64,000 nucleotides of DNA from Heliomicrobium modesticaldum Ice1 (GTDB taxonomy: Bacteria; Bacillota; Desulfitobacteriia; Heliobacteriales; Heliobacteriaceae): positions 2,719,501-2,783,500 of the forward strand of contig NC_010337.2 of NCBI RefSeq assembly GCF_000019165.1, read 5' to 3'. The translations under genes and the position numbers were made by a program. This document shows, piece by piece, positions 1 to 64,000 of this stretch. The stretch's first letter is position 1, and each line of letters begins with the position of its first letter. The notes beneath the pieces are model-generated. The model was not told the DNA's origin, did no database searches, and saw nothing but the letters and a program-made list of their open reading frames with translations.

Positions 1-854
1 ACCTTATTCCGGATCAGGTCCTTGATGTGATGCTCGATCACTTCCCGCAGTTCCAGCTTGATGCGCTGTTTGCGTTCGTCGGCGAGCTTGCCTGTCGTCT
101 CCAGATGATCGCGGTGCTTCTGAATCGCCGCCAGCAGTTGATCAATGCCACTGTCGCGCATGGCCACCGTCCGGACAACGGGAGGACGCCACTGCTGAGC
201 AGCGCCGGGGCGGGTGCGGGCGCCCAGATCGAGCATGACCTCGATCTCGGTGACGACGCGGTCTGCCCCTTCCAGGTCGGCCTTGTTGACGGCGAAGACA
301 TCGGCGATCTCCATGATGCCAGCCTTGATAGCCTGGATCGAGTCGCCGGCGCCGGGGGTGAGCACGACGACGGTCGTGTCGGCGGCCGTCATGATCTCCA
401 ATTCGGACTGACCGACGCCGACTGTTTCGACGAGGATGTAGTCGCAGCCGAAGACATCGAGTACCTTGAGCACCTCCTTCGTCGCCCGGGCCAAGCCGCC
501 CAGGCTACCCCGGGTGCCCATGGAGCGGATAAAGACTTCCTTGTCCATATAATGCTCATTCATGCGGATGCGATCACCGAGGATCGCGCCGCCGGTAAAG
601 GGACTTGTCGGGTCGACGGCGACAACACCGACCTTCTTGCCCTGCTTGCGCAGGCCGGAGATCAGGCGATCTGTCAGGCTCGACTTGCCGGCGCCGGGCG
701 AGCCGGTGATGCCGACGATGTAGGCCTTGCCTGTATAGGGATGGAGGGCTTTCAGCAGTTCCTGTTTCTCAGGTCCGCCGTTCTCCACGAGGGTGATCAT
801 CTTGGCCGCCACCCGTCGCTCGCCGGCGAGCAGGGCAGGAATCTGGTCGATCAT
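1..854 (-). CDS. meaB: MeaB/ArgK-type GTPase, methylmalonyl-CoA mutase chaperone (3' end beyond left edge)
   Basis: Reading the minus strand gives about 284 residues, open at the window edge. The P-loop GSPGAGKS sits near residues 51-58, followed by VDPTSPFTGGAILGDR, the ETVGVGQSE switch region and the base-recognition motif NKAD. These are the signatures of the G3E-type MeaB/ArgK GTPase, which protects and reloads adenosylcobalamin-dependent mutases; the family is usually 310-340 aa, so only a short C-terminal piece is missing. The ATG at 854 is chosen because AGGTGG lies 11 nt upstream and the N-terminus (ALLAGERRVAAKMITLVEN) matches the family. The partner mutase would be expected beyond the left edge. 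Family assignment is firm; the exact client mutase is inferred. Confidence 0.93.
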   Translation of the reverse strand, partial: MIDQIPALLAGERRVAAKMITLVENGGPEKQELLKALHPYTGKAYIVGITGSPGAGKSSLTDRLISGLRKQGKKVGVVAVDPTSPFTGGAILGDRIRMNEHYMDKEVFIRSMGTRGSLGGLARATKEVLKVLDVFGCDYILVETVGVGQSELEIMTAADTTVVVLTPGAGDSIQAIKAGIMEIADVFAVNKADLEGADRVVTEIEVMLDLGARTRPGAAQQWRPPVVRTVAMRDSGIDQLLAAIQKHRDHLETTGKLADERKQRIKLELREVIEHHIKDLIRNK

Positions 855-1124
855 GGAATCATGCACCACCTGTACTCATTTTGTCAAAAGGGGATCAAAT
901 CTGGCCGGCCTTTCACCCGGTGGGGCGTCCGATCATACACCTTATGCGCTACCTGTGCGGTAATGGTTATGCTTTGTCCCGGCGGTTAGATCTGTTCTGC
1001 TGATCTTCCGCGTCCGTCAACAATCACGTTCGGTGGGTATTCGTTCGATCCTGACAGAATTCCTGCATAGGTTTTTTTGTTCGATAATTCACAAACGTCC
1101 GAACTTCATCGAGACGCTGACATG

Positions 1125-2105
1125 CTATTTCCACCACAGTGTGTATACGCCTACAGTCACCAAGGCGGCGGCCAGGAAGATCAGGAGGCCCATGCCAAAA
1201 GTCATCGCCGCCCCTTTCCAGGAAGGCTCCCTCCGGTACGAGCGAATTCGCGCCTCTGGCGGTGTATCTTTCAGCGGGTCCCGCGAACCGCGCAGCCGAT
1301 CATTAGAGAAGGTGGGCATGGCCGATCCGGCGGCCGTATCATTGATGATAAAGACAGGTTTTCCTTTTTCGGCGGCGCTATCCTGCTCTACATCGGGATC
1401 GGCGATCACGAGGCGGGCTGTATTCTCAATCGGGTCGTATCTAGATTGTGTGTAACCGGTCTCCACAACGCCCGGTGCGGATGGCGCATTGCTCGATGAG
1501 GCAGCGCTGGTCGGCGTTGCCTTTGATGGCGCGGGATAATCGGCGTGAGCGGGGCTGGAAGGAGAAGGATTTTTGCCAGCCGGCGACGAACGAGAGTACA
1601 GCGGCACCGGTTGGGAGCGGGCGGAACGGGTGACCTGGATCGCTTGCCAGTCCTCTGTGGAAACCATGGCGCCTTTGCGCCACCGGTAAAAGCCATGGGT
1701 GCCGGAATGGGGATCGACGACCCAGCCGATGTGCCAAGGGCGGGAGAAATGCTCCTGTTGAATGGTCAGATCTTGCCCGGAGAAGAAAAGGCCGCAGCCG
1801 AGATGACTGTGGACCCAACCCAGCACCTGCAGTTTGGGCGCCAGCTTGCGCAAGCGCTCCCACTCCTCCCAGTCGGCCTGAGTCAATTTCAGGCTCGTAT
1901 GCACCGGCTCGGCGTGCAGCGCCGGCAGGAAGGTTTCCACACGGACAAGCGCCCCCAGGATGCCTGAGCGCTCCTGGAAATAGACATTGCCCAGCAACAA
2001 GCCGCCTGCCTCATGGCTGCATTTGCCTACATACTCGCCCACATCGTTGAAAACTTTTTCCAAGATCTCAATTCGCAAATATTCGACACGAATTTCTTCA
2101 TTCAT
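1125..2105 (-). CDS. Tail-anchored JAMM (Mov34/MPN) metalloprotease-like protein
   Basis: A 326-aa protein in three parts. Residues 1-150 are a JAB1/MPN domain with the complete zinc signature: Glu32 in HEAGGLLLGN, then His99-Ser-His101, seven residues, Ser109 and Asp112 (HSHLGCGLFFSGQD). Residues 150-295 are a Ser/Pro/Ala-rich, low-complexity linker. Residues 300-323 are a hydrophobic segment ending in WWK, so the protein is probably a C-terminally anchored membrane protein with its protease domain in the cytosol. Bacterial JAMM proteins cleave C-terminal Gly-Gly or isopeptide bonds, often of sulfur carriers. The divergent neighbour is a rhodanese, which would suit sulfur-carrier chemistry, but no ThiS/MoaD-like gene is seen here. 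Substrate unknown. Confidence 0.85.
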   Translation of the reverse strand: MNEEIRVEYLRIEILEKVFNDVGEYVGKCSHEAGGLLLGNVYFQERSGILGALVRVETFLPALHAEPVHTSLKLTQADWEEWERLRKLAPKLQVLGWVHSHLGCGLFFSGQDLTIQQEHFSRPWHIGWVVDPHSGTHGFYRWRKGAMVSTEDWQAIQVTRSARSQPVPLYSRSSPAGKNPSPSSPAHADYPAPSKATPTSAASSSNAPSAPGVVETGYTQSRYDPIENTARLVIADPDVEQDSAAEKGKPVFIINDTAAGSAMPTFSNDRLRGSRDPLKDTPPEARIRSYRREPSWKGAAMTFGMGLLIFLAAALVTVGVYTLWWK

Positions 2106-2271
2106 CCCATTTCCAACCCCTTTCCCCGTAGCGTTACCATTATATCCCCGGTTTTTCGACGATTCAATCCACTCGAGGGAGAAAATGGAGGAGATTGGGG
2201 CGGGTCAATAAAAAATAAGAAATCAGCGGGAGCAAAAAAGGAAAAATACTAAACAGACAGGGGGAGCCCCG

Positions 2272-2664
2272 ATGGATTTCATAGAGATGATTGCAACCGC
2301 CGCCATCGGCGCGATCATGATCCGGTTGGCAGCCCGCTACTTTTTCGGCAGCGACTCGGATATCGGCTATGAAGAGGCCCTGCGCATCCTGGCTGACCGG
2401 GAACAATCGCTCCTGCTCGACGTGCGGACCGCTCGGGAATATGAAAAGCGCCGGCCGGCTGGCGCTATCAACATCCCCTTGCAAGAACTGAAACAGCGCC
2501 TGGCCGAACTGGAGCCGCACCGAAATAAACAGATCGTCGTCATCTGCGCCAGCGGCATGCGCAGCCGAATGGCCGTCCAGACACTGCAAAAACAGGGCTT
2601 CGCGGGCGTGAAAAACTTCCGCGGCGGCATGGGCAGCTGGCGAGGAGAGGTAGAAAGCGGCTGA
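2272..2664 (+). CDS. Membrane-anchored single-domain rhodanese
   Basis: 130 aa. An N-terminal hydrophobic stretch (about residues 5-22) is followed by one rhodanese domain: LLLDVRTAREYEKRRPAGA, then the active-site loop ICASGMRSRM with catalytic Cys92, and the closing FRGGMGSWRG. Rhodaneses of this type transfer sulfane sulfur. The start ATG has a GGGGGAG ribosome site 7 nt upstream. It is divergently transcribed from the JAMM gene and lies 116 nt upstream of panB on the same strand. Function as a sulfurtransferase follows from the family; the acceptor is unknown. Confidence 0.88.
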   Translation: MDFIEMIATAAIGAIMIRLAARYFFGSDSDIGYEEALRILADREQSLLLDVRTAREYEKRRPAGAINIPLQELKQRLAELEPHRNKQIVVICASGMRSRMAVQTLQKQGFAGVKNFRGGMGSWRGEVESG

Positions 2665-2780
2665 CCACCCATCAGGGCGGCAGCGCATTTTGGCGCGCCA
2701 ACGGCGCCCCTAGGGAAAACCCCGTTGTATCCACCCATCTTCCTACTCTCCCATATCAGTACCAAACAGGAGGAATTGTT

Positions 2781-3611
2781 TTGGCCAAGAAGATCACCCT
2801 GCCCCAGTGCAAAGAGATGAAAAAGCAAGGAAAACGCCTCCGCATGATCACCGCCTATGACTACCCCTTCGCCCGCCTCGTCGATGAGAGTGAAATTGAG
2901 ATCATCTTGGTCGGCGATTCCCTGGGGATGGTTGTCCTGGGCTATGACAGCACCGTGCCGGTCACCCTCGATGAGATGATCCATCACTGCAAACCTGTCG
3001 TCCGCGGCGCCCCAAACACCCTGGTCGTGGCGGATATGCCTTTCGGCTCCTACAATGTCTCCAAAGAGGACGCCATACGCAACGCCAACCGCATGCTCAA
3101 AGAGAGCGGCATCGAAGCCGTCAAGGTAGAAGGGGGAACGCGAATGGCTCCGACGGTGCGCGCCCTCGTCGACGCCGGCATCCCCGTCATGGGCCACATC
3201 GGCTTGACACCGCAGACAGCGGCCCAACTGGGCGGCTTCAAGGTCCAAGGCAAGACGGAAGACGCGGCCCAGCAGCTGCTAGAAGACGCCCTCGCCTTAG
3301 AATCGGCCGGCGCTTTCAGCATTGTCATCGAATGCGTCCCTGCCGGCCTGGCCCGAACGATCACCGCCAGCCTCTCTATCCCAACGATCGGCATTGGCGC
3401 AGGCCCTTACTGTAACGGTCAGGTCCTCGTGATCCAGGATCTGCTTGGCATCTATGATCGTTTCGTCCCCAAGTTCGTCAAACAGTATGCCCAGACCGGC
3501 CCCGCCATCCGGGCGGCTCTCAACGATTACGCCCGAGAGGTGGCCGACGGCGTCTTTCCCGGTCCAGAACACAGCTTCGGCATGGACGATGAAATGAAAG
3601 GGCTCTATTGA
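2781..3611 (+). CDS. panB: 3-methyl-2-oxobutanoate hydroxymethyltransferase
   Basis: 276 aa, the normal PanB length. It carries the TIM-barrel signatures MITAYDYPFARL, ILVGDSLGMVVLGYDSTVPVTLDEM, VKVEGG, GHIGLTPQ and the C-terminal IGIGAGPYCNGQVLV. PanB transfers a hydroxymethyl group from methylene-tetrahydrofolate to ketoisovalerate, the first committed step to pantothenate and CoA. The start is TTG, with AGGAGG 8 nt upstream. The stop overlaps the panE start, so the two genes are translationally coupled and catalyse consecutive steps. panC and panD are not in the window. Confidence 0.96.
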   Translation: MAKKITLPQCKEMKKQGKRLRMITAYDYPFARLVDESEIEIILVGDSLGMVVLGYDSTVPVTLDEMIHHCKPVVRGAPNTLVVADMPFGSYNVSKEDAIRNANRMLKESGIEAVKVEGGTRMAPTVRALVDAGIPVMGHIGLTPQTAAQLGGFKVQGKTEDAAQQLLEDALALESAGAFSIVIECVPAGLARTITASLSIPTIGIGAGPYCNGQVLVIQDLLGIYDRFVPKFVKQYAQTGPAIRAALNDYAREVADGVFPGPEHSFGMDDEMKGLY

Positions 3612-4549
3612 TGCGCATCGCCGTGCTGGGCGCCGGAGCCATGGGCTGCCTCTACGGTGGTCTGCTGGCCCGCTCCGGCGCTGATGTGACCCTTATCGAC
3701 CGCAAGGCCGACCATGTGCAGCGCCTCAATAAAGCTGGCCTCCGCCTCGAGGATTTAGAAAAGTCAGAGGAGCCGTCGCTGATCCCCCTGCGCGCCACGA
3801 CCTGCCTCGAAGAAGCCGGTCCGGCTGATCTGGTGATCGTTCTGGTCAAGGCGACCGACACGGCGGCAGCTGCAGAGGGGTTAGGGCCGCTTCTGGCCCC
3901 GCACACCTCCCTGCTCACCCTGCAAAACGGCTTGGGCAATGCCGAGATCCTGGCTGAACGCTGGGGCGCCGAACGGGTGCTGGTGGGAACCAGCTCCTTC
4001 GGCGCCCTCTTCGTCGAACCCGGTTATGTCCGTCTGACCGGTCGAGGGCAAACCCACTTGGGAGAACCGGAGGGCATTCGCTCGTCCCGTGTGGAAAAGA
4101 TCGCAGCGTGCTTCAACCGGGCCGGGCTGAACGCGGCAGTCAGCGACAATGTGACCAGCCTGCTCTGGGAGAAACTGCTCGTCAACGTGGGCATCAACGC
4201 CCTGACAGCCATCGCCGGCATCCCTAATGGAAAGATCCTGGACGCACCAGCGCTGACAAGTGTCTTGGAGGCGGCTGTTGCCGAGGCGGCAGCGGTGGCG
4301 GCGGCGGCCGGCGTGACCGTCACCGCCGATCCGGTAGGTCGGGCGAAGGCTGTCGCCACCGCGACAGCGACCAACCGTTCCAGCATGCTCCGGGACATGG
4401 AGCGCGGGCGGGTCACTGAAATCGATGCCATCAACGGTGCAGTGGCGCGCTTGGGCCGCCAATGGGGTGTCGCCACCCCGGTCAACGAAACACTCACCCT
4501 GCTTGTCAAAGGACTTACAGAGTTGCGTATTTCCAACCGGGCATACTAG
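3611..4549 (+). CDS. panE: 2-dehydropantoate 2-reductase (ketopantoate reductase)
   Basis: 312 aa from the ATG at 3611, which shares its first base with the panB stop (TGATG); a TTG three bases earlier is an alternative. The N-terminus has the NADPH-binding Rossmann motif VLGAGAMGCLYGGLLA, then the ketopantoate reductase features LLTLQNGLGN, WEKLLVNVGINALTAI and a C-terminal helical domain with RSSMLRDMERGRVTEID. It reduces ketopantoate to pantoate, directly after PanB. Overlap with panB supports one operon. Confidence 0.95.
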   Translation: MRIAVLGAGAMGCLYGGLLARSGADVTLIDRKADHVQRLNKAGLRLEDLEKSEEPSLIPLRATTCLEEAGPADLVIVLVKATDTAAAAEGLGPLLAPHTSLLTLQNGLGNAEILAERWGAERVLVGTSSFGALFVEPGYVRLTGRGQTHLGEPEGIRSSRVEKIAACFNRAGLNAAVSDNVTSLLWEKLLVNVGINALTAIAGIPNGKILDAPALTSVLEAAVAEAAAVAAAAGVTVTADPVGRAKAVATATATNRSSMLRDMERGRVTEIDAINGAVARLGRQWGVATPVNETLTLLVKGLTELRISNRAY

Positions 4550-4568
4550 GCCCGAGGTGAGCTTTTCT

Positions 4569-5498
4569 ATGGATGTTCGTGTCTCCATCATCGGAACAGG
4601 CAACGTGGGGGCAGCCACCGCCTTCGGGCTCCTCAGCGCCTCAACAGTCTCGGAACTGGTGCTTGTAGATATCAACAAAAAGAAGGCCGAAGGGGAAGCC
4701 ATGGACTTAAACCACGGCGTCTCCTTTGTCAGCCCCGTCGAGGTGGTGTCCGGCGATTACAGCGACTGCAAGGGTTCGCGCATCGTCATCTTCACCGCCG
4801 GTGCCAACCAGAAACCAGGAGAAACGCGGCTGGACCTGGCCGAGAAAAATACGGCCATCCTCAAACAAGCCATCCCCGAACTGATGAAACACTGCCCTGA
4901 CGCCATTTTGTTGATGGTGGCGAACCCCGTCGACATCCTGACCTATGGGGCCCTCAAAATCAGCGGCCTGCCCCCGCGGCAGGTGATCGGCTCCGGCACT
5001 GTACTCGACAGTTCCCGCCTCCGCTACACCCTGAGCCGTCATTTCGGCGTCGACGTGCGCAATGTCCATGCCTACATCGCCGGCGAACACGGCGATACGG
5101 AGGTGCCGCTCTGGAGCCTGGCGAATATTGCCGGCGCAGACCTGGAGCATATCGACTTCTTCGGCAAGGCCCCCCTCGACCGGCAAGCCCTCTTTGAAGA
5201 AACAAAAACGGCCGCCTACCACATCATTGAGCGCAAAGGCGCCACCTACTACGCCATCGCCCTCGCTGTCCGGCGCATCTGTGAGGCCATCTTGCGGGAC
5301 GAACACTCGGTGCTGACCATCTCCAGCCTCATTGAAGGCGACTATGGGATTCGCGATGTTTGTCTCAGCCTGCCCAGCCTCGTCTGCGCCAGCGGCCGGG
5401 AAAGGATCCTCGACCTCCCTCTGAGCGAGCAGGAGGAGACATTGTTGCGCCACAGCGCCGGCGAACTGCGCAAGGTGCTGTCCGGACTCGGATTATAA
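4569..5498 (+). CDS. ldh: L-lactate dehydrogenase
   Basis: 309 aa from ATG 4569 (GAGGTG 9 nt upstream); an open frame continues upstream into panE but has no matching ribosome site. Signatures are the NAD motif IIGTGNVGAATAFGLL, the mobile specificity loop GANQKPGETRLDL with Gln typical of lactate rather than malate dehydrogenases, the NPVD segment and the catalytic His motif AGEHGDTEVPLW. It interconverts pyruvate and L-lactate with NADH. It lies 19 nt after panE and ends before a hairpin terminator, so it closes the rhodanese-panB-panE-ldh run. Confidence 0.95.
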   Translation: MDVRVSIIGTGNVGAATAFGLLSASTVSELVLVDINKKKAEGEAMDLNHGVSFVSPVEVVSGDYSDCKGSRIVIFTAGANQKPGETRLDLAEKNTAILKQAIPELMKHCPDAILLMVANPVDILTYGALKISGLPPRQVIGSGTVLDSSRLRYTLSRHFGVDVRNVHAYIAGEHGDTEVPLWSLANIAGADLEHIDFFGKAPLDRQALFEETKTAAYHIIERKGATYYAIALAVRRICEAILRDEHSVLTISSLIEGDYGIRDVCLSLPSLVCASGRERILDLPLSEQEETLLRHSAGELRKVLSGLGL

Positions 5499-5541
5499 GG
5501 CTTTAACGATGCCCGGCATTGCGCAAAATGGTCAAAACAGC

Positions 5542-5576
5542 AAGGCTGCTTCAAAATGAGAAGCAGCCTTCCCTTA
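5542..5576 (+). terminator. Rho-independent terminator after ldh
   Basis: Perfect 11-bp inverted repeat (AAGGCTGCTTC / GAAGCAGCCTT) with a 7-nt loop, 44 nt after the ldh stop, followed by CCCTTATT. It ends the panB-panE-ldh run and faces the convergent TerC gene. Confidence 0.75.
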
Positions 5577-5639
5577 TTCCGCCTTATTCAAGATGAATCA
5601 GCATTTCGGAGAGCAATAGTCGACTGAGGCAGTGGACGA

Positions 5640-6311
5640 TCATTTTCCCTCCGCAATCATCCTGTCCCTGATACGTTTGCCGAACAGGATGACGATCGCT
5701 GTGACTGCAAGTGGCACTAGAAAATCGGACAGGGGAATGCGTTCACGGATAGACTCGACACTCTTATCTCCAACGATCATCTTTCCTGCTGTCCATGCGA
5801 GGATTCCCGAACCGACATAAACCAGCCAGGTGTACCGAGAAAGGAGACTGGACAAAAAGGTGCTGCCTGCCAAGACAACGGGAATGCTCAGAACAAGACC
5901 GAAAATAAGCAGATAGATATTTCCTTGCGATGCCCCTGCGACGGCGAGGACGTTGTCGAGACTCATCAACAGGTCTGCGCCAAGGATCGTGATCAGTACT
6001 TTTTTGAAGTCATCACTAACATTTTTTACCTCATCAATCTCTTTCTCAGGGTAGAGCAGTTTGAGTGCGATCCAGGCAAGGAGCAGTCCGCCTGTCAACT
6101 GGATCAGGGGAATCCTCAACAACTGCGCCACGATAAAAGTAAGCACGACCCGGAGCACAACGGCCAGCCCGGCCCCCCAGAAGATCGCCTTTCTGCGATA
6201 CTCCACCGGCAGACCTTTACTGGCCAGCGCAATCACGACTGCATTGTCGCCGCTCAACACGACGTTGATGACGATAATATTGAGAATACCTGCAATTATT
6301 GCCCAGTCCAT
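5640..6311 (-). CDS. TerC family integral membrane protein
   Basis: About 223 aa with seven hydrophobic segments. It shows the TerC signatures VLSGDNAVVIALAS near the N-terminus and LMSLDNVLAVAGAS in the middle, whose acidic residues are thought to bind divalent metal. Members of the family are linked to manganese export during protein secretion. The ATG at 6311 is preferred because GGAGG lies 6 nt upstream; an in-frame ATG at 6341 has none. Only 83 nt separate it from the upstream gene, too little for the yybP-ykoY riboswitch often found in front of terC genes. Confidence 0.9.
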   Translation of the reverse strand: MDWAIIAGILNIIVINVVLSGDNAVVIALASKGLPVEYRRKAIFWGAGLAVVLRVVLTFIVAQLLRIPLIQLTGGLLLAWIALKLLYPEKEIDEVKNVSDDFKKVLITILGADLLMSLDNVLAVAGASQGNIYLLIFGLVLSIPVVLAGSTFLSSLLSRYTWLVYVGSGILAWTAGKMIVGDKSVESIRERIPLSDFLVPLAVTAIVILFGKRIRDRMIAEGK

Positions 6312-6394
6312 GCGCGCCTCCATTTTACTCCATATTGCCAAAACTCTTTGGCGTCTATGCTCTAGATTGCGCGGACATGGGTGGGGTTATCCGA

Positions 6395-6790
6395 TCACAG
6401 ACCCGCCTGGCTCGGACGCCTCCTGTTCATCCGATAAGCGCCGATCGTGCCGCCGGTTGCGCCTAGGGTCGTCAAAATAAAGGCGTCGACGCCGGCTGTT
6501 GCCGCCGAGTAAGTCCCTGCCGAGGACCAAAAGCCCATGCAGAACAGCGCGAGCAGCGCCCCCACAATGAGGCCCTGCAACCAACCTCGACGGCCAGCTA
6601 CACGGGCCGCGCGGTATCCGCCAGCCACCGCCGCCAACCCAAGTAGAAACAAGACCCAAGGACTCAAAAAGTAGACGGGCCCTGATAGCCGCCATACAAG
6701 GATGCTTGTGCTCACGATTCCCGTCGCGACAATTGCAGCTGCGCGCAGCAGGCCTAACCATACCGGCTTCCAGTGCCAAAGTGAGGCCAT
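6395..6790 (-). CDS. TIGR04086 (YrzE-like) membrane protein
   Basis: 131 aa, four predicted membrane helices with Gly/Ala-rich spacing (GLLRAAAIVATGIV, SPWVLFLLGLAAVAGGYRAAR, LQGLIVGALLALFC, AFILTTLGATGGTIGAYRMNRRR). Length, helix number and the 'GGYRAAR...GWLQGLIVGAL' pattern fit the TIGR04086 family of Firmicutes, whose function is unknown. Start ATG 6790 has AAAGGGGCGG upstream; an ATG 14 codons earlier lacks a site. It may be cotranscribed with terC. Confidence 0.7.
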   Translation of the reverse strand: MASLWHWKPVWLGLLRAAAIVATGIVSTSILVWRLSGPVYFLSPWVLFLLGLAAVAGGYRAARVAGRRGWLQGLIVGALLALFCMGFWSSAGTYSAATAGVDAFILTTLGATGGTIGAYRMNRRRPSQAGL

Positions 6791-7021
6791 CTCGATTACC
6801 GCCCCTTTCTTTTCCAGGTTTCTCCGACGCAAAGGACATCATTTGTCCTTTCTGAATATCTGCCCTTGATTGTTCCCCTACACAATATGTGCCGGGGAAA
6901 GGAAAAAGGACAAGCGCCATAAGTTTCACTTTTTTCGGCAGGAATTCGGTAGCTTTTGTCTAATTCAAGTCTGGTCCAGACAGAATCTAAAATGTGGGCC
7001 ATCACCACCAGGAGGTCATCC

Positions 7022-8422
7022 ATGAAACGCCTTAAGCCGGGAATCCCCTTGATCGCCGCCCTGCTCGTCGTCACCCTCGCCGCCTACAACCTCGCCTCGA
7101 ACAAGCGCTTTCCCCTTACGACTGCCGACAGCATTGTTCCGGGCCCGGACACCCAGTGGGTTGAAGCAAAAATCCTTCCTCCTCTGGACGGTCTGCCGGC
7201 CGGTTACCGTTTCGTTGACCTACGAGAAATATGCGAACAAGCCCTCGCCTCCTACACGGTGCGAACACCCGGTTTGGGTGACGTCAAACCCACCCCGGAG
7301 AAGAAGTCAAGCGAGTCCGCCGCCAAGGACGAAGTTCAGTGGTCCAGCATCACTTTCAGCAACAAAAAAGAGCGCATGGCCTTCACCACACGCAACGGCC
7401 TCTACGTGGTCAATATGAAATCCCGCCAGGCGATCCGCCTGCACCGGCTTTCTCCTGAGGACGGGACTGAATTCTTCCCGGCCATCGCCTGGAGCCCGGA
7501 CGACAGCATGGTCACCTTCGGCACGGTCACTCGCCCGAAAGGGGACGGTTCAGCCACCTACACGATCAGCCTGGCGCGTGTCAATGACGGTGACGTGAAG
7601 AATATCCATCAGTCGGACAAGCGTCCCAATCTGCCCGTCTGGTCCCCTGATGACAAATACATCGCCCTGGATAATCCCCTCTTCATCTATGAAGTCAAAA
7701 GCCAGAACCGCACCCCCGTCGGCATGGGGGCAGACCTGCGCTCGCCGCGCTGGTCCCCTGACAGCAGTTACCTCATTTTTAGCCAATACACCTCGCCGGA
7801 ACGCTGCGAAATTTACCGATACTCGCCGGAGACGCGGGAGATGCTGCAGATGACCGACCTCGGCAAAACGGTCGCCCCGGTCGCTTGGCTGAAGTACCCC
7901 TCCACGATCATCATGGAGACAGAGGTCACGGCGAACGGGAGCGACACAGGTCGTCACCACGTAGGGGAGGTGCGCCCCCACTCGGAAAGCAGCATCCGCT
8001 GGCTCACCAGCTTTGACAGCGCCGAATCCAACCGTTTTCTCTGCGCTTCCCCTAATGAACGGCTGATCATCATGCGTCAGTTCCAGCCGGCGGTGGGCGC
8101 GGCGACAGCGGAAAAAGGTCGGGACCGTTTCGATCTCATCGCCGCCAACCGGGAGATCTCATCCTTTTTCGGCTGGCGCCGAGTCAAGATCCACAGCCTC
8201 CCCGTCGACACCCGCCTGACCTACGCCTGGAACCGCGATGGCAAGCTCTTCTACATGATCGACAGCAGATCGGAAGGGGCTGCAGCCGGCGAATCGGCGA
8301 ATTACGAGTTATACCTCTTCGACTTCGATCAGATGACCCGACAGAAGGTATGGGACGCTACGACCCCCATGCGTCTGGTCGCTGTCGACGGATACAATAC
8401 GGTCTATTATTGTCCATACTAG
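7022..8422 (+). CDS. Membrane-anchored beta-propeller protein with TolB/PD40-type repeats
   Basis: 466 aa. It starts at ATG 7022 behind an AGGAGG. Residues 8-26 form a signal anchor; there is no lipobox. The body has WD40-like PD40 blades marked by FPAIAWSPDDSMVTF, LPVWSPDDKYIAL, SPRWSPDSSYLIFSQY and a later TYAWNRDGKLFYM. Such propellers bind ligands or proteins on the outer face of the membrane. No catalytic domain is visible. It stands alone between divergent and convergent neighbours, so context gives no function. Confidence 0.75.
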   Translation: MKRLKPGIPLIAALLVVTLAAYNLASNKRFPLTTADSIVPGPDTQWVEAKILPPLDGLPAGYRFVDLREICEQALASYTVRTPGLGDVKPTPEKKSSESAAKDEVQWSSITFSNKKERMAFTTRNGLYVVNMKSRQAIRLHRLSPEDGTEFFPAIAWSPDDSMVTFGTVTRPKGDGSATYTISLARVNDGDVKNIHQSDKRPNLPVWSPDDKYIALDNPLFIYEVKSQNRTPVGMGADLRSPRWSPDSSYLIFSQYTSPERCEIYRYSPETREMLQMTDLGKTVAPVAWLKYPSTIIMETEVTANGSDTGRHHVGEVRPHSESSIRWLTSFDSAESNRFLCASPNERLIIMRQFQPAVGAATAEKGRDRFDLIAANREISSFFGWRRVKIHSLPVDTRLTYAWNRDGKLFYMIDSRSEGAAAGESANYELYLFDFDQMTRQKVWDATTPMRLVAVDGYNTVYYCPY

Positions 8423-8472
8423 GTCACGTAAAAAGCGCCTACCGGGGCATGCTAACCCTGGGAGGTGACCGC

Positions 8473-8625
8473 ATGCACCACTGTTCAGGCTTCCGGAGGA
8501 TGCACGCCAACGCAGCCCACTTTGCTGTCGTGGCCTATATCAGCCTGGTCGCTTGGTTCATTCGGGAACTGCGGACCATCACCGACGCCGTCGTCGACAT
8601 CCGTGAGGCGCTCCGGCGCCGGTAG
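8473..8625 (+). CDS. 50-aa single-span membrane peptide
   Basis: A short reading frame starting 2 nt behind a strong GGAGGTGACC site. Residues 13-30 (AAHFAVVAYISLVAWFIR) form one membrane helix, followed by a charged tail ending in RRR. It lies 50 nt after the beta-propeller gene and before a strong terminator, so it is probably cotranscribed. No family recognised. Confidence 0.55.
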   Translation: MHHCSGFRRMHANAAHFAVVAYISLVAWFIRELRTITDAVVDIREALRRR

Positions 8626-8684
8626 CCCTCCTGCCGTTTTGGCTGTATCCGGCTCGCCGGCAAGCCAAAGCGGCTTATGCGCAA

Positions 8685-8730
8685 AAAAGCCCTGTCACCA
8701 CTTCCACTGCGGTCACAGGGCTTTTATTTT
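8685..8730 (+). terminator. Bidirectional terminator
   Basis: The arms AAAAGCCCTGT-ACC and GGT-ACAGGGCTTTT form a long stem followed by ATTTTT. On the minus strand the same hairpin ends in TTTTTT, so it can serve both the upstream plus-strand genes and korC. Confidence 0.8.
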
Positions 8731-8810
8731 TGCTTGTTGCTTATCCGATGAACACGATGGCATGCATGAAGGTGTTATGGTACCATCCTCGGGATGCGCT
8801 TTCCATGACC

Positions 8811-9362
8811 TTAAGCGGCGTTCAAGGCTTCCTCGATCGCCTGAAAGCCGACGGCAATCGCCTTCTTGTTCATCTCCTCGGTCCCTTTCGGGATGCGGGA
8901 AAGGACAGCTTTTTCGAGGGCTTCCCGAGAGACGACGCCCGTCAGGCCGACGATAACCGCCAGGGCGACGATATTGGCCACCACTTCGCGACCCACGTCC
9001 TGGCGGGCCAGACGGCTGATATCGATCCGATAGACCTTTCCCTTCGCAGGCTCGCAGTTCTTGACATAAGTGCTGTCGAGGATGACGATGCCGTCTTCCT
9101 TGACCTCATCGATGTACTTCTTGGCCGCTTCCGGACTCATGGCCAGCAGCAGGTCAGCCTCCTTGACCTTCATGTAGTCAATCCGGTCACCGGAAATGAT
9201 GACCTCGGCTTTGGAGGAACCTCCACGGGACTCAGGACCATAGCTCTGGGATTGAACAGCGTTCTTCCCATCTAAAATGGCCGCTTCGGCCAGAATGATC
9301 CCGCCGGTGATCAGACCTTGCCCGCCGGTGCCGCCCAGTCGGATTTCCCAACTATCACGCAT
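8811..9362 (-). CDS. korC: 2-oxoacid:ferredoxin oxidoreductase, gamma subunit (probably 2-oxoglutarate)
   Basis: 183 aa. It carries the gamma-domain signatures RLGGTGGQGLITGGIILAEA, QSYGPESRGGSSKAEVIIS and LLLAMSPEAAKKY. It completes the CoA-acylating oxidation of a 2-oxoacid together with KorA, KorB and KorD, reducing ferredoxin. Its ATG overlaps the end of korB by 8 nt, so the two are translationally coupled. Assignment to 2-oxoglutarate rather than branched-chain or pyruvate substrates rests on subunit layout and is an inference. Confidence 0.88.
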   Translation of the reverse strand: MRDSWEIRLGGTGGQGLITGGIILAEAAILDGKNAVQSQSYGPESRGGSSKAEVIISGDRIDYMKVKEADLLLAMSPEAAKKYIDEVKEDGIVILDSTYVKNCEPAKGKVYRIDISRLARQDVGREVVANIVALAVIVGLTGVVSREALEKAVLSRIPKGTEEMNKKAIAVGFQAIEEALNAA

Positions 9363-10182
9363 TGCTGTTGGCCTCCTTAAATCTGTTGATGATTTTTTCG
9401 TACTGCTCCGTATACTCTGGAGCCGGTACGTGGTGGAGGATGCCCGTCAGGATCTTGCCTTCTCTTTTTTCCGGGGGCAGCCGGTCGGCCGCCTCCTTAG
9501 GCAGGCAATGGTCTTTCTGCCACTTGAGCATATCGGCAGCGCTGCCCTGCTTGTTCTTGCGGCCGTAGTAGATGGGGCAGGCGGCGAGCGCCTCCACGAA
9601 GGAGAAGCCTTTATTCGTGATGCCGGCGTAAATGATGTCGGTCAATTGGCGCGTGTGGAAGGAATTGCCGCGGGCCACATAGGTGGCGCCGGCGCCGATG
9701 GCCAGGTTGCAGATGTCGAAGGGGCGCTCGATATTCCCGTAAGGAGCGGTGGTCCCTTTTGCCCCGATGGGGCTCATCGGTGAATACTGCCCGCCGGTCA
9801 TGCCGTAGATGCTGTTGTTAAAGAGGATCACGTTTAAGTTGATGTTGCGCCGGGCAGCGTGAATGAAGTGGTTGCCGCCGATAGAAGCGCAGTCGCCGTC
9901 ACCGGTGATGACGAAAACGTGCAATTCCGGATTGGCCATTTTAACGCCGGTAGCGAAGGCGATGGCGCGGCCATGAGTGGTATGAAGGGTATCGAAGTTC
10001 AGGTATCCCGTTGCCCGGGAGGAGCAACCGATGCCGGAGACGATGACCGTTTTATCCTGATCGAGGCCGGCCTTCTGGATGGCTTCCACGATTGACTTGA
10101 CGATGATGCCGTTGGAGCAACCGGGACACCAGATATGAGGGAGTCGGTTGGTGCGGAAATACTGTTCGATTTCGGCAAACAC
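9355..10182 (-). CDS. korB: 2-oxoacid:ferredoxin oxidoreductase, beta (TPP-binding) subunit
   Basis: 275 aa. Signatures are HIWCPGCSNGIIV (cluster and TPP region), VSGIGCSSRATGYL, THGRAIAFATGVKMANP, the Mg/TPP motif GDGDCASIGGNH and NNSIYGMTGGQ. Start is GTG at 10182 with only a weak AGGTA in front. The gene is separated from korA by a 2-kb mobile element, which is unusual because korA and korB normally adjoin or overlap; the weak ribosome site may reflect loss of an earlier coupling. Transcription from the korD side would have to run through the element. Confidence 0.9.
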   Translation of the reverse strand: MFAEIEQYFRTNRLPHIWCPGCSNGIIVKSIVEAIQKAGLDQDKTVIVSGIGCSSRATGYLNFDTLHTTHGRAIAFATGVKMANPELHVFVITGDGDCASIGGNHFIHAARRNINLNVILFNNSIYGMTGGQYSPMSPIGAKGTTAPYGNIERPFDICNLAIGAGATYVARGNSFHTRQLTDIIYAGITNKGFSFVEALAACPIYYGRKNKQGSAADMLKWQKDHCLPKEAADRLPPEKREGKILTGILHHVPAPEYTEQYEKIINRFKEANSNA

Positions 10183-10200
10183 TTATAGTACCTGGTTTCC

Positions 10201-10214
10201 AAAACCGTAACAAA
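10201..10214 (+). repeat. Inverted repeat, korB-side element boundary
   Basis: AAAACCGTAACAAA. Its near-exact reverse complement occurs at the korA-side boundary. Confidence 0.55.
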
Positions 10215-10452
10215 CTGACTTTGCTTTGGTTTTGACACGCTGGCGACTACCCCAGCGCGGGAGATCTCACAGGATTCGATCCCCTCGGATACAAGCCATC
10301 ACTTGTACATCACGGGATATTGCTATCGCCTCGAATGCCGTGGCATCCGAGGCCGCCGCAATGAGGGGTGTTACCCCATCCGTAAAGAAACACCTTCGTC
10401 TTCGCCTTTCACCGCGTGTACGAAGACGATTATGTACGTTACGCTACAAGTT
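10201..10452 (-). ncRNA. Candidate omega-RNA / right-end region of the TnpB element
   Basis: The 250 nt between the tnpB stop and korB hold no gene but at least five hairpins: 10397-10404 with 10421-10428 (CGTCTTCG/CGAAGACG), GGGGT-GTT-ACCCC at 10365-10377, a long stem at 10328-10353 (GCCTCGAATGCC/GGCATCCGAGGC), TACAAG/CTTGTA at 10290-10307 and CGCTGG/CCCAGCG at 10239-10258. In IS605 and IS607 elements the guide RNA used by TnpB comes from exactly this position, the tnpB 3' end up to the right end, with the guide read from the flanking DNA. That would place the guide in the korB leader. Structure is seen; the RNA role is inferred. Confidence 0.6.
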
Positions 10453-11904
10453 CTAGGTTAGTCCGAGGATCTCTTTCCGGTGTGACCGCCAAAACTCAGG
10501 CGTTACACTTCCTTTCGTGATGATTTTCGCTTCTTTTTCGATCCGCTGATGGATCATGGCCCATCGTTTCCATTCGGTAGACGGACTTTTCGTCGGAAGG
10601 AGTTTTTCCCGCAAGAGCCTCGGGACTTTTTCTTTCATCCCATAGGCCCTTCGGGCAATGACCAAGGCCGCGCCGTGGTGAACGTCCAGACCATACTGGT
10701 GGGTATACTTGTACAAGCCGATCTTCGACGTAAAGGCGGGCTTCACTTTCGTATACTCGATCCCGTTTCGAATACAGGCCCTTTCCAGCATCGTGAGCAT
10801 TTGGCGATAGATGAAGTTGTGCCGGATGCGCGAGAATTTACGCTGGCTATCTTGGTCGTGTTCGAACTTCAAGTCCTCAAAGGCCACGCCGCATTGGCGA
10901 TCCTTCGCGTATTGAATGACCTCCTTGACCATCTCGCCAATCAGATTTTCTCGTCGATTGGATCGGGCATAGGTCAGTTCATGCCGGGCGATAGCGGTGT
11001 GATGGCGGTAGTTTCCGGTGCGGTCGATATGGGTGAGGGCAAAACCGTCCGGGTTCGTATCGATGCCGACGAGGCCCGCATGCCCTTTGTATTCGACCTT
11101 GTAGGCCCGAACCGCCGCTTCGTCAAAGGTCACATGCACATAGTAGCGGCCCTTTCGCCGAAGGATTTCAACCTGGTAGGCGTCGCCCGTGTGGAGGTAG
11201 TCGATCAGCATCTGGCGGTAGTTGCGCCCGTTGACCCTTCCGGTCTTCTTCGACTTCTTTTGGGCGATGTAAAGGGGAACGGTGACTTTCACCGAACGAC
11301 CGGACGGGGTTTTGGCGAGGGTGCTGATCTCCAAGAAAAGTTTCTCGTCGTGATAGAGGATGCGAAGGTTCGGATTGCCCTTCTTGGTTTTATCGCCGCG
11401 AGCGTAGACGCGATTGGAGCGTTTGTCCCGCCACTTTTCGATGGAAATGGTTCCGGCACAACGCTGATGGAAGGTTTTCTTGCCGCCAAAGACGACTGGA
11501 GGAATCGTATTCGCGGTGATAAACTGTTGATAATAATCTCGTTTTCGCTGACGCTTGGCGAGCTTGGAAAGAAGGGCCTTGCGTTTTTTTTCGGACTTCA
11601 CATGCTTGAGTTTTTTCTCGACGGCTTCGGCTTTTTTAGCATAATTCTTCACGTACTCGGGGAGAAGTTTTCGTTGGGAAATAAGTGTTTGGCGGGCGTC
11701 TTCCACGGCGTCCTTGGCTTGGCGGATGTTGAGGCCGTAGCGAGAAGCCACATCCTTTTCGATGTCGCCGACGCTCATCGAGCCTTCGATCAGCCGTTGA
11801 AAGCTGTAGCGAATGGCCGATGAAAAGATCCGCATCAAATCGTCTACGGCGGTTTTTGCTTCATCCGAGAGAGCCAGAATCTCGCCGCGAGCGGTGATTT
11901 TCAT
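10453..11904 (-). CDS. tnpB: TnpB-family RNA-guided nuclease-like protein, no zinc ribbon
   Basis: 483 aa. The RuvC-like residues appear intact: Asp282 in VGIDTNPDG, Glu343 in VAFEDLKF and Asp407 in YGLDVHHGAALVIARRA. The N-terminal part is basic and helical with a coiled-coil-like stretch at 85-125. The CxxC...CxxC zinc ribbon normally present between RuvC-II and RuvC-III is absent; instead there is KPAFTSKIGLYKYTHQYGLD. This variant is usually annotated as TnpB-related accessory protein. The ATG overlaps the stop of the recombinase remnant (ATGA), the usual tnpA-tnpB arrangement in IS607 elements. Confidence 0.85.
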   Translation of the reverse strand: MKITARGEILALSDEAKTAVDDLMRIFSSAIRYSFQRLIEGSMSVGDIEKDVASRYGLNIRQAKDAVEDARQTLISQRKLLPEYVKNYAKKAEAVEKKLKHVKSEKKRKALLSKLAKRQRKRDYYQQFITANTIPPVVFGGKKTFHQRCAGTISIEKWRDKRSNRVYARGDKTKKGNPNLRILYHDEKLFLEISTLAKTPSGRSVKVTVPLYIAQKKSKKTGRVNGRNYRQMLIDYLHTGDAYQVEILRRKGRYYVHVTFDEAAVRAYKVEYKGHAGLVGIDTNPDGFALTHIDRTGNYRHHTAIARHELTYARSNRRENLIGEMVKEVIQYAKDRQCGVAFEDLKFEHDQDSQRKFSRIRHNFIYRQMLTMLERACIRNGIEYTKVKPAFTSKIGLYKYTHQYGLDVHHGAALVIARRAYGMKEKVPRLLREKLLPTKSPSTEWKRWAMIHQRIEKEAKIITKGSVTPEFWRSHRKEILGLT

Positions 11905-12093
11905 TCCCGCACACCCTCTTTTTGCAATTGATCAAGGGTTTGTTTGATCTTTCGCCCGCCTCGTGCGCCATAGATCCAGGCGCTAAAGCCCGTGATGATG
12001 GAGACCAAGTCTTCTACCATTTCTTCATTCAGTTCAGTGGGGGGTAACGCCGAGCATTAGACTGGCTTTGGAAATAGAAACCGATGGATTCAT
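11901..12093 (-). pseudogene. IS607-type serine recombinase TnpA, internally deleted
   Basis: Starts at ATG 12093 behind GGAGG and encodes SVSISKASLMLGVTPH, the beginning of the MerR-like helix-turn-helix of IS607 recombinases, then meets a stop. In the next frame, up to the tnpB overlap, the sequence reads EEMVEDLVSIITGFSAWIYGARGG..., which matches the C-terminal end of the same family. About 400 nt that should encode the rest of the HTH and the catalytic serine domain are missing, and the junction is out of frame. Translation may still matter for coupling to tnpB. Confidence 0.75.
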
Positions 12094-12168
12094 GGATAAA
12101 GACCTCCGTGCTATCCTCTTCACGAAGTTAGACGAATAGTCTGAACAAAAAGTTCCGATTTTATCCAT

Positions 12169-12182
12169 TTTGTTACGATTTT
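12169..12182 (-). repeat. Inverted repeat, korA-side element boundary
   Basis: Minus strand AAAATCGTAACAAA, matching AAAACCGTAACAAA at the other boundary at 13 of 14 positions. Its first bases overlap the korA stop codon. Confidence 0.55.
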
Positions 12183-13326
12183 AGAAGAGCTGTTTAACCT
12201 CCTCGACCTTCTCCCGGATGGTGTCGGGAGCGATCATTTCTCCATCAGCCCGGCAGACGCCATAGACGGGTACCTGCCCTTCCACAGCGCTCTTGACCAC
12301 ATCCAGCATCTGGCCAAGGTTCATCTCCGCCACGACGATGGCCCGGGCGCCTTCGGCGACACGCCGGACGGCGTCCACCGGGAAGGGCCAGAGGGTGATC
12401 AGGCGCAAAAGGCCAACCCGCAACCCTTGGGAGCGCGCTTCCCGCACAACATGGGCCGCTGAACGGGACACACAGCCGTACGCGATGATGACGACATCGG
12501 CGTCTTCTGTCTCGATCTCTTCCACCATGATGATCTCGTCGAGACCGCGCTCGACCTTGCGGTGCAAACGCTCCAAATGGGCGCCGACGACGGAGGAACT
12601 GTTGGAGGGGAACCCTGTCTCGTCATGGAGCAAGCCGGTCACGTGGAAGCGGTATCCTTCGCCGAAATTAGCCATAGGCGGAACGAGTGTATCATCAACA
12701 GGGGCATAGGCAACATACTGTCCGGGCGGAAGGTCGGTCTTTTTCCGTTCCAACACTTCTAATTCGCCGGGGGCTGGAATGACCATCCGTTCCCGCATGT
12801 GACCGATGACCTCATCAAGCATGAACAGGACAGGGATACGAAAGCGTTCGGACAGATTGAAGGCCTTTACCGTCAGGTTGAAGCATTCCTGCACCGAGTT
12901 GGGGCAGATGGCGATGACAGGATGGTCGCCGTGGGTCCCCCAGCGGGCTTGCATCACGTCACCCTGGGAGGGCGCCGTCGGTCCGCCCGTGGAAGGACCG
13001 AGCCGTTGAACGTCGACGACAACGCAAGGGACCTCTGCGAGGATGCCGTAGCCCAGGTTTTCCTGCTTGAGGGAGAAACCAGGACCGGAGGTGGCCGTCA
13101 TGGACTTGACACCGGTCAGGGCGCCGCCGATGATGGCGGCCATGCTCGCGATCTCATCTTCCATCTGGATGAAACGCCCCCCTACCTGGGGCAGCCGTTC
13201 CGCCAGAATCTCCGCGATTTCTGTCGACGGGGTGATAGGATAACCGGCGTAAAATCGGAGGCCAGCATAAATGGCGCCTTCGGCGCAGGCCTGGTTGCCC
13301 TGCATCAAGCGGACCTTGTTGGACAT
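12181..13326 (-). CDS. korA: 2-oxoacid:ferredoxin oxidoreductase, alpha subunit
   Basis: 381 aa from ATG 13326; a TTG at 13335 overlapping the korD stop is a possible alternative, and GGGGGG near the end of korD could serve either. Signatures are QGNQACAEGAIYAGLRFYAGYPITPSTEIAE, FIQMEDEIASMAAIIGGALTG, TATSGPGFSLKQENLGYG and the C-terminal LITLWPFP...VVAEMNLGQ. It supplies the pyrimidine-binding and domain II part of the heterotetramer. The stop codon overlaps the inverted repeat at the mobile-element boundary, so its last codon may have been changed by the insertion. Confidence 0.92.
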   Translation of the reverse strand: MSNKVRLMQGNQACAEGAIYAGLRFYAGYPITPSTEIAEILAERLPQVGGRFIQMEDEIASMAAIIGGALTGVKSMTATSGPGFSLKQENLGYGILAEVPCVVVDVQRLGPSTGGPTAPSQGDVMQARWGTHGDHPVIAICPNSVQECFNLTVKAFNLSERFRIPVLFMLDEVIGHMRERMVIPAPGELEVLERKKTDLPPGQYVAYAPVDDTLVPPMANFGEGYRFHVTGLLHDETGFPSNSSSVVGAHLERLHRKVERGLDEIIMVEEIETEDADVVIIAYGCVSRSAAHVVREARSQGLRVGLLRLITLWPFPVDAVRRVAEGARAIVVAEMNLGQMLDVVKSAVEGQVPVYGVCRADGEMIAPDTIREKVEEVKQLF

Positions 13327-13331
13327 GGCGG

Positions 13332-13547
13332 TCAAGCTTTCTTCCCCCCTGCGACGGAAATGGCGAAATCGGGACAATGATTTTCACAGATCTTGCACTT
13401 GGTACATTTTTTCGGTTGGACGAGGGTGGCTTTTCCCATTTCGTCAGCGCCCAACACTTTGGTAGGACAAAGGTTGTAACAAATCCCGCAGGCCTTGCAC
13501 CAGGCAAGATTGATCTGAACGGGCGCCTGTTCGACGGCGGATGACAT
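13332..13547 (-). CDS. korD: 2-oxoacid:ferredoxin oxidoreductase, delta subunit (2[4Fe-4S] ferredoxin-like)
   Basis: 71 aa with two complete cluster motifs, CKACGICYNLCP (Cys17-27) and CTKCKICENHCP (Cys48-58). As the first gene of the kor operon it is the electron-transfer subunit. GAGGTGAT precedes the ATG, and its stop lies 5 nt from korA. A strong promoter-like sequence lies about 95-120 nt upstream. Confidence 0.92.
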   Translation of the reverse strand: MSSAVEQAPVQINLAWCKACGICYNLCPTKVLGADEMGKATLVQPKKCTKCKICENHCPDFAISVAGGKKA

Positions 13548-13640
13548 CGCATCACCTCATGCATTACTGCCAGAGCAAATTTCTTGCTTTGTAATCTTTT
13601 CCTGGAGAATTCAGAATTTTTCGTCGTGTTTCATATGCTC

Positions 13641-13670
13641 ATTGTAGTCCATGGCAAGAACAACTGTCAA
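13641..13670 (-). promoter_or_regulatory. SigmaA-type promoter for korDABC
   Basis: On the minus strand TTGACA (13670-13665), an 18-nt spacer and TACAAT (13646-13641). Five of six -10 bases and all -35 bases match the vegetative consensus. The next gene downstream is korD. Confidence 0.65.
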
Positions 13671-13824
13671 TTTAAGTGAAACTATATATTTTCTCGTTTG
13701 CAGCAATGTTAGCTTAAAAGACCAAGGGTTCTGCCCGCGGCTGACGTTAAGGAATAGCATTTTGTCGTTCAAGAAAGAAAAGACCACCCCCGGCGGCGGG
13801 AAGCAGTCGCAGAAGACAGATTTG

Positions 13825-16800
13825 TCACTCGGCGTACCGAATTTCTCCTTCGTCGGGAGGTATCCATCGCTTCAGGATCTCTCGCAACGTTTCAGGACGG
13901 ATCGGCTTGGCCGTATAGTCGTCCATGCCAGCGGCTAGACAACGTTCGCGGTTCCCTTGCATGGCGTTGGCCGTCATGGCGATGATGGGCAGATGGCGCC
14001 CGCCTTCGGCCTCGGCGCGCCGGATGGCCTGAGCCGCCTCATAGCCGTCCATGTCGGGCATCTGACAATCCATCAATACCAGGGAAAAGGGATGGCGCGC
14101 CACCGCTTCGACCGCCTCCCGGCCTGTAGACACGCAATACCCCTGATAGCCGAGCTGTTTCAACAGCAACAGGAGCAGTTTCTGATTGGAGCGGTTGTCC
14201 TCGACGACGAGGATTTCGCCTCCATCAAGTCGGGATAGGTCTGCTTGGGAATCGCCGGGCCTTGGCGGCATGGCCCTGTTCGCCGGTAGTGCGCCGGACT
14301 TCGCTGGCATGTCCTCAGTTGTCGGCAACGGGACCGCCTCTGTCGTCATCTGGGCGCCGCGCTTCACTGCAAGCGCCTCAGCTTTCCGATTCTCTACCGC
14401 TTCCTCGGTCGATAGGCGGGCCAGGCAGGCCGCCAATTGGGAGCTTTTTACCGGTTTGAAAAGATAAGCCGAGAATCCGGCACGCAGCGCCTCTTCTCCT
14501 CGCCCCCGACCGTCGATGGCGATCAGCAGGATCAATTTCGACGCCGGGATACCTTCCAACATCCAGCGGAGGTCACCCATTGAGCTGTCCAGCGGCAGCG
14601 CATCGTCGATGATGATGAAGTCAAAGGGCGCCTGCGCCGCCGCAGCAACAGCGCGCGCCGCCTCGTCTGCGCTGCCGACGCAGCGGCAATAGAGACCCCA
14701 GGCTTGGCCGTAGCGGGCTGTCGTAACGCCGGTTCCGCCGCCAGCGAGAACAAGCATTCTTTTTCCTTTGATCGCGTCAGGCGGCGGCGCCGGTTTCGCC
14801 ACGGCAGTGAAAGGGACGGTAAACCAGAAGGTCGATCCACGCCCGAACTCGCTTTCCACGCCGATCTCGCCACCCATCAGCTCGATGATGCGGCGGGAAA
14901 TGGACAGGCCCAGGCCAGTTCCGCCATACTTGCGCGTCGTCGAGCCGTCGGCCTGGGTGAAGGGCTGAAAAAGGCGCTGCCGAGCCACAGGCGATAAGCC
15001 GATACCTGTGTCGATGACTTCAAAACGCAGGCGGAGCAGACTGACACCTGGCGGATCGTCAGGGGTGATCAGGATTGTCACGCCGCCCTGTTCCGTAAAC
15101 TTGACGGCATTGCCCCCCAGATTGAGGAGGACTTGGCGCAACCGCCCCTCGTCTCCCCGCAGGACAGCGGGGATGGCGGGATCGATGAAGGTGCTCAGGG
15201 CCAACCCCCTTTTTCTCGCCCCGACCGAAAGCATGTCGGCGATCGTTTCGACCGTATCGACCAGGCGAAACTCTGTCTCATCGATAGTCATCTTACCGGC
15301 TTCGAGCTTGGAAAAGTCGAGGATGTCGTTGATGATCCGGAGCAACCCCTCCGCCGATTCGCGAACGATGACGGCAAAATCGCGCTGCTGTGCATCGAGG
15401 TCCGTTTCCAGCAGGAGTTCGTTCATCCCCATGATGGCGTTCATGGGGGTGCGGATCTCATGGCTCATGTTGGCCACAAACTCCGATTTCAGCCGAGAAG
15501 CCTCTAATGCCTGATCGCGCGTTCGCGCCAGTTCATCTTGCACCCGCTTGCGCTCGATAAATTCGCCGATGCCGGCAGCCATGGCGGCCAGAATCGTCTT
15601 GTCGTAGTCGGTCCAGCGGCGCTCCCGGCTGCAGTCGTCAAAACCGATGAATCCCCAGCAGATCCCGCCAGCGAAGATGGGCACCGCCAAAAAGGACTGT
15701 ATCCCCAGCGGAAGAAACAGCTGCCGCTCCGCTTCCGAATAGGTCCGGCAGGTTCCGCTGACCGGCTGCCCGGTGCAAAAGGCGGCATACCAGTCGTTGA
15801 GGCCGTGCTCGTCATAAGAGAAGTTCTGCAAATCCTGATTGTCGATCAGTGGTGGGATCGAGTCTCTCGTCCACTCGAAACGCTGGCTGATCGCCCAGCC
15901 CTCTGCGCAGGGATGGCGATGATGCTCAAAAATATAGATACGATCGGCCCCTGCCGCTTGACCCAGGCTGGCAAGGGCCGCCTGGATGGCTTCATTATAA
16001 TCGCTGACGGTCAGCAGCCGCTGCAAACCATCAGCGACCCCTTGCACGAGCACCCCCTGCTCCCGCACTTTTTCCGCCGACCGGCGGGTCGACCACCAGG
16101 CTCTGAAAAAGATCTGGACGACCCAGAACAAGGCCAAGATGGTGATGATAGCCACCATGCGATAACTGGCGATGGCAAACCGCCAGAGGCGGTCGCTCAC
16201 GTCCATCCCAAAAACAGCCACGATCCGATCGGATTCGGGATCGCGGATGACGGCATGACCGGATACCCAGGTGCCCCAGTCGTCTTCAAGGGGCCCTTCG
16301 ACAAAAGCCTCACCGGTTGAGAAGATCCCCTGCAACTCGGCCGAGGCGTCGTCATAGCTTTCGCCGGGAGGAGAGTAGTCATCAGAGCTTTCCGGTTCTG
16401 AATCGAGATAAAAAAAGACACCTTTTTCGTTTTGTCCCAAAAGATAGACAAAACGAGCGTCCTCGTTCGCCGCCCGCATGGCCACAAGCCGCTCCCGCAG
16501 GCGCAGGTAATCGGGGTTGACCAGATCGGCCGCTGTCCCGGAGAGACGGGTGATCATATTCCCGTCGATGGCGGCTGCCGCCGTTTTCGCCCGCGTCAAA
16601 AGACTCCAGCGGGCATGGTTTTCACCGGCCTGACCGGCCAGTTCCGTCGCCGTCCACCCGATCAGGAGCAGCAGGAAGAAGGCTCCGATAGGACGCCACC
16701 AGGCCATTTTTTCAGATGGAGGAAGGTAGCGGCGCTCCCGCTCATCAACCAAACGGGCATAACGCCAGAGAAAAAAGACAGTTCCTATGGCCGGCATCAA

Positions 16801-17427
16801 CTGCAGCGCCGCTACCGGCACGCCGGCCACATGGACCAGGGCAGGAGCGACCGTTGCCGGCGCTTCCGGCTGATCGGCGGCAAAAAAAGCCGCCATCGCT
16901 AATGCAGCCGCAAGGGCCTGTAAAACCAGGCAGGCCGAGGCGCCGATAAGGGCATTGCCCGATCGCCGGTCCTCAAGCCGGGCGTAGCGTCCTATCGACC
17001 AGGCAACTCCCGCCCAAGATAGGAAGCCTAAACCGTATCGGACCGCCACGTTCAGGCCGGATAAGCCGGCGGCCATAGCGGCCCCACCGGCTCCCGCGAA
17101 CAAGGCGAAGGCCAAAAAACCGACAGCACCGCCGGCGTCCTTTTCTTCTGCCAATCCGCTCTTCGCTAACAGGGCAAGCGATACGAAGGCGACTGCGATC
17201 AACAGCAACCGCAAAATAGCAAAAAAAGTGCCATCGCCGAAACTCCAGGCGATCAGATCGAGCCAGGCGGAAAGTCCAAGGAATAATCCGTACAGTCTCA
17301 AATAGCTCCATGAAAAAAGCCGGTTTTCACTTTGGCGAAGGATTCCCGCAACAGATACCAGCACGATCAGGCTAAGACCATAGACAAAAAGGATGTAATC
17401 CAGTTCACGCGCAAAAAATGGCGTCAT
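13825..17427 (-). CDS. Hybrid sensor histidine kinase with 7TM-like region, Cache-like sensor, GAF and two receivers
   Basis: 1200 aa. About seven to eight membrane helices fill residues 1-215, then a TM-flanked extracytoplasmic domain (about 265-410) of Cache type, a GAF domain (about 450-610), the dimerisation box [15 protein letters not shown] with phospho-accepting His656, an ATPase domain ([25 protein letters not shown]), and two receivers. The first receiver keeps its Asp (IIIDDALP) but has VLAGGG instead of the usual acidic pair; the second is canonical with Asp1120 in [20 protein letters not shown] precedes the ATG. It ends in a receiver, so phosphate must pass to an Hpt protein, and one is encoded just upstream. 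No output regulator is present. Confidence 0.9.
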
Positions 17428-17577
17428 GCTGGAACCCGCCTTTCGGGAACACAGATAGAGGGATCAAATCTTACTTCTATGGTAACACATTGCCGCGTCT
17501 TTTTCATTGTATCTGACGCCTGCGCTTCGATAATTCCCTCCGATAATTCCTATTGAGGCGAAGGGCAGCGGTACTTC

Positions 17578-17901
17578 TTACAGGTCAACAAGGGCTTTGA
17601 TCCGGGCCAGTTCACCCCGAAGATTGGGGAGTTCCCGGCAGATTTGCTCGAGATCACCTGAAAGGGCGCAGGCCTCCAAAGACCTTGCCATCTCGCCCAC
17701 ATCGTCTACACGAAAATTGAAAGCCGAACCTTTCAGGTCATGCAAAAGGGCTTTCAGTGCCTTCCCATCCCCGTTAGGCAACGCCTCATCGATGCCGGCC
17801 AGTGTGTTCTCTGCCTCTTCAAAAAAAATCGCCAGCGCCTCCCGGAACTCTTCCGGTGTCAGCATCAGAGAGGCAGCTGCTTCTGATAGCACAAAACTCA
17901 T
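17578..17901 (-). CDS. Stand-alone histidine phosphotransfer (Hpt) protein
   Basis: 107 aa, all-helical. The phosphotransfer motif is HDLKGSAFNF, about residues 54-63, with acidic and small residues spaced as in Hpt domains (EEAENTLAGIDEAL before it, MARSLEACALSGD after it). AGGAGATAGGG lies before the ATG. It is transcribed just ahead of the hybrid kinase (150 nt gap) and 34 nt behind the DUF2334 gene, so it is the likely relay partner of that kinase. The final response regulator is not encoded nearby. Confidence 0.85.
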   Translation of the reverse strand: MSFVLSEAAASLMLTPEEFREALAIFFEEAENTLAGIDEALPNGDGKALKALLHDLKGSAFNFRVDDVGEMARSLEACALSGDLEQICRELPNLRGELARIKALVDL

Positions 17902-17935
17902 CTTCCCTATCTCCTTTTACTTCTATCTCCTTTTG

Positions 17936-19765
17936 CTATCTTCTTTTATTTCCAGCGCCATCCTCCATCGCCAATGCCCTGACGATCAGGATAAAGGCTG
18001 CCGCAGTCACCCCGGCCAGCGCAATTGCGACCGCAAAGAGCAAAGGGGTCTCCTCCTGCGCCAAACGCCATAGGAAAAAGGCACCCTTCGGCGTGTCACC
18101 ATTTACAATGGGATCCCAGAAAACGTCGGCCTCCGAGATGGCGCCAACCTCATGTTCCGGTGAAGCGGAGGGGAGCACCTCCCTGACGGGCAAATCGCGC
18201 GGATCTAGGAAAGCAAACCCTCCTTCGCGGAGCCCGTCGACCAGCTGCACCAGCCGCCCGCTGTCGAGAAAGGAGTGAAAGAAAGCGCCCGCCGCACAGT
18301 CGCGCACCAAGGCCACTTCCTCAGCCGCCTTTAGCATCGGCGCCACCGGGTCGTCTATGCGAAAATCGAGAAAACCGATATTCTCCGGAATCACCCAGTA
18401 GCCGTACTGGTCTTTTTTCAGCAGGTACGGGACCTTCTGGGTCAGCCGCGAATGGCCGGAGATCTGCGGGCTGCCGACGAGCAGGTCGACACGATCGCGC
18501 AGATGAACATAGCTGTCGCGACTCATGGCGTAGTGGGGCACCGTGATGCCCAGCGGGCGCAACCCGAGGGCGCGGAGATCGTTGATCGCACGGCTCCAAC
18601 GTTTTTCCGCCCAATCGGGAGCGATCTTTGAAAGCACCGGTCTTTCTCGGTCTGCATCCCAGAACTCAAAGCCCCAGCCGGTTTCCCCATCTCCGACCTG
18701 ATGGGTCAATCCGTGAACCAGGATCGTGCCGCCGGAGGCCTCCATATAGCGGAGCGCCTCTACAAGCTCAGGGCGTTCCGCCAAAGTGACCCGCTCCCCC
18801 GTCTTCGGATTGACGTAGACGGGAACGACGGTGACCATAAAGGGGATGTTCCGGCTTTTCAGCACGTCAGCAAACTGACGCAACGCCTCCGGTGAACGGA
18901 GCGGATGCACGTCTTCGATGCGCAAGGTGGCCCAGCGCTTCCCTTCCGAGGGCTGTCCCAGAAAGTCATACAGCTGATCGGCCACCAACAAGTAAGCCCG
19001 GCTGTGCAGATCCGTGTCGGCAACATACCAGAATCGTTGGTTGCGCAAGCCGAAGGGAAAGCGCCCCTCAGCGGTGTCCGCCCAGGCCCATACGACGCTA
19101 TTAACGGGAAATTCCTTCACCATGTTCATTTGCTGCAGGCGACTGGCATCGATCGTCCGATCCTTGTAGATGTAGGCGACCGACTGGCCTTCGGAAAGAC
19201 GCGTCTGCCATCGGGGACCACCGACCACATCCAACTGCTCAATGTTGCGCCCCAGCCACAGGACCGGCTTTGGAGAACGAGCCACCTCCCGCAACAGGGT
19301 GCGCGGAACCTTCTCGGGATACGTTCCCATGTAGATGAAGGCGTCGTAACGGGCCAAATCGCCTCCCTGATATTCACCGCTTGTGCGGAGCGTCACCTCC
19401 ACGTCAAAGTGACCCAAGAGATTTTGCATCATCTTGGGCCAATCCCGCTCCTGCCAGGGCAAAATGCCGCGCAAGAGCCGCGGCGTCGGGTAGACAACAA
19501 GGACCGTCTTCGCTGCCGTGACGGATTCGCCTGCGGTGATATCCTCGGGGATAGTCCCGACTGAACCGGGCCCGTCCTCCGCTGCGGCCCATATGTCGGA
19601 GGCTGACGAGAGGGCGGGCGCTGACGAGATCGGGGGCGCTGACGCTGCGGCGATGTTTGCCGCTACAGCGGAATCTGCCGAGATAGCGAAAGCTGTCAAG
19701 AGCAAAAGGAGTCCGGCAATGGTTATGGCGGAGATGAGGCGGTGTGGTCTTAAAGAGGCGTTCAA
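17936..19765 (-). CDS. Exported DUF2334 (polysaccharide deacetylase-like) membrane protein
   Basis: 609 aa from a TTG at 19765 with AGGTGA 6 nt upstream; the ATG 16 codons earlier has no ribosome site, and the TTG gives a clean signal peptide (residues 8-30). A flavodoxin-like segment at about 80-240 (VLVVYPTPR, YDAFIYMGTYPEK) precedes the DUF2334 barrel: ATLRIEDVHPL, ILVHGLTHQVGD, LGITVPHYAMS. A C-terminal helix (LLFAVAIALAGVTAAAFILIV) anchors it. Asp and His positions fit a metal-dependent carbohydrate esterase. The gene precedes Hpt and hybrid kinase on the same strand, suggesting a shared exopolysaccharide or envelope role. Confidence 0.8.
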   Translation of the reverse strand: MNASLRPHRLISAITIAGLLLLLTAFAISADSAVAANIAAASAPPISSAPALSSASDIWAAAEDGPGSVGTIPEDITAGESVTAAKTVLVVYPTPRLLRGILPWQERDWPKMMQNLLGHFDVEVTLRTSGEYQGGDLARYDAFIYMGTYPEKVPRTLLREVARSPKPVLWLGRNIEQLDVVGGPRWQTRLSEGQSVAYIYKDRTIDASRLQQMNMVKEFPVNSVVWAWADTAEGRFPFGLRNQRFWYVADTDLHSRAYLLVADQLYDFLGQPSEGKRWATLRIEDVHPLRSPEALRQFADVLKSRNIPFMVTVVPVYVNPKTGERVTLAERPELVEALRYMEASGGTILVHGLTHQVGDGETGWGFEFWDADRERPVLSKIAPDWAEKRWSRAINDLRALGLRPLGITVPHYAMSRDSYVHLRDRVDLLVGSPQISGHSRLTQKVPYLLKKDQYGYWVIPENIGFLDFRIDDPVAPMLKAAEEVALVRDCAAGAFFHSFLDSGRLVQLVDGLREGGFAFLDPRDLPVREVLPSASPEHEVGAISEADVFWDPIVNGDTPKGAFFLWRLAQEETPLLFAVAIALAGVTAAAFILIVRALAMEDGAGNKRR

Positions 19766-19997
19766 GCTATCACCTGACTGCTGTATCGTTTCGTTCAAGA
19801 TCGAAGGGTGCATCGTGCAGCTTCAAGGCGTTCCTCCCCTTGCTATTCCATGCGACGAGAGAAAAACCTTCCGAATGCTCAGCCTCGGCAAAAAATCAAG
19901 TCGCCAAGAAGCGGTTTGCATGGACTCCGATCCTTCCGCCCATACTATTTCCGAAAATGGATTGACGAATCGATGTGAAGGAAAAAGGGGGTCTTGA

Positions 19998-20528
19998 ATG
20001 CAGACGCTTCGAATCGGCGGAAAAGCAGGATTCTTCTTGCTGATCCTGGCGATGTTCCTTTTCCCCTGGCCCGACAGCGAACCATCCCTGCCCATGACCT
20101 ATGGGCAGTTTCTGGAAAAATTCGGGCCGGAGATCGAGATGGCCGAAGCGCAGGCGATCGGACAAGGCTGGCCGAAGTCCTACGACGTGTGGATGATGGC
20201 GCGGTGCATCACCGGCGAGGCCCGAGGTGAGCCTTATGTAGGACAGGTGGCCGTCGGTGGCGTCATCCTCAACCGGGTGCGCAGCCCTGTTTTCCCCAAA
20301 ACTGTATCGGGCGTTATCTTCCAACCGGGCGCCTTCACGGCTGTCGATGACGGGCAGATCTGGATGAACATCAACCCGACCAGCCTCAAAGCCGCCCGTG
20401 ACGCACTCGCCGGTTGGGACCCCAGCGCCGGCGCTCTCTATTATTTTAACCCGGCCACGGCGACAAGCAAATGGATCTGGGGACGGCCCCAGATCAAGCG
20501 CATCGGCAAACACATCTTTACCAAGTAA
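19998..20528 (+). CDS. SleB/CwlJ-type cell wall hydrolase
   Basis: 176 aa with a signal peptide or anchor at 10-26 and a Hydrolase_2 domain: MARCITGEARGEPYVGQVAVGG with the likely catalytic Glu, VILNRVRSPVFPKTVSGVI, QPGAFTAVDDGQIW and ALYYFNPATATSKW. Enzymes of this family degrade cortex or vegetative peptidoglycan. It lacks the N-terminal PG-binding domain of SleB, so a CwlJ-like or vegetative role is possible. It sits next to sigK in a sporulation context. Confidence 0.88.
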   Translation: MQTLRIGGKAGFFLLILAMFLFPWPDSEPSLPMTYGQFLEKFGPEIEMAEAQAIGQGWPKSYDVWMMARCITGEARGEPYVGQVAVGGVILNRVRSPVFPKTVSGVIFQPGAFTAVDDGQIWMNINPTSLKAARDALAGWDPSAGALYYFNPATATSKWIWGRPQIKRIGKHIFTK

Positions 20529-20533
20529 CAGGC

Positions 20534-20562
20534 GCGCCCTCCCGAGCGGGAGGGCGCTTTAT
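20534..20562 (+). terminator. Terminator after the SleB-like gene
   Basis: GCGCCCTCCC-GAGC-GGGAGGGCGC followed by TTTATT, 5 nt after the stop codon. Confidence 0.85.
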
Positions 20563-20627
20563 TGTGGACGCGCACAGCCCCTCGTCTATTTCCATAAAGT
20601 GGGAATAGGTGAACGGGGGGTGATCGA

Positions 20628-21386
20628 TTGGTAACGGCATGGGTTGCCACCTTTCTGGCTTTCCTGCTCAAAGGGTTTGCTGCCCTTTTCGGCGGCCTCA
20701 ACAGCAACTCCTTTCCGAAACCACTCTCAGCGGAAGAAGAAGCCGAATACATCGCCCGCACGACCGGCGGCGACGCAGAAGCGCGGGAAAAGCTGATAAC
20801 CCATAACCTGCGCCTGGTGGCGCACATCTGTAAAAAATACTATTCCAACGATGAAGAGATAGAAGATCTGATCAGCATCGGAACGATCGGGCTGATCAAA
20901 GCGATCAACACCTTCAAGGCCGAGAAGCAGGTGCGGCTCAGCACCTATGCCTCCCGGTGCATCGAGAACGAGATCCTCATGCACTTACGGAATAAGAAGC
21001 GCGATTCCCGGGTTGTCTCCTTCGAGGAATCTGTCGGCATAGACAAGGACGGAAACAGGATGACCTACAGCGACATCCTCGGCACGGACGGAGATACGGT
21101 AGCGGAGTTGGTCGAGCGGTCTTCTGAGATCGAAGACCTTCAGAATAAGGTCCGGCGGCGCCTGAATAAGAAAGAGCGCGAGATCCTGACGCTGCGCTAC
21201 GGGCTGTCCGATGGCACACCGAAGACGCAACAAACCGTAGCCGACCTGTTGAACATCTCCCGCAGCTATGTGAGCCGGATCGAGGGCCGAGGGATCCGCA
21301 AGTTGATGAAGGAGTATCTGCGGGAGATCACAGGGAGTGGCGAGGAGCAAGCGTCAGGGGAAAAAGAGGAGTCAAACAAGGCATAG
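20628..21386 (+). CDS. sigK: Late mother-cell sporulation sigma factor SigmaK precursor
   Basis: 252 aa, start TTG with GGGGGGTGAT 3-4 nt upstream. The first 25-30 residues are hydrophobic (AWVATFLAFLLKGFAALFGG), the pro-sequence that is cut by SpoIVFB. Region 2 reads LITHNLRLVAHICKKYY and DLISIGTIGLIKAI; region 4 reads KEREILTLRYGL and TVADLLNISRSYVSRIEGRG. The gene is contiguous, with no skin-type insertion. The C-terminal tail (SGEEQASGEKEESNKA) is longer than usual. Confidence 0.93.
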   Translation: MVTAWVATFLAFLLKGFAALFGGLNSNSFPKPLSAEEEAEYIARTTGGDAEAREKLITHNLRLVAHICKKYYSNDEEIEDLISIGTIGLIKAINTFKAEKQVRLSTYASRCIENEILMHLRNKKRDSRVVSFEESVGIDKDGNRMTYSDILGTDGDTVAELVERSSEIEDLQNKVRRRLNKKEREILTLRYGLSDGTPKTQQTVADLLNISRSYVSRIEGRGIRKLMKEYLREITGSGEEQASGEKEESNKA

Positions 21387-21399
21387 CGGACGGGGAAAC

Positions 21400-21434
21400 A
21401 AAGCCCTTCACCTGTCTAAACGGTGAAGGGCTTT
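21400..21434 (+). terminator. Bidirectional terminator between sigK and pckA
   Basis: A 13-bp perfect stem (AAAGCCCTTCACC / GGTGAAGGGCTTT) with a 9-nt loop, between convergent genes. Confidence 0.75.
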
Positions 21435-21476
21435 AAGTATCATCTTGGCGATACACCGTGCAGTGGCGATCCCAGA

Positions 21477-23012
21477 TTAGGCCTTCTCCACAGCCGCCCG
21501 GATCTCCTCTGCCAACCCTGGGAAGTGAGCCAGCCACTCGCGCCGTTCGACGCGGAGTTTTTCCACGCGGGCTTGGTACTCCTCTTCACTGTAGAAGCGG
21601 CGGGGCATGATTGCCTCGATGTCGAGGCCGGAGACGGAGACGGGAACTTCGTAGCCCCAGTCAGGGTCGACGGTCCACTCGATGCCGCCCTTGGCGATCT
21701 CCTTCATCAGCGTGGTGGAGACCTCGATGGAGAGCTTGATCCCGGCGTCGCCCTCACGGGCGCCGACGGATCCTGTATTTAACAGATAGCACTCCATATC
21801 GGGGTTGTTGCGGAGGATCTCCAGAAGGCGGTGTCCCTCTTCCGCTTCGGGACCGACGATGAAGGGGTTGGTGCCCACCTCCCGCTTGGACTGGCCAGCC
21901 TTGGTCGGGTCGCCGGCAGAGGTTTCGATAGATTCACCGAGCATGAAGTAGGCGGCGCCCTGGACGGAGTTCAAGCGGGCCAGCGGCGGTACGATGTCGT
22001 TGCGGCGGGTGATGAAGATGAGCTTGTGGGCCTTTTGCAAATCGATGGAGTCGTCGGATCCGGCCACTTCCCTGCGCAGGACGATGCCGCGGCCATTGGA
22101 GGTCAGTTCCTGGTTGAAGAAGTCGATGACGCCGCCCTCGAAAACTTTGATGTTCTCGAAGAGGGCGTTAGGGGACAGGGCGGCTGCATAGAGCACCTTT
22201 TGGAGCTTATCGAGGCCGTCGGTCTTGATGTAGAAGCCATCCTCTGTGCCGGCACAGAAGCCGTCGGGATCCATGAGCACGATATCATCCTGGCGGATGA
22301 TTACGCGCTCGTCGCCGGTGAGGCCATGGTCATGGATGGTCAGGGTCGTCTTGCCGGTGCCGCTGAGACCGAAAAGGATGAAGCCTACATCCTTCAATTC
22401 GCCGGCGGCGTCGCGGATGCGGAGTACCTTGGAACCAGCGTGGAGGCCCAAGCCGCCCTTCTGCTTCGTCCGGAACATGGCCATGCGTAGGAAAGATTTC
22501 TTGCACTCGCCAAAGTAATCGGTGCCCAGGATATATGTAACGCCGGCCAGCGGGTGGCAGAAGATGATTCGCTCCGGCCACTCGGGGACGTAGATGCTGA
22601 TCAGATCGGGCTCCTTGTCCTTGTCCACAGGCGCAAACAGGGAGTGGATCCACATGGCGGGGATGCGCGCATAGGGTTCGGTGATGTAGAGTCGGCAGTG
22701 GTAGGTGTGGTTGGCGTCGAGCCCCATCTGTCGGTCGAGGCGGATGACACCCCGATCGGCCAGGTAGCGGTGCACTTCCGCAGCCAGGGCGGTCGCCTTC
22801 TCCAGGGAGATCCCCTGCTGGTCGACGCCCAGGGTGATGCCATCTTCCACGAGGTAGGTTTGCTTAGCGCTGCGGTTGCGCACTTTCGACACGTAACAGG
22901 GACTGCCGAATTCAGTCGTCTGTTCCTCGCCCCGAGCCATTTCCCGCAGTTGCGCCGCCGTCGGGTTATCGATCAGGCGGGCAAGCTTGAGGGGTTGGCG
23001 GAAAGGATGCAT
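21477..23012 (-). CDS. pckA: Phosphoenolpyruvate carboxykinase (ATP)
   Basis: 511 aa. Signatures are the carboxykinase signature region IIFCHPLAGVTYILGTDYFGECKKSF, the kinase-1a P-loop FGLSGTGKTTLT, the metal-binding DDIVLMDPDG and FITRRNDIVPPLARL. It interconverts oxaloacetate + ATP and phosphoenolpyruvate + CO2. TGGAGGTG precedes the ATG. Upstream lies a 334-nt gene-free region, the longest leader in the window, which may hold regulation. Substrate nucleotide (ATP rather than GTP) is inferred from the P-loop family. Confidence 0.92.
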   Translation of the reverse strand: MHPFRQPLKLARLIDNPTAAQLREMARGEEQTTEFGSPCYVSKVRNRSAKQTYLVEDGITLGVDQQGISLEKATALAAEVHRYLADRGVIRLDRQMGLDANHTYHCRLYITEPYARIPAMWIHSLFAPVDKDKEPDLISIYVPEWPERIIFCHPLAGVTYILGTDYFGECKKSFLRMAMFRTKQKGGLGLHAGSKVLRIRDAAGELKDVGFILFGLSGTGKTTLTIHDHGLTGDERVIIRQDDIVLMDPDGFCAGTEDGFYIKTDGLDKLQKVLYAAALSPNALFENIKVFEGGVIDFFNQELTSNGRGIVLRREVAGSDDSIDLQKAHKLIFITRRNDIVPPLARLNSVQGAAYFMLGESIETSAGDPTKAGQSKREVGTNPFIVGPEAEEGHRLLEILRNNPDMECYLLNTGSVGAREGDAGIKLSIEVSTTLMKEIAKGGIEWTVDPDWGYEVPVSVSGLDIEAIMPRRFYSEEEYQARVEKLRVERREWLAHFPGLAEEIRAAVEKA

Positions 23013-23346
23013 GTGATAGACACCTCCATTAGTGTGGCAAACCCCCGGTCTGCGGAGCGGCTTTCCCTCCCTTTCGATAGTCAGGGAAAAAGGGGGTACT
23101 GTTAGTAAAACCGGGAAAACGTCCTTGCAATGGTGTCAGACCTTCGCTGATAAAAAACGCTTCCTGTCGCTGCGCTTGGAAGGTTATGCCCAGAACAGCT
23201 AATTCGACACAACAATGGGGAGCCCTTCTTTTTGCGAATCTTTTATGAATACAAATAAAATGGCCCCATGGGACCAAAAGGTTAAGGGTGTGCCCTTCCA
23301 TCCCTAAATTATGAGTCTCTATTTGTCAATCATGCCATACAATAAG
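23013..23346 (-). other. Gene-free leader region of pckA
   Basis: No reading frame with a ribosome site was found. On the minus strand TTGACA occurs at 23329-23324 without a good -10 at 17-18 nt. A short imperfect stem (TCCCT...AGGGA, about 23068-23092) lies near the gene. No known riboswitch was recognised. Confidence 0.4.
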
Positions 23347-23377
23347 AAAAAGACCGGTCAAGTATGCCGGTCTTTTT
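23345..23377 (-). terminator. Terminator after psd
   Basis: AAAAGACCGG / CCGGTCTTTT stem with a 9-nt loop and T-tracts on both sides, directly after the psd stop. Confidence 0.8.
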
Positions 23378-24202
23378 TTAAATAATTTTTTCCGCAAGCC
23401 CCTCGCCCATTTTCAGCCGAGTACCTGTCTCAATGCCTGGTTTCCAGCGGATGGCGCCCGGTTCATAGAGGAGGATCACCGTCGACCCGAATTCAAAGTA
23501 GCCCAGCTCGTCCCCCTTGTCCAGATAGGGACCATCGGTCATTGAGATCAACTTGGCCCGTTTGCGCCGATTGATCTCGGCGTAGCCGACGCGAACGCTG
23601 CCGACCATCATGGCACCCACCTTGATCACCGCAACTTGTCCTACATCCGTCTTCATGTAGGTGATCAGTCGCTCATTGCGGGCGAAGAGATTAGGCACCC
23701 CCCGCACGCCCAGCTCGTTGACAGGATAGAGCCGCCCAGGCCAGTAGGCATAGCCGGTCACCCGCCCTGCCATGGGCGCATGGATGCGGTGGTAGTCGCG
23801 CGGGCTCAGGTAGATGGTGATAAACTCTCCCCCGGTGAATCGCCGGGCCTGTTCAGCGTCGCCCAGGAGTTGTTCCAGCGAGTAATTGATCCCTTTCGCC
23901 TGGATCAGGCGTCCGGCCGACGCGGTGCCTATCTGGGACACCTTTCCGTCAACGGGGCTGATGATGACACTTTCATCAGGACAGATGGGGCGCATTCCCG
24001 GCTTCAGGCGGCGGCAGAAGAAATCGGCCAATGAGCGATACTCCTGCCAGGATTTTTCCGCTTCCTCCAGGTTCACGCCGTAGCGGCGGATGAACCAGGG
24101 GATGGCCCTCCGGCTCCAGCGGGAAGCGGCCCACTTCCCGCTTTGGCGGGACAGCCAGGTCTGAGGCAGCATATGTAGAATGGCAAGTTTGACGCGTCGC
24201 AA
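23378..24202 (-). CDS. psd: Phosphatidylserine decarboxylase proenzyme
   Basis: 274 aa from TTG 24202, chosen because AGGAGG lies 7 nt upstream; a start 10 codons earlier has none. It shows SLADFFCRRLKPGMRP, the active-site region SPVDGKVSQIG, YLSPRDYHRIHAP and the self-cleavage motif FGST (F-E-F-G-S-T), where the serine becomes the pyruvoyl group. It makes phosphatidylethanolamine. The membrane-bound enzyme is made as one chain and cut into beta and alpha chains. No pssA is next to it. Confidence 0.93.
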   Translation of the reverse strand: MRRVKLAILHMLPQTWLSRQSGKWAASRWSRRAIPWFIRRYGVNLEEAEKSWQEYRSLADFFCRRLKPGMRPICPDESVIISPVDGKVSQIGTASAGRLIQAKGINYSLEQLLGDAEQARRFTGGEFITIYLSPRDYHRIHAPMAGRVTGYAYWPGRLYPVNELGVRGVPNLFARNERLITYMKTDVGQVAVIKVGAMMVGSVRVGYAEINRRKRAKLISMTDGPYLDKGDELGYFEFGSTVILLYEPGAIRWKPGIETGTRLKMGEGLAEKII

Positions 24203-24399
24203 CCTTTTCCCTCCTGGCTGAATGTCTACCAACGTTCAGAATAACCGAGGGAGAGCAATTCTGTCAAACAAATATGTTACAATGAAAATACCCAACCGTT
24301 TGATGGCCTTCCCCGCTTATTCTTCACCTAAACCGTCCCCGTTATTGTGATTCCCTTCAAGAAAAACAATGGGAACGAACAGCAAAGGAGGTTTTTCAG

Positions 24400-24990
24400 T
24401 TGAGAAAAAAATGGCGGATCGAAGGACTCGACCGGGATAAACCGCTGGAAAAGATGGCCCGCCTGATCATCCGCGACCGGCTCCGCCAGGTATTGGCCCA
24501 ACATGCCCGCTATGTGACATCGAGAGACCCGGAAGCGCTGCACCAACTCCGCATCGCGCTGCGCCGTCTCCGTTATCCTCTGGAAACCGTCTACGATTGT
24601 TTCCCGAAAGACTTGCGCAAACGCTTCTACACCCTCATCGACGATGTGCAAGAACATACCGGCCAGGTGCGGGATCTGGATGTGCTGATGGAATACCTGG
24701 ACAGCCTGACAGAACACCGGATCGAGGCCGAGATCTGGACAGAACTGCGCCGTTCCCGTGAGAACCGTTGCCGGGACGTGGACGAACGGCTGAATCGCTT
24801 GCCGGAAGAGCCGGCCCTGATCGATTTCTGCCGCCTCCTCGATCTGACAGAGGAGCTGCGCGCCTGCCGGCAGGCTGTCAAGGCTTCGCTCGAAAGAGCA
24901 GCCTCGTCTGGTGAGCACAGGCGAGAAGACGAGGCCGGCCTTGTGTCGCCTCCGGCAAGGGACGGACATGAGGAACCGTTGGAAGAATAG
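24400..24990 (+). CDS. CHAD domain protein (polyphosphate-associated)
   Basis: 196 aa, TTG start with AAAGGAGG 8 nt upstream. The CHAD signature is clear: the conserved His and basic helices in ALHQLRIALRRLRYPLE and the later QVRDLDVLMEYL. CHAD domains bind inorganic polyphosphate. There is no attached CYTH domain. The tail after residue 165 is charged and probably disordered. A PPK2-type kinase is encoded 32 kb away and alkaline phosphatase lies convergently next door. Confidence 0.85.
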   Translation: MRKKWRIEGLDRDKPLEKMARLIIRDRLRQVLAQHARYVTSRDPEALHQLRIALRRLRYPLETVYDCFPKDLRKRFYTLIDDVQEHTGQVRDLDVLMEYLDSLTEHRIEAEIWTELRRSRENRCRDVDERLNRLPEEPALIDFCRLLDLTEELRACRQAVKASLERAASSGEHRREDEAGLVSPPARDGHEEPLEE

Positions 24991-25069
24991 AAAAAGTCGA
25001 CAAAGGGTGACCAAAAGAGCCAATCAAGCGCGGCCTGAGAACGACCTGACCTAAGAACGAATAAAATCG

Positions 25070-25106
25070 GCGAAGAGACCCGCGCCTACAGCGCGGGTCT
25101 CTTCGC
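25070..25106 (+). terminator. Strong hairpin between the CHAD and phosphatase genes
   Basis: A perfect 16-bp inverted repeat (GCGAAGAGACCCGCGC and its complement) with a 5-nt loop. There is no long T-tract, so termination is likely but not certain; it lies between convergent genes. Confidence 0.6.
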
Positions 25107-25138
25107 GAACAGCGATCTTACCCATTCTTTCAGAATAT

Positions 25139-26827
25139 CTATTTCTTGGACGCCTTCAGAGCCGCCGCAAACCGGTCGACGGCCTCCTGGGGCACGTAAA
25201 CGGAGGCGTCTTCTTTGCCGCGGACAGTCAGACCGGTCATGGTGTCCGCCTTATCGTTGATGATGATGATGTCGGTGCTGATGGGCAGCTTGGCTTTGAC
25301 GTTGTCCTTTTCAACGACAACAACAGGGTTTTTGGCGTCGGTGGCGTCGATGTTGCACTTGGCACCCAGTTTGGCAAAGGCCTCTTTGGCGTTAACCATC
25401 AACTTCCTGTTTACATCGGCGAGATCAAAGCCCATCGCTTTGGCCATCACGCGGGCAGCATCGGTGTTGTCCAGCAGTCCCGAGAGACTGTGGGGACCGT
25501 AACTGAATACGAGGACATCCTCGCCGGTATGGCCGTGGGTGGTCCAGCCGATGCGGGCGCGCTTGCTCAAAATCCTGCCGATGCCGTAGTCGCGATCACT
25601 GTCTTTGGCTAGCCATTTTTTCGCCTCTGCAAGTTCCTCGTCAGTCATATCGGTGATGCTGTAATACTTGGCGATGGCTTCTTTGATCTGTTCGTCTGTG
25701 GCGTCTTTCGGCAGTTCACGGACGATGGAATCGGAGGTACGGTTCACCTTGAGCAACGGCGCCATCACCGTCTCGAGGGGCATTGTATCGTAGGATTCGT
25801 CGGAGAGGCTGTTGCCGATGGTGATGCCACCATTGCCGTGGTCGGTGGTGACGATCAGCAGGGTGTTCTTGTCCTTTTTCGCAAAATCGAGGGCCACTTT
25901 GACGGCGCGGTCAAAGGCGTTGATTTCGCTGATCAGGCCGACAGGGTCGTTGGCGTGGGCAGACCAGTCCACTTCGCTGCCTTCAACGAAGAGAAAGAAG
26001 CCATCTTTGTCTTTGCTGAGCCTCTCGATGGCTGCTTGGGTCATCTCAGCCAGGCTCGGTTGTTGCGCCGGGTTGCGGTCGATGTCGCGATCCAGGGAGA
26101 CATCGGCGAACATGCCCCAGATCTTTTCCGCCTTAGAGGCCTTCAACTTGCCGGTGTCGGTCACATAGTCGTAGCCGCGTTGCTTGATCACCTTGATCAG
26201 GTCCTGGCCGTCGGCGCGCTTTTGCCCAAGGTAGCCGGCGCCGCCGCCGAGGACGACGTCTATGTCCTGGTAGACCTGCTGTTTGGCGATCTCCTCGTAA
26301 TTGGAACGCTTATACCAGTGGGCCGATGTGGCCGCCGGAGATGCATGCTGGATCTGGGAGGTAGAGACAATGCCGGTGGCCTTGCCCATCAGCTTGGCCC
26401 CCTCCAAGACAGTGGCGACAGGCTTGAAGGGCTCGCTGCCGCTGTATTCCTTGGCGCCGGGAATGTTGATCTTGTCGGGAAGGACTGATATGTATCCGCT
26501 GTCGCTCTTGAATCCCGTCGAGTAAGCGGTTCCGGCAGGCGCTGAGTCGGTGATGATCGAGTTGGCGCCAAAGGTGCGCTGCAAGGCCAGTGTAAAGGCG
26601 GGATCATCGATAGCAAGACGAAATTGCGGGTCCTTGCTTTTGGCGATGTTGTACCAGCGGGTCAGGGTCGTACCGCCGATCGAGTTGCCGTCACTCAGCA
26701 TGAAGATGACGTTCTTCGCTTTGCCTTGACTGGTCGAGGCGCCGGCGGCAAGGGCGGGGGATAGGGATGTCAACAGCATGGCCGTCCCGATGACGGCGGC
26801 GATCATGTTTTTTGTCGCCTTGTTCAT
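25139..26827 (-). CDS. Secreted alkaline phosphatase
   Basis: 562 aa. Residues 1-27 are a Sec signal peptide ending in ALA. The PhoA fold is seen in VIFMLSDGNSIGG (metal Asp), IITDSAPAGTAYSTG with nucleophilic Ser, VEGSEVDWSAHAND, TTDHGNGG and WTTHGHTGEDV. A C-terminal domain after residue 480 has a sheet-rich sequence not needed for catalysis. TAAGGAGG precedes the ATG. It releases phosphate from esters outside the membrane. Phosphate control is expected, but no clear Pho box is seen. Confidence 0.93.
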   Translation of the reverse strand: MNKATKNMIAAVIGTAMLLTSLSPALAAGASTSQGKAKNVIFMLSDGNSIGGTTLTRWYNIAKSKDPQFRLAIDDPAFTLALQRTFGANSIITDSAPAGTAYSTGFKSDSGYISVLPDKINIPGAKEYSGSEPFKPVATVLEGAKLMGKATGIVSTSQIQHASPAATSAHWYKRSNYEEIAKQQVYQDIDVVLGGGAGYLGQKRADGQDLIKVIKQRGYDYVTDTGKLKASKAEKIWGMFADVSLDRDIDRNPAQQPSLAEMTQAAIERLSKDKDGFFLFVEGSEVDWSAHANDPVGLISEINAFDRAVKVALDFAKKDKNTLLIVTTDHGNGGITIGNSLSDESYDTMPLETVMAPLLKVNRTSDSIVRELPKDATDEQIKEAIAKYYSITDMTDEELAEAKKWLAKDSDRDYGIGRILSKRARIGWTTHGHTGEDVLVFSYGPHSLSGLLDNTDAARVMAKAMGFDLADVNRKLMVNAKEAFAKLGAKCNIDATDAKNPVVVVEKDNVKAKLPISTDIIIINDKADTMTGLTVRGKEDASVYVPQEAVDRFAAALKASKK

Positions 26828-26981
26828 TTTATGACCTCCTTATTGGTTATCGATTACTACATTAGCAACTTTTTGTTAAACGACGATGACGGCAGATTAA
26901 CATTTCTTATGGTTTCATGATCTTCCCTGTTAAGCTTTTTCCCCCTATTCATCGCCGCCGAAAAAAAGCGCGGCTCCCCCC

Positions 26982-27042
26982 AAAAAAAAGGCAGAGCCAA
27001 GGCAGATCGCGGCAAATTGCGGCAAATCGCAGATTGGCTCTG
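26982..27042 (-). terminator. Terminator with repeat-containing loop after the LysM/BsuPI gene
   Basis: On the minus strand CAGAGCCAA and TTGGCTCTG form a stem followed by CC and eight Ts. The 33-nt loop contains two direct copies of GCGGCAAAT (plus-strand reading). Confidence 0.7.
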
Positions 27043-27075
27043 TCCTCACAATCCTCTTGCCCCGGCTTCCGTGGC

Positions 27076-28245
27076 TTATCGTTCCGCTTCCGCAGCGCTG
27101 ACTGCCGGCTGCAGTTCGATCTCCACGCTGACACCCTGTCGAGTGCCCAGATTGGTGGCGGCGAGTATATAGCGCCCAGGATAACGAATATCCTGACCTG
27201 TGTTGCTCGACTGGTTCCATGTTTCCTGGAAGGCTTGATACTCAGCCGGCTGCAAGACGATGGTCTCGGCAACGGGATTGAAGGAACGACCGCGGGACCA
27301 GCGCCAGACTTCGATGCCGCTCAATCCCAGGTCGATGGACAGATCATACCGCTGGGACGAGGGGTAATTGAGGGTGATCGGCTCTGTGCTTACATTGGTC
27401 TTAAGGAAGGTGATCAAGACAGGCTCTCCCGGTCGATAAACGGCTTTGTTTGTGTACAGGGTGTAGCGGATGTTGTCGATCACGCGGGTGATGCGGTGGC
27501 GCGGCGGACGAGGCAGATCGCCGCAGGATTCCCCCAGGGAAAGCCACGTCTCCAGGTTGGCCCGTCCTGTCGGATTGATCCCGACCTCGGACTGGAAGGT
27601 TCTCACCGCATTCTCGGTCGCTTGATCATAGACGCCGGTCACGGTGACCAGATACTGCGCTGCATCGAGCAAGCGCTGCAGACGCCGGACGGCCTCGCCG
27701 GTGCTGCCTCGCCCCAGTTCGGGACAGGTCGGACCTGCCGGCGTCGGACGCGGCGCAGGAGACGTCGAGGGCGGCACGGGAGGAACCGACGGCGCCGGAC
27801 GGCGGGGCGGCTGCGGCGTCACGGGCGGACGCTGTCCCGGTTGCCGTGGAAAAGGCGGTACGGGCGGACGGGCGCAGTTGATGCCGAGCGCCTGCCATTC
27901 GGATCTTTCGACGATACCGGTTGGCTCCCTGTTCTGGCGGCGCTGCAGGCCGATGACGGCATTTCGCGTTGCAGTCCCAAAGATCCCGTCGATAGGTCCC
28001 GGGTTCAAACCGCTTCTGGCCAGCAACTGCTGCAACCGTCTCACCGACGCGCCCCGTGCGCCGAGAGACAGGGTTGGACAAAGTCCTCCCGGTGATGCCG
28101 GCACGGGGATTGCAATCGCCTGCCCCACCTGCAAAACATCCGGGTTGGGCAACCGGTTGGCAGCCAGCAACTGCTCCAATGCCACGCCATACCTCTGGGC
28201 GATGGCGGTCATGGTGTCGCCCGGTCGAACATAGTAGACGATCAA
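27076..28245 (-). CDS. LysM - PG-binding - PG-binding - BsuPI domain protein
   Basis: 389 aa, TTG start with AGGAG 10 nt upstream. Order: LysM at 3-48 (YYVRPGDTMTAIAQRYGV), peptidoglycan-binding 1 at 57-125 (GARGASVRRLQQLL...DGIFGTATRNAV), a Pro-rich linker to about 170, peptidoglycan-binding 1 again at about 172-240 (GEAVRRLQRLL...GVYDQATENAVRTFQ), and a BsuPI-type beta-sandwich at 265-380. BsuPI is the intracellular proteinase inhibitor fold. No signal peptide is present, which suggests a spore or mother-cell location or non-classical release. Combination of wall-binding and inhibitor domains is notable. Confidence 0.85.
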   Translation of the reverse strand: MIVYYVRPGDTMTAIAQRYGVALEQLLAANRLPNPDVLQVGQAIAIPVPASPGGLCPTLSLGARGASVRRLQQLLARSGLNPGPIDGIFGTATRNAVIGLQRRQNREPTGIVERSEWQALGINCARPPVPPFPRQPGQRPPVTPQPPRRPAPSVPPVPPSTSPAPRPTPAGPTCPELGRGSTGEAVRRLQRLLDAAQYLVTVTGVYDQATENAVRTFQSEVGINPTGRANLETWLSLGESCGDLPRPPRHRITRVIDNIRYTLYTNKAVYRPGEPVLITFLKTNVSTEPITLNYPSSQRYDLSIDLGLSGIEVWRWSRGRSFNPVAETIVLQPAEYQAFQETWNQSSNTGQDIRYPGRYILAATNLGTRQGVSVEIELQPAVSAAEAER

Positions 28246-28328
28246 AGCAAGATCACTCCTTTCTATTCGGTTCCATGATATTCCATTCGCAACTGATTGG
28301 TCCGTTTCTTCTGTCCGGCATAAACGAA

Positions 28329-28366
28329 GAGACCTCGTCTTCCCTTCCCCGGGAAATCGAGGTCTC
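28329..28366 (-). terminator. Terminator after the GMC oxidoreductase cluster
   Basis: GAGACCTCG / CGAGGTCTC inverted repeat 27 nt beyond the stop codon, followed on the minus strand by TTCGTTTA. Confidence 0.55.
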
Positions 28367-28392
28367 CGCCGTTGTGCTCTTTCGAGCGCCTT

Positions 28393-29976
28393 TTACAGTT
28401 CCCTTTGCCGAAAAGCCTCTTTGATCGCATCCGCTGTCCGCCAGGCCAAGGACATGGCCGTAAGGGTCGGGTTGGAAGCGCCGGAGGTGACGAAAAGCGA
28501 TGTATCCGCGATGAACAGGTTGGGGTGATCATGGGCGCGGCCCCACTTGTCGACGACGGAGCGCTGCGGGTCGTCGCCCATCCGGCAACCACCGAGCATG
28601 TGGGACGTATCGGGCGCCACAAACTCCACCTTACCCCCGGCCGCTTCGAGGATGTCTTTGCACATCTTTACGCCGGCGGCGATCACCTTGTGATCATTGT
28701 CGCCGAAGGTGAAGGTCACCTGCGGCGCCGGGAGGCCGACCTCGTCTTTCTGAGCGGACAAAGTAATGGTGTTGCCTTCGCTGGGCAGGGTCTCCCCGAC
28801 GATGGACAGCCGGGCGAAGTAATTGTAGTCTCGGCCGATCTGGCGCAGGTTTTTCCCCCACAACTCGGATGCTTTGGCGACGATGTTCATGAAGGCCAAC
28901 GGCCGGGAACCGTGGGCGAGAATGGAAAAGCCGCGCGCCCGCGAGCCGTCGGCCGGTGTTTCGTAAAATTCCTGCGTCAACGCCAAGACGGGCGTTCCTT
29001 TGTAAGGGAGGATCTCCTCGGAAAATCTCGCCATGATCTCATGACCGGAATGAAGCATGAAACACTTGCCCACCATGCCGCTGCTGTTGGCGAGGCCCTG
29101 CGGGTGGCGGGCGTCGGCCGACAGCAACAGCAGCCTGGGCGTCTCGATGGCGGAGGCGCAGAGGATGACCGCCCGCGCCCGCTGCCGGTATTCCTGGCCA
29201 TTGAAGAGAAAAGTGACCCCTTCGACCCGGTCATCGCTGCGGCAGAGCACCCGGCTGACCATGCAGCCGTGGCGCAGTTCCACCCCGGCGTCGAGGGCTT
29301 GAGGGATATGGTGGATCAGGGTGGAGAACTTGGAGTTGGGCAGGCAGCCCTGGGCGCAGAAGCCCCGGTTGATGCAGGGCGGACGGCCCCGGTAGGGCGC
29401 CGACAGGATGGCCAAAGGAGCGACGGAACTGCGGACGCCCAGTTTTTCGCAGCCGATGCGCAGGACCTGGTGGGTGCTTGCGATGGGCTCCCGCTCCGGG
29501 TAAGGATAAGGGCCATGAAAGGCCCCCCAGGGGTAGTGCTTCGGGCCGGACACGGGGATCTCTGCTTCCAGCTTGCTGTAGTAGGGCGCCAGATCGTCAT
29601 AAGAGATGGGCCAGTCCTCCCCCACCCCGTCGGCGGAGCGGGTGTGAAAATCGGAAGGGAAGAAGCGAGGCACGACAGCGGTAAAGTGGATCGTGCCGCC
29701 GCCGACGCCGGAACCAGAGGTGTTGTGGCCCAGTTCAGGCGGGTTCGTCCCGGCAGTCAGCCGCTTGTAGCGCCAGGCAGTCCGCCGCATATACAGCTCA
29801 TCACTGACGAAGTCGCGGCTCACTTCCCAGTAAGGCCCCGCTTCGATGAGGACGACGCGCAATCCCGCCTGACCCAACTCGCGGGCCACCACAGCACCGG
29901 TGGCGCCCGCCCCGACGATGACGGCGTCCACCTCTTCTTCGAGCCACTTCCAGGCCAAATCTCTTTCATCGTTCAT
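28393..29976 (-). CDS. GMC-family FAD oxidoreductase (gluconate 2-dehydrogenase large-subunit-like)
   Basis: 527 aa. The N-terminal FAD motif is AVIVGAGATGAVVARELG, followed by SGSGVGGGTIHF, a Cys-containing segment GFCAQGCLPNSKFSTL, ILCASAIETPRLLLLS and the C-terminal catalytic region SHMLGGCRMG...SGASNPTLTAMSLAWR. It oxidises an alcohol or sugar acid; the substrate cannot be read from sequence. GGAGGG lies 7 nt upstream of the ATG, which overlaps the end of the subunit-3 gene by 11 nt. No Tat or Sec signal is seen and no cytochrome subunit follows. Confidence 0.88.
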   Translation of the reverse strand: MNDERDLAWKWLEEEVDAVIVGAGATGAVVARELGQAGLRVVLIEAGPYWEVSRDFVSDELYMRRTAWRYKRLTAGTNPPELGHNTSGSGVGGGTIHFTAVVPRFFPSDFHTRSADGVGEDWPISYDDLAPYYSKLEAEIPVSGPKHYPWGAFHGPYPYPEREPIASTHQVLRIGCEKLGVRSSVAPLAILSAPYRGRPPCINRGFCAQGCLPNSKFSTLIHHIPQALDAGVELRHGCMVSRVLCRSDDRVEGVTFLFNGQEYRQRARAVILCASAIETPRLLLLSADARHPQGLANSSGMVGKCFMLHSGHEIMARFSEEILPYKGTPVLALTQEFYETPADGSRARGFSILAHGSRPLAFMNIVAKASELWGKNLRQIGRDYNYFARLSIVGETLPSEGNTITLSAQKDEVGLPAPQVTFTFGDNDHKVIAAGVKMCKDILEAAGGKVEFVAPDTSHMLGGCRMGDDPQRSVVDKWGRAHDHPNLFIADTSLFVTSGASNPTLTAMSLAWRTADAIKEAFRQREL

Positions 29977-30616
29977 CGGTCAACCCTCCGCACCGGGCCT
30001 GGCCCCTTGCCTTGGCCCGCTCCTCCACCCGCGCCGGGTCAAGCCGCGGTTCCCAAGGGTCTTTCAGGCCGTATTCGATCCGATAGTAGCCTCGCGGATA
30101 AGCCGGACCGCCATAGCCGATCTCGGACCAGATCTCCGGCTGAGAGTAAAAGAAGTCGATGGCCGTGCGGAGCATTTTTTTAAAAAAATCTTTCGACGAC
30201 AAGCCTGTCCAGGTCACTTCTCCCCGCTGGGCCTTGCCGAGGATATCGTCCATCTCCCAAGGCGCCAACTGCAGGAATGAACGCTGATACAGCTGCAAGG
30301 CCGTGGCGTCCAGCCAGGCCAGACCGCCGCGGAGCAGTTGTTCCTCCGGCGGCTGGGTGACGGGATGATACCCTTGACCCTGTTTTTCGGCCAAGTGACA
30401 ATCCAACTGCCCCGCCACCCGGGCAAGCAGGTTTTCATCGCCCTCATCGACGAGCCGTCCGATGACCGCCTTCAGAATAGAGAATTCAAGGGGGGTAAAG
30501 ACACGAGGCACCGCCGACGGCTGCAGCCTTTTTTCGACAAGAACGCGTGTATTCTCGTCCCAGTGGGGGCTCTCCCGCATCACGTCATAATCGGGATAGA
30601 TCGTTTTCACCGTCAT
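29966..30616 (-). CDS. Gluconate 2-dehydrogenase subunit 3 family protein
   Basis: 216 aa, mostly helical, with FTPLEFSILKAVIGRLVDEG near residues 40-60 and a C-terminal EIGYGGPAYPRGYYRIEYGLKDPWEP typical of the small subunit that accompanies GMC dehydrogenases. Many homologues have an N-terminal Tat signal, absent here. AGGAGGGCGCGCC precedes the ATG. It is coupled by overlap to the GMC subunit and presumably helps its folding or docking. Confidence 0.82.
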   Translation of the reverse strand: MTVKTIYPDYDVMRESPHWDENTRVLVEKRLQPSAVPRVFTPLEFSILKAVIGRLVDEGDENLLARVAGQLDCHLAEKQGQGYHPVTQPPEEQLLRGGLAWLDATALQLYQRSFLQLAPWEMDDILGKAQRGEVTWTGLSSKDFFKKMLRTAIDFFYSQPEIWSEIGYGGPAYPRGYYRIEYGLKDPWEPRLDPARVEERAKARGQARCGGLTDER

Positions 30617-30628
30617 GGCGCGCCCTCC

Positions 30629-31021
30629 TTACAGGTACAGGGCGAGCAGCCCCAGCAGCGACAGAGCTGACACCATGATCGGCAGCACCGGCGGCGGTCC
30701 CACCATGACATTGTTGACAGCCCAACCGCCGACGCGCTGTCCGATCCCCTTGGCGTGGTAGTAGAAGCCCGCCAATCCGCTGGACAACTCGGCGATGAGA
30801 GCGAAGAAAAAGAGCCAGCGCCAGACAGGGGCGTCGCGGATGGTCAGCGCCAGGCCGATCAGGGCGGCTACAGGCAAGCCGATGACCGGGCCCCACATGG
30901 CATAGTGGCGAAAATTCTGCCGATAGTGAAACAAGGTCACCTGGACGGCAACCATGGCGAAGGCGATAGACGTAAACAGGATCAGGATCCGGTCGACAGG
31001 CCAACCCAGCCAGCGATCCAT
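30629..31021 (-). CDS. Four-helix membrane protein of the GMC oxidoreductase cluster
   Basis: 130 aa with four hydrophobic helices (ILILFTSIAFAMVAVQ, MWGPVIGLPVAALIGLAL, WLFFFALIAELSSGLAGFYYH, VLPIMVSALSLLGLLALYL). AGGAGG precedes the ATG and only 12 nt separate it from subunit 3, so it is the first gene of a three-gene operon. A membrane anchor for the dehydrogenase is a reasonable inference. No heme-ligand pattern like that of cytochrome b subunits is clear, though His residues occur in helices 1 and 3. No named family recognised. Confidence 0.65.
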   Translation of the reverse strand: MDRWLGWPVDRILILFTSIAFAMVAVQVTLFHYRQNFRHYAMWGPVIGLPVAALIGLALTIRDAPVWRWLFFFALIAELSSGLAGFYYHAKGIGQRVGGWAVNNVMVGPPPVLPIMVSALSLLGLLALYL

Positions 31022-31096
31022 ATGGTCAATCCTCCTCGTTGCAAGCGCATATCCGCCGCGCGTATCTGTGGTGACAGGATCAATAGCAGCGCTTCT

Positions 31097-31219
31097 TCAA
31101 GCGTCTACATCCCCCCCGTAGGCCACCAGCAGCCCCTTGGCCTGCTCTTGCCGCTCACTGTCTAAGACCACAGTGACCAGGTGGTTCTCCCCAGTGACGA
31201 AGGTCGCACCGTCAACCAT
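31097..31219 (-). CDS. Possible 40-aa protein or gene remnant
   Basis: Reads MVDGATFVTGENHLVTVVLD and continues with charged residues to LLVAYGGDVDA. The pattern recalls the last third of small stress proteins of the YflT type that end in a 'LLRRHGG' segment, so it may be the 3' remnant of such a gene. AGGAGG lies 13 nt before the ATG, a little far. Weak call. Confidence 0.3.
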   Translation of the reverse strand: MVDGATFVTGENHLVTVVLDSERQEQAKGLLVAYGGDVDA

Positions 31220-31311
31220 CCCTGTTAACCCCCCTCCTTCCGGCTAGTCTGCCGAAAAGAAGGGGGCCTTATCCTGTATTGCTGATTTACAACCCCATGG
31301 CCAAGTTCTCT

Positions 31312-32679
31312 TTACTTTTTCTCTTGCGCCAGTGAATCAATGAACTGCCGCGCCGTCCGGCCGGAACGACCGTTGTGGCGCATCTCCCAGCGCAAGGCCA
31401 GCCGGCGCAGTTCTTCTGAATCCATCTCGATCCCCTGCTGCCGGGCCAGCGTTTCCACGATCTCCAGGTAGGCCTCCTGCCCCGGCGCTAAAAAGGTGAC
31501 CGTGATCCCGAAGCGATCGGCCAGCGACATCTTCTCCTGGTAAGTGTCGCCGGGGCGCAGTTCCCCATCGTCGGTGCAATGGGGCTGGCGGTCGGCCACC
31601 ACCTCCCGGATCAGGTGGCGGCGGTTAGAGGTGGCGTAGATGGCCACATTGTCGGGGCGCACGGCGATACCCCCCTCCAAGACTGCTTTCAATTCCTTAT
31701 AGGAATCCTCCCCCTCCTCAAAAGACAGGTCGTCGATGAAGAGGATGAACTTCTGAGGGCGTTCCTTGAGCATGTCGACGATGACAGGGAAATCAGCCAG
31801 TCGGCTTTTGGGGACCTCTAGCAGGCGCAAGCCCTGATCGCCGAATCGGTGGATCAGCGCTTTGACGGTCGATGACTTGCCGGTGCCGCGATCACCATAG
31901 AGCAGGACGTTGTTCGCCCGGTATCCGGCCAGCAGCCGCTCCGTGTTCTCGATCACCTCTGCCCGCTGGCGCCCGTAGCCGACCAGTTCCTCGAGACGGA
32001 TGGGATCGGGCCGGGTGACGCCGGTCAGCTGCCCCTCCCAGCGAAAGGCGAGAAATTGGGCGAAGCAACCGGAACCGAACCGGTGGTGATACCGTGCAAG
32101 CTCAGGCGCCATCTCGCGCCAGTCAGAGCAACAGGCGAAGGCCTTTTTCATCTCCCACCGCGCCTTTTGCAGCAACGAGTCCGTCTCTTCGGCGAGGGGA
32201 CGCACCTCCTTCCAGACTGGTGCGGGACAAGGGCAGGCAGCCTGCGCCTGGGCCTGCCACCAGTCGGCCGACAGCCGGAAGAGGGTTTGCAGGTTGGCCA
32301 ATTCGAGGGCAAGTCCCTCCCGCATCGCAGCGCCCAGACCGGCATCGCCGTACTGAGCCTTCTTGGAAAAGCTGGTTTCCACCGAAAGCATGCGATCGAG
32401 GAAATAATTCTGCCAGGCATCGCCGACCACCGGCGACCGGCTCAACTCGCTGTAACCGACGAGCCGTTCAAAGAGGTTCCAGTAGAGGCTCTGAGCCGAG
32501 GCCTTCCCTGCCTCGCAACGGGGGAGCCCGTATAAAACCTGACACAACTGGCGAGCCAGCCCGATGGTCTCATCCTCCAACATGGGGCGAAAGAAACCGA
32601 ATGCCTCCCAGGCCAGCAGGGCTTCCTGCATGCTGGGCGCGATCGAGGCTTTTGGAGGGATGTATGCTTGTTGTTCCAT
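31312..32679 (-). CDS. DUF815 AAA-type ATPase
   Basis: 455 aa. Residues 1-220 are a helical region peculiar to the family; the ATPase part follows with Walker A LLYGDRGTGKSSTVKAL near 262-277, Walker B KFILFIDDLSFEEGE, sensor-1 VAIYATSNRRHLI and a C-terminal GRSGRTARQFIDSLA. DUF815 proteins are conserved AAA proteins with unknown clients. It is divergent from the small membrane protein and formate dehydrogenase genes. Ends in a Lys-rich tail. Confidence 0.9.
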   Translation of the reverse strand: MEQQAYIPPKASIAPSMQEALLAWEAFGFFRPMLEDETIGLARQLCQVLYGLPRCEAGKASAQSLYWNLFERLVGYSELSRSPVVGDAWQNYFLDRMLSVETSFSKKAQYGDAGLGAAMREGLALELANLQTLFRLSADWWQAQAQAACPCPAPVWKEVRPLAEETDSLLQKARWEMKKAFACCSDWREMAPELARYHHRFGSGCFAQFLAFRWEGQLTGVTRPDPIRLEELVGYGRQRAEVIENTERLLAGYRANNVLLYGDRGTGKSSTVKALIHRFGDQGLRLLEVPKSRLADFPVIVDMLKERPQKFILFIDDLSFEEGEDSYKELKAVLEGGIAVRPDNVAIYATSNRRHLIREVVADRQPHCTDDGELRPGDTYQEKMSLADRFGITVTFLAPGQEAYLEIVETLARQQGIEMDSEELRRLALRWEMRHNGRSGRTARQFIDSLAQEKK

Positions 32680-32769
32680 GATGTGTTGTCACCTTCCTTG
32701 CGTGATTCCCTCCCATTGTACGCTATCGACGGCTTTCGACCAACGCCTCCTTTTTAGGAAGCGGTCAAG

Positions 32770-32934
32770 ATGGCCCTGGCGACCCTGGTGACAGACAAGC
32801 TGATCTTCCTCTGTCTGAGCGCCCTCTCGCTCGGCTTCAAGCTGCGCTTGATGACGCGGCAGACCCTCTCACGGGGGCTGTCTTTTCTGATCATCCTGGT
32901 AGGGGTATTTTTTGTCCTCTCGGGATCATGCTAG
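32770..32934 (+). CDS. 54-aa membrane peptide upstream of fdhA
   Basis: ATG with AGGAAG 8 nt upstream. Two hydrophobic segments flank a basic loop (KLIFLCLSALSLGFKL, then LRLMTRQTLSRG, then LSFLIILVGVFFVLSG). It lies 33 nt ahead of fdhA on the same strand. No family recognised; membrane topology suggests a hairpin. Confidence 0.5.
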   Translation: MALATLVTDKLIFLCLSALSLGFKLRLMTRQTLSRGLSFLIILVGVFFVLSGSC

Positions 32935-32967
32935 AGAAAAAGCGGATGTTCCCGGGAGGCGGCACAG

Positions 32968-35781
32968 ATGTTGAAGGCGGATTCCTTGTTGCGCGTCGTG
33001 ATCGATGGACAACCACTGCAGGGCAGGCAGGGAATGACCCTCTTTGAACTGGCCCAGGAGGTGGGCATTCCCATCCCCCACCTCTGTCACGAAGACAGCC
33101 TGCATCGAGAAGGCGGGTGCGGACTCTGTGTCGTTGAAGAGGAACAGACAGGACGGTTGGTCAAAGCCTGCGCCTTACCGCTTCAGGACGGACTGGCGGT
33201 GCGCGTCGAAAGCCCCGCCGCCCGTGACAAGCGCCGGGCCAACCTGTTGCGCATCCTCCAAGATCACCGGATCGAATGCGCAGAATGCGCCAAAGAGGAC
33301 ATTTGTGCGCTCCGCCGTTACGCCCAAGATTACCATGTCGAATTCGCCGGGGAACTGGCCTTACTGCCGGAACACCCCTCTCTGCCGCTCTACCCGGCGG
33401 TGGATGTGCCGCTCCTTCCGCTGAAAGGGGGCAACCCCTTCATTCAGCGGGATGAGCAAAAATGCACCGGCTGCGGTTCCTGCGAGCGCCTCTGCCCTTC
33501 GACCGCTCTGACCTCCCTCCAGGCAAGGGGAAGCGTTTTCGGAGAAACCGCTGAAACTGCCTCAGAGAACGCCGCCTGTGACCACTGCGGCATCTGCCTG
33601 AACGTCTGCCCGACGGCAGCGCTGCTCGAAACCTCGCCTTCTGCTTCGCTCAAAAAAAGGCCAGTCGTTCCCCGCAAAGGGCCGGTGGCCTTCAAGATCG
33701 CCAAGCCGAAAATCCCCGCCGACGCACAGGGCGTCCGGACGACCTGCCCTTACTGTGGCGTCGGTTGCCAACTTCAATTGAAGGTCCATCAAGGAAAAGT
33801 GGTCGGCGTCGGCAGGGACAAATCGGGTTCCAACGGGGGACAACTCTGTGTAAAAGGCCAGTTCGGTTGGGAGTTCATCCACCACCCGGACCGCCTCACG
33901 GAACCGCTGATCCGGCGCGGCGACCGTCTCGAACCGGCCACATGGGAAGAGGCGCTTGATCTGGTCAGCCGGCAGTTTCAGTCGCTCCTCAGCCAATACG
34001 GCGGCCATGCCCTGGCGGGGTTCAGTTCAGCTAAGTGCACCAATGAGGAGAACTACCTCTTTCAAAAGTTCATGCGCGTCGCCCTCCGGTCCAATCATGT
34101 AGACCACTGCGCCCGTCTCTGCCACGCCTCGACCGTGGCCGGTCTGGCGACAGCCTTCGGCAGCGGCGCCATGACCAACAGCCTCAATGAACTGCCCTTG
34201 GCTGACGTCATCCTGATCATCGGAGCCAATGTGACGGAAACGCAGCCTGTCACCGGCTACCGGCTGCGCGAGGCAGCGAAAAAAGGGGCCAAGTTGATCG
34301 TCATCGACCCGCGCCGAATCGACCTGGTCAAAGAGGCCCACCTCTGGCTCCGCCTCCGGCCCGGCACGAACACGGCCCTCTTGAACGGCATGGCCCATGT
34401 GATCCTTCGTGAAGGCTGGTGGAACCGGGACTTCGTAGCCGCCCGCACCGAGGGCTTTGATGAATGGCGCGAAGGGCTGAGGGATTACACACCAGCGCGG
34501 GTGGAGAGACTGACCGGCGTCCCCGCTGAGGACCTCACCGAAGCGGCTCGTCTCTACGCCCAGGCTGAGCGTGGCTCCATTGTCTACGCCATGGGCATCA
34601 CCCAGCACACCTCAGGGACGAATAACGTTTTTGCTGTAGCCAACTTATCGGTCCTTTGCGGTCATTTAGGCCGCGAAGGGACGGGCGTCAATCCCTTGCG
34701 CGGCCAGAACAACGTGCAGGGTGCCTGTGACATGGCCGCCCTCCCCAACTACTACCCCGGCTATCGCCACATCCTGGAAGCGGAGGAGCGCCGCTTTTTC
34801 GCATCCTTCTGGGGTGTGGCGTCGCTGCCCGACTGGGTGGGCAAGACCGTACCCGAGGTCTTGCACGGCATCCACGATGGTGACATCCGCGGGCTCTTCA
34901 TCATGGGCGAAAACCCCATCCTCGCCGACCCGGACAGCAGGAATGTGGAAGCGGCGCTGCGGCGGCTCGACTTCCTCGTCGTCCAGGACATCTTTCTCAC
35001 CGAGACAGCCCGGCTGGCCCACGTAGTCCTGCCGGCGGCTTGCTTCGCCGAAAAAGACGGGACTTTCACCAACACAGAACGGCGGGTGCAGTTGATCCGC
35101 AAGGCCGTCGAACCGCCCGGTAAGGCCCGCTCCGACTGGGAGATCGTCACCGCGCTGGCGAATCGCATGGGGCTGCCCTGGCGGTATGATCACCCGAAAG
35201 AAATCATGGAGGAGATCGCCGGTTGCACTCCCCTCTACGGCGGCATCCGCCACGAACGCTTGGAAAAAGCGGGGTTGCAATGGCCCTGTCCGCACAGGGA
35301 ACACCCCGGGACGCCTTTTCTCCATGAGGGGCGCTTCACCCGCGGCAAGGGCAGGTTCCACCGCGTCGAACACCTGGAGGCCGACGAACTGCCTGACCGC
35401 GACTACCCCCTGCTCCTGACGACGGGCCGCATCCTCTACCAGTACCACACGGGCAGCATGTCCCGCCGTTCTTCCAAGCTCTCGGCAATGGCGCCGGAGG
35501 AGAAAGCGATGGTCCATCCCGACGACGCTTCGCGCTTCGGCCTGAGCGACGGCGACCGCGCCTTCGTTGAATCGCGTCGAGGACGGTTGGTCACATCGAT
35601 CCGACTGACCGAGGGCGTTCCGCCGGGCGTCGTCTTCATGACCTTTCACTACGCCGAGACGCCCACCAACCGCCTCACCAACGATGCCACCGATCCCATC
35701 TGCCGCATCCCCGAGTTAAAAGGTTGCGCCATCCGGCTGGCGCCGGCGGGAGAACAGGGGATTGACCTTTCGTTTCACTGA
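32968..35781 (+). CDS. fdhA: Formate dehydrogenase alpha subunit (Mo/W-bis-MGD, cytosolic, NuoG-like N-terminus)
   Basis: 937 aa. N-terminal [2Fe-2S] domain with Cys40, 51, 54, 68; a NuoG-type cluster His100-Cys104-Cys107-Cys113; two [4Fe-4S] motifs CTGCGSCERLCP and CDHCGICLNVCP; then the molybdopterin domain beginning TCPYCGVGCQL. The metal ligand lies in DHCARLCHASTV and is Cys, not selenocysteine. C-terminal MGD-binding domain includes NRLTNDATDP. It oxidises formate or reduces CO2. No fdhB, hydrogenase or NuoE/F-like partner is adjacent, so its electron acceptor is unclear. GGGAGG precedes the ATG. Confidence 0.92.
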   Translation: MLKADSLLRVVIDGQPLQGRQGMTLFELAQEVGIPIPHLCHEDSLHREGGCGLCVVEEEQTGRLVKACALPLQDGLAVRVESPAARDKRRANLLRILQDHRIECAECAKEDICALRRYAQDYHVEFAGELALLPEHPSLPLYPAVDVPLLPLKGGNPFIQRDEQKCTGCGSCERLCPSTALTSLQARGSVFGETAETASENAACDHCGICLNVCPTAALLETSPSASLKKRPVVPRKGPVAFKIAKPKIPADAQGVRTTCPYCGVGCQLQLKVHQGKVVGVGRDKSGSNGGQLCVKGQFGWEFIHHPDRLTEPLIRRGDRLEPATWEEALDLVSRQFQSLLSQYGGHALAGFSSAKCTNEENYLFQKFMRVALRSNHVDHCARLCHASTVAGLATAFGSGAMTNSLNELPLADVILIIGANVTETQPVTGYRLREAAKKGAKLIVIDPRRIDLVKEAHLWLRLRPGTNTALLNGMAHVILREGWWNRDFVAARTEGFDEWREGLRDYTPARVERLTGVPAEDLTEAARLYAQAERGSIVYAMGITQHTSGTNNVFAVANLSVLCGHLGREGTGVNPLRGQNNVQGACDMAALPNYYPGYRHILEAEERRFFASFWGVASLPDWVGKTVPEVLHGIHDGDIRGLFIMGENPILADPDSRNVEAALRRLDFLVVQDIFLTETARLAHVVLPAACFAEKDGTFTNTERRVQLIRKAVEPPGKARSDWEIVTALANRMGLPWRYDHPKEIMEEIAGCTPLYGGIRHERLEKAGLQWPCPHREHPGTPFLHEGRFTRGKGRFHRVEHLEADELPDRDYPLLLTTGRILYQYHTGSMSRRSSKLSAMAPEEKAMVHPDDASRFGLSDGDRAFVESRRGRLVTSIRLTEGVPPGVVFMTFHYAETPTNRLTNDATDPICRIPELKGCAIRLAPAGEQGIDLSFH

Positions 35782-35827
35782 GGAACGTTCAGTGCAGCTT
35801 TAGACGAGGAATCTTCTGAACAGGGCG

Positions 35828-35876
35828 GAAACAGGCCCCCTCCGGCTTTTGAAATCGGGAGGGGCTTGTTTCTTTT
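35828..35876 (+). terminator. Terminator after fdhA
   Basis: Near-perfect stem GAAACAGGCCCCCTCC / GGGAGGGGCTTGTTTC followed by TTTT. Confidence 0.8.
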
Positions 35877-36039
35877 GCTTTTCTTTCATTTTCCTTTATC
35901 TTTCAGGCATATCCCCGGAGGAATAGCACTGTCTTTGTCGAAAAGATAGATGATTTATCTTTGTCATACCGCTGGTGCTGCAACTTTTTTCCCAAGAAAA
36001 GGGGAAAGGTCGATCCACAAAGAAGGGAGTTTTTTATGA

Positions 36040-37764
36040 ATGAACCTCACTGTCGGCAAAAAGATCAGCCTCGGCTTCGCCATCATGCTGGCTCTCGTGC
36101 TGCTCCTGAGCGGAAGCGCCTACTACTCGAACCAATCGTCTTCCAGCCATCTCGATGAGATGACCATCTCTAACGAGCGGCTTATCCTCATCCTGACCAT
36201 CAAGGCCGAATACCACGGCGCTGTGGCCGATGTGCGCGGTTACATGACCTATGGCGACCCGAAGTACCGCACCCAGTATGAACAGAAGATCGCCACAGTT
36301 CTCGCTATGGAGGATACACTCCACGAGTTGGCTTTGGTGGAACGAAAAGAAAAAGTAGCCCAGCTGAAGTCCGCCACGACCAACTGGCGCAGCGGCGTGC
36401 TCAACGAACTGATGCCCTCTGTCTATGAGGAGCACGCCGCCCTCAGCCGCGGTGACATCGAAGGGTACCGGGCTCATCATGATCGTTCTCAGACCATCGC
36501 CAAAAGGCTGGTGCCGGAGGCTACCCAGATAATGGCAAGCCTTGACGAACTCGTCCAGTTTAATCAGGATCTCTTCAATCAGAGCATGACGAGCACAAAG
36601 ACAGACGCGAACCGTATGGAAACCATCTCCATCATCCTGGCGTTGGTCGCCGTCATCGTTGGCGGAGCTTCTTTTTACCTGTTCCCCCGCATGATCCGCC
36701 GCCCCATCGAACAGATGGTGGCCGGGGCAGACAAGTTCGCCGCCGGCGACCTGCGCGCCGCCATTGACATCCATTCTGATGACGAGTTTGGCCAGTTGGC
36801 CACCGCCATGAACCGGATGCAAAGCAACCTGAAGGAGCTGATCGGCAAGATCAAGACATCTTCGGCCGACCTGGCCGAATCATCGTCACAGTTGTCTGAC
36901 GCGGCGGAGCAATCGGCCCAAGCCTCGACCCAGGTAGCCGAGGCGATCACCTCCGTTGCCGAAGGAAATAACGCGCAACTGCAGGCGATGACAGAAACGG
37001 CCTCCGTGATGGAGCAGATCAGCGCGCGCACCGACAAGGCGGTCAGCATCAGCCAAGAGGTGTCTGCCTTGACCGGAGAAACTTCCCAGGCCGCCATAGA
37101 GGGCCGGAGGGCCATCGACGCCGCCACGACGCAGATGAACCGCATCGAAGCGACGGTCACCGGCCTGGCCCGGGTCATTGCCAACCTGGACGAACGCTCT
37201 CAGGCCATCGGTCAGATCGTCGACCTGATCGCCGGCATCGCCGGTCAGACAAACCTGCTGGCTTTAAACGCCGCCATCGAAGCCGCCCGTGCCGGCGAGC
37301 AGGGCCGCGGCTTCGCCGTCGTCGCCGAAGAAGTCCGCAAATTGGCGGAACAGTCCCAGGATTCAGCCAGCCAAATCGCCGTCCTCATCGAAGAGATCCG
37401 CCGGGAGATCGATGCCGCCGTCAAATCGATGAACGACGGCTCTCGGGAGGTCACTGAAGGCGCCCAGGTCGTTCATCGGGCAGGAGAAGCCTTTATGACC
37501 ATCTCCGATCGGATTGTCCTGGTAGCCGCCCAGGTGAAGGAGATCACGGCGGCTGTAGAACAACTGGCCGCCGGCAGCAAGCAGGTCGCCGCCATGATGC
37601 AAAAAGCAGACGCCATCAGCAAGGAGATCGCCGGACAGTCCCAATCGGTCTCAGCTGCCACAGAGGAACAGAGCGCGTCGATGGAACAGATCTCGGCTTC
37701 GAGCCAAAGCCTGTTGCAGATGGCTGAGAATCTTCGCAAGGCAGTGGAACGGTTCCAAGTCTGA
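36040..37764 (+). CDS. Methyl-accepting chemotaxis protein
   Basis: 574 aa from ATG 36040 (GGGAG upstream); an overlapping ATG at 36036 is out of frame. TM1 at about 10-28, a four-helix-bundle ligand domain at 35-185, TM2 at about 190-212, HAMP to about 265, then a coiled-coil signalling domain with the hairpin tip [20 protein letters not shown] and [16 protein letters not shown] near 400-440. It senses a signal outside the cell and controls CheA. No C-terminal CheR-tether pentapeptide is seen. Monocistronic between two terminators. Confidence 0.94.
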
Positions 37765-37847
37765 TCATAAGGCCTGGCATAAGCGCCAGAGCCGATAAAG
37801 GGGAACCGGTTGCCAGACTCCTCCCGCAAAGGAAAGGATGACGCCCA

Positions 37848-37881
37848 ACCGCCGCCAGGATCAAGTGGCGGCGGTTTTTTT
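37848..37881 (+). terminator. Terminator after the chemoreceptor gene
   Basis: AACCGCCGCCA / TGGCGGCGGTT stem, 8-nt loop and a run of Ts. Confidence 0.88.
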
Positions 37882-37956
37882 GCCAACAAACACTCTAGTC
37901 CGACACTATAATCTTTTGTTATACTGACTTAATACTGTAAAAGAGGAGGGAGCCGC

Positions 37957-40221
37957 CTGAAACTGCTCATTCCAATCCTGCGCTTTTTATTGTCACGCCT
38001 CTTTCCCTTGCGGCTGATGCACTTTGAACGCCTCCGGAACGACGGGCCGCTCATCGTCATGCCCAACCACGTCTCTTCTCTCAGCGTGCTCATCTTAAGC
38101 TTGTTCCTGCCGGAAGACATCGTCTTCGTCGTCAATACCGAAATCGCCGCCAAGCTCTCCTTCGCGCTCCGCTTTCGCAGGCATATCCCCATGGACCCCC
38201 TAAACCCCTATTCCATCCGAGACATCATCTCCGCCATCAAGGGCGGCATGCCTGTCGTCCTCTTCCCCGAGGGGCGGATCACGACGACCACCGGCATCAT
38301 GAAGATTTATGACGGGATCGCCTTCATCGCCCAGAAGACAGGCGTGCCTGTTTACCCTGTCGGCATCGACGGCCTCCAGCACTCGCGCTTTTCCCGTCTG
38401 GAAGGCACGATGCCGCAACGCTGGTTCCCGCCGATCACCATATATGTCGATGAGCCCTTCTCCCTCTGCACGGCGATGGGGCAAAATCAAAAAGACCAAA
38501 AATCCTCCGGCAGCGACCGGATCCTGAAAGCCCTCGAACGGGCGCTCTTTCGCAGCCGCTACCACCCGGGGATCAATCTCTTCAACGAGCTGCTCGAGGC
38601 GGCGCAACTGTTCGGATTGAACAAGGAGACCATCGAGGATATCAACCAGAAGTTGACCTACCGCAAACTGCTCCTGGCGATCTACGCCCTGAGCGAGCCT
38701 CTCCAGCGGCGGCTCGCCGGCGAGGAGCGTGTCGGCGTCATGCTGCCCAACGCCGCCGCTCATGTGGTCACCCTCTTCGCCCTCTTTCGCATCAACATCA
38801 CCCCGGCCATCTTAAACTTCACAAGCGGCCCCCAGGGAATCCTCGACAGTTGCGAGACGGCAGAGCTGAAGACAGTGATCACCTCCCGCCAGTTCATTGA
38901 AAAAGCGGGCCTGGGGACCCACGTAGAGAAAGCTGCCGAAAAGGCGCGCATCCTCTACCTGGAGGATGTGCGTGAAGAGGTATCATCCTTCGGAAAACTG
39001 AAGGCGCTCTTCAACCTGGCCCTCAAGCGCCGGACCAGGCCTGGTCGGGAACGGCTCATCCTCTTCACCTCGGGAAGTGAAGGCAAACCGAAGGGCGTCA
39101 TCCTCCGCCACGACAACATCCAGGCCAATGTGATGCAGGCCTGCACCGTCATCGCCCTGACAGCAAAGGACAAACTGCTCAACGCCTTGCCCATGTTCCA
39201 CAGCTTCGGCCTCCAGGGCGTCTTCATCCCCCTCCTCTGCGGCTTTGAAGTCTTTCTCTATCCTACACCGCTTCACTACAAGATCATCCCCGAGATCGCC
39301 TATGACCGCAACGCCACGATCATCTTCGGAACGGGCACCTTCCTGCAAGGCTATGGCAAGCACGCCCACCCCTACGACTTTTACTCAATCCGCTACGTCA
39401 TCACGGGCGGCGAAAGACTGAAGGAGGAGACGCGCCGGCTCTGGCTGGACAAGTTCGGCCTGCGCTCCCTGGAAGGCTACGGTTGCACAGAGGCTTCGCC
39501 CTTCCTGGCCATCAACTCCCCCCTCTGCTACAAGGCGGGCACTGTAGGGCGCATCTTTCCCGATGTAACACACCGCATCGAACCGGTGGACGGGATTGAA
39601 CGGGGCGGCAACCTTTTCGTCCGAGGACCTAACATCATGGAAGGCTACTTGATCCACGGCAAAGGCTTCGTCCCCGCCGGCGAGTGGTATGACTGCGGCG
39701 ATCTGGTCGAAGAAGACGCCCGCGGATTCATCACCATCCTCTCGCGGCTCAAGCGCTTCGCCAAGCTCGGCGGCGAGATGATTTCCCTGAACCTGATCGA
39801 GGAACTGGCCACCCGCTGTTTTGCGTCGACGGAGATGGCCGCCGTCAACGTATCGGGCGGCAAAAAGGGCGAGCAGGTGATCCTCTTTACCACAGTGAAA
39901 AAGGCTTCCCGGCAGGCGCTCCGTGATTTTATCGCCGCCTCAGGCCATTCTCCCTTGCTCGTTCCGGCCCGCCTCTGCCACCTCGACAGCCTGCCCCTGC
40001 TGGGCAACGGCAAAATAGACTACGTGAGTCTGAAGACGGTCTACGCGAGGCGATCGCAAAGGACAGGGCCAACGAGGCCGACAACGATGAAGACGATGAG
40101 GAAGAGGGCACCTGATCATCATGGCGCCGATATAAAAGGGATAACAACGAGAAAAGACGGTGTCCTTTTTGCGACGCCGCCTTTTTTTCATAGAGATCTT
40201 AGTGAATTGGCTTTGAAATGA
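37957..40221 (+). CDS. Acyltransferase / acyl-ACP (acyl-CoA) synthetase fusion, Aas-like, with 3' frameshift
   Basis: About 720 aa of real protein. Residues 1-200 form a PlsC-like acyltransferase (MPNHVSSLSV, FPEGRIT); the HX4D aspartate is Ser. Then an AMP-binding synthetase with LILFTSGSEGKPKGVIL, YGCTEASPF and GNGKIDY. No ATG, GTG or TTG fits the start: a CTG at 37957 lies 6 nt behind GAGGAGGG, whereas TTG 37990 has no site. After VSLKT (about 40037) the frame turns into basic nonsense that reads through a terminator to 40221. One extra G at 40037-40039 would give GLREAIAKDRANEADNDEDD and a stop at 40113-40115. A recycled lysophospholipid acylation role is inferred. Confidence 0.82.
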   Translation: MKLLIPILRFLLSRLFPLRLMHFERLRNDGPLIVMPNHVSSLSVLILSLFLPEDIVFVVNTEIAAKLSFALRFRRHIPMDPLNPYSIRDIISAIKGGMPVVLFPEGRITTTTGIMKIYDGIAFIAQKTGVPVYPVGIDGLQHSRFSRLEGTMPQRWFPPITIYVDEPFSLCTAMGQNQKDQKSSGSDRILKALERALFRSRYHPGINLFNELLEAAQLFGLNKETIEDINQKLTYRKLLLAIYALSEPLQRRLAGEERVGVMLPNAAAHVVTLFALFRINITPAILNFTSGPQGILDSCETAELKTVITSRQFIEKAGLGTHVEKAAEKARILYLEDVREEVSSFGKLKALFNLALKRRTRPGRERLILFTSGSEGKPKGVILRHDNIQANVMQACTVIALTAKDKLLNALPMFHSFGLQGVFIPLLCGFEVFLYPTPLHYKIIPEIAYDRNATIIFGTGTFLQGYGKHAHPYDFYSIRYVITGGERLKEETRRLWLDKFGLRSLEGYGCTEASPFLAINSPLCYKAGTVGRIFPDVTHRIEPVDGIERGGNLFVRGPNIMEGYLIHGKGFVPAGEWYDCGDLVEEDARGFITILSRLKRFAKLGGEMISLNLIEELATRCFASTEMAAVNVSGGKKGEQVILFTTVKKASRQALRDFIAASGHSPLLVPARLCHLDSLPLLGNGKIDYVSLKTVYARRSQRTGPTRPTTMKTMRKRAPDHHGADIKGITTRKDGVLFATPPFFHRDLSELALK
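40158..40188 (+). terminator. Terminator inside the frameshifted 3' tail of the Aas-like gene
   Basis: CGGTGTC / GACGCCG (one G-T pair), 8-nt loop, then CC and seven Ts. Its position supports a true coding end at 40115. Confidence 0.65.
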
Positions 40222-40232
40222 TGCTGACTTTG

Positions 40233-40445
40233 TTACTTTTTCGGTTTTTTGCTGATCGCGTTCTGCGGGCAAAGACGGATGCAGATACCGCATCCCGTGC
40301 ATTTGCTCTCGTCGATCTCCCAGCGCTCCACCTTGCGGCGAAAGAACCCTTCCCCGCCGACGGGGATGATCGCCTGCACCGGGCAACGCCGCGCAGGCGG
40401 GCAGCCTTTCATCCGGTCACAGATGCTGTAATCAATCGTCACCAT
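40233..40445 (-). CDS. 4Fe-4S ferredoxin-type protein with unusual first Cys motif
   Basis: 70 aa from ATG 40445, with AGGGGG 10 nt upstream. The C-terminal cluster motif CTGCGICIRLCP is canonical. The N-terminal motif is CDRMKGCPPARRCP, C-x5-C-x5-C-P instead of CxxCxxCxxxCP, so the first cluster is either differently bound or modified. A CsoR-like palindrome overlaps the ribosome site, suggesting metal, sulfur or aldehyde control. It is a single gene. Confidence 0.82.
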   Translation of the reverse strand: MVTIDYSICDRMKGCPPARRCPVQAIIPVGGEGFFRRKVERWEIDESKCTGCGICIRLCPQNAISKKPKK

Positions 40446-40451
40446 TGACAC

Positions 40452-40468
40452 ATACCCCCTATGGGTAT
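40452..40468 (-). promoter_or_regulatory. CsoR/RcnR-family-like operator
   Basis: Minus strand ATACCCATAGGGGGTAT, with inverted ATACCC/GGGTAT arms. It closely resembles operators of Firmicute CsoR-type repressors and covers the ribosome site of the ferredoxin gene. The ligand (Cu, persulfide or other) cannot be told, and no csoR gene is nearby. Confidence 0.55.
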
Positions 40469-40626
40469 TATACGGGCCCTCGCGGAGAGTGTCAACGGTT
40501 CATGCCTACAGCAACCGGAAATCCGGGCCGCCTTTCTCGCCCACAGGCCGGTGCCACCCGGGATAGGCCTGCGCCGATAGGGCGAAAATGACGGGGACGG
40601 CATTTCCTCCGGAAAGGAATGGATCG

Positions 40627-40860
40627 ATGATGCTCATCACCTGGGGATTCTGGCTGGTCGTCTTCCTGGTGGGGCTTTTGCTGCTGTTAATTCTCTCACA
40701 GGAACCGGTCGACGAGCCGCTCCGGCGGCTGCTGGCAGCCGCTGAGGAGGCCGGTGTCAGTGACCGTATCAAGCAAACGGCTGTTGGGGGCGTGCTGCGC
40801 CTTACCGACAGCCAGGGCAGCGTCGCCGCTGCTGCGCTACAGGCAGGCAAGGGCTTGTAA
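40627..40860 (+). CDS. 77-aa single-span membrane protein
   Basis: N-terminal helix WGFWLVVFLVGLLLLLILS, then a soluble helical tail. GGAAAGGA lies about 10 nt before ATG 40627; a second ATG follows directly. Divergent from the ferredoxin gene. No family recognised. Confidence 0.5.
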   Translation: MMLITWGFWLVVFLVGLLLLLILSQEPVDEPLRRLLAAAEEAGVSDRIKQTAVGGVLRLTDSQGSVAAAALQAGKGL

Positions 40861-40902
40861 AGCCGCACCCGTTGTCCCGGACAGACAGCGACGACAGTTG
40901 TC

Positions 40903-41754
40903 TCAAAACCAGCCTCTGCGACGGAAGTATACCAGAAGGGTTCCTGCGATCACAGCCATGGCGACCATGACAGCATAGTAGCCGTATGGCCAGTGCAACT
41001 CCGGCATGACCTCGAAATTCATGCCATAGACACCGACGATAAAGGTGAGCGGCAAAAAAATGGAGGTCACGACAGTCAATTTCTGCATGATCTGATTGGC
41101 CCGCTGGCCTTGGAGAGATAGGCGGAGTTCCATCAGACCCTGCAAGGCCTCGCGCAGCCCTTGAATCTCAAAGGACAGTTCGTTAAGATCTTCTATGAGC
41201 ACCTCAAGTTCTCGGATCATCTCGGAACCGCTCGCGCCTTGCAGGTGCAGGTGCTCTATCAGCTTGTTGATCAGCCGCCGCTTGGCGAAGGTGTCCTGAT
41301 GTAAAGACAACAGGCGCCTGCGCAAGCTGAAGAGACGGTCGCTGGGGACGGGCTTTTCCTGCAGGGCGATGCTTTCTTCCAGCCGATCCAACTCCCCTTC
41401 AATACTCCCGTAAGCCTGCAGGTTCTGGTCGAACAGTTCCGAGAGCAGGAAGAAAACAATGCGGTGCGCAGGTCGAAACTCCCCTGTGTCCGCCGCGGAC
41501 AGGCACCGCTCAAGCACAGACAGGTTGGCGCTAGAGTAGACGATGAGCCGCTCCTCATCCCAGGCGATCAGCACCGGCAAAGCCTCGTCGTTTTTTTCGA
41601 GAGAGGAAATTGTCAAGGCCAGCATTGAGCCATGATTGGACAACAAGCGGTTGCCCCGGAGATTCGGTCTGACGAACAGCTGCACCTCCGGCGGCAGTTC
41701 TGCCGGATCGTTAGCATAGAGCACGGTGATTCCACCGGAATCGACCTGCCGCAA
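40903..41754 (-). CDS. corA: CorA-type divalent cation transporter
   Basis: 283 aa, TTG start with AGGAGG 9 nt upstream. A short N-terminal alpha/beta domain, a long helical stalk (about 120-225), and two C-terminal membrane helices with the pore signature YGMNF between LTVVTSIFLPLTFIVG and YYAVMVAMAVIAGTLLVYF. It forms a pentameric Mg2+ (or Co/Ni) channel. The cytosolic domain is shorter than in the standard 315-aa protein. Confidence 0.92.
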   Translation of the reverse strand: MRQVDSGGITVLYANDPAELPPEVQLFVRPNLRGNRLLSNHGSMLALTISSLEKNDEALPVLIAWDEERLIVYSSANLSVLERCLSAADTGEFRPAHRIVFFLLSELFDQNLQAYGSIEGELDRLEESIALQEKPVPSDRLFSLRRRLLSLHQDTFAKRRLINKLIEHLHLQGASGSEMIRELEVLIEDLNELSFEIQGLREALQGLMELRLSLQGQRANQIMQKLTVVTSIFLPLTFIVGVYGMNFEVMPELHWPYGYYAVMVAMAVIAGTLLVYFRRRGWF

Positions 41755-41818
41755 CCTTCCTCGCCTCCTGCCTCGCTCCTGATACGGCTATTGTACTTCT
41801 TTTTCGGAGGCTTTTTCC

Positions 41819-42835
41819 ATGCATCTGCCCCTCTACCGACCAATTTCCGACCTCCCGGCCGGTCGCTACGCGCCAAGCCCGACAGGGCAACTGCACCTGG
41901 GCAACGCCAGAACGGCGCTGCTCGCCTGGCTGCAGATCCGACGGCTTGGCGGGCGCTTCATCCTGCGCCTGGAGGACCTCGACCCTGCCCGCTCCGTCGC
42001 AGCCTACGCCCGCCAGATCCTCGCCGATCTGCGCTGGCTCGGTCTCGACTGGGACGAAGGCCCCGATGTGGGCGGTCCCTGCGGCCCCTATGAACAAAGC
42101 CGGCGGCAGGCTTTTTACGATGCGGCTGTTGATCTCTTCCGTCGCTCCGGCCGCATTTTTCCTTGCGCTTGCAGTCGCAAGGACCTGGCCGAACTGGCCC
42201 GCGCCCCTCACGGTCAGAACGAAGAAGGCCCCCCCTACCCGGGGATCTGCCGCAACCTGACCCCGGCGGCCTGGGAGGCGAAGCTGCGTCAAAAAGGTCA
42301 ATGCGCCTACCGGTTCCAGGTCCCCGAGGGCAGCCTGTCTTTCGTCGACGCTGTGGCCGGTCCCATCTCTCAGAACGTGCGCCAGGCTGTCGGCGATTTC
42401 GTCGTCCGCCGCGCCGACGGCGTCACCGCCTACCAGCTGGCCGTCGTCGTCGATGACGCCCTCATGGGCGTCACCCATGTGCTGCGCGGCGACGACCTAC
42501 TCGCTTCAACGCCCCGCCAGATCCTGCTCTATCACGCCCTGGACATGCCGGTCCCGCACTTTTGCCATGTTCCGCTCGTCCTCGGCCCCGACGGCGCCCG
42601 CCTGTCCAAACGGCACGGAGGCACAGCCATATCCGCCCTGCAGGAACAGGGAATTGCGCCGGAAAAAGTGATCGGATTTCTGGCTTATACGGCCGGTTTG
42701 TTGCCGGAGCCGGAACCGGTTCGACCGCAGGAATTGATTCCCCTTTTCGCCGAAGCAAAGCTGCCCCGCCACCCCTGGCGAGTCACCGAAGCAGCGCTGG
42801 CGGAGCTGGGTTTGTCCATCGAAAAAAACCATTGA
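41819..42835 (+). CDS. gluQ: Glutamyl-Q tRNA(Asp) synthetase
   Basis: 338 aa, slightly long. The class I motif is YAPSPTGQLHLGNARTAL, the zinc region CACSRKDL...YPGICR, and the second signature RLSKRHG. It lacks the anticodon-binding half of GluRS, which defines GluQRS; the enzyme glutamylates queuosine in tRNA-Asp. GGAGG precedes the ATG. It is divergent from corA across 64 nt. Confidence 0.93.
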   Translation: MHLPLYRPISDLPAGRYAPSPTGQLHLGNARTALLAWLQIRRLGGRFILRLEDLDPARSVAAYARQILADLRWLGLDWDEGPDVGGPCGPYEQSRRQAFYDAAVDLFRRSGRIFPCACSRKDLAELARAPHGQNEEGPPYPGICRNLTPAAWEAKLRQKGQCAYRFQVPEGSLSFVDAVAGPISQNVRQAVGDFVVRRADGVTAYQLAVVVDDALMGVTHVLRGDDLLASTPRQILLYHALDMPVPHFCHVPLVLGPDGARLSKRHGGTAISALQEQGIAPEKVIGFLAYTAGLLPEPEPVRPQELIPLFAEAKLPRHPWRVTEAALAELGLSIEKNH

Positions 42836-42854
42836 CCGCCGGCCTTTCTTCGCA

Positions 42855-42884
42855 GTAACATATGAGTAGATATTCATATGTTAC
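42855..42884 (+). promoter_or_regulatory. 30-bp palindrome before the P-ATPase gene, ArsR/SmtB-like operator
   Basis: GTAACATATGA, 8-nt spacer, TCATATGTTAC: perfect 11-nt arms, with the ATATGA...TCATAT core known from CadC/CzrA/SmtB operators. It ends 18 nt before the start codon. No arsR-type gene lies in the window. Confidence 0.6.
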
Positions 42885-42902
42885 ATGAAAGAAGGTCTTC
42901 CC

Positions 42903-45257
42903 ATGACAACATCATGCAACGGCAATTGCGCCTGCTCCTGCAGCGCCGCAGCAGAGAATGCCGGAACAGCTAAATCTGTTGACGCCATTGCCGTCGTATC
43001 CGGCACAGGCGCGCCGGCAGCGGTGACAGGCGCTTTTGCAGAAGCCGCGACAACAGCGGCTGCAGTCACGGCAGATCCCGTCCTCCGCTATTATATCGAC
43101 GGCCTCGACTGCGCCGACTGCGCCGCCAAAGTGGAAAAGATCCTCTCTCAACAAGCTGGTGTGCGTTGGGTCCGCATCGATTTCGGCGCCGGCGCGCTGA
43201 CCCTTTCGCCCATCGAACCGGCTTTCTCGCTACCGACCATTACCTCGGTCGTCTCCAGCCTCGGTTACCGCCTGCGGCTGCCTGAAGGCGCCGGCGGATC
43301 GAGGGCAGCGCAAGAGACAGGAACGATGGCGGGCAAGGAACCCCGATGGCGCCGCCTGAACCTCCGCGCGGCCAGACCGGTCCTCTCCGGGCTTGGCTTG
43401 GCGCTGGGTCTCCTCCTCGACCAGACGGCGGCGACAGCCCTCTCCCCGCTTGCCTACGCCTTCGCCATCGTCGCCGGAGGCTGGCCCATCGCCCGCGCCG
43501 CTTGGACAGCCCTGAAGGCGTTGACCTTGGACATGAACGTGCTGATGCTCCTGGCTGTAGCCGGCGCCATCGCTATCCAGGAATGGTCTGAGGCGGCGGC
43601 TGTCGTCTTCCTTTTCAGCCTAGGGGCGGTCCTGCAGGCGTCGACGCTGGACAAAACGCGTCGCTCCATCCGCTCGCTCCTTTCTCTGACGCCAGCCGTC
43701 GCCACCGTCTCCCGCAATGGCGTCGAATCCACCGAACCAGTGGAACAGATCATCCCCGGCGATATGATCATCGTCCGCCCCGGCGATCGGATCCCCCTCG
43801 ACGGGCAAGTCCTGCGTGGCGTCTCATCGGTCAACCAGGCGCCGGTGACCGGCGAATCGACGCCGGTGGAAAAAGAGCCCGGCGACGGCGTCTTCGCCGG
43901 CACGGTCAACGAAAACGGGCTCCTGGAGATCCTGGTCACCCGTCCGGCTTCAGACAGCGCCGTCGCCCGCATCATCCGCCTCGTCGAAGAGGCCCAGTCG
44001 CGCCGCGCCCCCGCACAGCAGTTCGTCGACCGTTTTGCCGCCGTCTACACGCCTACCGTGATCGTCTTAGCCGCTCTCGTGGCCGTCGTGCCGCCCCTTT
44101 TCGGCGCCCCTTGGGAGGAGTGGTTCTACCGCGCCCTGGAACTGCTCGTCGTATCCTGCCCCTGCGCACTGGTCATCTCAACGCCCGTGGCTATCGTCGC
44201 CGCCATCGGCAACGGCGCCAAGCAAGGCGTACTGATCAAAGGTGGCGCCCACTTGGAGGAACTGGGCCGGATCAACACCATCGCCTTTGACAAGACGGGC
44301 ACCCTGACTGTAGGCCGGCCGGCAGTGGCCCATTTCCTCAACGTGGCGCCACCGGATCAACATGATGACCAGGCGCTGCTCTCCATCGCCTGGCGCCTGG
44401 AGCGACGGTCATCGCACCCGCTGGCGGCAGCCATCGTCCGCTTTGCCGAGGAACGCCTTCCGGCAACCGCCCATGGCGACCTATCGGAACTGAAAGGCTA
44501 TGCCACCCTGCCGGGCGCCGGTGTGTCCGCCGTCATCGGCGGTGTCCCTTATGCCCTCACGTCGCCCGGGCGCAGCCCAGTCGCATCAGCCCTTCCGGAA
44601 AACCTTCTCGCGCAGATCGACACATGGCAGCGCGATGGCTATACGGTCAGCCTGCTTTCCGATGATAGGCGACCGCTGGCCCTCTTCGCCCTCTCCGACG
44701 CTTGCCGGCCGGAAAGCGGCCGCGTCTTGGCCCGCCTGAAAGCGGCTGGCGTCAGCCATATCGCCATGCTCACCGGCGATAACAGCCACACGGCCCGCCG
44801 CATCGCCGCCGAACTGTCTATCGACGAGGTGCACGCCGAACTGCTGCCGGCGGAAAAGGCGGAGACCGTACAGGCATTGATGCGCCCCGAGCGCCGCGTC
44901 GCCATGGTCGGCGACGGGATCAACGACGCGCCGGCGCTGACGGCGGCCCACCTCGGCGTAGCCATGGGCGGTTACGGATCGGACATGGCCATGGAGACAG
45001 CCGACGTGATCCTCGCCAGCGGCAGGCTGGAACAGCTTCCCTTCGCCATCCGTCTCGGTCGCTCAGCCTTGTCCATCATCCGGCAGAACATCATCTTCGC
45101 CCTCGTCGTCAAGGCTGTTGCCTTGCTCTTGATCCTCCCCAACTGGCTCAACCTCTGGCTGGCCGTCTTAAGCGACACCGGCGCCGCGCTGGTGGTCATC
45201 CTGAACGCCCTTCGCCTGCTCAATATCAATACCCTTTCTCCAGATCGACCACGTTAA
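42903..45257 (+). CDS. Heavy-metal P1B-type ATPase (Zn/Cd/Co class)
   Basis: 784 aa from ATG 42903 with AGAAGG upstream. A Cys-rich tip (CNGNCACSCS) and a heavy-metal-associated domain (GLDCADCAAKVEKIL, about 60-125) precede eight membrane helices. The metal site is SCPCALVIS, the phosphorylation motif DKTGTLTVG, the HP motif SSHPLAAAI and the hinge GDGINDAPAL. CPC plus the GLDCADC domain points to Zn2+/Cd2+/Co2+ export, like CadA or ZntA. The 3' end overlaps the convergent hydroxyacid dehydrogenase by 32 nt. Confidence 0.92.
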   Translation: MTTSCNGNCACSCSAAAENAGTAKSVDAIAVVSGTGAPAAVTGAFAEAATTAAAVTADPVLRYYIDGLDCADCAAKVEKILSQQAGVRWVRIDFGAGALTLSPIEPAFSLPTITSVVSSLGYRLRLPEGAGGSRAAQETGTMAGKEPRWRRLNLRAARPVLSGLGLALGLLLDQTAATALSPLAYAFAIVAGGWPIARAAWTALKALTLDMNVLMLLAVAGAIAIQEWSEAAAVVFLFSLGAVLQASTLDKTRRSIRSLLSLTPAVATVSRNGVESTEPVEQIIPGDMIIVRPGDRIPLDGQVLRGVSSVNQAPVTGESTPVEKEPGDGVFAGTVNENGLLEILVTRPASDSAVARIIRLVEEAQSRRAPAQQFVDRFAAVYTPTVIVLAALVAVVPPLFGAPWEEWFYRALELLVVSCPCALVISTPVAIVAAIGNGAKQGVLIKGGAHLEELGRINTIAFDKTGTLTVGRPAVAHFLNVAPPDQHDDQALLSIAWRLERRSSHPLAAAIVRFAEERLPATAHGDLSELKGYATLPGAGVSAVIGGVPYALTSPGRSPVASALPENLLAQIDTWQRDGYTVSLLSDDRRPLALFALSDACRPESGRVLARLKAAGVSHIAMLTGDNSHTARRIAAELSIDEVHAELLPAEKAETVQALMRPERRVAMVGDGINDAPALTAAHLGVAMGGYGSDMAMETADVILASGRLEQLPFAIRLGRSALSIIRQNIIFALVVKAVALLLILPNWLNLWLAVLSDTGAALVVILNALRLLNINTLSPDRPR

Positions 45258-46176
45258 GGGGCAGCGGTTTTTCCGCCAAGAAGGCTTCCAGGTTCGTTTC
45301 AAAGATCTCCAGCGCCCGGTCGAGGTAGCGAGGCGAGCGACCGGCCACATGGGGCGTGATGATCACATTGGGCATCTTCCACAAGGGGCTTTCGGCGGGA
45401 AGGGGTTCCTCGACAAAAACATCGAGGGCTGCGCCGGCGATCTGTCCCTCTTGCAGCGCCCGCACCAGGGCCGGTTCATCGATCACCTTGCCCCGGGCGA
45501 TGTTGATCAAAAAGGCCGACCGTTTCATCAGGGAAAACTCACGGGTGCCGAAGCGCCGTTCCGACGCCGCCGTCAGGGGCATCGCCAGAACGACAAAATC
45601 GGCCTCGGCGATGGCCAGATCGATCTGGTCGCGAGGGTAGGTCTTATGGACCTCCGCCACAGTCCGACCATCGCTGTTCACCCCCGTGACACGCATCCCG
45701 AAGGCGAGGGCGCGATGGGCGATCTCCATGCCCATCGCGCCGAGCCCGACGATGCAGACCGTCTTTTGGTGGATCTCATCGAGCTTGACATGATCCTCCC
45801 AACGGGCCTGCTCCTGCATGCGGACGAAGAAAGGCAACTGACGGACAAAAGCCAGCATAACACCCAAGGTGTGTTCTGCTGCCTGGACGGCATGGACGCC
45901 CTTGGCGCTCGTCAGCGTGATCTCCCGTTCTCTCAGCACATCGAAAGGGATGTGCTCCAGGCCGCCGGCAAAGGATTGAATCCACCGCAGTTTGGACGCC
46001 CGCCGCAACACCTCTGCTGTCAAGCCGTCACCGTAGGTGACGAGGATATCAGCGCCCGGCAGGAATTCCAGCGCCTCGCCGGTGGAACGGCAAATCCGCC
46101 ACAGTATACCCGGGTATGTTCTTTCCAGACGTTCGCGGTGCCATTCGGGAAAGGGCATCGTTGTGAGGATTTTCAT
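45226..46176 (-). CDS. D-2-hydroxyacid dehydrogenase
   Basis: 316 aa. The NAD motif is VCIVGLGAMGMEIA; catalytic residues are Arg in INIARGKVIDE, Glu in VFVEEPLP and His in TPHVAGRSP. It resembles the glyoxylate/hydroxypyruvate reductase or phosphoglycerate dehydrogenase branch without an ACT domain; the substrate is open. Its ATG overlaps the nth stop (ATGA), so it is coupled to nth. Confidence 0.9.
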   Translation of the reverse strand: MKILTTMPFPEWHRERLERTYPGILWRICRSTGEALEFLPGADILVTYGDGLTAEVLRRASKLRWIQSFAGGLEHIPFDVLREREITLTSAKGVHAVQAAEHTLGVMLAFVRQLPFFVRMQEQARWEDHVKLDEIHQKTVCIVGLGAMGMEIAHRALAFGMRVTGVNSDGRTVAEVHKTYPRDQIDLAIAEADFVVLAMPLTAASERRFGTREFSLMKRSAFLINIARGKVIDEPALVRALQEGQIAGAALDVFVEEPLPAESPLWKMPNVIITPHVAGRSPRYLDRALEIFETNLEAFLAEKPLPLNVVDLEKGY

Positions 46177-46823
46177 TCAGTCTCCTCCCCTGTCTCTCGT
46201 TTCAAACCTGTATATTCTCGGCAGCATTCAGCCAACCGGCAGACCCCGCAAGCCGGTTTGCGGGCATGACAAACCTGACGTCCGTGAAAGATCAGCCAGT
46301 GGTGGGCCTTGGCCCAAAGGTCCCGGGGAATGTTGTTCATCAGATCTTGTTCCGTTTTGACCACGTCTTTGGCTTGCGCCAGTCCGAGACGATTGGAGAC
46401 GCGGAAGACATGGGTGTCCACGGCGATGGCCGGCTCCTGAAAAGCTTCGGCCAGCACCACATTGGCCGTCTTCCTGCCCACCCCAGGGAGTTTTTCCAAT
46501 CCCTCCCGATAGCCGGGGACCTGTCCGCCATGTTTTTCCACCAAGATGCGACAGGCCGCCAGGATGTTGCGGCCCTTGTTCCGGTAAAGGCCGATGCTCT
46601 TGATCAGGTCCTCCAGTTCTTCCTGCGTCAGCAGGAGCATCGCCTCCGGCGTAGGCGCTTTGGCGAATAGGGCAGGGGTGACACGGTTGACGGACTTGTC
46701 CGTCGCTTGGGCGGCCAGCATGGTGGCGATCAGCAATTCAAAGGGGTTGCGGAAATTGAGGGCGCAACGGGCGTCGGGATACATGTCGGCGAGGGTTGCC
46801 AGGATGTGCGCATGCTTGTCCAG
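46173..46823 (-). CDS. nth: Endonuclease III
   Basis: 216 aa if it begins at CTG 46823, which has GGAGGTGG 6-8 nt upstream and gives the usual N-terminal helix (DKHAHILATLADMYPDARC). The first ATG (46784) would remove that helix and has no ribosome site. Signatures are MLAAQATDKSVNR, the helix-hairpin-helix LPGVGRKTANVVL with catalytic Lys, AVDTHVFRV with catalytic Asp and the [4Fe-4S] loop CHARKPACGVCRLAECC. It removes oxidised pyrimidines from DNA. Confidence 0.93.
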   Translation of the reverse strand: MDKHAHILATLADMYPDARCALNFRNPFELLIATMLAAQATDKSVNRVTPALFAKAPTPEAMLLLTQEELEDLIKSIGLYRNKGRNILAACRILVEKHGGQVPGYREGLEKLPGVGRKTANVVLAEAFQEPAIAVDTHVFRVSNRLGLAQAKDVVKTEQDLMNNIPRDLWAKAHHWLIFHGRQVCHARKPACGVCRLAECCREYTGLKRETGEETE

Positions 46824-47028
46824 CCTGAGCCACCTCCGGTGAATCGTCCAGAAAAGGTAATTTTCAGATTCTTAGTTTACCATATCCGACGCTGTTGAAA
46901 AAGCAGGGGATCGTCCGGGAATTGCCGCCTTTTCCTCCCCCACCAGATTTTTACGGCTTGAAGGATCGGTCTTTGGAACCATACTATCGATAGATCCTAG
47001 GCAAACAGGAAAAGGGAGGTCGCTTTAC

Positions 47029-47388
47029 ATGTTGGGGCAACAGCAGGCCTATGGTCAGGGATATGAGACCACCGGCGCGGCGAGGGTGGGCGAGCAACCG
47101 GTAAAAATCCGTCCCCTCTTGGGAGATGGGCGGGATGTGACGATTGTCTATGACGGAATCCTGAGCAGGTCAGGCGCCCAGCAGGTTTACCTCCATGCCG
47201 GCTATGGTCATGACTGGAAAAACACCTATGACCACCGGATGGAGCGCACCTGCCACGGTTGGCAGTGCACCATCAACATGGAACAGGACGAACTTCGTTT
47301 CTGCTTCAAGGATTCAGCCAACAACTGGGACAACAACAACGGGAGTAACTGGATCTATCATTCCCGCGGCATCAACCCACCCCAATGA
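47029..47388 (+). CDS. Starch-binding-like (CBM25/26-type) protein
   Basis: 119 aa, no signal peptide. The region VTIVYDGILSRSGAQQVYLH, YGHDWKNTYDH, ELRFCFKDSANNWDNNNG and NWIYHSRG matches the beta-sandwich carbohydrate-binding modules of the CBM25/26 group, including the NWDNNNG tip. GGGAGG precedes the ATG. A stand-alone cytosolic module of this sort may bind glycogen; the role is inferred. Confidence 0.75.
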   Translation: MLGQQQAYGQGYETTGAARVGEQPVKIRPLLGDGRDVTIVYDGILSRSGAQQVYLHAGYGHDWKNTYDHRMERTCHGWQCTINMEQDELRFCFKDSANNWDNNNGSNWIYHSRGINPPQ

Positions 47389-47394
47389 TCCGGA

Positions 47395-47423
47395 AAAGCG
47401 GCGGCGATAATGCCCGCCGCTTT
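47395..47423 (+). terminator. Hairpin after the carbohydrate-binding gene
   Basis: AAAGCGGCGG / CCGCCGCTTT, 9-nt loop, weak T-tract; 7 nt after the stop codon. Confidence 0.55.
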
Positions 47424-47583
47424 CACTCATTCGGGTGACGCCAACCTGCTGTTGGTCCTTTTTCTATCAGCCTCTTGACTGAAAGAGAAAAAATGCATCT
47501 TTTACCGGGACATGCTAAGATATAGACGTTCATCAAGATGCACGCCTACGGCGTTGCGGTGTTTCATGAGAAGGAGGATCGCG

Positions 47584-47892
47584 ATGTCTATTACCAAGGA
47601 ACTCATCGATCGGATCAACTACCTGTCGCGCAAGAGCCGCACTCCAGAGGGTCTGACAGAGGAAGAAAAGGCGGAGCAGGCCCGTGTGCGCCGTGAATAT
47701 GTAGATGCCATCAAGGCCCGTGTCAAAGACACCCTAGACCGGGTGGAGATTGTCGACGCCGATCAAATCGCCTCGACAGCAGCCCCCCAAAAGGCGGACG
47801 GACAAAGGGGAGCCGGCGCATCCGTCACCGGACAGGGCCATCGCTGCGGATGTCCCACCTGCAACGCAAAGAGCGGAGAAAGGCTTCACTAA
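47584..47892 (+). CDS. DUF896 (YnzC-like) protein with Cys-containing extension
   Basis: 102 aa from ATG 47584 behind AAGGAGG. Residues 1-58 are the DUF896 helical hairpin (ITKELIDRINYLSRKSR, LTEEEKAEQARVRREYV). YnzC is near 77 aa and is SOS-linked in Bacillus. Here the tail is longer and ends in HRCGCPTCNAKSG, a CxCxxC motif that could bind metal. A strong terminator follows. Confidence 0.85.
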   Translation: MSITKELIDRINYLSRKSRTPEGLTEEEKAEQARVRREYVDAIKARVKDTLDRVEIVDADQIASTAAPQKADGQRGAGASVTGQGHRCGCPTCNAKSGERLH

Positions 47893-47934
47893 ATCAGCGC
47901 CTTGCCGCCTCACCCCCCTCGCTAGAGTTAAAAA

Positions 47935-47966
47935 CAGACAAGCCGCCGAAACGGCGGCTTGTCTGT
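47935..47966 (+). terminator. Terminator between DUF896 and DUF3243 genes
   Basis: CAGACAAGCCGCCG / CGGCGGCTTGTCTG, 3-nt loop, a perfect 14-bp stem between convergent genes. Confidence 0.8.
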
Positions 47967-48006
47967 CATTCCGGCAGGATATCGCCGGGCAGGAACCCTC
48001 CAGGGA

Positions 48007-48252
48007 TCAGTGTAGGGCCTGTTTCCCGTAGCGGAGCAGGATGTTGGCCAGCACTTTTTTTTCGTCTTCCGTGCTCACTTCCCAGAGTTCCTTCATCAGC
48101 TTTTCTTCAGGCTTGTCGGCCTTGAAAAAATGGACGGCAATATCGCCCAGGTTGACGATGCCCTCTCGCATGACCTCATCAGAGATCCCGTGCTGTTTCC
48201 CCTCTTCGATGCGCTGAGCCAGTCGTTCCCGAAAGCCTTCGATATCAACCAT
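48007..48252 (-). CDS. DUF3243 (YmfJ-like) protein
   Basis: 81 aa, helical. The region LGDIAVHFFKADKPEEKLMKELWEVSTEDEKKVLANIL fits DUF3243. The function is unknown. GGAGGAGGAATAG precedes the ATG. It lies 72 nt downstream of the SASP-like gene on the same strand. Confidence 0.78.
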   Translation of the reverse strand: MVDIEGFRERLAQRIEEGKQHGISDEVMREGIVNLGDIAVHFFKADKPEEKLMKELWEVSTEDEKKVLANILLRYGKQALH

Positions 48253-48324
48253 CGCCTATTCCTCCTCCCTTCTGCTACACTGTAGCGTTTCCGTCAGACT
48301 GCCGGCCTATGCCAGGCCGGATGA

Positions 48325-48564
48325 CTAGTCCTTTTTGTCCTTCTCGTTGAGCGCCGCTTTGCGCTCCCCTTCCTCCGCCAGAGCCCGCTCCGCTGTTTCC
48401 ACCATCTGCTGGCGCACATAGGTTTCGAGGCCGTCGCGAGCCATGCCCAGTTCCACATTGTTGTCCAGCGGCTCGTTGGCGCCCATTTCCTTGGCTGTCT
48501 CCCACTGCAGGCGATCGATCTGGCGATGGGTGCGCAGGTCGTCATTCTCTTTTTTGTGGCTCAT
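48325..48564 (-). CDS. Divergent alpha/beta-type SASP-like protein
   Basis: 79 aa from ATG 48564 with GAGGTGAG 8 nt upstream. The segment IDRLQWETAKEMG matches the first SASP helix, with E-T-A at the germination protease site, and ELGMARDGLETYVRQQMVE with TAERALAEEG matches the second, DNA-binding half. The Gly pair and Lys/Arg positions of the true family are only partly kept, so this is either an atypical SASP or a relative. SASPs coat DNA in spores. Confidence 0.5.
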   Translation of the reverse strand: MSHKKENDDLRTHRQIDRLQWETAKEMGANEPLDNNVELGMARDGLETYVRQQMVETAERALAEEGERKAALNEKDKKD

Positions 48565-48613
48565 TGATATGCTCACCTCATGCTCTAGCTTCCCTCAGCG
48601 AAAATAAGTTATG

Positions 48614-48675
48614 TAAAAAAAGAACCCTCCCGTGCGCTATTTCCGTTTTATGGATAAAAGCGTTGGAAGGGTTCT
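48614..48675 (-). terminator. Terminator after the rubredoxin-like gene
   Basis: AGAACCCTCC with GGAAGGGTTCT (one bulge) around a long loop; seven Ts on the minus strand side. Confidence 0.6.
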
Positions 48676-48782
48676 CCACTCATCATCTTCATCACTGATC
48701 GGGTTCTTCGCTAATCAGCTTTTTTTCGCCGATCATAATGATTCCAGAAGCAGGGGCCGGCGTCACTCAATCGTTTCGCCCT

Positions 48783-49112
48783 TTAACCCCACTTGCCCTT
48801 ATTCATATGCCCTTGCAGTTCTGCCTTGATCGACTGGCGGTACTCGACCGCAAACTGGCGAAGCCGATCGAAGAGTTTGTTGCAACCGGGATCCAGGTCT
48901 TCCTCGCGGCCTTCCTCAGCGAGGAACTGGATGTTTTCCAGCAGGCTCAAGAGTTGGATGTGGATGTCGTTGGTAATCCGGGAGCGCTCGATCAGATCGG
49001 CCGCTTCTTCCGACAGGGCGGCAAACTTTTCCTTGGGGGCCCCGCATTTGGGACACTGCTCCGGCGCCGCCTCCCCTTCATGGATATAGCCGCATAGGCC
49101 ACACTTGAACAT
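48783..49112 (-). CDS. Rubredoxin-like domain protein with helical tail
   Basis: 109 aa from ATG 49112 with AAAGGTGG upstream. Residues 3-25 hold the rubredoxin/rubrerythrin iron site CGLCGY and CPKCGAP; residues 30-105 are helical and acidic. Similar proteins carry the rubrerythrin C-terminal domain without the diiron bundle. A role in electron transfer to oxidative-stress enzymes is likely; partner unknown. Confidence 0.8.
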   Translation of the reverse strand: MFKCGLCGYIHEGEAAPEQCPKCGAPKEKFAALSEEAADLIERSRITNDIHIQLLSLLENIQFLAEEGREEDLDPGCNKLFDRLRQFAVEYRQSIKAELQGHMNKGKWG

Positions 49113-49191
49113 GGAAGATACCACCTTTCTCGTTTTTTGTCGTCTTCCTCAGTTCTCGTCTTCTCTAGTGCAAATCTTTCGACAATCGATC

Positions 49192-50232
49192 CTATTTTTC
49201 CTGCTTTACGCCAGGAACATCCAGATTGGCGTGGGCCTCTTTGAGCATCTCGCGGATGGGCAGGTCATAAGGGCAACGGGTTTCACAGACACCGCACTCC
49301 CGGCAGGCGTCGGCTTTGATGGCCATGGCGCCGTAGCGCTCCTGCGCCCACCCCTGCAGGTTATAGCGGGACCAGTAGCCGTGGAGGAGAAAAGCGAGGG
49401 GGATGTTGACGCCGTGGGGACAGGGCATACAGTATTCGCAGCGCCGGCAAAAACGCTCGCCCAAAGAGCGGAGCGCCTCTCGCACCTGGGCCGTCTCTTC
49501 CGCCGTCAGCGGCTGTCCATCGCGGCCGACGCGGCAGTTGGCCTTAACCTGGTCGAGGGAATCCATGCCGGGGATGATGACCGACACGGGCTTGTCGAGG
49601 AAAAAGCGCAGCGATTGCTCCGCCCATTCAGGGCCTAGCGCGCCGCCAGCCAGGGGTTTCATGACGATGATGCCCAGTTCCTGTTCCGCGCAGGCCGGCA
49701 GCAGCCGCTCCTCGACCCGGGTTTCGATGATGTTGTAAGGGAACTGACAGGTGGCGAAGTGACCGGTGGCGATGGCTTTTTCCAGCACCGACGTCACGTG
49801 GCCGGTGATGCCGATTTCCTTGATCCAGCCGCGCCGGCGAGCCTCTTCGGCGCCTTCCAGCGCCCCGCCCGGTCCGAGCACCTGTTCCAGAGAGGCGTCA
49901 TCTTTGACATTGTGCAGTTGGTAGAGGTCGATCGTCTCGACGCCGAAATTGGACCGGCTTTTTTCGATGTCGGCCAGCAGCCCTTCTGCCGTTCGGGCCA
50001 TGCTCTTTGTGGCCAGGAAAAAAGAAGCGCGGTCGATGCCTCGGATCCCCTTGCCGATCTTCACCTCGCTGTCACTGTAGCCGCGAGCGGAATCGATAAA
50101 GTTAACGCCGGTGGCCAAGGCGGCGCGGACGACGGCAGCTGCCGCCTCGTCGTCGAGCCGTTGGATGGCGATGCCACCGAAACCGATGAAGGATACAGGC
50201 CAGCCAAGCCGGCCCAATGGGCGCCTCTTCAT
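49192..50232 (-). CDS. Aldo/keto reductase with C-terminal 2[4Fe-4S] domain
   Basis: 346 aa. The barrel keeps the AKR tetrad: Asp in NFIDSARGYSDSE, Tyr in the same segment, Lys in FLATKS and His in YQLHNV. The C-terminus carries CRRCEYCMPCPHGVNIP and CRECGVCETRCPYDLPI, cluster motifs of the Fe-S AKR group common in anaerobes. It is translationally coupled (ATGA overlap) to a triple-HTH regulator, probably its own controller. The substrate is unknown. Confidence 0.92.
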   Translation of the reverse strand: MKRRPLGRLGWPVSFIGFGGIAIQRLDDEAAAAVVRAALATGVNFIDSARGYSDSEVKIGKGIRGIDRASFFLATKSMARTAEGLLADIEKSRSNFGVETIDLYQLHNVKDDASLEQVLGPGGALEGAEEARRRGWIKEIGITGHVTSVLEKAIATGHFATCQFPYNIIETRVEERLLPACAEQELGIIVMKPLAGGALGPEWAEQSLRFFLDKPVSVIIPGMDSLDQVKANCRVGRDGQPLTAEETAQVREALRSLGERFCRRCEYCMPCPHGVNIPLAFLLHGYWSRYNLQGWAQERYGAMAIKADACRECGVCETRCPYDLPIREMLKEAHANLDVPGVKQEK

Positions 50233-51047
50233 GCTTCAATCCCTTCTTCCTCGATAGATGAGAGACAAGCTTCCTCGTTGAGCATTCGTCGACTTCCGAC
50301 CAGGCCGGTCTGCTTGATCAACCGGACAACGCCGAAGAGAAAGCGCAGTTCTGCTTCATTAAGATCGTAAATCATGCGCAACGTCTGTTGAATCGGCGGT
50401 TCCCCCAGCAACCGGATCAAGTCGTCGCCCAACACCGGCAGCAGGTTCTCCAATGAAGGCTGGGGCACCAGGAAGTAGCAGGGCGTCACACCGACCGCCT
50501 CGGCCACCCGTTCGATCGTGCGCAGTGAAGGCTGCACCTTTCCCTGCTCGATCTGACCGATCAGACCGGGCGATACGCCAGCCCGCTCTGCTACCTCGGC
50601 CTGGGTCAATCCCAACTGTTCCCGAATGCTGCGCAGGCGGGTGGCGATGACGGTGAGCGATCCCATCAACTGCGGAATAGACACGTTCAGGTGATCGGCC
50701 AAGGTCCGCAAGGTGTCGACGCTGGGGCGGACCTCCTCCGCTTCGATCGCTCGCAATGTCTCTATAGAGATGCCGGCCAGCCTGGCCAGTTCCTGCAACG
50801 CAAGCCCGCGCTCCTCCCGGAGCAGCCGCAGTTTTTGGCCGAGACCGATCTCCCCCCCTTCCGGATTACCTTCTTCCCGCTTCAAGCCAAGGGCAGTGGA
50901 AATTTTATCTATGATCCGAGGCGCCGGTTGTTTGGTGCCCCGTTCAATCTCGCTCAGGTATGATACAGAAACCCCCGAAAGCCGGGATACCTCCTGCAGC
51001 GACAAGCCCTTTTCCTCCCGCACGCGGCGAATCCATGTATGATCCAT
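50229..51047 (-). CDS. Transcription regulator with three tandem XRE-type HTH domains
   Basis: 272 aa. HTH domains at about 7-60 (EKGLSLQEVSRLSGVSVSYL), 70-125 (ERGLALQELARLAGISIETL) and 132-190 (QLGLTQAEVAERAGVSPGLI). The remaining 80 residues are helical, with no known ligand domain. GAGGGGGC precedes the ATG. Its last codons overlap the Fe-S AKR gene. Three HTH units in one chain suggest an extended operator or a mix of DNA and protein contacts. Confidence 0.88.
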   Translation of the reverse strand: MDHTWIRRVREEKGLSLQEVSRLSGVSVSYLSEIERGTKQPAPRIIDKISTALGLKREEGNPEGGEIGLGQKLRLLREERGLALQELARLAGISIETLRAIEAEEVRPSVDTLRTLADHLNVSIPQLMGSLTVIATRLRSIREQLGLTQAEVAERAGVSPGLIGQIEQGKVQPSLRTIERVAEAVGVTPCYFLVPQPSLENLLPVLGDDLIRLLGEPPIQQTLRMIYDLNEAELRFLFGVVRLIKQTGLVGSRRMLNEEACLSSIEEEGIEA

Positions 51048-51170
51048 GAGCGCCCCCTCAGCGACTTAATATGTTTCGATTCAACGGCGCCTACCCTTGT
51101 ACCCGAAGGATAGCCGGCAGTCCGCCCGAACAACAGCGTTGAGTATGGCCTGCAAACGGTTGGGTTGCAT

Positions 51171-52829
51171 TTAATATTTCGCCGCTACGGGCATCCGGCG
51201 GCCCACACCGAAAGCCTTGGACGTCACCTTCAGCCCCGGCGCCGCCTGGCGGCGCTTATACTCGCTGCGGTTCACCGTCTTGATCACCCAACGTACCATT
51301 TCAGCTTCAAAGCCGCGCTCAATGATCGCTTCCGCCGACTGCCCTTCCTCGATGTACAACTGCAAGATGGCATCGAGCACCGGATAGGGCGGCAGGGTAT
51401 CCTGGTCTTTCTGGCCAGGTCGCAATTCCGCCGAGGGGGCTTTTTCTATGATGATCCGAGGGATGATCTCCCGCTCGCGGTTGATGTGCTCGGCCAATTC
51501 GTAGACGAGCGTCTTGGGCACATCGGAGAGAACGCTCAAGCCGCCGCTCATGTCGCCATAGAGGGTGCAGTAGCCGGTGGCCAGTTCGCTCTTGTTGCCT
51601 GTCGACAGGAGCAGATGTCCAAACTTGTTGGAAAAAGCCATGAGCATGTTGCCGCGGATGCGGGCCTGAAGATTTTCTTCGGTTACATCAGCTTTGCGGC
51701 CTTCGAAATGCTCCTCCAAGGTGAAGAGATAGGCGTGGTAGATGTCGGCGATGGGGATCACCTTAAAGGGAACACCCAGGTTCGCTGCCAAAAGACGGGA
51801 ATCTTCGACGCTGCCCATAGAGGAATAGGGCGATGGCATGGAGATGCCGAGCACGTTTTCCGCCCCGAGCGCCTCAGCGGCGAGGCAGCAGGTGACGGCC
51901 GAATCGATACCGCCGGAAAGGCCGACGACAGCCTTGGTGAAACCGCTTTTGCGCAGGTAATCGGCGATGCCGAGGACGAGGGCGTCATGGACCGATGCTA
52001 CCCGGTCCTGGGCGACGAAGGACGCCGGCGCCCCTGGTTGATCTTGGGTCGCCTGTTTCAGATCGACAACAGTAAGATCTTCCCGAAAGGCGGGGCTGAG
52101 CGCCAGCAATGTCCCCTGCCGATCGAAGACCATGCTGCCGCCGTCGAAGATCAGCTCGTCATTGGCGCCCACCTGGTTGACATAGACGAAGGGGATGCCG
52201 TAGCGGACGGCATGGCTGCGGATCAACCGGTAACGGGTCTCCTCCTTGCTCATCTCAAAGGGAGAGGCCGAGATGTTGATCAGCACCGTGGCGCCTTGCC
52301 GCGCCAACTCCTCGATGGGATCGCGGTCATAGCGGCGGCGCTGGGGCCAGAAGGCGGGGTCGTTCCAGGCGTCTTCACAGACAGAGATGCCAAGCTGTTC
52401 ACCGCCAAAGGGAACAGGCACTACAGAGGGGGCGGGATCGAAGTAGCGGGCCTCGTCAAAGACATCGTAGGTCGGTAGGAGCGATTTGGCCTGATGATGC
52501 AGCACCTTCCCCCCGCCGATGAGCCATGCGGCGTTGGCCAGCCCTTTACCGGCAGGGTTGTCCCACCGCAGGGGCGCGCCGATGAGGATAGCCGTATCCG
52601 GGTAATCAACGGAACGGCGGACCAGTTCATTCAGGGCCGCCTCAGTCCGGTCGATGAACCAGGGCTTTTCCAGCAGATCTTTCGGCGGGTACCCTGTCAA
52701 GTAGAGTTCGGAAAAGACGATCAGAGAGGCCCCAGCCTGGGCGGCGCGGGACCATGCGTCGACAGCCTTAGTCAGATTGTTTGCAATGTCTCCCACGACG
52801 GGGTTGTACTGAGCGATGGCGATTTTCAC
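51171..52829 (-). CDS. nadE: Glutamine-dependent NAD+ synthetase
   Basis: 552 aa from GTG 52829 with GGGAG upstream; a GTG three codons earlier is possible. The N-terminal nitrilase-type glutaminase shows Glu in FSELYLTGYPP, Lys in KSLLPTYDVFDE and nucleophilic Cys in GISVCEDAW. The synthetase domain has the P-loop GLSGGIDSAV, LLSTGNKSELATGYCTLYGD and KAPSAELRPGQKDQDTLPPY. It makes NAD from deamido-NAD. It is single, with no nad neighbours. Confidence 0.95.
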   Translation of the reverse strand: MKIAIAQYNPVVGDIANNLTKAVDAWSRAAQAGASLIVFSELYLTGYPPKDLLEKPWFIDRTEAALNELVRRSVDYPDTAILIGAPLRWDNPAGKGLANAAWLIGGGKVLHHQAKSLLPTYDVFDEARYFDPAPSVVPVPFGGEQLGISVCEDAWNDPAFWPQRRRYDRDPIEELARQGATVLINISASPFEMSKEETRYRLIRSHAVRYGIPFVYVNQVGANDELIFDGGSMVFDRQGTLLALSPAFREDLTVVDLKQATQDQPGAPASFVAQDRVASVHDALVLGIADYLRKSGFTKAVVGLSGGIDSAVTCCLAAEALGAENVLGISMPSPYSSMGSVEDSRLLAANLGVPFKVIPIADIYHAYLFTLEEHFEGRKADVTEENLQARIRGNMLMAFSNKFGHLLLSTGNKSELATGYCTLYGDMSGGLSVLSDVPKTLVYELAEHINREREIIPRIIIEKAPSAELRPGQKDQDTLPPYPVLDAILQLYIEEGQSAEAIIERGFEAEMVRWVIKTVNRSEYKRRQAAPGLKVTSKAFGVGRRMPVAAKY

Positions 52830-52914
52830 GGTTCCCACTCCCGGATGATGGTAGAAACAAGGTAGTCTTTATTATGGTATCATTCCTCCAGGGCGCGGCG
52901 CAAACCTTTATCGC

Positions 52915-53463
52915 TTATTGGCCGATGAAAAGGGACACGCCAGCGCCGACGGCAGCGAGGAAGACCGCCCAAGGGGCGATGGCTACGGCCTGGGTCCAGA
53001 GATAGCGGGCAAAGGGCACCCGGTACAACGGCGCCATGAACTTCACAATATCGCCGCCGATGAAGGGGATCATCCGGACGCCAATGAGAAACAGGGGCGA
53101 CGCGACCGGTAAGTCGCGCAGCCAACGGGGGAGCTTGGTAAAGTGCTTCGGCAGGGAGACCTCCTCGGCGCTGCGGCGGATCAGCCAGTATCCGGCGACA
53201 GCGCCGCCCATGGAGCCGAGCCAGTTGGCTGCCGCGCCGAGGGCAGTCCCATAGATAAAGCCGTTGGTGAGGGCCACCGGATCAGAGCTCATCGGCGAAA
53301 TGCTGAGGAGGATATGGGCAGGGACGGTGAAAAAAAAGGCCCAGGGACCCTGGGCGCGCATCCACTCGACAGCGCCTTTCAAGTCAAAGCCGAAAGCCGT
53401 CGCTGCCAAGGGGAGCGCCATCAACGCAACGAACAGAAACAGCGTTTTATATCGCATCTTCAT
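52915..53463 (-). CDS. VTT-domain (TVP38/TMEM64, DedA-like) membrane protein
   Basis: 182 aa from ATG 53463 with AGAGGGG upstream; an open frame runs far upstream without a ribosome site. Signal-like helix at 5-22, then the VTT features LTNGFIYGTALGAAANWLGSM, LFLIGVRMIPFIGGDIVKFM and PFARYLWTQAVAI. Such proteins are lipid scramblases or transporters. It follows the GH113-like gene with a 31-nt gap, so the two may be cotranscribed. Confidence 0.85.
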   Translation of the reverse strand: MKMRYKTLFLFVALMALPLAATAFGFDLKGAVEWMRAQGPWAFFFTVPAHILLSISPMSSDPVALTNGFIYGTALGAAANWLGSMGGAVAGYWLIRRSAEEVSLPKHFTKLPRWLRDLPVASPLFLIGVRMIPFIGGDIVKFMAPLYRVPFARYLWTQAVAIAPWAVFLAAVGAGVSLFIGQ

Positions 53464-53494
53464 ATCCCCTCTTTGGTTTATCCCTGTGCTCCCC

Positions 53495-54547
53495 TCATTT
53501 TCCTTTTTGGCGAAAGTCACCTTTTTCGAACCGGTTGAGCAGATCCCGTAGCCCAGCTGTCCAGGCGTTGCCGAAAACCTCTGTCGGCGCGGCGGCGATG
53601 ACGGCTTCTGCCGGCCTGCCCATCGGGTAATAGGGCGATTCGGGCATGTGGATCTGAAAAATTGACGCGCCCAGGAACCAGGGTTGATGCCAGAATACCC
53701 GAAAAAAGGCGGCAAAACAATCCCGCTGCTCTTGCAGGTTTTCTTTTTCTGACGGAATAGCGCTCCAGGGCATACGGTTCGTGCCGGCGCGGTCCACATA
53801 GCCCACTTCCCCAAAAAAGATCGGTTTTCGCCATTGTTGATGCAGTTCTTTCACCTGTTCAACGATAGGTTGCCGGCGCATATAGCGGGTTGAGCGGCGC
53901 CAGGCGTCGATCAGTTCCTTCTCGGACGGCCCCTCCCGGTTCGTCAGTTCAAAGTAGGCGGAGATAGAGATAAAGTCCAGCTTGCCGAAGAGCGGGTTTT
54001 GCAGCTTTCTCCGATAGTCCAAGAAGGAGACGGGATTGGCCCAGGAGGTGTACCACCACTGGGTGCGGTAGGTGATGCGTCCCCGGTAGAGCTTGCGGAT
54101 ATCTTCAATCAGCGCAATCCATTGCTCGGGATAAGGCTCCAGGCGGATGATACCGTCAGAGATGACGAGCGTGTCGATCCCTTCCTGGTGGGCAAAGTAG
54201 GCCGCCTGGAGGCAGATCTTGCCCCATTGCTCAAACCAGGCGTTCACATCGCCGGGATCCCAAGCGGTCTCAGCCAGGCCGCCAGCCCGGACCCAGGGAA
54301 AAGGCTCCAGAAAGGCGGCCAGCCCGGCCTGGCGGATCTCTTCCATGGCCTTTGCGGCTTGGTGAAAGGCCTGCGGGTGCAGGGACATCTCCGCCGACCG
54401 GGGATCGGGCACATCGACCCGGAGGGGCACGTTAAGCCTGTTGAGCTTCAATCGGCGGGCATTTTCCAGCGGAAGACTGATATCGTCCATCCGGTCAGGC
54501 AGCAGGTTCCCCGATTTAATTTTTTTTGTCACACCCAACGGCCCCAC
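53495..54547 (-). CDS. GH113-like TIM-barrel protein lacking the usual acid/base residue
   Basis: 350 aa, GTG start (another GTG lies 5 codons in). Residues resemble the GH113 mannanase barrel: FLEPFPWVRAGG, FEQWGKICLQAAYFA, DFISISAYFELTNREGPSEKELIDAW and IFFGEVGYVDRAG, whose Glu matches the nucleophile. At the acid/base position, normally GTEL, this protein reads ISDGI, so it may be inactive or use another residue. No signal peptide. Possibly a carbohydrate-binding or regulatory role. Confidence 0.65.
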   Translation of the reverse strand: MGPLGVTKKIKSGNLLPDRMDDISLPLENARRLKLNRLNVPLRVDVPDPRSAEMSLHPQAFHQAAKAMEEIRQAGLAAFLEPFPWVRAGGLAETAWDPGDVNAWFEQWGKICLQAAYFAHQEGIDTLVISDGIIRLEPYPEQWIALIEDIRKLYRGRITYRTQWWYTSWANPVSFLDYRRKLQNPLFGKLDFISISAYFELTNREGPSEKELIDAWRRSTRYMRRQPIVEQVKELHQQWRKPIFFGEVGYVDRAGTNRMPWSAIPSEKENLQEQRDCFAAFFRVFWHQPWFLGASIFQIHMPESPYYPMGRPAEAVIAAAPTEVFGNAWTAGLRDLLNRFEKGDFRQKGK

Positions 54548-54711
54548 TCCCCCGCCGCCGCAGCGGCTGTTTTTCTTTCGATATCTCTCTTTCCATTTCT
54601 ATTCAAGCGAAACAAGGTCCACCCTATCCTGAGTGGGCGCAGTATGATATTCTCTTGGTAAATACCGTTTCGGACAGCCTGATCCGCTGTCCCGCAGAAA
54701 GGAGAGCAGCC

Positions 54712-54891
54712 ATGGCAAATCAAAAAAAAGCCCGGCCGCAAAATGAGCCGGAAAAAGGCAGCTTTTTGACAATGATTCCAGGCTTTCGTTCTCAAACCCC
54801 CTGGAAGATGGGCGCGGCAGGCGCCTTTTATCTGACGATAGTCCTCTACATCCTTCTTTTGACGGGAATCATCCCCAACCCGCCGCGGTAA
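54712..54891 (+). CDS. 59-aa single-span membrane peptide
   Basis: ATG behind AAAGGAGAG. A basic N-terminal half (ANQKKARPQNEPEKGS) and a helix at about 37-55 (AAGAFYLTIVLYILLLTGII). It ends in NPPR. No family recognised; its stop is 9 nt from the convergent amidase gene. Confidence 0.55.
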   Translation: MANQKKARPQNEPEKGSFLTMIPGFRSQTPWKMGAAGAFYLTIVLYILLLTGIIPNPPR

Positions 54892-54900
54892 CGGAAGAGG

Positions 54901-55752
54901 CTATCCGTCTATGGTGATCCCCGCTGCCTTGACCTTGGCCAGGAGATAGTTGATGGCGCGATCGATCAGCAAGACCGCCTCTTCTCTCGTCAGCGGGTCA
55001 GCGGGGCGGAAAGAGCCTTCGCCGTCGCCCTGGATGAGGCCGCGCTCAAGGGCTCTGGTGATGGCTGCCGCCGTCGGACGATCTGCGGCCACATCCGTAA
55101 AAGGTCCTGGAGCCGACATCAACGTCCCCCCTCCGGAACCGGGTGCTTCACTCGGCAGTTCTTCCCCAAGCGGCGCTTCGTTCCCCCCATCGACAGGATC
55201 GCCGATCCCGAGAAAGGCGCCGATCCCCCGGGCGATGGCTTCAGCCGCCTTGGCTTGAAAAAGCGGCGAACGGAGCAACGATTCTTCGACCCTGTTGGTG
55301 ATAAAGGCCAGTTCGATCAAGACAGCCGGCATGACGGTTTGGCGCAGGACATAGAAGTTGGCTTCCTTCACACCGCGATCGCGCAATCCCAAGGCGGGGA
55401 CCAAAAAACGAGCGATCGTCCTCGCCAGTTGCTCCCCTTTGCCGCCAAACTTGTAACAGTAGACCTCTGTACCATTGGCCGCCGCGTTGTCAGCGGCGTT
55501 GCAGTGGATGCTGACAAAATAATCGGCTCTGGCGCCGTTGGCGACGGTCGCCCGATTCTGCAGATCGGTGTTCACATCTGTGCCTGGCGATGTATCGCCA
55601 TCCCTCGTCAACACCGCCTGAACCGACGGCGACAGCAGATTAGCCACCCTTTTCGCCACCGCCAGATTGACATCAGCCTCCCGCAAGCCTGTCGGTCCCA
55701 GCGCGCCTGGATCGAACCCGCCATGGCCGGGGTCGATGATCACCTTCACCAA
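54901..55752 (-). CDS. N-acetylmuramoyl-L-alanine amidase (Amidase_3) with one SLH domain
   Basis: 283 aa, TTG start (GTG next codon) with GGGGGAG upstream. Amidase_3 at 3-175 keeps the zinc ligands: VIIDPGHGGFDPG, Glu in GLREADVNLAVAK, SIHCNAADN and the catalytic Glu in LIELAFITN. A linker of Gly/Pro/Glu leads to a single S-layer homology domain (FTDVAADRPTAAAITRALERGL). No signal peptide. Family members with this layout act on spore or wall peptidoglycan, and lack of a signal suggests release at mother-cell lysis. Confidence 0.88.
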   Translation of the reverse strand: MVKVIIDPGHGGFDPGALGPTGLREADVNLAVAKRVANLLSPSVQAVLTRDGDTSPGTDVNTDLQNRATVANGARADYFVSIHCNAADNAAANGTEVYCYKFGGKGEQLARTIARFLVPALGLRDRGVKEANFYVLRQTVMPAVLIELAFITNRVEESLLRSPLFQAKAAEAIARGIGAFLGIGDPVDGGNEAPLGEELPSEAPGSGGGTLMSAPGPFTDVAADRPTAAAITRALERGLIQGDGEGSFRPADPLTREEAVLLIDRAINYLLAKVKAAGITIDG

Positions 55753-55867
55753 GGACGACTCCCCCTTTCTCCGTCCCTGGTCTTCATCTTATGCAGCTTT
55801 TGTTCACAGGGGACTCTCAGCGATCGCTCTCCGAAGAAATCACCGTAACAGGTGATTTTTTTAGTGT

Positions 55868-55969
55868 CTATATGCCGGAGAGCATCCACCCCATGATCAG
55901 ATTCACGGCGCCGTAGAGAAGGATCAGGTATCCGAGGCCCCCGGCGATCCACAGCCACTTCACAGGCAT
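55868..55969 (-). CDS. 33-aa membrane peptide
   Basis: ATG 10 nt behind AGGAG; sequence MPVKWLWIAGGLGYLILLYG continues AVNLIMGWMLSGI, one membrane helix. Lies in the gap between rnhA and the amidase gene. Weakly supported but with a typical site and composition. Confidence 0.45.
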   Translation of the reverse strand: MPVKWLWIAGGLGYLILLYGAVNLIMGWMLSGI

Positions 55970-56028
55970 CTGACTCACGCTCCTGGGCTCCCTTTGCCGC
56001 CAGTTTACCCAGAAAGGGATAAGCTTTA

Positions 56029-56502
56029 TCAGCAGCGCCCATCTAAGGGCAAATCCGGCCGGGCAGCGGCGGCGGTGGCCAACTTGTCGCAGCGCTCGTT
56101 CTCCGGGTTTCCGGCATGTCCTTTCACCCAGCGGAACTCGACTTGATGGCGTTCCAACAGCTGGAGCAGCCGCTCCCAGAGGTCAACGTTCAAGGCCGGG
56201 TCCTTTTTGTTGCGCATCCACCCATTGGCCTTCCAACGCCTAGCCCAGCCCTGGGTGACGGCGTCGACGAGATAACGCGAATCACTGTACAAGACGACCT
56301 GGCAGGGTTCCTTCAATGCTTCCAAGGCCTTGATGGCCGCCAGCATCTCCATGCGGTTGTTGGTGGTGTCCCGAAAGCCTTCGGACAGCTCTTTGCGATG
56401 CTCGCCATAGATCAGCACGGCACCGTAGCCGCCCGGTCCCGGATTGCCGAGACAAGCGCCGTCGGTGTAGATGGTCACTTCTTTTCGCTTCGCTTGTGTC
56501 AT
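56029..56502 (-). CDS. rnhA: Ribonuclease HI
   Basis: 157 aa from ATG 56502, which overlaps the PPK2 stop (ATGA); an ATG five codons earlier is possible. Catalytic motif [20 protein letters not shown], Glu in [15 protein letters not shown], Asp in [11 protein letters not shown] and [15 protein letters not shown]. It removes RNA from RNA/DNA hybrids. Confidence 0.95.
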
Positions 56503-57251
56503 GGCTGTCGATGACATCCTGTGGCGATACACTCCTTGCCCTGGCGGAAGACCCGCTTGTAATGATCGAGGATGATCTCCATGGTCCGAATGCGGGCCCA
56601 CTTCTTCTGCTCCCCTGAGATGAGGTGCCAGGGGGCTAAGGCCGTATGGGTCTTTTCCAGCATCTCTTCTATGGCTTCCTCATATTCCTCCCACTTGTCC
56701 CGGTTGCGCCAGTCCTCCTTGGTGATCTTCCAGCGCTTGTAGGGGTTGGTCTCGCGGTCGCGGAAACGGCGAAGTTGCTCCTCCGGGGAAATGTGCAGGA
56801 AAAACTTGATCAACAGCGTCCCGTCGCTGACAAGCATCTTTTCAAACTCGTTGATCTCGCCGTAGGCGCGCTTCCAAGCCTCTTTCGAGCAGAGCTTCTC
56901 CACCCGTTCCACCATCACCCTGCCATACCAACTGCGATCAAAGATCCCCATCTCGCCGGTTTTGGGCAGGCGAAGCCAGAAGCGGCGCAGGTAGTGATGG
57001 CGCATCTCCTCCGGGCTCGGGGCGCCGATAGGATGAACATGGTAGGTCCGGGGATCCATCTGTTCGGTAATGCGCCGGATGACGCCGCCCTTGCCCGCGG
57101 CGTCCCATCCCTCGAAGACGAGGAGAACGGGCACCTTTTCCTCGATCATGCGAAACTGGTATTTTAGCAAGTCCAACTGCAGTTTGCGCAGCCGTTCCTC
57201 ATACTCCCGCTCAGGGATGCGGGCTTTCAAGTCCACATCAGCAAGGCGCAC
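56499..57251 (-). CDS. Polyphosphate kinase 2 (PPK2)
   Basis: 250 aa from GTG 57251, 6 nt behind GGAGGAGGGG; a TTG at 57269 sits on that site and is unlikely. Walker [12 protein letters not shown], the lid/Walker B segment [16 protein letters not shown] and [21 protein letters not shown] place it in PPK2. It uses polyphosphate to phosphorylate nucleotides or the reverse. Class I or III cannot be told. Coupled to rnhA by overlap. Confidence 0.93.
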
Positions 57252-57402
57252 AGACGCCCCCTCCTCCAAAACTTTCCTCTTTCATTCAGTATACCATGAA
57301 CTGGCCTGACTGCGAACTGCCCCGTAAAAAGGGTGAAGGAAGGTCGCGCGCAAAAAACAGTTATGACCTGTCAAGTCGCAGGCGATGCACTTTTTCAGTA
57401 AA

Positions 57403-57433
57403 AAGAAAAAGCCGGCTCTCCGAAGACGCCGGT
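57403..57433 (-). terminator. Weak terminator after the 61-aa gene
   Basis: CCGGC / GCCGG stem followed on the minus strand by TTTTTCTTTT. Confidence 0.4.
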
Positions 57434-57457
57434 CCGTTGGTTCTGTCTCTATGCTAT

Positions 57458-57643
57458 TCAGCGGGTCGATGAACATTCGATGCCGACGCGTTTGCGCTCG
57501 TTGTCGCAGAGGGCCGTCACGACAGGCCGGAGCAACTGCAATCCTTCGACGATCTTGCGTTCTGTCAGTTGGTTGTATTTTTTCTCCGCATAGGAGTAAG
57601 CCGCCGCCCCGGAAAGCAATGTCACAACAAGCTTGCCTATCAT
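57458..57643 (-). CDS. 61-aa hypothetical protein
   Basis: ATG behind GAGGTGGAG. N-terminal hydrophobic stretch IGKLVVTLLSGAAAYSYAE, then a charged helix (KKYNQLTERKIVEGLQLL) and a Cys-containing end. No family recognised. Confidence 0.55.
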   Translation of the reverse strand: MIGKLVVTLLSGAAAYSYAEKKYNQLTERKIVEGLQLLRPVVTALCDNERKRVGIECSSTR

Positions 57644-57797
57644 CTATCTCCACCTCGATTCAACAGGGGCTTACCTTTATTTTATGTGTTTGTGAAAGCA
57701 ATTTCAATTTAGACAGACCATGAACATTTCTTCTACAAAACGCCTCCCTTGCCTGTTGCGGCGCACTGAACTAACTCGAACAGGGCACCGTGAACAG

Positions 57798-57827
57798 AAA
57801 AGCGGAAGGTCGCCCCTTCCGCTTTTT
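57798..57827 (-). terminator. Terminator after htrA
   Basis: AAAAGCGGAAGG / CCTTCCGCTTTT stem, T-tracts on both strands, about 45 nt after the htrA stop. Confidence 0.8.
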
Positions 57828-57871
57828 CGCTATCTCTTTTTATTCCATTTAAGGACGCCGATCCTGTCGGG

Positions 57872-58918
<1,047 letters not shown>

Positions 58919-59009
58919 GTCTAACTCCTCTCCTTCTTTCTTTTTTCGTCAAAATTATAATACTGATGGGAGATTGCTTCAAGAACATGGCCTTGCTGTA
59001 GAATCATTT

Positions 59010-59031
59010 GTAAAATAAAAGTAAAATAAAA
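59010..59031 (+). repeat. Two tandem GTAAAATAAAA repeats before the response regulator
   Basis: Two perfect 11-bp direct copies in the htrA-regulator gap. OmpR-type regulators bind direct repeats with about one helical turn spacing, so this may be an autoregulatory site. Confidence 0.45.
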
Positions 59032-59051
59032 GACAGAGGAGGTGTAACCTG

Positions 59052-59774
59052 GTGAACAAGGCTGCTACCGTGTTGTTAGTGGAAGATGAAGAAAAAATCC
59101 GGCGCATGTTGCGCCTGTTTCTTGAACAGGAGGCCTTTGGCGTCGTCGAGGCGGAAGAATGCCGACCGGCCTTGGAGATCCTGCGACAAGGGCAGGTCGA
59201 CCTGGTCATCCTCGATGTGATGATGCCGGGCCTCGACGGGTGGACTACCTGCCGCAAGATCCGCGAGTTTTCGGAGGTGCCCATCCTGTTCCTGACAGCC
59301 CGGGGAGAGGAATCGGACCGTGTCCTGGGCTTTGAATTGGGCGCCGATGACTATGTGATCAAGCCCTTCAGCCCCCGAGAACTCGTCCTGCGCGTCAAAG
59401 CCCTGCTTCGCCGGCGTTCATCGACGCCGCCACAGAGGGACAAGGCCCAGGAGATGACGCCGGAGAAGGGTCTTCATTTTCCCGAACTCAGCCTCTATCC
59501 GGAGGGCCGCAAAGCGGTGGTCAAGGGCGAAACGCTCTCCCTCTCGCCGTTGGAGTATGACCTGTTGCTGTACCTGGCCCAGAACGCTGGCAGGGTTTTA
59601 AGCCGGGATTTGCTCCTCGACCGGGTCTGGGGCTATGAATTTGCCGGCGACAGTCGGACAGTGGATACCCATGTTCGCCGGCTGCGGGAAAAGCTCTCCC
59701 GTATCTCTCCCGCTGTAGCGAGCTATGTGGGCACCGTTCGCGGCAGCGGCTATAAATTCGAGGTGAATCCATGA
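59052..59774 (+). CDS. OmpR/PhoB-type response regulator
   Basis: 240 aa, GTG start behind GAGGAGG. Receiver with acidic pair EDEE, phospho-accepting Asp in VILDVMMPGLDGW, Thr in FLTARGEES and Lys in VIKPFSPREL. Winged-helix domain with SLSPLEYDLLLYLAQNAGRVLSR and VDTHVRRLREKL. Overlaps its kinase by 4 nt. Confidence 0.94.
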   Translation: MNKAATVLLVEDEEKIRRMLRLFLEQEAFGVVEAEECRPALEILRQGQVDLVILDVMMPGLDGWTTCRKIREFSEVPILFLTARGEESDRVLGFELGADDYVIKPFSPRELVLRVKALLRRRSSTPPQRDKAQEMTPEKGLHFPELSLYPEGRKAVVKGETLSLSPLEYDLLLYLAQNAGRVLSRDLLLDRVWGYEFAGDSRTVDTHVRRLREKLSRISPAVASYVGTVRGSGYKFEVNP

Positions 59775-61447
59775 AGATCACCCGCAGCATCGTCGGTAAG
59801 TTCTGGCTCACGCTGGTCGGCTTTTCGCTTGTCCTTCTGCTGGTCGTGGCGTGGCTCTTTTCCGCTTTTTTCGCCGATTACTATATCCACAGGGAAACGG
59901 ACGAACTGGTCGCCCAGGCCAGTCTTATCGCTATGGAGGAAGATCCGGCGACAGCGAAACGGCTGGCCGTCGCCATCGCCACTGATTCAGACGCTTTGAT
60001 CCTGCTCTGTGATCGCGAAGGGAATGTGACCAACATGCTGAGCCCCTATGGAGGACCGCCATGGCTGTCGGCCTCCCCGCCGGGCGCTGCGACCCAACCG
60101 TCTCCGCGAGGAGGCCCCCGTTTTCGCTGGGGCGCTTGGCGGACGGGCAGCGGTTACGGTTCCGGCGAGGAGGCTTGTCCCCCTTTCGCAGAAGGAGACG
60201 AAAGCGCCTCAAAGGTCACAGATTCAGGAAAGGCCGGCACTCCCACCTTGACCCGGATAGAACTGACACCGCAAGAAAAGGAGCGTTTGCTGGGCGGAGA
60301 AATCATCACCCGCCAGGCCCCTCTTTTTGCTTCCGGCGCCGCCAACGGGATCTCTGCCAGAGGCACCGCCAGCATCCCCGCCCTTTTCGTCGCTGTTCCG
60401 CACCGGGCGGGAGACAAGGTGGACAAGGTCGTCTTTGCCGTCCGGGCATTGCAGCCCATCCGCGATGCCATCGCGACCGCCCGCACCTGGGTCTTCGGCG
60501 CCGGCGCCTTGACCCTGCTGCTCTCAGCGCTCGTCGCCTATTTGCTCTCAAAGAAAGTCGCCCGCCCGCTGACAGCGCTACATGCGGCAGCGGAGCAGAT
60601 GCGACGCCGCGAATTTAACCACCGAGCGCCGGTGGAGGGCGATGACGAGATCGGTCGTTTGGGCGAGACGCTGAACTCTCTGTCGAGCGAGCTCTCGATC
60701 AGCCTGCGCCAGTTGGAAGACAAGAACGACCAGTTGGCCCGGGGGATGCAGAGCATGCGCGATCTGGCAGCCAACGTCTCCCATGACCTGCGCACCCCCC
60801 TGTTTCTGATCCAAGGCTACGCCGAGGCGTTACGAGACGACATGGCGAAAACACCGGATGATCGCCGCCAAATGGCCGAGATCATCCTCGAAGAAACAGA
60901 CCGGATGCAGCGGCTCGTCCAGGATATGCTGCAACTGGCCCAACTGGAATCAGGCTACTTCGAGTTGAAGCGAGAAGCCGTGGACCCGGAGGCGTTGATC
61001 TATGGCGTGGCCCGTAAGCTTTCTGGCGCAGCCGATGAGCGGCAGATCCGCCTGATCTGCCTCGCCTATCCGGGCGATGCTGCTCTCCCCGCGATCCACG
61101 CCGATCCGGACCGGTTGACCCAGGCCTTGATCAACCTTGTCGATAACGCCCTGCGCCACACGCCAGCCGGCGGCGAAGTCGTTTTGGGGTTAACCGCGCA
61201 GGCGCAGTCAGTGCGCTTCTCCGTCGATGACAGCGGTCCTGGTCTGGCTGAAGCGGATCTGGACCGCATCTGGGAGCGTTTTTACCGAGGAGAAAAGTCG
61301 CGCAGCCGCAAGACACCCGGCACCGGTCTCGGACTGTCCATCGTCAAAGCGATCGTGGAAAGCCACGGCGGCAGCGTTGGCGCCGAAAACCGAACAGGCG
61401 GCGGGGCCTCTTTCTTTTTCACGATTCCCATAAAGCCCGCCCCGTGA
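59771..61447 (+). CDS. Sensor histidine kinase
   Basis: 558 aa. TM1 at about 12-34, an extracytoplasmic region to about 230 with a Gly/Pro-rich loop, TM2 near 235-258, HAMP (KKVARPLTALHAAAEQMR), HisKA with NVSHDLRTPLFLIQGYAEAL, ATPase with LINLVDNALRHTP, DDSGPGL and [18 protein letters not shown]. It phosphorylates the overlapping OmpR-type regulator. The signal is unknown. Confidence 0.93.
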   Translation: MKITRSIVGKFWLTLVGFSLVLLLVVAWLFSAFFADYYIHRETDELVAQASLIAMEEDPATAKRLAVAIATDSDALILLCDREGNVTNMLSPYGGPPWLSASPPGAATQPSPRGGPRFRWGAWRTGSGYGSGEEACPPFAEGDESASKVTDSGKAGTPTLTRIELTPQEKERLLGGEIITRQAPLFASGAANGISARGTASIPALFVAVPHRAGDKVDKVVFAVRALQPIRDAIATARTWVFGAGALTLLLSALVAYLLSKKVARPLTALHAAAEQMRRREFNHRAPVEGDDEIGRLGETLNSLSSELSISLRQLEDKNDQLARGMQSMRDLAANVSHDLRTPLFLIQGYAEALRDDMAKTPDDRRQMAEIILEETDRMQRLVQDMLQLAQLESGYFELKREAVDPEALIYGVARKLSGAADERQIRLICLAYPGDAALPAIHADPDRLTQALINLVDNALRHTPAGGEVVLGLTAQAQSVRFSVDDSGPGLAEADLDRIWERFYRGEKSRSRKTPGTGLGLSIVKAIVESHGGSVGAENRTGGGASFFFTIPIKPAP

Positions 61448-61460
61448 GAAAAGACAAGGC

Positions 61461-62741
61461 TCATGAGAGATACCTCCACCACAGGTAGATATGAGCAAGG
61501 ACGATGCTGATCAGCATCAGCGGGAAAGCCACCTTCATGAAGCGGATGAAGGAAATGGCGATCCCGTTTTTTTCGGCCATCCCGGCGACGATGACGTTGG
61601 CCGAGGCGCCGATGATCGTGCCGTTGCCGCCGATACAGGCCCCCAGGGCGAGGCTCCACCAGAGGGGCATCGTGTCCATGCCGCCCATCTCGCCCATAGC
61701 CTTGATCAGAGGGATCATGGTGGCCACAAAAGGGATGTTGTCGACAAAAGCCGATGCAACGGCTGAGAGCCAGAGGATCAGGACCGCCGTCGGGCCCACA
61801 GCGCCGCCGGTCAGGCGCAAAGCGGTCTCAGCGACCCAGCGGATGACGCCGACGTGTTCCAAGGCACCGACGATAATGAACAGTCCAATGAAGAAAAAGA
61901 GAGTCGGCCACTCGACGGACAGCAGGATATCCTCCGGCTCTTCCCGCGTGATCAGGAGCAAGAAGGCGGCGCCAGCCAGAGCGATGGTGGCCGATTCGAG
62001 GCGGAGCAGGCCATGCAACATGAAACCCAGGATGGTCAGCGCCAACACCAGCGCTGCCTTGCGCAGCAGGGCATGATCTTTGATCGTTTCCGTCTCGTCA
62101 AGGGCCATGATCCGGGCCTTGCTCGCATCGTCAGCCTGCAGTTCTCGCCGGTATATCCACTTGAGGAGCAGCAGGGTGACCCCCATGATGAGAAGGACAA
62201 TAGGGGCCAGATTAAAAACAAAATCATTGAAGCTAAGACCCACAGCGCCACCGATCATGATGTTCGGCGGATCGCCGATCAAGGTGGCCGTCCCGCCGAT
62301 GTTGGCCGCTAAGACCTCGGCGATGAGAAAGGGGACGGGATCCACCTCCAAGGTGTCGGTGATAGAGAGGGTGACGGGAACGATCAGCAGCACTGTCGTC
62401 ACATTGTCCAAGAAAGCCGAGGCAACCGCCGTGACCAGGCAAAGCAGAATCAGGATGCCGGCGGGGCTCCCTTTGGCCCCTTTGGCGGCTTTGACGGCAA
62501 AATACTCGAATACGCCCGTGCGCCGCAGGATGCCGACGATGATCATCATGCCGATCAAGAGGCCCAAGGTGTTGAAATCGACAGCATGGACGGCCTCCTC
62601 CTGAGAGAGGATGCCCAGAAGGAGCATGACGACGGCGCCCAACAGGGCCACCGTCATGCGGTGGATCTTTTCGGAGATGATCAGGCCGTAAGAAAGCAGG
62701 AATATCCCGATGGCCGTCATCACCTGCCATTCATGAGGCAT
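61461..62741 (-). CDS. ArsB/NhaD-type (Ion Transporter superfamily) membrane transporter
   Basis: 426 aa, about eleven membrane helices in two repeats. Each repeat holds a marker: SAFLDNVTTVLLIVPV with ANIGGTATLIGDPPNIMIG, and ASAFVDNIPFVATMIPL with GNGTIIGASANVIVAG. AGGAGGG precedes the ATG. The family exports arsenite, exchanges Na+/H+ or carries organic anions; no ars gene is adjacent. Convergent with the sensor kinase gene (13-nt gap). Confidence 0.85.
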   Translation of the reverse strand: MPHEWQVMTAIGIFLLSYGLIISEKIHRMTVALLGAVVMLLLGILSQEEAVHAVDFNTLGLLIGMMIIVGILRRTGVFEYFAVKAAKGAKGSPAGILILLCLVTAVASAFLDNVTTVLLIVPVTLSITDTLEVDPVPFLIAEVLAANIGGTATLIGDPPNIMIGGAVGLSFNDFVFNLAPIVLLIMGVTLLLLKWIYRRELQADDASKARIMALDETETIKDHALLRKAALVLALTILGFMLHGLLRLESATIALAGAAFLLLITREEPEDILLSVEWPTLFFFIGLFIIVGALEHVGVIRWVAETALRLTGGAVGPTAVLILWLSAVASAFVDNIPFVATMIPLIKAMGEMGGMDTMPLWWSLALGACIGGNGTIIGASANVIVAGMAEKNGIAISFIRFMKVAFPLMLISIVLAHIYLWWRYLS

Positions 62742-62827
62742 GGAAAAGTCCCTCCTACCGGATTGATTTATTCATGTCTGCTCCCCCATAGGCAGGATCT
62801 GCCCGATTGAGGAGAATCGATTCCGGT

Positions 62828-63949
62828 TCATCGCCGAGCAATACCCATATCTTCGAGTAAAAACCGGACTGCCGGGTACCTGCGTTCAGGATCCTTTTCC
62901 AGGCAGCGAAGGATGACTGTCTCCCATTTCTCCGGGAGCGACGGATTCAGCCCCCGAGGCGTGACGGCCACCTGTCCGCTCCGGTGCAACTCTCGCAGCC
63001 GCGACAGATCGCCTGCCGCTTCCAGGGATAAACCGAGTTCCTCAGGTCGCTGAAAGGCGGTGTTGATCACCCTGTCCATCAGCGCATGGATGTTCTCCTC
63101 GCTGTCATCTCCGGTCGTAAAGGGCGGGTAGCCCGTAGCGGCCTCAAACAGGGTGGCGCCGAAGGAGAACAGGTCGGCCCGTTGGTCGTGACGACTGTCG
63201 CCCCAGCCGTTTTGGCAGCGGATCACCTCCGGCGCCGTGTAAGGCGGTGTTCCTAGGTTGCCCAAGGTCTCGATGGGTGTAAAGCCGGGGTTGCGGGGGA
63301 GTTTGTCCGCAAAAACAGTGTTTTCTCGGACAGGCGCTTTGAAGGAGAACTTCTTCGGTTTCGATGCGGCGGGTTCCCCGGCGCTGCCTGCCGGAAAATT
63401 TGTTTTCTGGAAGCATTCCGCTTCATTATACAACTCACGGGAGATGCGCAGCGTGCCCAGATCTGCCAGTCGGATTTTTCCAAAGTCTTCGGTGATCAAG
63501 ATATTGTCCGGCTTGATGTCGCGGTGGATGTATTCCGGTCCGAGACTGTGGATATAGACGAGGGCGTCGCCGACCGCCTGGATCAGCCGGAGCAACTCGG
63601 ACTCGGCGAGCGGGCGGCGTTCTGCAATCCTCCCGTCGTCGTCATAGCGGTAGATGCGCTTTTTGAGGGAACTGTCGAGCAGTTCGACAACGAAGCTAAA
63701 ACGGGTGAAGTCGACGCTGTCGGGGAACCCCTGAATCAGGTTATGGACGCCGCCCAGGTTCATCGTTAAGATGGCCTCGTTCTTGAAACGCTTGCGGGCC
63801 TTTTCCCTGCCCAGCAGGTTGGCTTTCAGCATCTTCATGGCGCCCAGTTGGCCTGTTCTCCGGTGGCGGACCTTCCAGACCTCGGCAAAGCCACCTTCCC
63901 CCAGTTTGAGCAGCCGTTCCCAGTCGCCGCGAAAGTGATCGCCGGCCAT
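62828..63949 (-). CDS. Serine/threonine protein kinase (possibly 5'-truncated by right edge)
   Basis: 373 aa from ATG 63949. Kinase motifs in order: LGEGGFAEVWKV glycine loop, Lys in GAMKMLKAN, catalytic loop IHRDIKPDNILI, DLG in place of DFG (RLADLGTLR), a long activation segment with LGTPPYTAPEV, and RYPAVRFLLEDMG. No membrane or PASTA domain. The frame stays open upstream to the window edge (17 more codons, ending ...QALIWDP) and ATG 63949 lacks a good ribosome site, so the true start may lie outside. Function: signalling, client unknown. Confidence 0.88.
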   Translation of the reverse strand: MAGDHFRGDWERLLKLGEGGFAEVWKVRHRRTGQLGAMKMLKANLLGREKARKRFKNEAILTMNLGGVHNLIQGFPDSVDFTRFSFVVELLDSSLKKRIYRYDDDGRIAERRPLAESELLRLIQAVGDALVYIHSLGPEYIHRDIKPDNILITEDFGKIRLADLGTLRISRELYNEAECFQKTNFPAGSAGEPAASKPKKFSFKAPVRENTVFADKLPRNPGFTPIETLGNLGTPPYTAPEVIRCQNGWGDSRHDQRADLFSFGATLFEAATGYPPFTTGDDSEENIHALMDRVINTAFQRPEELGLSLEAAGDLSRLRELHRSGQVAVTPRGLNPSLPEKWETVILRCLEKDPERRYPAVRFLLEDMGIARR

Positions 63950-64000
63950 AGGATCCCAGATCAGCGCCTGCCGCTGAAAAGATTCGGCCCGGAAGAGCTC

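Follow-up and report, generated by a model that had tools for sequence, protein, structure and literature searches.

A CsoR-type palindrome before an unusual ferredoxin gene of Heliomicrobium modesticaldum appears to belong to a conserved operator set tied to a thioredoxin-linked repressor

In the genome of Heliomicrobium modesticaldum Ice1, the gene of a small, oddly built ferredoxin carries a palindrome of the CsoR type over its ribosome site, and the question raised by this locus is which regulator would bind there and to what signal it would respond. The window, i.e., the whole stretch of DNA analyzed, comprises 64,000 nucleotides (contig NC_010337.2, positions 2,719,501 to 2,783,500), and the genome searched is one contig of 3,075,407 bp. 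Judging by sequence comparison, the site belongs to a conserved set of operators with a five-base spacer (ATACCC-N5-GGGTAT, hereafter N5) tied to a thioredoxin-linked repressor of the CsoR family, and the occurrence of the same site before ferredoxin and thioredoxin genes in relatives speaks for a response to sulfur or thiol stress over ordinary copper control. The observation is more general than the original prediction on this DNA could see.

Table 1. Features of the ferredoxin locus, in window coordinates
Feature	Position	Strand	Remarks
-35 box TTGACA, ferredoxin promoter	40490-40495	-	12/12 sigma-70 match, 17-bp spacer
-10 box TATAAT	40467-40472	-	final two bases double as the operator's first two
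Predicted operator ATACCC-N5-GGGTAT (TAC-X9-GTA)	40452-40468	-	kept upstream of orthologues
AGGGGG, ribosome-site-like run within the operator	40455-40460	-	9 bases 5' of the ATG; from sequence
Ferredoxin gene, 70 aa from ATG 40443-40445	40233-40445	-	reading frame from GTG 40451 open too
Odd cluster motif C9-D-x4-C15-x5-C21-P, one Cys fewer than normal	40383-40421	-	cysteines invariant, 7 family rows
Normal 4Fe-4S motif C49-x2-C52-x2-C55-x3-C59-P	40269-40301	-	Pfam Fer4, E 2e-10

The palindrome was confirmed and reaches further than originally described: ATACCCATAGGGGGTAT, with ATACCC and GGGTAT arms around an ATAGG spacer, ends 6 bp from the ATG and covers not only the ribosome site but also the edge of the -10 box and the expected transcription start of the ferredoxin gene, a predicted placement that is usual for a repressor. 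It shows the TAC-X9-GTA inverted repeat and the G/C tracts of a type-2 CsoR operator, and it is the sole match in the window when up to three mismatches are allowed, against 0.05 expected. Across the genome, the strict pattern ATACCC-N5-GGGTAT gave two matches versus none for the reversed control, whereas the looser TACCC-N5-GGGTA gave three versus three, a count that taken alone is at chance level. The palindrome stands above chance because of its position and conservation, and a chance origin was rejected on these grounds and on the fixed spacing, despite the equal loose-pattern counts.

The three exact matches to TACCC-N5-GGGTA all fall in promoter-like sequence, before the ferredoxin gene, a gene for a CoA-binding/thioredoxin-reductase (TrxR) fusion and a Tat-type 4Fe-4S gene followed by a cytochrome b561 gene. 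The Tat-type protein (L011:7253-8922, minus strand) resembles HmcB/HybA below the cut-off. In the fusion, a CoA-binding domain is joined to a thioredoxin reductase (TIGR01292, above cut-off) that has both NADPH motifs, GxGxxA and HRRxxxR, and so need not use ferredoxin; a ferredoxin-dependent thioredoxin reductase (FFTR), defined by the missing motifs, is thus unsupported in this genome. No sulfurtransferase-type gene was found at the four known target loci of the window's genome.

Both motifs attributed to the ferredoxin by the original prediction, one normal and one of C-x5-C-x5-C-P spacing, are read in the 70-aa product. The spacing of the first is common to all 34 members examined (7 from the family of the window's genome and 27 further), with Asp at the position of D10 in 33 motifs and Glu in one. 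A 2[4Fe-4S] ferredoxin has two complete C-x2-C-x2-C-x3-CP motifs, and this one does not, its first motif being C-x5-C-x5-CP. If C21 serves cluster II, as in the usual crossed pattern, cluster I would be left with three cysteines (C9, C15 and C59) and may therefore be a 3Fe-4S cluster, or a 4Fe-4S cluster with a non-cysteine ligand. An AlphaFold model from a 4-row alignment (pLDDT 53.7) is too poor to judge cluster I, and none of the best 25 of 48 NCBIfam models reaches its cut-off on the protein. Bacterial 7Fe/8Fe ferredoxins likewise combine one complete 4Fe-4S motif with a second, partial one, but differ from this family, which has the C-x5-C-x5-C first motif and three Cys for cluster I. Relatives with the same C-x5-C-x5-CP motif occur in two Thermoplasmata MAGs and one Clostridiales MAG (L047, L048, L049), with no such palindrome within 220 bases upstream. 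As for the neighborhood, an acyltransferase (PF01553) fused to an AMP-binding enzyme (PF00501) is encoded on the opposite strand and runs towards the ferredoxin gene (37990-40221, plus strand). At 2.4 kb from the ferredoxin lies a gene (42885-45257, plus strand) whose product is a P-type heavy-metal ATPase; it has a Cys-rich N-terminus, contains a single HMA domain and is presumably of Zn/Cd type judging by its C-terminal sequence. The window scan with up to three mismatches found no CsoR-type site near it.

The original prediction reported no csoR gene at the locus, which is true of the window, and named the lack of any CsoR-family gene in the genome as counter-evidence; the genome has two, csoR1 and csoR2, both elsewhere. 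CsoR1 adjoins an ATPase that reads as copper-type (copA), and its own promoter carries ATACCC-N6-GGGTAT (N6). CsoR2, assigned to the CsoR/RcnR family by PF02583 (89.2 bits, cut-off 22.8), adjoins the thioredoxin gene trxA, and an imperfect N5 palindrome follows the -10 box of its own promoter. In nine genomes of the family, the ferredoxin was found in seven, CsoR1 in five, trxA-linked CsoR2 in eight, the TrxR fusion in nine and the Tat protein in six; because the genomes compared are related, counts here and below are not independent. The csoR1 promoters carry N6 at 12/12 in 5/5 and N5 never above 9/12, whereas those of trxA-linked csoR2 carry N5 at 10/12 or better in 8/8 (just 10/12 in G000, G003 and G004). 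Absence of the palindrome from orthologous loci, also named beforehand as counter-evidence, is not what we see: six of the seven family ferredoxins have an N5 site of at least 10/12, the exception (G007) having no site and a best N5 match of 7/12. The Tat Fe-S gene has a site of at least 11/12 in 6/6 genomes and the TrxR fusion in 6/9, with no near N5 site in G006, G007 and G008; in G008, a different CsoR-family gene is divergent from the Tat gene, with the site between them. N6 at csoR1 and N5 at csoR2 and the ferredoxin suggest that the two regulators are told apart by one base pair in the spacer, with the ferredoxin on the side of CsoR2.

CsoR1 was considered first because the operator is of the published copper type, N5 being that of the Streptomyces copper CsoR (PMC3902906). 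The corresponding explanation is that the site answers to Cu(I), with ferredoxin and thioredoxin replacing copper-damaged Fe-S clusters and thiols under CsoR1 or a copper-sensing CsoR2. Against CsoR1 stand its N6 operator in 5/5 genomes and the persistence of N5 at csoR2 and its targets in three genomes (G005, G006, G007) where the search found no csoR1, an absence that is not certain because two of these are drafts; CsoR1 as the ferredoxin regulator is set back accordingly. Moreover, the copper CsoR meta-regulon of gut Firmicutes consists mainly of csoR and copA, and its description names neither ferredoxin nor thioredoxin in the main text (PMC4938975).

To follow the ferredoxin across the phylum, a profile search was employed, which recovered 30 of 299 genomes at E 1e-9. 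One of the 28 further loci (L182) was left out as not of the ferredoxin family by motif, leaving 29/299, about a tenth. Among 34 upstream regions, one ferredoxin per genome, N5 reaches at least 11/12 in 16 and 12/12 in nine, against 0.3% in shuffles; one genome (G065) is represented by a copy without a site (L178), its second copy (L344) having a 12/12 site. No other spacer of 0-4 or 6-10 reaches 11/12 in these regions, 11 of them have a 10/12 match with spacer 3, and three ferredoxins (L171, L172, L178) have N5 matches of at most 6/12. Conserved -10 boxes and G-rich ribosome sites could in principle yield the palindrome as a by-product with no regulator involved, as the overlap with both elements in the window might suggest. 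However, the ferredoxin site of G006 lies upstream of the -35 box, in many family members it is found with unchanged spacing at 50-140 bases from a reference point close to the start, and that of the Tat gene sits inside the -35/-10 spacer, so we find this explanation hardly credible.

The exact pattern ATACCC-N5-GGGTAT has 107 sites versus 5 for the reversed control in 36 genomes, picked for carrying the ferredoxin or for belonging to the window's family. All 27 further ferredoxin genomes contain a CsoR-family gene, compared with 246 of the 299 phylum genomes overall; set against genomes lacking the ferredoxin, the comparison is 29/29 versus 217/270 (Fisher p 0.0025, uncorrected for kinship). 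The matches listed behind exact N5 sites comprise 82 loci, some being the same site twice, and 20 chosen target proteins were annotated with Pfam, one being without a family. Among these matches are TauE, a PF04143 sulfur transporter, a YgaP-like transmembrane protein and a thioredoxin-TrxR fusion, along with DUF302, SBF, FTR1 and membrane Fer4_5 proteins. The same matches hold four further small ferredoxins (L317, L318, L333, L344); one of them has the odd motif itself, the other three Cys-rich variants of it.

Gene linkage was observed in other genomes as well. In the genus g134, the ferredoxin, a CsoR-family gene, TusA and DrsE_2 follow one another on the same strand in 4/4 genomes (identities by Pfam for one genome and by motifs for four). 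Candidate targets of the sulfurtransferase type are TusA and DsrE beside the ferredoxin here and TauE and PF04143 elsewhere. The ferredoxin's own site in g134 is 9-10/12 only, the adjacent CsoR falls on a different branch from CsoR2 in a weak tree, and none of the trxA-linked regulators of the genus has an N5 site reaching 10/12. A TrxR-like gene that lacks HRRxxxR and has GxGxxA only near the C-terminus lies behind an N5 site in at least three of the four genomes (L308-L310). Elsewhere, the odd ferredoxin is naturally fused to a thioredoxin domain and followed by a TrxR gene (L212:5925-6677), a thioredoxin-like gene comes directly after the ferredoxin (L205), or a perfect N5 site precedes TrxR-TrxA near the ferredoxin (L206). 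The ferredoxin of G123 is followed by a gene (L213:6128-8038, plus strand) that presumably encodes a carbon monoxide dehydrogenase.

The sensor residues of the regulators were compared next to their linkage; the G104:C2 fragment, G104:C4 and G265:C19 were left out of 54 CsoR places. Thioredoxin is encoded directly downstream of 27 of 65 CsoR-family domains, and 21 of these trxA-linked regulators have N5 at 10/12 or better in their own promoters. Both cysteines are conserved in 27/27, as in CstR, while the copper-site His is kept in 12 and missing in 15, and the Tyr before the first Cys, which has a role in copper coupling, is present in five and missing in 22. HMA-linked regulators, defined by a GMxCxxC motif in reach of the gene, instead read Tyr-Cys-His-Cys in 14/14, with N5 at 10/12 or better in two and N6 in five. 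That group does not include L242, L245 and L262, three regulators with a CPx-type ATPase motif nearby; with them the His count is 16/17, the L245 regulator having Tyr in its place. The chain 7mq1, which we take to be a CstR, has Asn at the position of the copper-site His. In family f14 (five genomes), ferredoxin sites are 12/12 in 5/5 and the trxA-linked regulator has Cys-Tyr-Cys, His being replaced by Tyr, with an 11/12 N5 site in 5/5; the promoters of the five Tyr-Cys-His-Cys regulators of this family (L258-L261 and L268, in 4/5 genomes) contain no N5 reaching 10/12. Two cysteines without His would fit a dithiol sensor like CstR or YrkD. A gene that we label ThiF-like from its motif lies upstream of 18 of the 27 trxA-linked regulators, which suggests a single old locus for them, and a tree of 58 distinct CsoR domains and five reference chains (83 columns, many weak forks) sets CsoR1 and CsoR2 apart and groups the f14 regulators.

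CsoR2 of the window's genome differs from CstR in retaining the His. Its Cys-His-Cys Cu(I) ligands are found in 7/8 family CsoR2 proteins, with Gln in G005, which leaves room for Cu(I) binding and speaks for the copper explanation, as do N5 sites before HMA-motif ATPases in at least two genomes, G118 and G061, and the sole CsoR-family gene of G118, which encodes the full Tyr-Cys-His-Cys beside trxA. On the other side, besides the missing His and Tyr residues counted above, the residue before the first Cys is Ala, Gly or Ser in 8/8 family CsoR2 proteins, and linkage to a copper efflux gene is lacking, with trxA downstream and no HMA motif in reach in 8/8; several linked or co-regulated genes are moreover sulfur or thiol genes. 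Control by Cu(I) thus appears rather unlikely to us. The original question of a copper, persulfide or aldehyde sensor is narrowed, in that the trxA-linked dithiol regulator is favored over the copA-linked one; for the effector, thiol or reactive sulfur is favored, with copper second.

What the sequences show is how promoter and operator are arranged, that the sites are conserved and shared between genes, that spacing differs by paralogue and that the genes are linked; CsoR2 binding, derepression, the nature of the effector and the partner of the ferredoxin are what we infer from it. We consider it probable that CsoR2, as a CstR-like dithiol repressor, governs a regulon in which a dedicated ferredoxin is tied to the handling of thiols or reactive sulfur. 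Sequence evidence supports the predicted control of the ferredoxin by a regulator of the CsoR/CstR/FrmR type, as originally proposed. CsoR2, encoded beside trxA, would occupy the palindrome as its operator, thereby covering the ribosome site, the transcription start and the edge of the -10 box, and keep the ferredoxin off. Persulfide, polysulfide or some other thiol stressor would most likely be what reacts with the two cysteines of CsoR2, bridging them by a disulfide or polysulfide in the manner of CstR, whereupon CsoR2 would leave the DNA. The ferredoxin would then be made alongside thioredoxin, the CoA-binding/TrxR fusion and the Tat-type Fe-S protein with its cytochrome b, and may supply electrons to thiol or sulfane-sulfur reduction.

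The same regulon might instead respond through CsoR2 to formaldehyde or another electrophile, to nickel or to oxygen-derived disulfide stress. Two invariant cysteines would suit any thiol-reactive signal, thioredoxin and its reductase are in the regulon, and the dithiol regulator of the CsoR family in Thermus, which binds DNA best when reduced, controls the SoxW thioredoxin and sox genes (PMC10318464). However, the 20 annotated targets include neither an aldehyde nor a nickel gene, and TusA, DsrE and TauE point to sulfur, so these signals seem improbable. Returning to CsoR2 as a sensor of reactive sulfur, a broader version is advanced tentatively: thioredoxin-linked dithiol CsoR repressors might control an undescribed reactive-sulfur and thiol regulon throughout the phylum, in which the three-Cys ferredoxin, possibly with a 3Fe-4S or labile cluster, is the hallmark member, feeds electrons of low potential into both thioredoxin and persulfide reduction and may itself sense or tolerate sulfane sulfur.

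Several implications follow. A ferredoxin family named by none of those 25 best NCBIfam models gains a regulatory context and is tied to thioredoxin and sulfur-transfer genes, with relatives reaching archaeal MAGs. Two paralogous CsoR repressors are suggested to coexist in one genome through a 1-bp difference in operator spacing, and copper control should not be the default reading of CsoR-type sites in these bacteria.

Among the matches listed in the open-licence PMC literature, no CsoR-family control of this ferredoxin and no trxA-linked CsoR regulon was found. The nearest known systems compare as follows. The type-2 CsoR operator is TAC-X9-GTA, with the Streptomyces consensus ATATACCCCTNAGGGGTATAT and its 5-bp spacer (PMC3902906); the copper CsoR of Streptomyces lividans shares this operator form, and the genome studied here has a copA-linked paralogue, but that paralogue uses N6, and the N5 target is not copper export. 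The FFTR of Clostridia is defined by the missing GxGxxA and HRRxxxR motifs (PMC10880999, a paper whose main text nowhere uses the word CsoR). Ferredoxin, TrxA and TrxR are likewise linked in the genomes considered here, and g134 has its TrxR-like gene without HRRxxxR behind N5, whereas the reductase of the window's genome has the NADPH motifs and a CoA-binding domain. The dithiol sensors CstR and YrkD react with sulfane sulfur (PMC9918477, PMC9405070) and target rhodaneses, SQR, persulfide dioxygenase, DsrE/TusA homologues and CoA persulfide reductase (PMC10318464, PMC9918477, PMC9405070). With these sensors, the system shares the CsoR family, the two conserved cysteines, sites in the regulator's own promoter, and genes of the TusA, DsrE and TauE types that are linked or carry a site; unlike theirs, its targets center on thioredoxin and ferredoxin, and CsoR2 of this genome retains His. 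TTHA1953 of Thermus thermophilus differs in its operator, TACNNTACNNNNGTANNGTA, and in its sox targets, no sox genes being among the targets annotated here, yet it is likewise a dithiol repressor of the CsoR family, separate from the copper CsoR, with a thioredoxin (SoxW) and sulfur genes as targets (PMC10318464).
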